Shown here piece by piece: positions 1-24,305 of a DNA stretch of 24,305 nt. A model generated the notes under the pieces. That model was given only the letters and a program-made list of their open reading frames with translations. It did no database searches and was not told the DNA's origin. The stretch lies in IMG/VR virus record IMGVR_UViG_3300044998_000741, positions 1-24,305 of that record; one strand, 5' to 3'. A program made the position numbers and the translations under genes. This DNA is from a virus. Each line of letters starts with the position of its first letter. Position 1 is the stretch's first letter.

Positions 1-361
1 CCTCGCTCCCCGCCCCGGAGACCGAGAAGGCAAAGGTGTTCTGGGCTGTCCACGCCGGACCTCCGCGCACCCTCAGCAGCCGGTGCACCACGTAGCTCCG
101 CGACTGGCAGCGTATCGAGACGGCACCGTTCACCGCGCCGATAAGCGGCGGACTGTCAGGCTCCCACGCCTCGATCGTGATCGGCACGCCGGAGGTGCCC
201 GACGCGGGCACGTCCCACGTTGCCGCGAGCTGTCCCTCGCCCTTGATCTTGACCGTGTCCCCCGGCGAGAGGCTGGTCACGCTCGCGAGGGTGTTGTACG
301 GGTTAAGCTCGCTGCCCGTCCCATTGGACAATGCCGACAGATTGACAAAAACTTTTGCCAT
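1..361 (-). CDS. Beta-helix (pectate-lyase-like) virion protein, N-terminal part, cut by window edge
   Basis: The first 120 codons of a leftward gene whose 3' end lies outside the window. The N-terminus reads MAKVFVNLSALSNGTGSELN, then a stretch with NTLASV and LSPGDTVKIKGEG. This pattern (short strand, 'G(T/S)G...NP', then 'L.PGD.V.I..G') is typical of the start of right-handed parallel beta-helix proteins used as phage tail spikes or polysaccharide-binding and degrading domains. The ATG overlaps the TGA of the preceding glycosidase gene as TGATG, so the two are probably translationally coupled. Fold and role are inferred from this pattern; no catalytic residue can be assigned from the part visible. 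Confidence 0.72.
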   Translation of the reverse strand, partial: MAKVFVNLSALSNGTGSELNPYNTLASVTSLSPGDTVKIKGEGQLAATWDVPASGTSGVPITIEAWEPDSPPLIGAVNGAVSIRCQSRSYVVHRLLRVRGGPAWTAQNTFAFSVSGAGSE

Positions 362-2175
362 CAGACCTCCCTCTCCACCGCGTCGCGCTCGTCCACCGCA
401 GGCCCAAAAGTCACGCCTGCGCCGAGCGTCCCTGCGTTCCACCGCGCGCTGTCCCGCGCGTCGGCCTCGAGCTTCCAGCGCGCCACGCAGCCCGTAAGCT
501 GCTCTCCGTCCATCACCCGCTGCACGTCGGCGTGCCTGAGCGCACGGTCGTACATCTGCACATCCGAGATGCGGCCGGCAAAATGCGCGCTCGATCCGTC
601 CGACCCGATCACCAGGTCAGATGTCGAGTGCGCCCACGTGTGGCCCGCCGGCAGCGTCAGCTGGCCGCCGATGGACATGCCGTCGGTATACACGCGCAGC
701 GCGGTGCCGTCCCAGGTGAGCGCGTAGTGGTGCCATCCGTCGTCGCCAACGAGCACCCCGCCGAGGGTTTTCACGTCGGCGGCGCTGCCGCCGTTGTCGG
801 TCACGAGCTGGCCGTACACCTCCCCGTAGGACGTGCCCGCGCTCGGGGCCTGCACGAGCGCGAAGCCGCGCGGGGGCGAGGTCGTCGCACACGCAAGCAC
901 GCGCTGTGAGAGTGTGCTCGACGGACGCGCGCACTTGACCCAGGCGGCCAGCGTGAAGGCTGCCGGCTTGATCCCCGCCGCGTGCGGCACCGTGATGATG
1001 CTGTCCGCCGCCCCGCTGAGATACGCGCACGCCGCGAAAGGCGGCCGCGTCGCGCGGTAGCGGGGCGACACGTACGCCGCCGCAGCAGGCGTGCGGTTGT
1101 GCATGGCCACCGCATCGAGCCTCTGCCTGCCACGCGTCTCGCCCGGCCAGATGCCCCAGGCATTGTCGTCCGCGGCAGGGCAGAGCTGCCACTCCAGCAT
1201 CAGCGGCACGCCCGCAGACCGCAATGCGTCGTACATGCCGAGCACCTTGGCGCCGGCCGGGTCGTTGTGCGCGGCCACGGCGTCCCCGGAAATCCGCGCG
1301 CCGAACTCGGTCACGATCAAGGGCCGGTCCGCGCCCCACCTCTCGACGCACTCCTCCGCGAGCGCCGCCACACTCTCCACGGTGTAGTCGGTGCCGTCCG
1401 CGCCCAGGTAAGGATGCACGCCCACGGCGTCGAGCACGTCCGGCAGGCAGCGGTGCGGGAACGCCCGCGCGAAATAGTGCGCCCCCGAGGCCCGCGCCAC
1501 GCCGCGCCCGTGGCCGCCCATGCAAAACGCCGCCGGATCCGCGGCCTTGATGACATTGGCAACGGTGCGCAGGTAGACGCTCGCGGCGGAGTGCCAGAGC
1601 ACGTCCTGCGGCGCCGCGTAGCTCGCGGGCGTGCCAAGCGCGACGTTGGTCTCCGGGAGCACCCCAGCGCCCCAGCCGTAGACGTCCAGCTCACCAGAGA
1701 TGCACCAGCCCGCCAGCGCATCGTGTGCGCCGAATGCGCTCACCATCTGCGCGCTGATCTGCCGCAGATAATCGCACGCCGCGGAGGCCGGGTCTGCCAC
1801 CGAGCTCACCGGCGCCCCCACGACATCAGCAGGGTCCGCCGCTCGCCAGAAAGGCACCACCAGCAGCGACACCCGCCTCGAGGAGGCGTAGTCCAGCATG
1901 TTAATGACCAGGTCGATGTAGGGCTGGCGCAGCGTGTAGTGGGGTGCGGCGTACCTCCACACGTACCTCTCGAGATTGGTCTTGTACCGCGGCGCGATGG
2001 GCACCCGCAGGACCTTGGCGCCCACCGCCGCCGCGTGCTCGATCGCCTCGCGCCAGGTGGTGGTGCCCGAGGTGAACGCCCTCTCGAACGGGTAGAAGGA
2101 GTTGAACCCGATATGCCCGCGCAGCGCCTCGCCCCCCAGGTAAAGCCTGCGCCCGTTTGCGCGCAGCTTAGGCAT
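361..2175 (-). CDS. Glycosidase-like TIM barrel (clan GH-A type) fused to LamG domain; likely virion depolymerase
   Basis: 604 aa from the ATG at 2175, which overlaps the previous stop as TGATG; a longer upstream reading would run far into that gene. Residues about 15-340 look like a clan GH-A (GH5-like) barrel: 'WCISGELDVYGW' supplies a candidate acid/base Glu162, 'VGVHPYLG' a conserved His, and 'PLIVTEFGARIS' a candidate nucleophile Glu290. Residues about 385-590 look like a concanavalin/LamG domain ('AFTLAAWVK', 'DGWHHYALTWDGT', 'GRISDVQMYDRAL'). No signal peptide is seen, consistent with a virion protein rather than a secreted enzyme. I infer a tail- or capsid-associated enzyme acting on host surface polysaccharide. 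The acid/base motif is GEL rather than the usual NEP, so activity is not assured. Confidence 0.8.
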   Translation of the reverse strand: MPKLRANGRRLYLGGEALRGHIGFNSFYPFERAFTSGTTTWREAIEHAAAVGAKVLRVPIAPRYKTNLERYVWRYAAPHYTLRQPYIDLVINMLDYASSRRVSLLVVPFWRAADPADVVGAPVSSVADPASAACDYLRQISAQMVSAFGAHDALAGWCISGELDVYGWGAGVLPETNVALGTPASYAAPQDVLWHSAASVYLRTVANVIKAADPAAFCMGGHGRGVARASGAHYFARAFPHRCLPDVLDAVGVHPYLGADGTDYTVESVAALAEECVERWGADRPLIVTEFGARISGDAVAAHNDPAGAKVLGMYDALRSAGVPLMLEWQLCPAADDNAWGIWPGETRGRQRLDAVAMHNRTPAAAAYVSPRYRATRPPFAACAYLSGAADSIITVPHAAGIKPAAFTLAAWVKCARPSSTLSQRVLACATTSPPRGFALVQAPSAGTSYGEVYGQLVTDNGGSAADVKTLGGVLVGDDGWHHYALTWDGTALRVYTDGMSIGGQLTLPAGHTWAHSTSDLVIGSDGSSAHFAGRISDVQMYDRALRHADVQRVMDGEQLTGCVARWKLEADARDSARWNAGTLGAGVTFGPAVDERDAVEREV

Positions 2176-2594
2176 CAGGCAAAAGTCCCGGAGGCCAGGT
2201 AGTGGCAGTTGGCCATTGTGCCTGAGCACGTGATGTTGATCCGCCAGCCGCCATCGACGCTAATCAGCCCGCCCAGGTCGATCTCCACGAAGGCATTGTC
2301 CGCCAACGTGCGGGTGTACGCCTGCAGCACGGTCGATCCGTCCTTGATCTGTACTGTGGCTGGCGCGCTCGCGGAGGCGAGCCGCACCACGACCTTGCGC
2401 AGTCGGTCTCCTGCCGCGCCGCCATTGGCCCCGAGCGCGATGTCAACGGCCGTCGTGACGCCCGCACCGGCCTGGTACTGCACGCCCGAGTCGTAGCCGC
2501 CGAAGCCGTGCCGCTTGTCCTCTCGCGAGAACATGTTCTTGACCCAAGTCCACGCCGAGCCGTCATTCTCGTACGCTTGATATCCAACCAGCAT
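2175..2594 (-). CDS. Phage virion-associated beta-rich hypothetical protein
   Basis: 139 aa; ATG at 2594 with a GAGGAAG ribosome-binding site just upstream on the - strand. It opens MLVGYQAYENDGSAWTWVKN and contains 'GVTTAVDIALGANGGAAGDRL', which suggests a beta-sandwich. No signal peptide or membrane segment is seen. Its stop overlaps the start of the glycosidase gene (TGATG), so it is probably made in step with it. Together with its neighbours it forms a run of surface/adsorption-type proteins. A role in the baseplate or fibre is inferred from context only. Confidence 0.65.
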   Translation of the reverse strand: MLVGYQAYENDGSAWTWVKNMFSREDKRHGFGGYDSGVQYQAGAGVTTAVDIALGANGGAAGDRLRKVVVRLASASAPATVQIKDGSTVLQAYTRTLADNAFVEIDLGGLISVDGGWRINITCSGTMANCHYLASGTFA

Positions 2595-2603
2595 ATAGCT
2601 TCC

Positions 2604-2918
2604 TCAGGTAATCCCCCGCACGTTGCGCACGAGGTAGTCGTACTCGTCCACCGCCTGGTCGCCGGCGCCGCCGTACTGCGCCACCACCGTCACGCGCCGC
2701 GTCTCAAGGACGTTGCCGCCCAGGATGGCGTTGTCCGCGGGCGTGAGCGTGATCTCCACGCTCGCGGCCGGCGTGAGCGGCGTGTCGGCGCGCACCTGCT
2801 GTCCGGTGGTCAGGCAGTCCACGCGATAGCTCACCGCGCTCGGCACGGCCGGTGCCCCGGTCTTGTCCAAAAACTCGACCGTCAAATACTTCGTGGAGCG
2901 CTCGCGGACCTCTTGCAT
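2604..2918 (-). CDS. Phage Ig-like / beta-sandwich accessory protein
   Basis: 104 aa. The sequence 'RSTKYLTVEFLDKTGAPAVPSAVSYRVDCLTTG', then 'PAASVEITLTPADNAI' and 'ETRRVTVVAQYG', reads as a single Ig-like/BACON-like beta-sandwich of a kind I recall from phage virion gene clusters next to fibre genes. The ATG at 2918 has no strong ribosome-binding site, and 27 bp separate it from the upstream gene. It lies between two other beta-rich proteins in the same leftward operon. A decoration or adaptor role in the virion is inference. Confidence 0.68.
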   Translation of the reverse strand: MQEVRERSTKYLTVEFLDKTGAPAVPSAVSYRVDCLTTGQQVRADTPLTPAASVEITLTPADNAILGGNVLETRRVTVVAQYGGAGDQAVDEYDYLVRNVRGIT

Positions 2919-2945
2919 GCCGCACCCGGCAGGTCTGGCTCAGCC

Positions 2946-3437
2946 TCAGGACAGCGAAATCGACATATCGAGGGTCCACGTCTGGCCCGAGACCTTCGTG
3001 CCCTGGCTGCTGACCTTCCGGTTTAAGTTCTTCCCGGCCCCGGACGAGGTGTTACTCACGGAAAACTCGTTCCAGGCGTAGTTGGCATCCGCCGAGCCGA
3101 ACACAGCGCGAAAGGTCACCGTCTGTCCGCTGCGCTGCGGGTAGCCCGTCGCCATCGGCCGGTAGACCTTGTTGGTGCTGGCCTGCAGGTCCGTCTGCGT
3201 CGCGGACTCCGCGGTGGACGAGTCGCCCACGCCCAGATAAGCGTTGGCGTTGCTGTAAGCGGTCGGCGAGCCCAGCCCGCAGAGCAGATCCAAGAGCTCC
3301 TGGATGCCCTCGTTGAGGAGGAGATTGCCGTCAACCTCCGACACCGCGTAGGGCTCGCCGCGCGCATACGCGCCGTCGTCCGCATACCTGCGGATGGTCC
3401 ACTGCGTCTTGTACCTGATCGTGTCGACTGCCTGCAT
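2946..3437 (-). CDS. Phage structural hypothetical protein (virion adaptor type)
   Basis: 163 aa; ATG at 3437 preceded by a good AGGAG ribosome-binding site. Features include 'GNLLLNEGIQELLDLLCGLG', 'TAYSNANAYLGVGDSS' and 'YPQRSGQTVTFRAVFGSADANYAWNEFSVSN'. I recall this pattern from phage proteins encoded next to tail-fibre or LamG genes. It has one short hydrophobic helix (LLNEGIQELLDLL) followed by beta-rich sequence; no signal peptide. The family's biochemical role is not established as far as I know; structural is the safest label. Confidence 0.7.
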   Translation of the reverse strand: MQAVDTIRYKTQWTIRRYADDGAYARGEPYAVSEVDGNLLLNEGIQELLDLLCGLGSPTAYSNANAYLGVGDSSTAESATQTDLQASTNKVYRPMATGYPQRSGQTVTFRAVFGSADANYAWNEFSVSNTSSGAGKNLNRKVSSQGTKVSGQTWTLDMSISLS

Positions 3438-3446
3438 AATGTTCTC

Positions 3447-5051
3447 CTAGTTGAGGGTGAAGCGCACGGAGCGGCCCCGAATCGCGAACCGCATGCTCCT
3501 GGAGCGCATTGCAAACCGCATGCTCCGCGCGCGCGGGGTGAACACCATGCGGGCGATACGCGTTGCGCCGGGCTGGATCACCAGCACCACGTCCATGCCA
3601 GAGGCATGCTCCAGCACGAGCACCAGCGCCTCCAGCGCCAGCAGCTCTGCCGCGGAGCCCGCGTCCGAGAGCGGCACCTGCACGCTGATCGCGCCCAGGG
3701 CATCGAGGCCAGAGGCCGCATCTGCGATGGCCACCAGCGTGGAGGACAGCACGGACAGGGCATCCACGCCCGCACCGCTGTCCGCCACCACCGGCAGCGT
3801 GACGCTGATCGCCAGGGCCTCGGCGCCGGAGCCTGCATCCGCCGCGGCCGCCTGCACCGCGATCGACACCGCGTCGCTGCCCAGGCCCGCATCCGTCAAC
3901 GCCTTGATGATGTCCGTGATGACGGACACCAGGTCGGACGCGGATCCGGCGTCGGTGAGCGACACGCTCACCGTCATCGACACCGCGTCCGCGCCGCTCG
4001 CCATCTCGGATAGGCCGAGCGTCACCGCGATGCCAAGCGCATCGGACGCTGCCGCCGCGTCCGACACGGCCCGAAAGATCTGCTGCAGCACGCTCACCGC
4101 GTCCGCGCCTGCGCCAGTGTCACCTAGAGGCACCTGCGCAGACACTGGCCCGAAGCCGTCCGCCCCGGCACCGATGTCCGCCAGGCCCACGCCTACCGCA
4201 ATGCCAAGCGCATCCGATGCTGAGGAGATGTCCGAGATGCTCACCGTCTGACCGCCACCGCCGAGCGAAAAAAAGACGTGCTCGTCCTCCTCATACACGT
4301 CGTAGAAGCTGCGCACCGCCTCGAGAATCTCGTACCTGTCGAGCGCAGCGTCGAAAATCAGCGCGCCCTCGAAGAGCGCGTTGGCGGCGCCGCGGCCGCC
4401 AGACTCCCAGTTGCCGATCGTCGTGGCGCTGATGTTGTTGTTGACCGCTCCGGGGAGAGCGCTGCTGGAGACCTCCTGGTACTGGTCAGTGTCGACGGCG
4501 AAGCGATGCACGCCGCCACCGCACGACCAGCTCCACGTCTGATGCGCGCCCGCAGTCGCCGTGAGGGTGGAGTTGATGGGCGTGCCGTTGACGTTGGCGT
4601 TGAGCCTGATCAACCCGCCGCCAACGTCGCCAAATGCGAAGATCGCGAGGATCTGCCCGGACGGGGGGCGCAGGCTCCAGATATAGTGGTACGTGCCCTG
4701 CACAGGCAGCTGCGGGAACACCCCGCGCGCAACCACGGTCACCGGGCGCTGCGCGATTGCCGACATGAGCGGGTCGCGCGGCAGCCGGATCTGTCCGCTC
4801 CCGGCGTAGGTCGCCGTCGGCACGATGGCTCGGCCGGTGGGCGTAGCGCGCGCCAGGTCCGCCGGATACTGCGTGCCGGTGCCCTGCGCCTGGTGGATCG
4901 AGTAGCCGCCGCGAAAGTACGTGCGCGTCCAATCCGCCGCATGCCAGCCGCATAGCAGCTCGGCAGCGAGCGGATGGCCCGCCCTCAGCCTGGTGCGCTC
5001 GCCTGGCGCAGGCTGCCGGGCTGCTCGGCTTTGGAGCGAGAGATACGCCAT
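3447..5051 (-). CDS. LamG-like N-domain protein with about 12 'SDAGSGADAVSV' repeats and a basic RSMRF-repeat tail
   Basis: 534 aa from the ATG at 5051 (MAYLSLQSRAARQP), which overlaps the previous TGA as TGATG. Residues about 30-260 look like a concanavalin/LamG-type jelly roll ('RPVTVVARGVFP', 'GGVHRFAVDTDQYQEV', 'ALFEGALIFDAALDRYEI'). A Gly-rich hinge follows. Then come about 12 imperfect repeats of 18-21 residues built on 'L(S/T)DAGSG.DA(V/L)SV.V.V'. The C-terminus is a basic micro-repeat, 'RSMRFA' used three times with R/S/G variation. Such repeats fit an elongated stalk or fibre. A receptor-binding fibre or virion-surface protein is inferred. The next gene downstream starts 10 bp after the TAG. 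Confidence 0.75.
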   Translation of the reverse strand: MAYLSLQSRAARQPAPGERTRLRAGHPLAAELLCGWHAADWTRTYFRGGYSIHQAQGTGTQYPADLARATPTGRAIVPTATYAGSGQIRLPRDPLMSAIAQRPVTVVARGVFPQLPVQGTYHYIWSLRPPSGQILAIFAFGDVGGGLIRLNANVNGTPINSTLTATAGAHQTWSWSCGGGVHRFAVDTDQYQEVSSSALPGAVNNNISATTIGNWESGGRGAANALFEGALIFDAALDRYEILEAVRSFYDVYEEDEHVFFSLGGGGQTVSISDISSASDALGIAVGVGLADIGAGADGFGPVSAQVPLGDTGAGADAVSVLQQIFRAVSDAAAASDALGIAVTLGLSEMASGADAVSMTVSVSLTDAGSASDLVSVITDIIKALTDAGLGSDAVSIAVQAAAADAGSGAEALAISVTLPVVADSGAGVDALSVLSSTLVAIADAASGLDALGAISVQVPLSDAGSAAELLALEALVLVLEHASGMDVVLVIQPGATRIARMVFTPRARSMRFAMRSRSMRFAIRGRSVRFTLN

Positions 5052-5533
5052 CAGACGGGCGCCACCGTGTACGGCGTGATCTTGACTGTGCACTCAGTGC
5101 CGGACCCGGCATTAATCTGCTGGCCGGACTGGTTGCGGATGAAGAAAAGCGCCTTGATGACACCGTCAAATGCGATGCGCCGGGTGATGCGCTGCGCTGA
5201 GGTCGTGTTGGCCAGGGGGAAGGAGCCCACCAGCTCGGCGCCCTCGGTAGACGCAAAGCCCGCCGACGGCGTCGACGGCGTGGCTGTCACCGACGATCCG
5301 GCGGTGTCGTCTGAGGTTCCATCGACATCCTGCCGGATCATCCAGAGCTCGATGACGGCGTTGGCGGCCGGGGCGGTTGCGAAGCCGTTGATGTACAGCG
5401 TCGCCTTGGCGTACGGGCGCGGGTCGGTGGCGTTATCCAGCACCGTGTTGTTGCCCGCGACCTGGCCATTGGTGATGTTGGCCGCGATCGACACCACGGT
5501 GGTCGGAGACGCCTCGACGATCTTGAGCGACAT
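5051..5533 (-). CDS. Phage beta-rich virion-associated protein
   Basis: 160 aa; ATG at 5533 (MSLKIVEASPTTVVSIAAN) with GTGAGGTGA upstream as ribosome-binding site; an in-frame GTG three bases earlier is possible. The sequence alternates hydrophobic strands and polar turns ('KATLYINGFATAPAANAVIELWMI', 'RITRRIAFDGVIKALFFIRN') with no signal peptide. It sits between a 156-aa phage protein and the LamG repeat protein in one operon. I do not assign a function beyond a likely structural/decoration role from neighbours. Confidence 0.65.
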   Translation of the reverse strand: MSLKIVEASPTTVVSIAANITNGQVAGNNTVLDNATDPRPYAKATLYINGFATAPAANAVIELWMIRQDVDGTSDDTAGSSVTATPSTPSAGFASTEGAELVGSFPLANTTSAQRITRRIAFDGVIKALFFIRNQSGQQINAGSGTECTVKITPYTVAPV

Positions 5534-5541
5534 CACTCACC

Positions 5542-6012
5542 TCACGGAGTCACGTTGAGCGCGTACGACACGTCATCGACGGTCACGTAGTCGGCAAAGG
5601 CGCGATTAATCGCCGTCACCGTGCTGGTCGTGCGGCTCGGCCCGCCGATGGCCGCTTGCGCGTGCGTGGCCTTTTCGGTCAGCCCCGCCAGGACGCTGGC
5701 CGCATCCGTGCCCCAGATATCCACGACGGCGTTGCGCATCTTGGCGCGGGTCATGTCGATCGGCGAAAAGTCCATCATCAGGCGCCACGCGTCGCGCTTG
5801 CCGGCGGACAGGCTGTCGTATTTGGCGATGCCCATCGCCTCAAACAGCTGCGCCCTGCCTGCCTGCGTCATCCAGGCGTCCACGTCCGACGGCGAGTTGA
5901 GCCAGCTCGCAAGCATCGTGTCGTCCCGGTTGGCCAGTGCCTGCACCACGACAGGGTCAATGGCTGCGCGCAGGTACGCCACGACGGCAGATCTTTGGGC
6001 AGTCTTGAGCAT
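5542..6012 (-). CDS. Phage hypothetical protein, alpha-helical, fibre-cassette associated
   Basis: 156 aa; ATG at 6012, overlapping the end of the upstream small gene's coding strand context with only a one-base gap. Mostly alpha-helical: 'VVAYLRAAIDPVVVQALANRDD', 'LASWLNSPSDVDAWMT', 'AWRLMMDFSPIDMTRAKMRNAVVDIW'. This arrangement ('..ALA.RDD..LA..LN.P' then 'K..AW..M..FSPID....K.R..I.DIW') resembles proteins I have seen beside phage tail-fibre genes, whose function is not established to my knowledge. No catalytic motif visible. Confidence 0.68.
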   Translation of the reverse strand: MLKTAQRSAVVAYLRAAIDPVVVQALANRDDTMLASWLNSPSDVDAWMTQAGRAQLFEAMGIAKYDSLSAGKRDAWRLMMDFSPIDMTRAKMRNAVVDIWGTDAASVLAGLTEKATHAQAAIGGPSRTTSTVTAINRAFADYVTVDDVSYALNVTP

Positions 6013-6013
6013 C

Positions 6014-6166
6014 TCACCTCCTCCACATGTCCCACATAACCACGCCGATGATGATGATCATCGCGATGATGGCCCAGTTGAGCAGCAGCCGCCACATCTC
6101 TGTCACAACGACCTGGGCATCCATGACATTGGCAATCTGGTAGTAGCGCAGCAGCTCCCAGCTCAT
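6014..6166 (-). CDS. Small single-TM membrane protein
   Basis: 50 aa from the ATG at 6166 (MSWELLRYYQIANVMDAQ). A single strong transmembrane segment (LLLNWAIIAMIIIIGVVMW) lies near the C-terminus and ends in a short basic tail (DMWRR). The start is fixed by an ATGA overlap with the stop of a 24-aa ORF. A longer frame extends upstream to 6196, but the overlap favours 6166. It could be a second holin or antiholin, or a membrane anchor for injection. No family recognised. Confidence 0.6.
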   Translation of the reverse strand: MSWELLRYYQIANVMDAQVVVTEMWRLLLNWAIIAMIIIIGVVMWDMWRR

Positions 6167-6237
6167 CGGCCGAGCAACCCCCGCAGCGCGTACCACAGCG
6201 CCGCGAGCCAGAACAGCAGCGCGTGCAGCAGCCTCAT
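6163..6237 (-). CDS. 24-aa hydrophobic micro-protein
   Basis: A 24-codon ORF starting MRLLHALLFWLAALWYAL and ending in Gly-Arg. Nearly the whole peptide is one hydrophobic, Trp-rich helix with Arg at both ends. The ATG at 6237 overlaps the TGA of the upstream gene (bases 6234-6237 read ATGA on the - strand), and its TGA overlaps the ATG of the downstream gene in the same way (6163-6166). Precise double coupling makes it likely to be translated; no function can be assigned. Confidence 0.5.
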   Translation of the reverse strand: MRLLHALLFWLAALWYALRGLLGR

Positions 6238-6509
6238 CGCACCACCAGCGAGCGCAGCTTGCCGTGCCGCTCGTACCACAGCCGCCTGACGCCGTGCTGC
6301 CTTGCGGCCTCCAGCACGCAATGCATCTGCTCGCGCCCCCACGTCCCGTGCATCAGGCTCACATACATCTCACCGTCGTGCAGCACCCGCGCAAGGCACA
6401 CTGCCACCATCTCGTCCGTCTCGCGTCGGTCGTACCCCGTGACGCCGTCATGGATGTCCGACTCGTACACCCTGACCTCGTAGACGATCGGGCGTACATG
6501 AGCGTGCAT
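6234..6509 (-). CDS. Small phage hypothetical protein, soluble
   Basis: 91 aa from the ATG at 6509 (MHAHVRPIVYEVRVYESDI). The sequence GCAGGAG, at the very end of the portal gene, is the ribosome-binding site and supports this start over a longer upstream reading. The protein is mixed alpha/beta with many His, Arg and Glu ('DRRETDEMVAVCLARVLHDGEMYVSLMHG', 'MHCVLEAARQHGVRRLWYERHG'). No family recognised. It sits directly after the portal gene, where Mu carries a MuF-type gene, but nothing here resembles MuF. Confidence 0.6.
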   Translation of the reverse strand: MHAHVRPIVYEVRVYESDIHDGVTGYDRRETDEMVAVCLARVLHDGEMYVSLMHGTWGREQMHCVLEAARQHGVRRLWYERHGKLRSLVVR

Positions 6510-6510
6510 G

Positions 6511-7995
6511 TCATTGCTCCTGCGCAGGCTGTGGCGGCGCGGTGTCGCCGGGTGCAACGTCGTCGAGCCCAGCGAATGTGTCCACCGCCCGTCGCGCCAG
6601 TCCATCGGCGCGCGCCTTGCCGAGCTCGTCCTGCGCGTCGATCTCCACGCCCAGCCGCCCCGCGATCGCGGAGATCAGCCTGAGCGCGGTCTCCTCCGAG
6701 AGCCGTCCCTGATCCACCGCCATGCCGGCGGCCACCACCACCTGCTGCAGGGCCGACGCGTATTTGGTCGTGTCCTTGGGGCTCATCTCGGGGAAGACGG
6801 CCTCCACGCGCCACTCGTCCACGCTCCAGTCGATCTCGACCGACGCATCACCCCGCGCGGTCTCATGCGCCCAGAGCACATAGCGGCCGATGAGCTCGAG
6901 CATGTGCTTGACCGTCCGCTGGCGCACGCTGAAGATCTTCATGGTCGGCTCGCCCATTTCCGCGCCGACCGCGCGGTTGACGTCTCCGCCGCCGCCGTAC
7001 CAGTGCTCGGGCAGCGTCGCGCCGCCGAGGACGTGGTTGCGCACCAGGCGCGCGAGGTCCGTGAGGTCTGCGGCCTGCAGCCCTGGCGTGACCGCGCCCC
7101 ATATCTCCGCGTCATTGTGCACACGCACCGCGCCGGGCTTGGGCGGGGCGATGGTGCGCGCCCGCTGCGCCACCTCCTCCGGCGTCGCCCCCTTGAGGGT
7201 CACATCCCACACAAAGGAGCGCAGAAACGACGCGCGGTCCAGCTCGCCGAATAGCAGCATGTCATAGCCGTCTAGCCAGTCCGCCTGCGAGAGCAGGTCA
7301 GAGCGGCCGCGCATGCCTCCGGGCAGGGCGTTGATGCGCTGGTAGATGATCTCGCCGTCCGCAAAGGTGCTGCGGATCTCCTGCGTGCGCCGTGTGAAGC
7401 ACTCCTCCTCCGGGCCGACCACCACCACCCGATAGCGACGTGCGCGGCCCTTGCGGTCCTTGGCCGTGACTATGCCAATGGGCTGCGACGGATTGTCGGG
7501 GTCCGAGACCACCGTCTCGATCAGTGCCGGGTCCAGCCAGCCCAGCCTCACGCGGCCCGTCATCTCGTTGCGGTAGGCCGGCAGCGCGAGCTCGCCAAAC
7601 AGAGCCCACGAGCGCAGGTACTCCGGCAGGCGCTCGTCCATGCGGTTGATGGGGTCCGACCAGAAGCGATCGAGCTGCCTGGCGCGCGTCTCGTCCGGAC
7701 ACGTCAGCCGGACGCCCTCGGCGAGCAGATATGCTATCGGTAACTCGATCAGCCGGTTGGCAAGGGCGTTGGCCTCCCAGAGGTAGGCCGCCACCTGCTG
7801 CATGCGCGACTGCGTCATGGGGCTGAGGTCGCGCGTCGCATCGCCAGTGAGGCGCCGCCACTGATCGTCGTCGTCGTCGACGCTCACGCCCACGGCCTCT
7901 GCCACCCGCCGCGCCGGGGCGGGGGAGGGGGGCGGGAGGGCCCCGCCGAGGGCCCGGATGACCCACTCGCGGAGGCTCACAGGGATGCCCCCCAT
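6511..7995 (-). CDS. Phage portal protein
   Basis: 494 aa from ATG 7995, or 489 aa from GTG 7980. The ATG lacks a ribosome-binding site, and the GTG has a G-rich stretch 7 bases upstream, so the start is uncertain. Portal-like features: 'MQQVAAYLWEANALANRLIELPIAYLLAEGV' near the N-terminus, 'FGELALPAYRNEMTGRVRLGWLDPALI', 'GEIIYQRINALPGGMRGRSDLLSQADWLDGYDMLL', and a C-terminal helix-rich part with 'LPEHWYGGGGDVNRAVGAEMGEP'. The portal forms the dodecameric DNA channel at the capsid vertex and docks the terminase, encoded just upstream in transcription. It does not look like a close match to Mu gp29 (DUF935), so the portal may be of another lineage than the Mu-like terminase. Confidence 0.88.
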   Translation of the reverse strand: MGGIPVSLREWVIRALGGALPPPSPAPARRVAEAVGVSVDDDDDQWRRLTGDATRDLSPMTQSRMQQVAAYLWEANALANRLIELPIAYLLAEGVRLTCPDETRARQLDRFWSDPINRMDERLPEYLRSWALFGELALPAYRNEMTGRVRLGWLDPALIETVVSDPDNPSQPIGIVTAKDRKGRARRYRVVVVGPEEECFTRRTQEIRSTFADGEIIYQRINALPGGMRGRSDLLSQADWLDGYDMLLFGELDRASFLRSFVWDVTLKGATPEEVAQRARTIAPPKPGAVRVHNDAEIWGAVTPGLQAADLTDLARLVRNHVLGGATLPEHWYGGGGDVNRAVGAEMGEPTMKIFSVRQRTVKHMLELIGRYVLWAHETARGDASVEIDWSVDEWRVEAVFPEMSPKDTTKYASALQQVVVAAGMAVDQGRLSEETALRLISAIAGRLGVEIDAQDELGKARADGLARRAVDTFAGLDDVAPGDTAPPQPAQEQ

Positions 7996-8033
7996 AAAAA
8001 TCGGTTTATAAACGGTTTAAATCGGTTTATAAG
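7996..8033. repeat. AT-rich iterated element: three CGGTTTA motifs at 11-bp spacing
   Basis: Between the terminase stop and portal start. CGGTTTA begins at 8002, 8013 and 8024, exactly 11 bp apart, inside a longer direct repeat of AAATCGGTTTATAA at 7998-8011 and 8019-8032. It is one of the few AT-rich islands in the window. Helically phased repeats are typical of protein-binding arrays such as iterons or pac/cos-type sites, or of a promoter; which applies here cannot be told from sequence. Confidence 0.55.
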
Positions 8034-8038
8034 GGGGG

Positions 8039-9391
8039 TCACGCGGCCCTCCGGTACATCCGTACCACCCGACGCCCCTGAGCGGCTTGTGGCGCGTCTG
8101 GCTCGGTCTCGGGCTCGACGGTCTCTCCGGCGGCCGGCTGCAGTGTCCGCCCGGCCGCGTTGCAGGCCAAGAAGCACGCCCAGGTGCGGTCGGCGTGGCC
8201 GCCCTCGTCGCGGTCGGCCACGAAGCGCGGCGTGCCGGTGGGCCCGGTCTCGCGCTTGAGCTTGTGCAGGTCGGTGCGCAGCGCCTGGTTGCCCAGCGGG
8301 ATGCGCAGCGTCCGGTCCTCGAAGCGCGACTTGCCCACCGTCGCCAGTGTGATCTTGTTGGGGACGGTGAAGAGCACGCCCTCCACCGCATACTCGCCGT
8401 GCCGCCGCTTGGCGTCCTCCACCGGCTTCTCCCCCATGCCGGTCTGGTCCATGCAGGCGCGCACCACCTTGTACCGGGCGAACACGTCATCGAGCAGCGC
8501 GTCCTGCTCGCTGAACTTGATGCGCTGCCGCTCCACGATCTCGCGGGTCCACAGCACGTCGCCCACCTGCTCGAGCACCCAGATCACGAACAGGTCGCGC
8601 CGCGCGCCGATGTCCACGCCGACGAAGCACGGCCCGCCCTGGTACAGCTCCGGCTTGCCCGCCTGGTCATGCTCCACCTGGTTGATCAGGTCGAAGGGCA
8701 GCCAGGCGCTCGCCTCGTCGGCCCACTGCAGCTCGTACTCCTGCGCCCAGATGTCCTCGTCGGCAAGGCCGGCGCGCAGCGCTTCGACGTCGCGCGGCAG
8801 GCCGTCCGCCACCGCCTGGTAGATGTCCACCACGTGGTGGGACCACACGTCGCCGCCGGCGGTCATCAGGTCGTAGAACTTGTTGTTCTTCCCGTTGGGC
8901 GTGGAGGTCACGCGCAGCCGGTAGCCCGCCGAGATCACGGGGAACAGCGCCGCCCAGATCTTGCGGCTGTCCGCGTGGAAGGCGAACTCGTCCAGGAACA
9001 CGTTGCCGCTGAAGCCCCGCGCGGTGTCCGGGTTCGCAGGCAGCGACGTGATGCGGGAGCCGCCCGGCAGCGTCACCTCGAACATCGCGTAGCGCGTGCC
9101 GTCCTCGGCACGGTACTCCGCCTCGAGCGACTCCAGCGCCACGCCGTAGGCCCGCGCGTGGCGCTTGACGCCCTCGTCCATCGCCTCCTTCGCCTGGCGC
9201 TCCCCGCGTGAGAGGATCACCCAGCGCTCGCGCGCGCCGCGCGCCTCCGCCTCGTAGCAGCCATCGACGATTTCGAGGGTCGTCGTGAAGGTCTTGCCCG
9301 TCTGCCGCGCGAACATCCCGATCTTGAATCGCGCCCGGTCCAGCAGCCAGCGCTGCTGATAGGCGTAGAGCTGGATCGCGGCCTGCGTCAC
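8039..9391 (-). CDS. Terminase large subunit (Mu gp28-like)
   Basis: 450 aa from GTG 9391, whose GTGA overlaps the stop of the upstream 39-aa ORF; an upstream reading to 9547 would overlap two genes. The N-terminal ATPase shows a Walker A-like 'ARQTGKT' (28-34) and Walker B 'VFLDE' (131-135), with a coupling-motif candidate 'VTSTPNGKNN' (161-170). The C-terminal RuvC-like nuclease begins at 'FVGVDIGARRD' (Asp260), with further acidic positions in 'CMDQTGMGE' and 'DRDEGGHAD'. The enzyme cuts and pumps phage DNA, for Mu-like phages with flanking host DNA, into the prohead through the portal. Length and domain order are normal for the family. Confidence 0.93.
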   Translation of the reverse strand: MTQAAIQLYAYQQRWLLDRARFKIGMFARQTGKTFTTTLEIVDGCYEAEARGARERWVILSRGERQAKEAMDEGVKRHARAYGVALESLEAEYRAEDGTRYAMFEVTLPGGSRITSLPANPDTARGFSGNVFLDEFAFHADSRKIWAALFPVISAGYRLRVTSTPNGKNNKFYDLMTAGGDVWSHHVVDIYQAVADGLPRDVEALRAGLADEDIWAQEYELQWADEASAWLPFDLINQVEHDQAGKPELYQGGPCFVGVDIGARRDLFVIWVLEQVGDVLWTREIVERQRIKFSEQDALLDDVFARYKVVRACMDQTGMGEKPVEDAKRRHGEYAVEGVLFTVPNKITLATVGKSRFEDRTLRIPLGNQALRTDLHKLKRETGPTGTPRFVADRDEGGHADRTWACFLACNAAGRTLQPAAGETVEPETEPDAPQAAQGRRVVRMYRRAA

Positions 9392-9507
9392 AGCAGGTCT
9401 CCCAGGGCGCGCAGGGCCGCCAGCACCAGGGCGACGGTGAGCGCCACCACCGCCACCCCGCCCAGTGCCAGCACACCCACCACCCCCACCCCGTAGACCA
9501 TCGTCAT
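9388..9507 (-). CDS. 39-aa membrane micro-protein between the terminase subunits
   Basis: A 39-codon ORF starting MTMVYGVGVVGVLALGGV and ending GDLL. It is almost wholly hydrophobic (Val/Ala/Leu/Gly), long enough for one or two tight transmembrane helices, with a single Arg near the end. The ATG at 9507 overlaps the small-terminase TGA (ATGA) and its TGA overlaps the large-terminase GTG (GTGA), so it bridges the two subunits by translational coupling. Function unknown. It could help membrane placement of packaging, or it may only relay ribosomes between the two genes. Confidence 0.5.
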   Translation of the reverse strand: MTMVYGVGVVGVLALGGVAVVALTVALVLAALRALGDLL

Positions 9508-10055
9508 GGCGTGGCCTCCGCGGGTCGCACGATGCCGTACACCTCACGCCGGATGGTCTCCAGCGCCTCGGGCGACACCCCGGCGCGGCGCCCCGCGCTC
9601 ACCGCGGTCTCCGCGGCCTTCTCGGCGGTCTCGCGGCGCACGCGCAGCTCCCGCTCCGCGTTCACCTTTTCGAAGCTCCCGATGTCGCGCAGCGCTTTGG
9701 CCAGCAGCATCACGTCCATCGGCTTAGCGCTGGCCTCCTCGCCCAGGTCCGCCGAGACCTGGAATGCCACTGTCTTGAGCATCTCCGACAGAAGCCGCGC
9801 CACGTCGCCCGACGGCTCCGCCTGCAGCTTGCCCACCCAGACCTTGGCGATCTCCTGCGCCTCGCGGTAGCGCGTCATCTGCTCGCGCGCCCGCTTGGCG
9901 TAGCGCCCCACCGCAGAGCGCGAGACATCGCCGCCCATCTCGCGGATCGCGCAGACGATCTCGTCGATGGTCGCACGCCGCTCGCGGATGGCGGCGTCCA
10001 CTGCCTCGCGGATCTCGTCAGGCAGCCGGTCGATGGAGCTGATGCGCTGCCTCAC
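9504..10055 (-). CDS. Terminase small subunit (DUF3486, Mu gp27-like)
   Basis: 183 aa. The start is taken as GTG 10055 (VRQRISSIDRLPDEIREAVD), preceded by GGAGGG; a longer frame to 10136 runs through the palindrome pair and is unlikely. 'SIDRLPDEIREAVDAAIRERRATIDEIVCAIREMGGDVSRSAVGRYAKR' is the N-terminal DNA-binding HTH typical of DUF3486. A coiled helical C-terminus follows ('VNAERELRVRRETAEKAAETAVSAG'). In Mu-like phages this protein recognises the packaging start site and loads the large subunit. Its gene follows a 154-bp gap holding two palindromes. Confidence 0.88.
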   Translation of the reverse strand: MRQRISSIDRLPDEIREAVDAAIRERRATIDEIVCAIREMGGDVSRSAVGRYAKRAREQMTRYREAQEIAKVWVGKLQAEPSGDVARLLSEMLKTVAFQVSADLGEEASAKPMDVMLLAKALRDIGSFEKVNAERELRVRRETAEKAAETAVSAGRRAGVSPEALETIRREVYGIVRPAEATP

Positions 10056-10075
10056 GAGGCGCCGCCCTCCGCACC

Positions 10076-10100
10076 CAAATACGACACTGTGTCGTATTTG
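10076..10100. repeat. 25-bp palindrome, copy 1
   Basis: CAAATACGACA, then CTG, then TGTCGTATTTG: 11-bp perfect arms around a 3-bp centre. It is the exact reverse complement of copy 2. A DNA-binding site for a dimeric regulator is the simplest reading. Confidence 0.85.
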
Positions 10101-10137
10101 TTTACGCCTGGCGCAAAGCCTTTGCAGCCAATGCAAT

Positions 10138-10162
10138 CAAATACGACACAGTGTCGTATTTG
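10138..10162. repeat. 25-bp palindrome, copy 2
   Basis: Same arms as copy 1 with centre CAG, so it equals copy 1 read on the other strand. The 37 bp between the two copies hold no recognisable promoter. Two copies so close could be bridged by one protein or bound cooperatively. Confidence 0.85.
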
Positions 10163-10209
10163 CCCCCGGCCCGGCAGCGGCCCAGCTGCGTCACGCATCC
10201 GCATTGCGC

Positions 10210-10512
10210 TCACTGTAGGGGGCGCGGCCGGCTCACGCCGGGCACCTCTGCGAGACCGCGCGCTACGTCCGAGCCGCGCATGGTGATGCGCGCGAGCACC
10301 GTGTCCACCAGCGTCTCCGTGGTCACGAGCCCCTGCTCGCACAGCCATTGCACATCGCCATACACCTGGTCGTAGCTCGCCGCCAGCGTGCGCCCCGGGA
10401 TCGCCTGGTAGAGCAGCTCCACGCTCGCCTGGTACTGCGGCGCCTCGTCCAGCAGCTGCAGCAGCGCCAGGCGCCGTAGCTCCCGGACAGACTCGGCGAA
10501 GGTCTTAGTCAT
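10210..10512 (-). CDS. Mu gp26-like / VpaChn25_0724-family phage protein
   Basis: 100 aa; ATG 10512 overlaps the TGA of the gp25-like gene (ATGA). 'ESVRELRRLALLQLLDEAPQYQASVELLYQAIPGRTLAASYDQVYGDVQWLCEQGLVTTET' reads as a small winged-helix (ArsR-like) fold of the type encoded just before the small terminase in Mu-like phages. The DNA-contacting helix would be about residues 40-60. Function is not established; a regulatory or packaging-accessory role is suggested by the fold and position. The gene ends at the palindrome-bearing gap. Confidence 0.8.
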   Translation of the reverse strand: MTKTFAESVRELRRLALLQLLDEAPQYQASVELLYQAIPGRTLAASYDQVYGDVQWLCEQGLVTTETLVDTVLARITMRGSDVARGLAEVPGVSRPRPLQ

Positions 10513-10850
10513 GCGTCATCTCGCATCAGGTGCCGCGACACCGTGTCGAGCATCAGGCGCGCGGCCTTGAACTCACCCGCGAGCTCGTGCATTGCCTTGC
10601 TCACGTCATCGAGACGCTCGTGCAGCCTTTGCAGATCCGCGTGCGTGGGCGCGTGGCGCGAGCGCTCCTCAAGCATCGTTAGGCGCGTGTCGGTGCTGCG
10701 CACCTGCGTCTCCAATGCGCTCTTCCAGCCGGCAAACTCGCGCGCCTTGACCGCGTTGGCGCTCGTGAAATAGACGTAGACCGAGACCGCGCCAACCAGG
10801 ACGAACTGCACCAGGTCCAAGATCAGCCGCCACATCGACCAGTCGTGCAT
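10509..10850 (-). CDS. DUF2730-family protein (Mu gp25-like), membrane-anchored coiled coil
   Basis: 113 aa from ATG 10850, which overlaps the previous TGA as TGATG; two in-frame GTGs lie directly upstream. An N-terminal transmembrane helix (LILDLVQFVLVGAVSVYVYF) is followed by a long coiled coil with 'ALETQVRSTDTRLTMLEERS' and 'HADLQRLHERLDDVSKAMHEL'. This is the usual DUF2730 layout, found between lysis and terminase genes in Mu-like phages. Its function is unknown; an inner-membrane anchored scaffold or spanin-like role is only a guess. Confidence 0.82.
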   Translation of the reverse strand: MHDWSMWRLILDLVQFVLVGAVSVYVYFTSANAVKAREFAGWKSALETQVRSTDTRLTMLEERSRHAPTHADLQRLHERLDDVSKAMHELAGEFKAARLMLDTVSRHLMRDDA

Positions 10851-11110
10851 CACCACCCTCGTGTCCTTTTCTCAGCCTCGACCTCTGCCTGACACTCGAC
10901 GCACAGCCGCACGCCCACTACCGCCGCGCGCCGCGCATCCGGCACGCGCTCGCCGCAGCGGTCGCACCACTTGGCCGACAACGCCTGCCAGTCGCCGTGC
11001 TGCACCCGCGCGCGCACCTCAGCGATGCCGTCCTCGCGCATCTCGGCCTCGCGCACCTCGGCGCGGTCCGCCTCGTCGCCCGGCTCGCGCTCAACAGTCT
11101 CGCGCTCCAC
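10850..11110 (-). CDS. DksA/TraR-type C4 zinc-finger protein
   Basis: 86 aa from GTG 11110 (VERETVEREPGDEADRAEV). An acidic alpha-helical N-terminal part is followed by the C4 finger 'WCDRCGERVPDARRAAVVGVRLCVECQ' (C-x2-C-x17-C-x2-C). DksA/TraR proteins enter the RNA polymerase secondary channel and change promoter choice. Short phage- and plasmid-borne forms act without ppGpp. The coiled-coil tip is short here, as in TraR. I infer that it tunes host transcription during late expression. It could alternatively be a structural zinc protein. Confidence 0.83.
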   Translation of the reverse strand: MERETVEREPGDEADRAEVREAEMREDGIAEVRARVQHGDWQALSAKWCDRCGERVPDARRAAVVGVRLCVECQAEVEAEKRTRGW

Positions 11111-11112
11111 GG

Positions 11113-11367
11113 CTAGCCCGCGACCCCGGCACCCGAGTCCGCAACCTCCGTGCCGCGCATCCGCGCCAGCACCCGTGCCCGCACCTCGTCGAGACGCGCA
11201 CGCGCTTGGCCGCGCAGCAGCTCCAGCTCCTCGTCGCTCAGCGGGCGCCCCTCTGCCTGGGCCTGCTGGATGCGCATGCTCGCCGCCTGCAGGTGGCTCG
11301 CCACGTCCAGCGCGAGCAGCGCGCCCTCGGTGATGTACAGCAGCGTCTCAGCGGCGGCGGGGGACAT
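11113..11367 (-). CDS. Small helical phage protein of the lysis/late cassette
   Basis: 84 aa; ATG 11367 lies inside the 3' end of the upstream lipoprotein gene (20-base overlap in another frame). Entirely alpha-helical: 'ETLLYITEGALLALDVASHLQAASMRIQQAQAEGRPLSDEELELLRGQARARLDEV'. The motif 'GRPLSDEELELLRG' is familiar from short phage proteins near spanin genes, but I cannot give a function. No transmembrane segment or signal peptide. Confidence 0.65.
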   Translation of the reverse strand: MSPAAAETLLYITEGALLALDVASHLQAASMRIQQAQAEGRPLSDEELELLRGQARARLDEVRARVLARMRGTEVADSGAGVAG

Positions 11368-11716
11368 GTCGATTTAGCTCCGTCTGCAGTGCAATAAGCG
11401 CCATGCGTGCGGCATCCAGGCGCCCTTGCGCGGTCGAGAGGTCCGGCGCATTGCCGGTGATGAGCATCTGCGCCTGCGCCAGATCACCCAGCGCACGGTC
11501 CAGGACGTCGAGCGCGCGCAGCGCCTCCTCGTCCGAGATGCTGCCCGACTGCGACAGCCGGTCCACCGTGGACGTCAGGCTCTCGTGCAGCGCGTACCCG
11601 TAGGCCAACTGGTCGCGCATGTCGCGCGGCGCAGTCACGGGCCCGGCACACGCCGCGAGCAGCGCGGCCAGGAGCAGCGGCCACAGCGCGTGTGGCGCAA
11701 GGCGCGCGCGCATCAT
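11348..11716 (-). CDS. Putative phage lipoprotein (lysis cassette)
   Basis: 122 aa from ATG 11716 (MMRARLAPHALWPLLLAALLAAC). A basic n-region, hydrophobic core and LAAC lipobox mark it as a lipoprotein cleaved before Cys23. The mature part is helical ('DQLAYGYALHESLTSTVDRLSQSGSISDEEALRALDVLDRALGDLAQAQM'). An AGGAG lies about 7 bases upstream, and the start overlaps the holin-like gene's stop (ATGA). Its position after amidase and holin-like genes suggests an outer-membrane spanin-type subunit (o-spanin). However it is longer and less proline-rich than Rz1, so that role is tentative. Confidence 0.7.
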   Translation of the reverse strand: MMRARLAPHALWPLLLAALLAACAGPVTAPRDMRDQLAYGYALHESLTSTVDRLSQSGSISDEEALRALDVLDRALGDLAQAQMLITGNAPDLSTAQGRLDAARMALIALQTELNRHVPRRR

Positions 11717-11934
11717 GGCTCCTGTCTCCTGAACCACCCGGCCAGGGGTGTGTCAGTCCACTTGCGCAGCACCCAGACCACCACGCCATTGAATCCGAGC
11801 AGCGCCGCGATGAGCGCGTCCACATGCTGCGCCAGCTGATCGCGTATCTCCGGCGTGAGCTCGATCCCCATCACGGCAAGCGCCGCCACCACCAGGTTCA
11901 CCATCGCGTACACAACCGTTCTGCTCAGCTTCAC
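11713..11934 (-). CDS. Holin-like two-TM membrane protein
   Basis: 73 aa from GTG 11934 (VKLSRTVVYAMVNLVVAALAV), which overlaps the upstream TGA (GTGA). There are two hydrophobic segments, about residues 6-26 and 40-60, joined by a polar link with 'TPEIRDQLAQHVD'. The charged C-terminus includes 'RKWTDTPLAGWFRRQEP'. Size, two helices, basic tail and position between endolysin and lipoprotein fit a class II holin, which would open the inner membrane and release the amidase. A longer upstream reading to 12021 overlaps another gene and is rejected. Confidence 0.68.
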   Translation of the reverse strand: MKLSRTVVYAMVNLVVAALAVMGIELTPEIRDQLAQHVDALIAALLGFNGVVVWVLRKWTDTPLAGWFRRQEP

Positions 11935-12122
11935 GGCCCCACCTCCTTGATCACGGCACAATCGCCGCTCGCCACGTTGATCTCGATCGCATCGCCGGCG
12001 TGCAGCGGCAGCGCGCGCCACGGCGCAGGCGCCAGCCGGCCCGTCTCGTCCGCGTGGTACACCTGCACCACCACCTGCCGGGACGCCTCATCGCCACAGC
12101 TCTGGATGCGCACGCGCGCCAT
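11931..12122 (-). CDS. Small hypothetical protein in lysis cassette
   Basis: 63 aa from ATG 12122 (MARVRIQSCGDEASRQVVVQ); the start overlaps the amidase TGA as TGATG. Predicted all-beta: 'VVVQVYHADETGRL', 'RALPLHAGDAIEINVASGDCAVIKEV'. 'HAGDAIEINV' resembles a small beta-barrel turn, but no family is recognised. No signal peptide. It is coupled on both sides (amidase before, holin-like after), so it probably belongs to the lysis unit. Confidence 0.62.
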   Translation of the reverse strand: MARVRIQSCGDEASRQVVVQVYHADETGRLAPAPWRALPLHAGDAIEINVASGDCAVIKEVGP

Positions 12123-12619
12123 CACGCAGCCCCAGCCAGGCTGAGCACGTGCCCCTCATCAGGCACCATGTCGCGCAGCAGCCACCCCCGCACGTCAAAG
12201 CCAGGGCACGTCTTCGTCATATCGAGCTCGCGGTGACCCTTCACCGCGGCAGCCGGGTAGCGCTTCAGCAGCGCCCGGATGTTCGCGGCAAGGGCGGCCC
12301 ACGCGATGCGCGTGAAGCGGCTGCGCCCCACCATGCACACACCCACGCTCGTGCTGTTGTAACCGCGCACGTGCGCGCCCACCTCGTCCAGGTCGCGCCC
12401 GGTCGCGATCGCGCCGTTGACGTAGATGACGAAGTGATAGCCCACCGCTGCGAGATCCGGATTGCAGCGCTTGCGCCACTGCGCGCTGCGCGCAAAGCCT
12501 CGCTCCGCATGCCAGCGGTCGATGTCCTCCACCGTCGTGCGGCGCCCGTCTGGCGTGTCGCTGCAGTGGATGACGATCAGGTCGACGGCTCGACGCTGCG
12601 TGCTCGCAGACTCTTTCAT
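12122..12619 (-). CDS. N-acetylmuramoyl-L-alanine amidase endolysin (Amidase_2, T7-lysozyme-like)
   Basis: 165 aa from ATG 12619; an in-frame GTG at 12628 is an alternative, and neither has a strong ribosome-binding site. Zinc ligands of the T7-lysozyme family are in place: His18 in 'IVIHCSDTP', His129 in 'KGHRELD' and Cys138 in 'KTCPGFD', with catalytic Tyr61 ('GYHFVI') and Lys136. It cuts the bond between MurNAc and L-Ala in peptidoglycan. No signal peptide is seen, so it needs a holin, consistent with the holin-like gene two positions downstream. Length is standard. A stem-loop separates it from the nuclease gene upstream. Confidence 0.92.
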   Translation of the reverse strand: MKESASTQRRAVDLIVIHCSDTPDGRRTTVEDIDRWHAERGFARSAQWRKRCNPDLAAVGYHFVIYVNGAIATGRDLDEVGAHVRGYNSTSVGVCMVGRSRFTRIAWAALAANIRALLKRYPAAAVKGHRELDMTKTCPGFDVRGWLLRDMVPDEGHVLSLAGAA

Positions 12620-12664
12620 GGGACGCACTTTGCCCCAGGGAGCGCAAGGGCATAAGCCATCCCA

Positions 12665-12694
12665 CTACCCTCCGCTAGAGCGCGGAGCGGGTAG
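12665..12694 (-). other. Stem-loop between nuclease and amidase genes
   Basis: CTACCC-TCCGC (12665-12675) pairs with GCGGA-GC-GGGTAG (12682-12694), an 11-bp GC-rich stem with a 2-base bulge and a 6-base loop. It has no U-run after it on either strand, so it is not a standard intrinsic terminator. It could be an attenuator, a processing site or a Rho-region boundary separating the repressor-proximal cassette from the lysis cassette. Confidence 0.5.
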
Positions 12695-12706
12695 GGTAGA
12701 GCGCTG

Positions 12707-13195
12707 CTATCGCGATCGCCGCCAGATCCAGGGCGGCGTCGGGTCTGGGTGCTGCCACAACCCCACGCCTGCCTCGCGGGCCTCCCGCTCGAGCTCGAGC
12801 AGGGTGCGGTCCGCGAGATACCTACGGTATGCCCACGCCATGCCGCGACGCAGTTGCTCCGCGCTCGCGTCTACGCCCGCGCACATGACCGTTGCCACAG
12901 TGCGGCCATAGCGGTCTGTCGCCTGGACCTGGAGGACGGCCTGCTTGCCGTAGCACACGTCCGCGAGAGACCGTCTCGACGCCCGGCCGGATGGCTGCCC
13001 TATCTCCGGAGCGTCAATCTGGGCGAGCCGCACCTGCACCTGACGGTGCTCTGGGGTGAGCACAGTGAGCGAGTCTCCATCCGCCACGGCAACGACCCGC
13101 CCCGATAGGCGCTCGCCGGCCGCTGCGGACAAGATCGCCGCACACGCGACGATGACCAGCGCACGAGCGGCACCGCCCACAACGACACCGGCCAT
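12707..13195 (-). CDS. Exported thermonuclease-type (SNase) nuclease
   Basis: 162 aa. The N-terminus (ARALVIVACAAILSAAAGE) reads as a signal peptide or signal anchor. An SNase OB-fold follows: 'GRVVAVADGDSLTVL', 'VRLAQIDAPEIGQPSGRASRR' with the Arg and Glu of the active site, 'DRYGRTVATVMCAG' with the second catalytic Arg, and 'GMAWAYRRYLAD' near the end. Such enzymes are calcium-dependent and cut DNA and RNA. It ends 'PTPPWIWRRSR', the common SNase C-terminal form. Export places the activity outside the cytoplasm, an odd trait for a phage and consistent with attack on DNA entering the cell. It lies 30 bp after a secreted protein gene. Confidence 0.87.
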   Translation of the reverse strand: MAGVVVGGAARALVIVACAAILSAAAGERLSGRVVAVADGDSLTVLTPEHRQVQVRLAQIDAPEIGQPSGRASRRSLADVCYGKQAVLQVQATDRYGRTVATVMCAGVDASAEQLRRGMAWAYRRYLADRTLLELEREAREAGVGLWQHPDPTPPWIWRRSR

Positions 13196-13225
13196 GCTAC
13201 CGCGACCGCCGCAATGTGCGGACCG

Positions 13226-13594
13226 CTACTCGTACACCGTCACCTCGACGGCCTCGAGCGAAAACGTCCTGATCTCCTCGTCGTAGTCGAGCCACTGGTC
13301 GATCCCGAACGGGTGCACGCCAGGCTCGACGTTGCGCGTCGAGAATGGCCAGAGCTCGTCCGCCGCTACAGGCGTGCCATCCTCCGCGTGTCCGACGATG
13401 CGCACCTTGACGGCTACGGGCTGCCGGCAGCCTTGATGCATCACCGCCGCGCCCTTGAGGTAGACGCAAGAGCGCGTCTTGCACTCGTCCACCCAGCGCG
13501 CCTTTGTGATCCTCACCGAGATGTCCTTGGGCGAGCACTCAGCCCACGCCGTCAGGGGGAGTACCGCGCACAGCAGCAGCAAGACCAGTCGCAT
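13226..13594 (-). CDS. Secreted small protein with signal peptide, Cys-containing
   Basis: 122 aa from ATG 13594. A strong AAAGGAGG lies 7 bases upstream, and the start overlaps the TGA of the preceding membrane-protein gene (ATGA), which overrules a longer reading to 13759. MRLVLLLLCAVLPLTAWA is a clean signal peptide with probable cleavage after AWA. The mature part is beta-rich with four Cys ('AECSPKD', 'DECKTRSCVYL', 'HQGCRQP') that may form two disulfides. 'VAVKVRIVGHAEDGTPVAADELWP' resembles FxLyD-like beta-sandwiches. Function unknown. Confidence 0.7.
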   Translation of the reverse strand: MRLVLLLLCAVLPLTAWAECSPKDISVRITKARWVDECKTRSCVYLKGAAVMHQGCRQPVAVKVRIVGHAEDGTPVAADELWPFSTRNVEPGVHPFGIDQWLDYDEEIRTFSLEAVEVTVYE

Positions 13595-13848
13595 CAGCCG
13601 CCTCCTTTGAAAATCGCGAGCACAGCACCCAGTACCGACACCACCGCTGCAGCCACGGACACCACCGCCGCCAGGATGTGGACCGTGACCCCGTGCTCGC
13701 CACGCACCCGCACGTTGTTCATGACCGCCAGCGACTGCCGTTTGGCCCAGGGAGACCATTTGCGCCTCGGGGGATCATCCTTGATCGCCTCCTCCAGCAG
13801 ACGACGCATCTCTGCGTCTAGGCCATCCCTGGGGGTGCGAGGCTGCAT
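13594..13848 (-). CDS. Small membrane protein, C-terminal TM anchor
   Basis: 84 aa; ATG 13848. A charged N-terminal half ('DAEMRRLLEEAIKDDPPRRKWSPWAKRQ') is followed by a single long hydrophobic segment (ILAAVVSVAAAVVSVLGAVL) near the C-terminus, then FKGGG. The ribosome-binding site is weak. It is the first gene after the repressor on the same strand, 61 bp away, and is coupled to the secreted protein gene by ATGA. A membrane anchor, a superinfection-exclusion component or a holin-like protein are all possible; no family recognised. Confidence 0.62.
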   Translation of the reverse strand: MQPRTPRDGLDAEMRRLLEEAIKDDPPRRKWSPWAKRQSLAVMNNVRVRGEHGVTVHILAAVVSVAAAVVSVLGAVLAIFKGGG

Positions 13849-13909
13849 CCGTCCACATCTTGTTCTGGGTGATGGCCAAATCTAACACGCCGGAAGGATC
13901 TGCGCCGTC

Positions 13910-14359
13910 TCACCGGGTCGCCGCGTGCAGCAGGTCACGGAGGAAAGCGCGGAACTGCGGCGTCGCCAGCGCGGGGTCGCGCACCGCCTGCGCGTAGGTG
14001 ATGGCGATCGCGGTGGCCATGAGCCGCGGCCCGAGCTGCATCTCCAGCTCTTCGGCGAACCGAGTGACGTACTCCACGCTCGCCGCCAGCTGCTCGACGT
14101 CGAGCGGCTGACCGCGCTCGGGTGCCTGCTGGTCGATCCCGGTCAGCAGCCAGTTGAGGTTCACGCCGCGTGACGTCGCAAGTCTCGCCACCCGATCCAG
14201 CGGCAGGTTGCCCCGCCGCTCCCAGTTGGCCAGGTTTGATGACGACATCCCGAGTGCACGAGCCGTGTCGGCCTTTGTCCGCAGGCCGAGGCAGTCGCGC
14301 AGCCGGGTCATCGCCGGCTCGTATGGCCATTCACCGCCTGTGCCGCTGTCGGTTGACAT
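13910..14359 (-). CDS. CI-type phage repressor (N-terminal HTH)
   Basis: 149 aa from ATG 14359 (MSTDSGTGGEWPYEP); the upstream extension would run through the divergent promoter. The HTH spans about residues 16-70: 'LRDCLGLRTKADTARALGMSSSNLANWERRGNLPLDRVARLATSRGVNLNWLLTG', with the NWLLTG ending typical of the Bacteriophage CI repressor HTH family. The C-terminal part is helical, with no LexA/S24-type Ser-Lys peptidase seen, so induction by RecA self-cleavage is unlikely. It would repress the early operon that starts 65 bp away on the other strand. Its start codon lies within a 14-bp inverted repeat, suggesting autoregulation. Confidence 0.85.
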   Translation of the reverse strand: MSTDSGTGGEWPYEPAMTRLRDCLGLRTKADTARALGMSSSNLANWERRGNLPLDRVARLATSRGVNLNWLLTGIDQQAPERGQPLDVEQLAASVEYVTRFAEELEMQLGPRLMATAIAITYAQAVRDPALATPQFRAFLRDLLHAATR

Positions 14360-14365
14360 GTTAAC
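14352..14365. promoter_or_regulatory. Candidate repressor/Ner operator
   Basis: GTTGACATGTTAAC is a 14-bp inverted repeat with a single mismatched pair. It covers both the early -35 box and the repressor start codon. A dimer bound here would block early transcription and repressor expression together. The binding protein is inferred, not shown. Confidence 0.5.
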
Positions 14366-14381
14366 TTGAGATAAATATTGT
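14353..14381 (+). promoter_or_regulatory. Candidate early promoter (sigma70-type)
   Basis: TTGACA at 14353-14358, 17-bp spacer, TATTGT at 14376-14381, in an AT-rich patch of a GC-rich window. Transcription would start near 14388, about 36 bases before the Ner-like ATG. It drives the + strand early operon. Confidence 0.6.
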
Positions 14382-14423
14382 GATTCACGTTCAGTGACTC
14401 GATGCCTCCCGAGGAGGCTCGCC

Positions 14424-14651
14424 ATGCATCCAGCAGATATCCAGGCCGCGCTGCTCAAGCGCGGCTACACGCAGGCCCGGGTGGCCCACGAGCTCGGCGT
14501 CAGCACCACAGCCGTCTCCAACGTCATCTGGGGCAAGTCCACATCCGCGCGCATCGAGCGCCGCATCGCCCAGATCATCGGCGCCACCGCGCGCGATGTT
14601 TTTCGTGGCACCGCCACGCCGCGGCAGCGGCTGCTCGCGACGGCCGCCTGA
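14424..14651 (+). CDS. ner: Ner-like DNA-binding regulator
   Basis: 75 aa; ATG 14424 has a strong GAGGAGG seven bases upstream, which decides the start over an upstream in-frame ATG at 14394. 'MHPADIQAALLKRGYTQARVAHELGVSTTAVSNVIWGKSTSARIERRIAQIIG' is the Ner/Nlp-type HTH, with recognition helix about 'STTAVSNVIWG'. In Mu, Ner is the first early gene product and turns down both the early promoter and the repressor promoter, favouring lytic growth. Position and size match that role exactly. Confidence 0.87.
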   Translation: MHPADIQAALLKRGYTQARVAHELGVSTTAVSNVIWGKSTSARIERRIAQIIGATARDVFRGTATPRQRLLATAA

Positions 14652-14705
14652 CCTGCATTGTAGCCAGCGCAACAACATTTCACCCGGCGAAAGGCAAGAG
14701 ACTTT

Positions 14706-14942
14706 ATGGGCCTCCGCGGCAAAGACCTCCGGTGCGAGCTCGACCCCGAGCTGCACGACAAGCTCCGCGTGATGGCGGACTTTCAGGACCAGGATCTCTC
14801 GCGCGTCGCGGCGCGGCTCCTGGAGAAGGCAATAGCGGGCGAGTGGCATGAGTTCAGTCTGCTCCGCGCCCGGCTGGAGCGCAGCGGATTTGCGCGGAGT
14901 GACGCGCCCACCCGGGGAGCTGCGCGGAAAGGCGCGGAATGA
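14706..14942 (+). CDS. Small ribbon-helix-helix-like regulator
   Basis: 78 aa; ATG 14706. 'KDLRCELDPELHDKLRVMADFQDQDLSRVAARLLEKAI' has a short strand followed by two helices, as in Arc/CopG-type RHH DNA-binding proteins. A basic Ala/Arg/Gly tail follows. It ends overlapping the next gene by four bases (ATGA). It could be an extra early regulator; no target can be named. The match is by fold pattern only. Confidence 0.65.
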   Translation: MGLRGKDLRCELDPELHDKLRVMADFQDQDLSRVAARLLEKAIAGEWHEFSLLRARLERSGFARSDAPTRGAARKGAE

Positions 14943-15253
14943 CGCCGCCCGCCGAGTACAGCAACGCCTCCCAGGAGCGCGGCTACCGCGTGCTCCTCAC
15001 GCTCGCCGGGCACGAGGTCACGGGGCTCAGTCTGTCCGAGATCGCCAAGGCCGTCGGCGCGTCTGCGGCCACTGTGCTGCGTGACCTGCGGGTCCTCACA
15101 AAGGTCGGCCTGGCGGAGCAGCTGACCGCCACGGGTCGGTGGCGCCTGGGGCCCAAGCTGGTCCAGATCGCGATTGCTTATCACACCAACATCGACGCTG
15201 CCCGCCGCCGCCTCGACGAGACGGTGCAGCGCTACACCCGCATCCCCACATAA
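14939..15253 (+). CDS. IclR-type winged-helix regulator
   Basis: 104 aa; ATG 14939. 'RVLLTLAGHEVTGLSLSEIAKAVGASAATVLRDLRVLTKVGLAEQLTATGRWRLGPKLVQIAIAYH' is the IclR N-terminal winged helix complete with wing. The effector-binding domain of full IclR is absent. Stand-alone IclR-type wings of this length occur in early operons of Mu-like phages. It ends in TAA, the only TAA that closes a normal gene in this window, and the next gene begins nine bases later in the same frame. Confidence 0.82.
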   Translation: MTPPAEYSNASQERGYRVLLTLAGHEVTGLSLSEIAKAVGASAATVLRDLRVLTKVGLAEQLTATGRWRLGPKLVQIAIAYHTNIDAARRRLDETVQRYTRIPT

Positions 15254-15262
15254 GGAGATCAC

Positions 15263-16189
15263 ATGGCACGCCCCGCCAAGCCCGCGCCCGAGTCAGCCCT
15301 GCAGCCCATCAACGACACCGTACTGCGTCAAGACCTCGACGCCGCCACAGCGCTCGGGCAGCAGATCACCGTCATCGATGAGCAGTACGGCGACGCTGTC
15401 CCCTACGACCTGCAGCGCCTCATCCACGAGACGCGCTTTTACCTGTCGCAGTCTGCCGAGGCCATGCTCGAGGCCGGCCGGCGGCTCATCCTGATCAAAG
15501 AGCACGAGCCGCACGGGCTTTTCCTTGACGCGCTCCATGCCATCGGCATTGATGAGCGCACCGCGCAGCGCTTCATGCGCGCGGCATTGCGCTTCGGCGA
15601 CGAGGCCCGGGAGCTCGCGCGTCTGGGCCGCACCAAGCTCTACGAGCTGGCCTACCTCGACGACGAGGAGATCGATGCGCTGCGCGAGGGCGGCACGGTC
15701 GCCGGTCTGAGCCTCGACGACATCGACCGCATGTCCGTCGCCGAGCTGCGCACCAGTCTGCGCAAGATGCGTCACGACGCCAAGGAGGCCGAGGAGATGC
15801 ACGAGCGACAGCTCCTCGACAAGAACCGCAAGATCGACGACCTCGCGCGCGCCCTGGCGCGGCGCGATCGCATGCCGCCCGAGGACCGCGTACAGGAACT
15901 CGTCGGCGACATCTGGCACGCCGTCGGTCACTTCCTCCCGGCCCAGGAGGAACTGCGCGCTGCGTTCGACGCCGTGCGCAACGCCCAGTCCGAGGACGCC
16001 ATCCAGCCCGGTGCCATCTACACCGCGCAGTGCCAGGCCCTCGTCTGGCTCATGCAGCGCCTCGAGGACATCCGTCGCGAGTTCCACCTCTACGACGTCT
16101 CGCCGCTCGAGCCCGTGTCCGCGCCCTGGGAGGCCGCGCCACAAGACGCCCAGGCCGCAGAGTCACAGCAAGACCGCGCAGCCGCCTGA
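15263..16189 (+). CDS. DUF3102-like protein upstream of transposase
   Basis: 308 aa; ATG 15263 with AGGAG six bases upstream. 'SQSAEAMLEAGRRLILIKEHEPHGLFLDALHAIGIDERTAQRFMRAALRF' and 'LGRTKLYELAYLDDEEI' match the DUF3102 pattern ('..G..L...K..L.HG.F..wL...g.s...A..fM..A..'), also seen in plasmid/phage ParB-like HTH proteins. A charged coiled coil at about residues 165-210 and a C-terminal helical part follow. The family often sits in replication or transposition loci, with no proven function in phages that I know. A DNA-binding helper for transposition is inferred. Confidence 0.72.
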   Translation: MARPAKPAPESALQPINDTVLRQDLDAATALGQQITVIDEQYGDAVPYDLQRLIHETRFYLSQSAEAMLEAGRRLILIKEHEPHGLFLDALHAIGIDERTAQRFMRAALRFGDEARELARLGRTKLYELAYLDDEEIDALREGGTVAGLSLDDIDRMSVAELRTSLRKMRHDAKEAEEMHERQLLDKNRKIDDLARALARRDRMPPEDRVQELVGDIWHAVGHFLPAQEELRAAFDAVRNAQSEDAIQPGAIYTAQCQALVWLMQRLEDIRREFHLYDVSPLEPVSAPWEAAPQDAQAAESQQDRAAA

Positions 16190-16673
16190 GCGGCCCGCCG
16201 GCACGTAGCCCAGAGGAGCCCACGGTATGCCGCAGCAGCACGACCTCGCCACCATCGACTACTGCCGCGCGCTCGCAGAAAAGCTCGCCTGGGCAAAGCG
16301 TGGAGAGCGTGGGCGGCTGCTGCGGGCGGCGTGCGACCTGCTCAATGTCAGCACCGCCACACTCTACCGTGAGCTGCAGCGCGTCGGCTGGACCTCCGGC
16401 CGCAAGCCGCGCGCGGACCGCGGCAGCACCGCCCTGGACGATGCCGAGGCCGACGACATCGCCACCATCCTCGCGCAGTCGACACGGGCCAACGGCAAGC
16501 GGCTCTGCAGTATCCAAACGGCATACGAGATCGCGGTGGCCAACGGGCTCGCGCGGCCTGGCCTCTCCCGCCAGGCGGTCATCAACGCGTTGCGCGCGCG
16601 CGGGCTGCACCCCGACCAGCTTGCACGGCCCGCGCCGCACACCGAGCAGCGCACCGAGCACCCCAACGCGCTC

Positions 16674-16676
16674 TAA
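16674..16676 (+). other. In-frame TAA stop inside the transposase
   Basis: Context is GCG-CTC-TAA-CAG-ATC-GAC; the GAC is the first catalytic Asp. The next in-frame start codon downstream (GTG 16731) lies past that Asp, so re-initiation there would not give an active enzyme. Confidence 0.9.
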
Positions 16677-17770
16677 CAGATCGACGCCTCGGTCTGCGTC
16701 CTCTACTACCTCAAGGACACCGGCCTGGCGGTGGCCCGCGAGAAGGTCTTCTACAAGAACAAGCCCGCGAACCTCGCGCGCATCGCGGACAAGCGTGTGC
16801 TGCGCTACCTGGTGGTGGACCACTACAGCGGGGCGTTCTGGCTTGAGTACCGCACGGGCGCTGAGGACACCGAAAACCTCTTCAACGTTTTCCTGCACGC
16901 CATCACCAAGCGACCGCACCCGCAGGACCCGATGCACGGCGTGCCGTTCAACTTGCTGATGGACGCCGGCTCGGCCAACACCTCGCACCTGTTCACCGAG
17001 TTCCTGCGTGTGATAGACGTGCACCCGCTCACCCACATGCCGGGCAACCCTCGGGCGAAGGGCAGCGTGGAGAGCCACATGAACCTCGTCGAGCGCGAGT
17101 TCGAGTCCCGGCTCGCCTTCATGCGCGTGCGCGACCTCGGGCACTTGAACGAGCTCGCGCACCAGTGGTCGCGCACCCTCCAGTCCACGCGCCCGCACAC
17201 GCGACACGGGCACACCCGCTTCGGGTTGTGGCAGACCATCCGGCAGCACGAGCTGCGCATCGCGCCCGATGCCGAGCTCTGCCGCGCGCTGCTCACCACC
17301 AAGCCGCAGCCCTGCAAGGTGCGCGGCGGGCTCACTGTCCGCTACACCTGCCCCAAGCTCGGCCCGCACGAGTACCCGGTGGACCACCTCCCCGGCGTGA
17401 GCGTCGGGGACCAGGTCATGGTCTGCGTCAACCCCTACAGCGCGCCCGAGGCCGTGGCCATCGTCACCGAGCGCGACGGCACCGAGCGTCGCTACGCGCT
17501 CAAGCCGCTGGTGCGGGACTACGCCGGTTTTATCGTAAATGCCCCTATCATTGGCGAGCGCTACGAGGCACAGCCGGAGACCCGCGCCGACGCCAACCGC
17601 AAGCGCCTGCTCAAGCGCGCCTTCGGCGCGGAGACCCTGCGCGACGCCGAGGCGGTGCAGGACCGCGGCACACCCGCCATGCAGGGGCGCCTCGACCCGA
17701 TGGCCGACATCGAGCTCAAGCAGGCCGAGGTGCTCGGCTACATGCAGCGGCGCGGCATCCACCTGCCCAT

Positions 17771-18112
17771 CGCCGCCGCGCCCGTCGAGGTTGCGCCGCT
17801 CAACCACGCCCAGGCCGCCATCCGGCTGCGGCGCGAGGGGGTGGAGATGAGCCCGCAACGCTACGCGGCGCTCGTGGAGCGCTTCCCCGCTGGCGTCCCG
17901 GAGGACGCCATCGCGGGCCTGGTGGCGCAATGGGCCGCGGGCGCCGCCGCGCCCGTGGAGGCCGCACCGCTCAACCACACCCAGGCCGCCATCCGGCTGC
18001 GGCGCGAGGGGGTGGAGATGAGCCCGCAACGCTACGCGGCGCTCGTGGAGCGCTTCCCCGGTGGGGTCCCGGAGGACGCCATCGCGGGCCTGGTGGCGCA
18101 GTGGGCCGCGGG
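17771..18112 (+). repeat. 171-bp tandem duplication in the transposase 3' end
   Basis: Units 17771-17941 and 17942-18112 differ at only a few positions and encode two 57-residue modules ('LNHAQAAIRLRREGVEMSPQ', then 'RYAALVERFPAGVPEDAIAG' in the first). A third, degraded beginning follows to about 18150 (encoding 'SVEAAPL'). The near identity suggests a recent slippage or unequal-crossover event. Confidence 0.92.
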
Positions 18113-18242
18113 CGTCACCGCGCCGAGTGTGGAGGCTGCACCGCTGCGCGCGGTGCGCTGACAAGGTGATCGGGACGAGTGCTGACACACCCGCCCCGAT
18201 CGAGTCCCCAGTGGCTGGACCAGCGAGGAGAGGTAATCATAC

Positions 18243-19571
18243 ATGACAGGCACCGCCAGGCCGGCAAGTCCGGTCGCACCGCCGGGCCGCGTTAAGCGGC
18301 CTTCGCACGCGCGCGCCATCAGGCTCAAGCGCATCCTGACCCAGCACCACATCTTGCCGAGTGCGCTTGCCAAGGGCATAACGCAGCGCAGCGGCAAGCC
18401 GCTTAGCAAGTCTGCCATGTCACTCATGCTCGCCCGCGGTGTGATGCCCGCGCGGACACCGCCGGCGGACATCAAAGCCCAGGTCGAGGCACACCTGCGC
18501 GCGGCCGGCGTGCCCGAGGCGGACATCGCGCAAGCGTGGGAGCCAGACGCCTCGGTCGATGAGGCCAATCCTATCCCGCCGTCGCGGGTGGACGCGTCGC
18601 TGCGCGCCCATCGCATCAGCGTCGTGCGCGTCGTGCCGGCCACCGCCCGCCCATCCAGCCCAGCAGCGCAGCCGACCCACCCGGCCGCGCTCATCCCACC
18701 AGTGGAGCCTGACATGCTGACCCAAGACGCCAAGCGGCACTTCAAGCTGTTCCGCGACCCCTTCCAGCACGACGTGCAGACCGGCGATGACGTGTACATA
18801 AACCCCGACATCCGCTATGTCCGTGAGTCCGCGTTCAATGCCGCCAAGCTCGGCGGCATGCTCGCGGTGGTCGGCGAGAGCGGCGCCGGCAAGAGCGTGC
18901 TGCGCCGCGACCTGATCGACCGCATCCAGCGCGAGGGCCATCCCGTGCGCATCGTGCAGCCGCGCGTCATCGACAAGGGCACGCTCACCGCCGGGCAGAT
19001 CTGCGAGGCCATCCTCGACGACCTGCGCCCGGGCGTCCCCGTGCCGGCATCGCTCGAGCGCCGCGCGCGGCTCGTGGAGAGGCTCCTCACCGAGTCCGCG
19101 CGCCTGCAGAACGCGCACGTCCTGCTCATTGAGGAGGCGCACGACCTGCGTGTGCAGACGCTCAAGTTCCTCAAGCGCTTCTGGGAGCTCGAGGACGGCT
19201 TCAGAAAGCTGCTTTCCATCATCCTGGTCGGCCAACCCGAGCTCAAGGTCAAGCTCGACGAGCGGCAGAGCTGGGAGGCGCGCGAGGTCATACGCCGCAT
19301 CGAGATCGCAGAGCTTCCGCCGCTCGACAAACACCTGCGCGAGTATCTCGACTTCAAGATCCGGCGCTCGTCACCGGACCGCAGCATCGACGACATATTC
19401 GATGCCAGTGGCATAGACGCGATACGCACCCGCCTCACGCACTGGGACGGCCGTCGCACGCTGTCAATGCTCTACCCGCTGAGCATCAACAACCTCGCCA
19501 CCCGCGCCATCAACGCCGCCGCTGCCAACGGCGTGCCGCGCGTCGACGGCGCCATCGTCGCGGAGATCTGA
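18243..19571 (+). CDS. MuB-type AAA+ ATPase, transposition target-selection protein
   Basis: 442 aa; ATG 18243 with GAGGAGAGG upstream. The N-terminal 100 residues carry an HTH-like part ('ILPSALAKGITQRSGKPLSKSAMSLMLARG'). A linker leads to an AAA+ core: Walker A 'GESGAGKS' (211-218), Walker B 'LLIEEAH' (294-300), sensor-type 'IILVGQPEL' and an Arg-rich 'EVIRRIEIAELPPL'. This is the MuB/TniB/ExeA-type ATPase. In Mu the protein forms ATP-dependent filaments on target DNA, activates the transposase and gives target immunity. It is complete here even though the transposase frame is interrupted. The C-terminal half (residues 370-442) is helical and might contact DNA. Confidence 0.92.
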   Translation: MTGTARPASPVAPPGRVKRPSHARAIRLKRILTQHHILPSALAKGITQRSGKPLSKSAMSLMLARGVMPARTPPADIKAQVEAHLRAAGVPEADIAQAWEPDASVDEANPIPPSRVDASLRAHRISVVRVVPATARPSSPAAQPTHPAALIPPVEPDMLTQDAKRHFKLFRDPFQHDVQTGDDVYINPDIRYVRESAFNAAKLGGMLAVVGESGAGKSVLRRDLIDRIQREGHPVRIVQPRVIDKGTLTAGQICEAILDDLRPGVPVPASLERRARLVERLLTESARLQNAHVLLIEEAHDLRVQTLKFLKRFWELEDGFRKLLSIILVGQPELKVKLDERQSWEAREVIRRIEIAELPPLDKHLREYLDFKIRRSSPDRSIDDIFDASGIDAIRTRLTHWDGRRTLSMLYPLSINNLATRAINAAAANGVPRVDGAIVAEI

Positions 19572-19572
19572 C

Positions 19573-20070
19573 ATGACCGCCACAATGATCATCATCCTCT
19601 GTGCACTTGCCGCCGGAATGCTCCTCCTCTGGTGGTGTGTCATGACCCTCTCGTCGGCGATCGACGCGACCGTCACCGCGCCCGAGCTCGCGCCCGCCGC
19701 GCCCGCCACCTGGGTCGAGCCCGACGATGCGCCGGTGCTGCCAGACGCCGAGCTCGACCGCTGGGGCAAGATCTACCGATCCAACCCCCGCATCGCTGCG
19801 CGCGGCATCCCCTTCGACACCTTCGTGCGGGCGCCGCAGAAGATCCTTGCCGCTGTCATAGTCCGCGCTGACCAGGTGCCGGAGGACGTGGTCGATGCGC
19901 ACATCATGCGTGTCGAGCGACTGCTCGAGCGCGATCGCCGCCGCCACGACCTCGTCCAGCGTGGCGGCGGGCTCGTGGAGCCGATGCACCACCACCGGCA
20001 CTACAAGCCGGCTCCGAGCCGTCACAACCCTAAGATCCTTTCCGGGAGCCGCACATGGCCAAAGGCTTGA
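19573..20070 (+). CDS. Membrane-anchored hypothetical protein in early operon
   Basis: 165 aa; ATG 19573 one base after the MuB stop. An N-terminal transmembrane segment (MIIILCALAAGMLLLWWCVM) is followed by a Pro/Ala-rich linker and a soluble helical domain with 'YRSNPRIAARGIPFDTFVRAPQKILAAV' and 'DVVDAHIMRVERLLERDRRRHD'. The tail is rich in His. The last 16 bases overlap the next gene. 'R.GI.F..FL..P..I' is seen in other phage early proteins, function unknown. Confidence 0.68.
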   Translation: MTATMIIILCALAAGMLLLWWCVMTLSSAIDATVTAPELAPAAPATWVEPDDAPVLPDAELDRWGKIYRSNPRIAARGIPFDTFVRAPQKILAAVIVRADQVPEDVVDAHIMRVERLLERDRRRHDLVQRGGGLVEPMHHHRHYKPAPSRHNPKILSGSRTWPKA

Positions 20071-20756
20071 GCAACAGCGGTCGCCCAGAGGCCATCCGCC
20101 AGATGCTGGCGCGGGCCCATGCAGGCCTCACCACCAGGGAGATTGCGGAGGAGCTCGGGATCGAGACGCGCGTCGCCTCGACCAACCTCATCCAGATGGA
20201 GGAGCGCGGAGAGCTGGTGCGCTCGGTCGTCGAGCGCCCGCGCAGGGCGCCGGATATCCTCTGGCGTCTCACCGGCGTCACCGCCGGCGCGAGGCCCTTT
20301 CGGCTGCCCGGTACGCCGCTCTCGCCCAAGCCGCTGCGGCGTGATGAGATCGATCCTCCGGTCGTCAAGGCGGTACGCCTGCTGGGCTCTCACCTCGACC
20401 GCCCGCCTGGGGCGGGCGCGCCGTCGCAGTCGCCGACGCCGACCGTCCTCGAGCAGCAGGCGCCCGAGGCTCCCGAGCGTCCAGCGCCAGCACCTCAGCG
20501 GGTAGAGGTGCCGGCCACGGTGGCGGAGCAGGGCAAATACGACACTGTGACGCATTTGCCCGAGCATCCCGTGGCCACACCCGCCCCCCCGCAGCCGCGG
20601 GGGCAGTTTCGGGCGGCGCTCTACTCGGACGGCACGCTCATCCTCGAGCACGTCCCCAACGGCCCCGAGATCCTCGCACTGTCGCGAGAGTGCTCGCGCA
20701 CCCTGGTCGACTACCTGCTGTCATTCCACAGTCATGCCGACGAGGCGCATGGGTGA
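20055..20756 (+). CDS. Winged-helix (MarR-like) early regulator containing palindrome copy 3
   Basis: 233 aa; ATG 20055 with GGGAG upstream. The N-terminal winged helix is 'IRQMLARAHAGLTTREIAEELGIETRVASTNLIQMEERGELVRSVVERPRRAPDILWRLTG'. A long Pro/Ala-rich linker of about residues 75-185 follows. The C-terminal part has 'FRAALYSDGTLILEHV' and 'LSRECSRTLVDYLLSFH'. The linker contains 'GKYDTVTHLPEH', encoded by an imperfect copy of the 25-bp palindrome found elsewhere in the phage. Target unknown; autoregulation through that site is a possibility. Confidence 0.74.
   Translation: MAKGLSNSGRPEAIRQMLARAHAGLTTREIAEELGIETRVASTNLIQMEERGELVRSVVERPRRAPDILWRLTGVTAGARPFRLPGTPLSPKPLRRDEIDPPVVKAVRLLGSHLDRPPGAGAPSQSPTPTVLEQQAPEAPERPAPAPQRVEVPATVAEQGKYDTVTHLPEHPVATPAPPQPRGQFRAALYSDGTLILEHVPNGPEILALSRECSRTLVDYLLSFHSHADEAHG
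20534..20558. repeat. 25-bp palindrome, copy 3 (diverged, inside CDS)
   Basis: CAAATACGACA, CTG, TGACGCATTTG. The left half equals copy 1; the right half differs at two bases. Flanking GG and CC extend the dyad. It lies in frame within the proline-rich linker of the regulator at 20055-20756. Confidence 0.75.
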
Positions 20757-21283
20757 GGCTCACATGTCCCAGTTGCGGCTTTTGCGGCGACCCCGAGTCC
20801 TACCTCGCGGACGCGCAGTGGCGCGAGGCCATCGCTGCAGCGCTCATGCTCCCTGGACCGCTCGGCGACCGTCTGCTGCGCTACCTCCGGCTTTTCTCGC
20901 CGCGGTCGCGCGCGCTCTCGCCAGACCGCGCGGCACGCCTGCTCACGGAGCTGCTCGGCCCTATCGCCGAGGCCAAGGTCGAGCGTCACGGCCGCACCTG
21001 GCCAGCGCCCCTCGACTACTGGTCCCACGCGCTGGACGAGATCCTCAGCCGCCGCGAGCAGCTGCAGTTGCCGCTCAGGTCGCACGGCTACCTGCTCGAG
21101 ATCGTCGCCGCGATAGCCGGCAAGGCGGAGGCCCGGACAGAGGCCAAGGTCGAGCAGACCCGCGCCTACGCGCTGGGCCGCGAGCAGTCGCAGGCCGGCC
21201 TGGTGCGCGCGGCGCCGCCCGAGGAGTTCCGGCAGCTGGTCGAGCGACTCAAACGCAAGGAGACACCCCATGACCCAGCATGA
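20753..21283 (+). CDS. Phage protein with N-terminal zinc-ribbon-like Cys motif
   Basis: 176 aa from GTG 20753 (VRLTCPSCGFCGDPESYLAD), which overlaps the preceding stop (GTGA); a reading from 20690 would overlap that gene by 67 bases. 'CPSCGFCG' may bind zinc. The remainder is helical: 'LLRYLRLFSPRSRALSPDRAARLLTELLGPI', 'WPAPLDYWSHALDEILSRREQLQLPLRSHGYLLEIVAAIAGKAEA'. I have seen this 'LP.GL...LLRYL.LFRP..R.L...RA..LL..L' type in phage early regions, function not known. The C-terminal end overlaps the next gene by 14 bases. Confidence 0.72.
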   Translation: MRLTCPSCGFCGDPESYLADAQWREAIAAALMLPGPLGDRLLRYLRLFSPRSRALSPDRAARLLTELLGPIAEAKVERHGRTWPAPLDYWSHALDEILSRREQLQLPLRSHGYLLEIVAAIAGKAEARTEAKVEQTRAYALGREQSQAGLVRAAPPEEFRQLVERLKRKETPHDPA

Positions 21284-21584
21284 AGTTTTGCAGCTACTGC
21301 AAAAGCATATCGGCCGCAGCAACGGCGTGAGCGCCGACGAGATCGGCCGCGCGCTCGACCTCGAGCCGCGCCAGGTGCGCAAGCTGATCTCTCAGCTGCG
21401 CGCCGAGGGCATCGCGGTCTGCGCGCACCCCACCACCGGCTACTACATCGCCGACGATCCCGACGACGTGCTGCGCACCTGCGAGTTTTTGCGCAAGCGC
21501 GCGATGCACTCCCTCGAGATCCAGAGCAAGCTCCTCAAGATCTCGCTGCCCGACCTCATCGGACAGCGCCACCTCAGGACATGA
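21270..21584 (+). CDS. Winged-helix HTH_11-type small regulator
   Basis: 104 aa; ATG 21270 with AAGGAG upstream. 'HEVLQLLQKHIGRSNGVSADEIGRALDLEPRQVRKLISQLRAEGIAVCAHPTTGYYIADDPDDVLRTCEFLRKRAMHSL' is a BirA/HTH_11-like winged helix with its wing at 'HPTTGYYIAD', followed by a single long helix. Such proteins are common in early regions of Mu-like and other phages. It overlaps both neighbours by stop/start codons. Regulatory target unknown. Confidence 0.78.
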   Translation: MTQHEVLQLLQKHIGRSNGVSADEIGRALDLEPRQVRKLISQLRAEGIAVCAHPTTGYYIADDPDDVLRTCEFLRKRAMHSLEIQSKLLKISLPDLIGQRHLRT

Positions 21585-22114
21585 CAATGCCAACTCTCGC
21601 CACCATCGAGGCGCTCGCGCGCGAGCTCGCCGAGCGCCAGCAAGTCCTCAACGACCGGGCGCAGGCCATGCAGATCGAGATCGAGTCCGTGCGCCGCCGC
21701 CACATGCGTGGGCTCAAAGCCGCCGTGCTGTCCGCGCAGGAGATCACCTCGCGGCTGCACGCCGCCATAGAGGCCGCGCCAGAGCTCTTCGTCAAGCCGC
21801 GGACCCAGGTTTTCGCCGGTATCAAGGTCGGACTGCAAAAGCAGCGGGGCTCGCTCTCCTGGGCGGACACCGCCAAGCTCGTCGAGCTCATCCGTCGGCA
21901 CCTGCCCGAGCAGTTTGATCAGCTGGTCCGCACGGAGTACCGCCCCATCCGCGACGCGCTCAACCGCCTGGACGTCGCCACGCTGCGCAAGCTCGGCGTC
22001 ACTGTCAGTGACGACACCGACGCGGTCCTCATCAAGCCGACCGACGGAGGCCTCGACAAGCTCATCGAGGCCCTCATCCGCGAGGCCATGCAGGACGAGG
22101 AGGTCGAGGCATGA
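21581..22114 (+). CDS. Gam-like / coiled-coil early protein (tentative)
   Basis: 177 aa; ATG 21581 overlaps the previous TGA (ATGA). An N-terminal coiled coil (residues about 5-60) is followed by 'PELFVKPRTQVFAGIKVGLQKQRGSLSW' and 'RLDVATLRKLGVTVSDDTDAVLIKP'. The order of coiled coil, short beta part and 'LIKP' ending recalls Mu Gam, a Ku-like protein that shields DNA ends from host nucleases. Position between the ATPase and GemA/Mor genes fits. Identity is too weak by eye to be sure; another unnamed early family is possible. Confidence 0.5.
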   Translation: MTMPTLATIEALARELAERQQVLNDRAQAMQIEIESVRRRHMRGLKAAVLSAQEITSRLHAAIEAAPELFVKPRTQVFAGIKVGLQKQRGSLSWADTAKLVELIRRHLPEQFDQLVRTEYRPIRDALNRLDVATLRKLGVTVSDDTDAVLIKPTDGGLDKLIEALIREAMQDEEVEA

Positions 22115-22224
22115 GGCGCGCACCGCACGTCCCGGACCCGGATCGACTGGTCGCCATCGGCCTGGTGGTGGTGTGGCTCGTGGCCATGCTGCTCGTCCCC
22201 GGCTGGCCTGGAGGGCTGGCGTGA
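22111..22224 (+). CDS. 37-aa membrane micro-protein
   Basis: ATG 22111 overlaps the previous TGA (ATGA), and its own TGA overlaps the next ATG (TGATG). It begins MRRAPHVPDPDRLVAIGL, with one transmembrane helix (LVAIGLVVVWLVAMLLVP) and a short Gly/Pro/Trp tail. Double coupling supports translation. Function unknown; it could be an early host-takeover peptide. Confidence 0.52.
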   Translation: MRRAPHVPDPDRLVAIGLVVVWLVAMLLVPGWPGGLA

Positions 22225-22406
22225 TGGAAGCCCGCGACGCCAAGCTCGCCGCCGCGCGTGCGCGCCACGGCAAGCCTTTTGTGACCGACGTGCCCATCCG
22301 GCGCGTCGCACCCAAGAGCGCCTTCCTGCGCCGTCTCGAGCGTGCGCAGCAGGCGGAGCGCGACAGCCGGGCTCCGGTCCTCGCGCTCAGGAGATCCGCG
22401 AAGTAG
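22224..22406 (+). CDS. 60-aa basic hypothetical protein
   Basis: 60 aa; ATG 22224, coupled to the micro-protein upstream (TGATG). It is highly charged and basic: 'AKLAAARARHGKPFVTDVPIRRVAPKSAFLRRLERAQQAERDSRA'. No cysteine or hydrophobic segment. It may bind nucleic acid or a host protein; no family recognised. It ends in TAG, 50 bases before the HU start. Confidence 0.55.
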   Translation: MEARDAKLAAARARHGKPFVTDVPIRRVAPKSAFLRRLERAQQAERDSRAPVLALRRSAK

Positions 22407-22456
22407 CCCCATGCGGCCGGGGGCAACGACGGCCGCGATATGCAGGAGATGCATAC

Positions 22457-22747
22457 TTGAACAAGGCAGAACTCATCGAGGCAGTGGCCAAGGAGGCCGA
22501 GCTCACCAAGACCGCCGCGGCCGATGCAATTGACGCCGTCATCGACACCATCATGGTGGAGGTGGCAGCCGGCAACGGGGTCGTCATTGCGGGCTTCGGG
22601 TCCTTCCAGGCTGTGGAGACCAAGGCACGCACGGGCCGCAATCCTAAGACCGGTGAGAAGATCAAAATCGCCGCCGGCCGCAAGGTCAAGTTCCGCGCTG
22701 GCCTGCTCTTCAAGCAGGCCGTGAGGACGAAGAAGGGCAAGAAGTAG
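22457..22747 (+). CDS. HU-family DNA-bending protein
   Basis: 96 aa starting at TTG 22457 (LNKAELIEAVAKEAELTKTA), with CAGGAG nine bases upstream. All HU features are present: 'GNGVVIAGFGSFQAVETKARTGRNPKTGEKIKIAAGRKVKFRAGLLFK', including the beta-arm with the conserved 'RNP' that intercalates into DNA. Length is normal. Mu transposition needs host HU to assemble the transpososome; this phage carries its own copy. The rare TTG start may limit output. The next gene is 90 bp downstream across two stem-loops. Confidence 0.93.
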   Translation: MNKAELIEAVAKEAELTKTAAADAIDAVIDTIMVEVAAGNGVVIAGFGSFQAVETKARTGRNPKTGEKIKIAAGRKVKFRAGLLFKQAVRTKKGKK

Positions 22748-22766
22748 CCGCGGCAGCGTATGCGAA

Positions 22767-22823
22767 ACGCATCGCGGGCTCGTGAGAGCCCCGTGATGCG
22801 TCTGCCGGGCGTGGTGGCCCGGC
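22767..22823 (+). other. Tandem stem-loops after the HU gene
   Basis: First hairpin: ACGCATC...GGCTC (22767-22781) pairs with GAGCC...GATGCGT (22786-22801) around a GTGA loop, about 14 pairs with one bulge and one mismatch. Second: GCCGGGC (22804-22810) with GCCCGGC (22817-22823). No U-run follows, so simple termination is unlikely. They could stabilise HU mRNA or adjust expression of the genes beyond. Confidence 0.55.
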
Positions 22824-22837
22824 ACTGATGAGCAGCC

Positions 22838-23311
22838 ATGATGCCCGCATATCCAGCCTCAGCTCGCAACGCCCAGCTCGCGCAGATCCACATCGCCAAG
22901 AGCCAGCTCGGCCTCGCGGACGACACCTACAGGGACATGCTCTGGACCGTCGCTCGGGTGCGCAGCGCGGCTGAGCTGGATTTCGCGGGCCGCATGCGCG
23001 TCCTCGAGCACCTGCGCGCGCGGGGGTTCCGGCCCGCGCCGCCGCGCAAGGCCGCGGGCCCGCAGGAGCAGGCACCAAAGCTCGACGAGGGGCCGCAGGC
23101 CTCCAAGATCCGCGCGATGTGGATCGCGCTCGCCGAGGCCGGCGTCGTCCGGGATCGTTCAGAGCGCGCCCTCCTGGCCTTCGTGCGGCGGCAGACCGGC
23201 GTCGAGCGCATGGAGTGGGCCAGCATGCGCCAGCTCGACAGCGTGATCGAGGCGCTCAAGGACTGGGCACGCCGCGCCGGGCGCCTCGCTGATGACGGGA
23301 CGATCGCCTGA
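22838..23311 (+). CDS. gemA: GemA / gp16-like regulatory protein (DUF1018)
   Basis: 157 aa; ATG 22838 (a second ATG follows at 22841). 'RNAQLAQIHIAKSQLGLADDTYRDMLWTVARVRSAAELDFAGRMRVLEHLRARGF' is the hallmark of the DUF1018/GemA family. The C-terminal 'KIRAMWIALAEAGVVRDRSERALLAFVRRQTGVERMEWASMRQLDSVIEALKDW' matches its second half. In Mu the gp16/GemA product alters host gene expression and DNA supercoiling. The gene sits directly before Mor, as in Mu, and its stop overlaps the Mor start (TGATG). Confidence 0.9.
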   Translation: MMPAYPASARNAQLAQIHIAKSQLGLADDTYRDMLWTVARVRSAAELDFAGRMRVLEHLRARGFRPAPPRKAAGPQEQAPKLDEGPQASKIRAMWIALAEAGVVRDRSERALLAFVRRQTGVERMEWASMRQLDSVIEALKDWARRAGRLADDGTIA

Positions 23312-23772
23312 TGGCCAAGGTCATCAAGCGCGGCGTCCAGGGGCGGCTCGGCAGGACGCCGTATCGTGGCCCCGAGCTGCTCCTGGATCTCTCGGAGCGC
23401 CTGGCTCGCGAGCTCATCGCAGTCTGCGGCATCCCGGACGACGCGGCCTACCGTGTCGCGATGGACGCGGTCAAGGTCGTCGCGGAGGCCTACGGCGGCG
23501 GGCAAATCTATTTCCCGCGGCCGCGGCACGGCAAGAGCCATGTGACGTGGTTCGACCTCCAGGCGCGCGACCTGCAGATCTACCGGGCATACAACGGCCG
23601 CAACACCCAGGCCGTCTGCAAGCGCTACGGCATCTCGAGAGAGCGGGTCCGCCAAATCGTGCTGCAGGTGCGGCTCGAGCGGCGCGCTCAGCTCGCGCGG
23701 GTCGGCCGCGGTAGCGAGCCCGCCCCCGCCGCCGCGCCTACTACCTCCGCCAAGCTCTTCGACGGCGAGTAG
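23311..23772 (+). CDS. mor: Mor-type middle/late transcription activator
   Basis: 153 aa; ATG 23311 overlaps the GemA stop. 'LLLDLSERLARELIAVCGIPDDAAYRVAMDAVKVVAEAYGGGQIYFPRPRH' is the Mor N-terminal dimerisation domain ('GG...Y.P' beta-turn). 'IYRAYNGRNTQAVCKRYGISRERVRQIVLQVRLERR' is the C-terminal HTH. Mor activates a middle promoter in Mu and so leads to late expression; here it would be expected to act on the leftward operon. The C-terminal tail is Ala/Pro-rich. Last gene of the early operon; no C-type second activator is seen. Confidence 0.9.
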   Translation: MAKVIKRGVQGRLGRTPYRGPELLLDLSERLARELIAVCGIPDDAAYRVAMDAVKVVAEAYGGGQIYFPRPRHGKSHVTWFDLQARDLQIYRAYNGRNTQAVCKRYGISRERVRQIVLQVRLERRAQLARVGRGSEPAPAAAPTTSAKLFDGE

Positions 23773-23784
23773 CCCCGCACTGTG

Positions 23785-23809
23785 GGCCGGGGGGCACATC
23801 CATCCGGCC
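23785..23809 (+). terminator. Possible early-operon terminator stem-loop
   Basis: GGCCGG (23785-23790) pairs with CCGGCC (23804-23809), 13-base loop, 12 bases after the Mor stop. The sequence after it is AT-rich palindrome DNA rather than a T-run, so a Rho-independent terminator is only weakly supported. Confidence 0.3.
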
Positions 23810-23834
23810 TAAATACGACACGATGTCGTATTTG
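23810..23834. repeat. 25-bp palindrome, copy 4
   Basis: TAAATACGACA, CGA, TGTCGTATTTG: perfect 10-bp arms, with the outermost pair lost. It lies between the convergent ends of the Mor gene and the HTH gene, directly after a possible terminator stem. Beyond it is an 8-base G run (23850-23857). Confidence 0.82.
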
Positions 23835-23912
23835 CCCACCCAGCGCCTTGGGGGGGGCGCCTGGCATCCCCGCGCTCGCGCCCTCAGTGTGTGGGGCTAT
23901 GTGGACCGCCGG

Positions 23913-24146
23913 TCACTGACCGCGGGCTTTGCCGCAAAAGAGCTCCCACAGACCGGCGTGCATGCGACGGTCCCCAGCCTCCCACTGCTGCCAGGCTCTG
24001 AGGGATGCATGCACCAGCGCGGCAGCCTGGCTCTGCGTCAGCCCTGCGGCCAGCCGACGAGCCAGTATGTCGGCCGGCGTGGGGCTAGCCGCCGGCCCCG
24101 TGGGGGGCCGGGCGTCTAGCTTGGGATCAGGAGTAGTCCCAGTCAT
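23913..24146 (-). CDS. XRE-like HTH protein at right side
   Basis: 77 aa from ATG 24146 (MTGTTPDPKLDARPPTGP); a longer frame to 24266 would overlap the neighbouring gene and has low-complexity sequence. 'TPADILARRLAAGLTQSQAAALVHASLRAWQQWEAGDRRMHAGLWELF' is a compact HTH similar to phage-associated XRE proteins ('GLTQ..AA.LV....R.WQ.WE.G...M....WELF'). It overlaps the upstream gene by 20 bases and faces the early operon tail to tail. It could act as an antitoxin-type or phage regulator; whether the phage end lies before or after it is not known. Confidence 0.72.
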   Translation of the reverse strand: MTGTTPDPKLDARPPTGPAASPTPADILARRLAAGLTQSQAAALVHASLRAWQQWEAGDRRMHAGLWELFCGKARGQ

Positions 24147-24305
24147 GGTCGTAGCGTCGCTGGACAAAGGCCACGAGCTCGCAGGCGCGGTCGACGGCTG
24201 CGATCTGCTCGTGATCCGTGCCGTCGGCAATGATCGGTACCTCGTCGGTGTCGGCGCTGTAGACATAATAGCCGCGGCGGATGCCCGGGACGGCCTCCCT
24301 GGGGC
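24127..24305 (-). CDS. Unknown small protein, C-terminal part, cut by window edge
   Basis: 59 visible codons of a leftward gene that starts outside the window. The protein reads '...GIRRGYYVYSADTDEVPIIA', then 'DHEQIAAVDRACELVAFVQRRYDHDWDYS' before TGA at 24127-24129. This is an acidic alpha/beta sequence ending in a charged, aromatic tail. No family recognised. It overlaps the HTH gene by 20 bases, so the two are translated as a pair. A toxin/antitoxin or protein/regulator pair is possible but not supported by any motif. Confidence 0.55.
   Translation of the reverse strand, partial: PREAVPGIRRGYYVYSADTDEVPIIADGTDHEQIAAVDRACELVAFVQRRYDHDWDYS

Follow-up and report, generated by a model that had tools for sequence, protein, structure and literature searches.

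Known systems

The sites of ParB and Noc, parS and NBS, are palindromic and often lie near the gene of the protein that reads them, the O_B operators of plasmid RK2 have a dispersed palindromic layout, and the IR1-4 centromere sites of N15 are dispersed over its genome. The specificity of ParB and Noc is set by a few residues, including position 173, which is R or Q (PMC7383237). KorB of RK2, as outlined in PMC11790492, is a ParB-type repressor that silences over a long range as a CTP-dependent clamp with KorA. The temperate phage N15 has four short inverted repeats, IR1-4, in its genome that are read by the ParB-type protein SopB (PMC7205306). The stoperators of phage L5 are asymmetric 13-mers, which are bound by monomers in an orientation-dependent manner (PMC9283540).

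The system described here consists of palindromes in a B3-like phage and a protein of the DUF3102 family that probably reads them. As in ParB-parS and Noc-NBS, a helix-turn-helix domain of similar predicted fold would meet a palindromic site, but DUF3102 has neither a CTPase match nor, in B3 and Mae-JY22, an annotated partition ATPase, its site usually lies inside a coding sequence, and its specificity changes between close relatives. By analogy, the proposed ParB-type repressor with dispersed palindromic operators would correspond to KorB and O_B, although the CTP-dependent clamp and the KorA partnership are features of KorB, with none seen for DUF3102. N15 differs in being a plasmid prophage with SopA and true partition, whereas the present phage is a transposing one. 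L5 stoperators, at which the bound protein halts transcription elongation, are likewise phage protein sites that are scattered away from promoters and have an immunity-type specificity; however, there are more than twenty of them, whereas one to four copies of the present type were seen. The initial annotation had suggested stoperator-like or partition-type sites, which agrees with sites that are dispersed, sequence-specific and probably read by a protein, but not with their symmetry, since the L5 sites are asymmetric. Judged from the sequences compared, the feature of this system that is most likely new is that the site is usually part of the ParB/Noc-like reader's own gene, so that both switch as one cassette.

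The phage and its relatives

The whole stretch analysed, called the window here, is a 24.3-kb virus record and probably a fragment. Its gene content makes it part of a B3-like transposable phage, an assignment that is based on open reading frames, family matches and comparison with B3, Mae-JY22 and others. The window encodes Mor, GemA, Gam-like, transposase, DUF3102, IclR-like, Ner-like and CI-like proteins, with the late genes on the opposite strand, and the family matches include GemA (E 1e-37), Mor (E 2e-18) and CI (E 7e-12). The gene order is that of B3: Mor, GemA, transposition genes, DUF3102, IclR-like, Ner, repressor, lysis, gp26, terminase and portal. The TnpA of the window is about 39% identical to those of Pseudomonas phages such as PM105 and 52% identical to that of Mae-JY22, the nearest named relative. 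Mae-JY22 is without the window motif and has its own palindrome, CAAAACGGGCGGCGCCGCCCGTTTTG, in three copies, one of them within DUF3102.

Mae-JY22 (L048, PP438414) was deposited as a Microcystis phage, yet it is a GC-rich, B3-like transposable phage, and its host assignment looks doubtful. By eye, a tail-end protein of the window (361-2229) has glycoside-hydrolase-like and LamG-like parts and is perhaps a receptor-binding protein or a depolymerase.

Palindromes of the window

The features of the window are collected in Table 1. All four palindrome copies reported by the initial annotation are present, at positions that shift by one base, and none would be expected by chance in dinucleotide shuffles. 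The 23-bp motif is exact at 10077-10099, 10139-10161 and 23811-23833 (with the centre CGA in the third), and sites 1 and 2 are the longest perfect palindromes within the window. Perfect symmetry is thus seen in three of the copies but not in the one at 20535, which has decayed. Site 2 is, as had been noted, the reverse complement of site 1, which amounts to a centre base of T versus A. The spacing that had been given for the pair is correct between centres, while the sites themselves are separated by 37 bp.

Table 1. Palindromic sites of the window, the proposed reader and associated features
Feature	Position	Strand	Basis or remark
Site 1, perfect 25-bp palindrome CAAATACGACACTGTGTCGTATTTG	10076..10100	.	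direct sequence search
Site 2, perfect 25-bp palindrome CAAATACGACACAGTGTCGTATTTG	10138..10162	.	62 bp from site 1, centre to centre
13-bp palindrome GCAAAGCCTTTGC (GCAAAG-C-CTTTGC)	10113..10125	.	exact midpoint of sites 1 and 2, centre 10119; read from sequence
Degenerate copy, 2 mismatches	20535..20557	.	in frame within gene 20055-20756, encodes KYDTVTHLP
23-bp palindrome AAATACGACACGATGTCGTATTT	23811..23833	.	between 3' ends of mor (+) and HTH gene (-)
Gap holding sites 1 and 2	10059..10209	.	gp26-like gene to small terminase gene
DUF3102-like protein, 308 aa, proposed reader	15263..16189	+	phrog_1748 E 1e-65; PF11300 E 0.0014
Codons of residues 98-109 (ERTAQRFMRAAL), start of predicted recognition helix	15554..15589	+	coevolution, structure model
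Putative half-sites of B3 ORF13 and its Fc22 homologue (other phages)			CAAAACGGACAAC and CAAAAGCGCCAAC

The gap that holds the pair is about 151 bp long and runs from the stop of the Mu gp26-like gene (10210) to about 10058, where the small terminase gene, identified by a PHROG 426 match, probably starts. It had been called the only large gap of the operon; it is the largest of that stretch, but the list of open reading frames has other gaps of about 80-150 bp in the operon. Since the genes at the homologous junction overlap in B3 and are 18 bp apart in Mae-JY22, the gap of the window and its sites are an extra. No sigma-70-like promoter was seen near the pair. Of the sites of the window phage, two belong to the late operon, one is within an early gene and one follows mor. 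An analogy with the strong gyrase site of Mu was rejected because site positions are not conserved.

The DUF3102 protein

The PF11300 match of the window protein falls below the Pfam cut-off; at E ≤ 0.01, this match is found in 31 of 39 aligned DUF3102 members. A confident structure model of the window protein (pLDDT 88) places residues 102-103 near the start of helix 98-121, the predicted recognition helix, whose specificity would reside chiefly in Q102 and R103. Structurally, residues 63-175 come closest to the domains of Noc-DNA, ParB, Spo0J-parS and SopB-DNA. Because the Z score is about 7, which is middling for a helical model, and no Foldseek E-value is significant, the resemblance of the predicted DNA-binding domain to ParB/Noc is support rather than proof. 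A CTPase (ParBc) domain was matched in none of the 39 aligned members, the window protein being included in this domain search, and a PDB sequence search with the family profile returned coiled-coil noise only. In hundreds of E. coli genomes, the NCBI annotation of DUF3102 gives the DUF number only, and none of the three articles that name DUF3102 in the open library searched deals with its function, as judged by title or abstract. In one protein (L015:1236-2129, from G003), the DUF3102 domain is followed by an MT-A70-type adenine methyltransferase-like part with a DPEW motif.

Palindromes within DUF3102 genes

The DUF3102 sample consisted of 106 non-identical genes, which form 74 clusters under 90% identity. 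The helix was placed by alignment column, and a palindrome was sought in the 120 nt that follow the codon for helix residue 99. A score of at least 10 is reached in 44 of the 74 clusters, compared to 5 of 2,960 synonymous-codon shuffles that leave the protein unchanged, and a score of at least 12 in 34 clusters compared to none of the shuffles. Other 120-nt spans of the same genes reach a score of 10 in 4 of 342 cases. The palindromes are 20-30 bp long, follow directly after the helix-turn-helix codons and usually have the form CAAAW, eight variable bases, their mirror and WTTTG. About 20 relatives have no palindrome in the gene or in the available stretch, and the DUF3102 gene of the window has no in-gene palindrome either.

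It is scarcely credible that the palindromes are a by-product of a conserved peptide whose codons happen to be palindromic. DUF3102 genes from three streptococcal loci encode a similar peptide, NVTTLSDLG, with no in-gene palindrome found, so the palindrome does not account for all of the peptide, as such a constraint would have it. However, the encoded peptides vary widely (KYDTVSYL, KRTTLSVL and others) while the symmetry is kept, and copies also occur outside genes (window, L058, L075, L080 and L192). For the family as a whole, this explanation is refuted by the shuffles, in which keeping the protein abolishes the palindromes.

Intragenic copies outside DUF3102 share the reading frame of the in-gene copies: KYDTVTHLP at 20535 of the window, KRAAPPVL twice in Mae-JY22, NAPTSAHL in L058, KNDSVSHLE in G002 and KYDTVSYL in G006, the frame being ambiguous for one further copy in G002. 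Either the sites were copied outward from the gene or this frame is the one best tolerated.

Coevolution of helix and core

Mutual information between each DUF3102 column and the palindrome core was calculated over 44 representatives. It is highest for the columns that the palindrome itself encodes, which is trivial, and for Q102 (z 13), followed by 88, 98, 97, 100, 109 and 103; position 102 and these six are all in or beside the predicted helix-turn-helix. The best column of the IclR-like protein or TnpA has less than half the information on the core that the best DUF3102 columns have. Q at residue 102 goes with a GCG or ACG core (22/22), R with CGN (16/16) and V or A with GTG or ATG (5/5), while R at residue 103 goes with C at base 10 in 26 of 27 cases and other residues there go mostly with A. 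On the tree of TnpA, a separate gene, 9 of 9 independent contrasts agree for Q or R at residue 102 (p 0.004) and 10-11 of 12, with none contrary, for residue 103 and base 10 (p about 0.001); this is a quick tree with some long branches. Outside the training set, the residue-102 rule fits 13 of 15 cases (p 0.0003), and 8 of 10 (p 0.007) when the ACG cases, which the motif search itself had selected, are removed. The exceptions are L084 (Q with CCG) and L075 (A with GTT).

Sister phages are about 80-100% identical in the flanks and about 43-66% identical around nucleotides 240-420 of the gene, which hold the helix and the palindrome. By sequence comparison, therefore, they differ mainly in a stretch of about 180 bp that may be termed a specificity cassette. 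Phages without an in-gene copy, the window included, mostly have palindromes elsewhere that match their own helix. For the window helix, ERTAQRFM, the rule calls for a GCG or ACG core, and ACG is what the dispersed palindromes of the window contain. In L058, whose terL is 82% identical to that of the window, three palindromes in the homologous gap and one in the portal gene are of another specificity and have the core GCGCCG, which fits the helix of L058. Since these gap sites fit their own helix and the gap spacers of the two phages align (shuffle p 0.001), several sites seem to have changed in step with the protein.

In L175 (7310-7365), a perfect 20-bp palindrome, CAAATGCGTCGACGCATTTG, lies beside a second CAAAACGGCAAGC-type site and is perhaps a leftover of another specificity.

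Occurrence in other genomes

A blind scan with the 18-base core gave 14 viral and 10 genomic stretches, the latter from 84,980 genomes (257 billion bases), where about four chance matches are expected by our own estimate. In these genomes the motif is not a common repeat; the initial annotation had held that a phage-specific control system would be unlikely if the motif were common throughout the host chromosome. It had held the same for the case that relatives keep all candidate binders and lack the motif; the relatives without this motif mostly carry another palindrome that fits their own DUF3102. The exact window motif, together with a like helix, occurs in five other elements, two of them within bacterial genomes. 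G001 (L012), G002 and G003 have it with the DUF3102 helix RxA[QE]RY. The first of these is a relative of the window phage and has a single perfect copy directly upstream of a ner-like gene. In the other two, the motif is within the DUF3102 gene, and G002 has four copies at up to 2 mismatches; at the sensitivity used, G002 shares only DUF3102 with the window, and G003 has no window homologue at E 1e-3, though its DUF3102 could be aligned. The proteobacterial MAG G005 has the helix PRTAQRYI, the palindrome CAAATACGACAGCGCTGTCGTATTTG 33 bp upstream of the probable DUF3102 start and about eight further dispersed variants. The Spirochaeta MAG contig G006, which reads as part of a transposable prophage, has the helix DRTAQRYI and one exact copy in frame within a CI-like repressor gene.

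The search for DUF3102 gave no match in eight other core-bearing genomes, where some of the core matches are AT-rich hairpins. The AT-rich viral, Ligilactobacillus and Streptococcus matches, which lie between A and T runs and resemble hairpin terminators, were set aside. Searching named phages and plasmids with the motif by blastn gave no convincing match, and a TnpA single-sequence search of viral contigs gave no confirmed one.

G005 has a second DUF3102 gene, with the helix ARTVTNYM and two copies of the palindrome CAAATCGGAAAATGATTTCCGATTTG at its 5' end (L191:1823-1850 and 1921-1946). Behind the Mor-like gene of G001 there is, by eye, a papain-type (C1) cysteine protease-like gene (L012:13273-14073), an unusual phage cargo.

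Alternative explanations

The initial annotation had proposed CI, the winged-helix protein at 20055 or the HTH protein at 23913 as binder; coevolution probably points to DUF3102, which was not on that list. Operators of another phage regulator (CI-like, Ner, IclR-like or the HTH proteins 20055/23913), with DUF3102 merely travelling along, are improbable. Some sites do lie beside regulator genes (L012 has one upstream of ner, and L094, L095 and G006 have theirs within the repressor gene or at its end) and the IclR-like gene adjoins DUF3102 in many relatives, but IclR-like columns carry little information on the core, G002 and G003 have the motif while, at the sensitivity used, only DUF3102 is common with the window, and the G005 site is directly upstream of the DUF3102 gene. 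The coevolution test covered DUF3102, the IclR-like protein and TnpA. RNA hairpins that terminate, stabilise or process the transcript are less probable still. Although RNA of the pair is predicted to form a highly stable stem (-74 kcal/mol, z -10.7), the pair contains no terminator-like site, that is, no GC-rich hairpin followed by a T run, and the stability predicted for the single site at 23811 is unremarkable (z -1.6 and -0.8). Beyond pairing, moreover, the core sequence is common to the copies of one phage and goes with the helix residues.

A parS-like role, in which a ParB-type DUF3102 marks phage DNA for segregation, transposition synapsis or target choice, is unlikely but is the strongest of these alternatives. 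The ParB/Noc/SopB-like domain would suit it, as would the few dispersed palindromes, which recall N15 and often include one beside or inside the reader's gene. Against it stand the missing CTPase match and the lack of an annotated ParA in the complete B3 and Mae-JY22, and B3-like phages live integrated or transposing, which counts against partition. The paired or tripled late-operon sites and the repressor-gene sites do not need a partition role.

Proposed function

The scattered palindromes are probably recognised by the DUF3102 protein that the phage itself encodes, which would act as a KorB-like regulator away from promoters. The sequences themselves show the sites, the cassette and a match to the helix that is particular to each phage. 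From them we infer that DUF3102 binds each site directly, presumably as a dimer, through its predicted ParB/Noc-like helix-turn-helix domain. The outer CAAAW/WTTTG is constant in the family, while the core is phage-specific and varies with residues 102 and 103 and those near them. Since most relatives have the site within the DUF3102 gene, reader and site make up a single specificity cassette there, which can be exchanged as a unit and lies upstream of the transposase genes. The bound protein would most likely tune transcription away from promoters, either by blocking or slowing RNA polymerase or by forming a local nucleoprotein. Its target would be the operon for early and transposition functions in most relatives, to which the window phage would add the late operon.

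The sites are mostly in transcribed regions, a distribution in keeping with a regulator that, like KorB, does not work at promoters only. They are found in the DUF3102 gene itself, between the IclR-like gene and DUF3102 (L075, L080), in or beside the repressor gene (L094, L095, G006), upstream of ner (L012) and in the late operon (window, L058). Since these positions vary, no single regulatory target is conserved. What binding would do is the least certain point, and a role in transposition or a partition-like one is the alternative.

Coevolution assigns to DUF3102 a likely molecular function and a site, and it yields part of a recognition code that relates residues to bases. The design is unusual in that the cognate site is usually inside the reader's coding sequence, adjoining the codons that read it, and specificity and site would stay linked through recombination. 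The DUF3102 family may supply orthogonal reader-site pairs.

More tentatively, DUF3102 could represent a new class of specificity-switching phage regulators, in which a hypervariable cassette of about 180 bp with reader and address is swapped between near-identical phages and serves a second, CI-independent, immunity-like compatibility system, the window phage having moved its address to the late operon. If so, several related transposing prophages could share one cell without cross-control. Pairs of prophages with the same cassette are rare in E. coli, a rarity that is no more than suggestive, given that both clonality and linked CI immunity are confounders, and some E. coli carry two prophages whose DUF3102 cassettes differ (R4 and E94 are examples). 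The prophage type occurs in 631 of 5,426 complete E. coli genomes (tnpA at 699 places), and the PhiKM-type cassette occurs at 392 places in 390 E. coli genomes.
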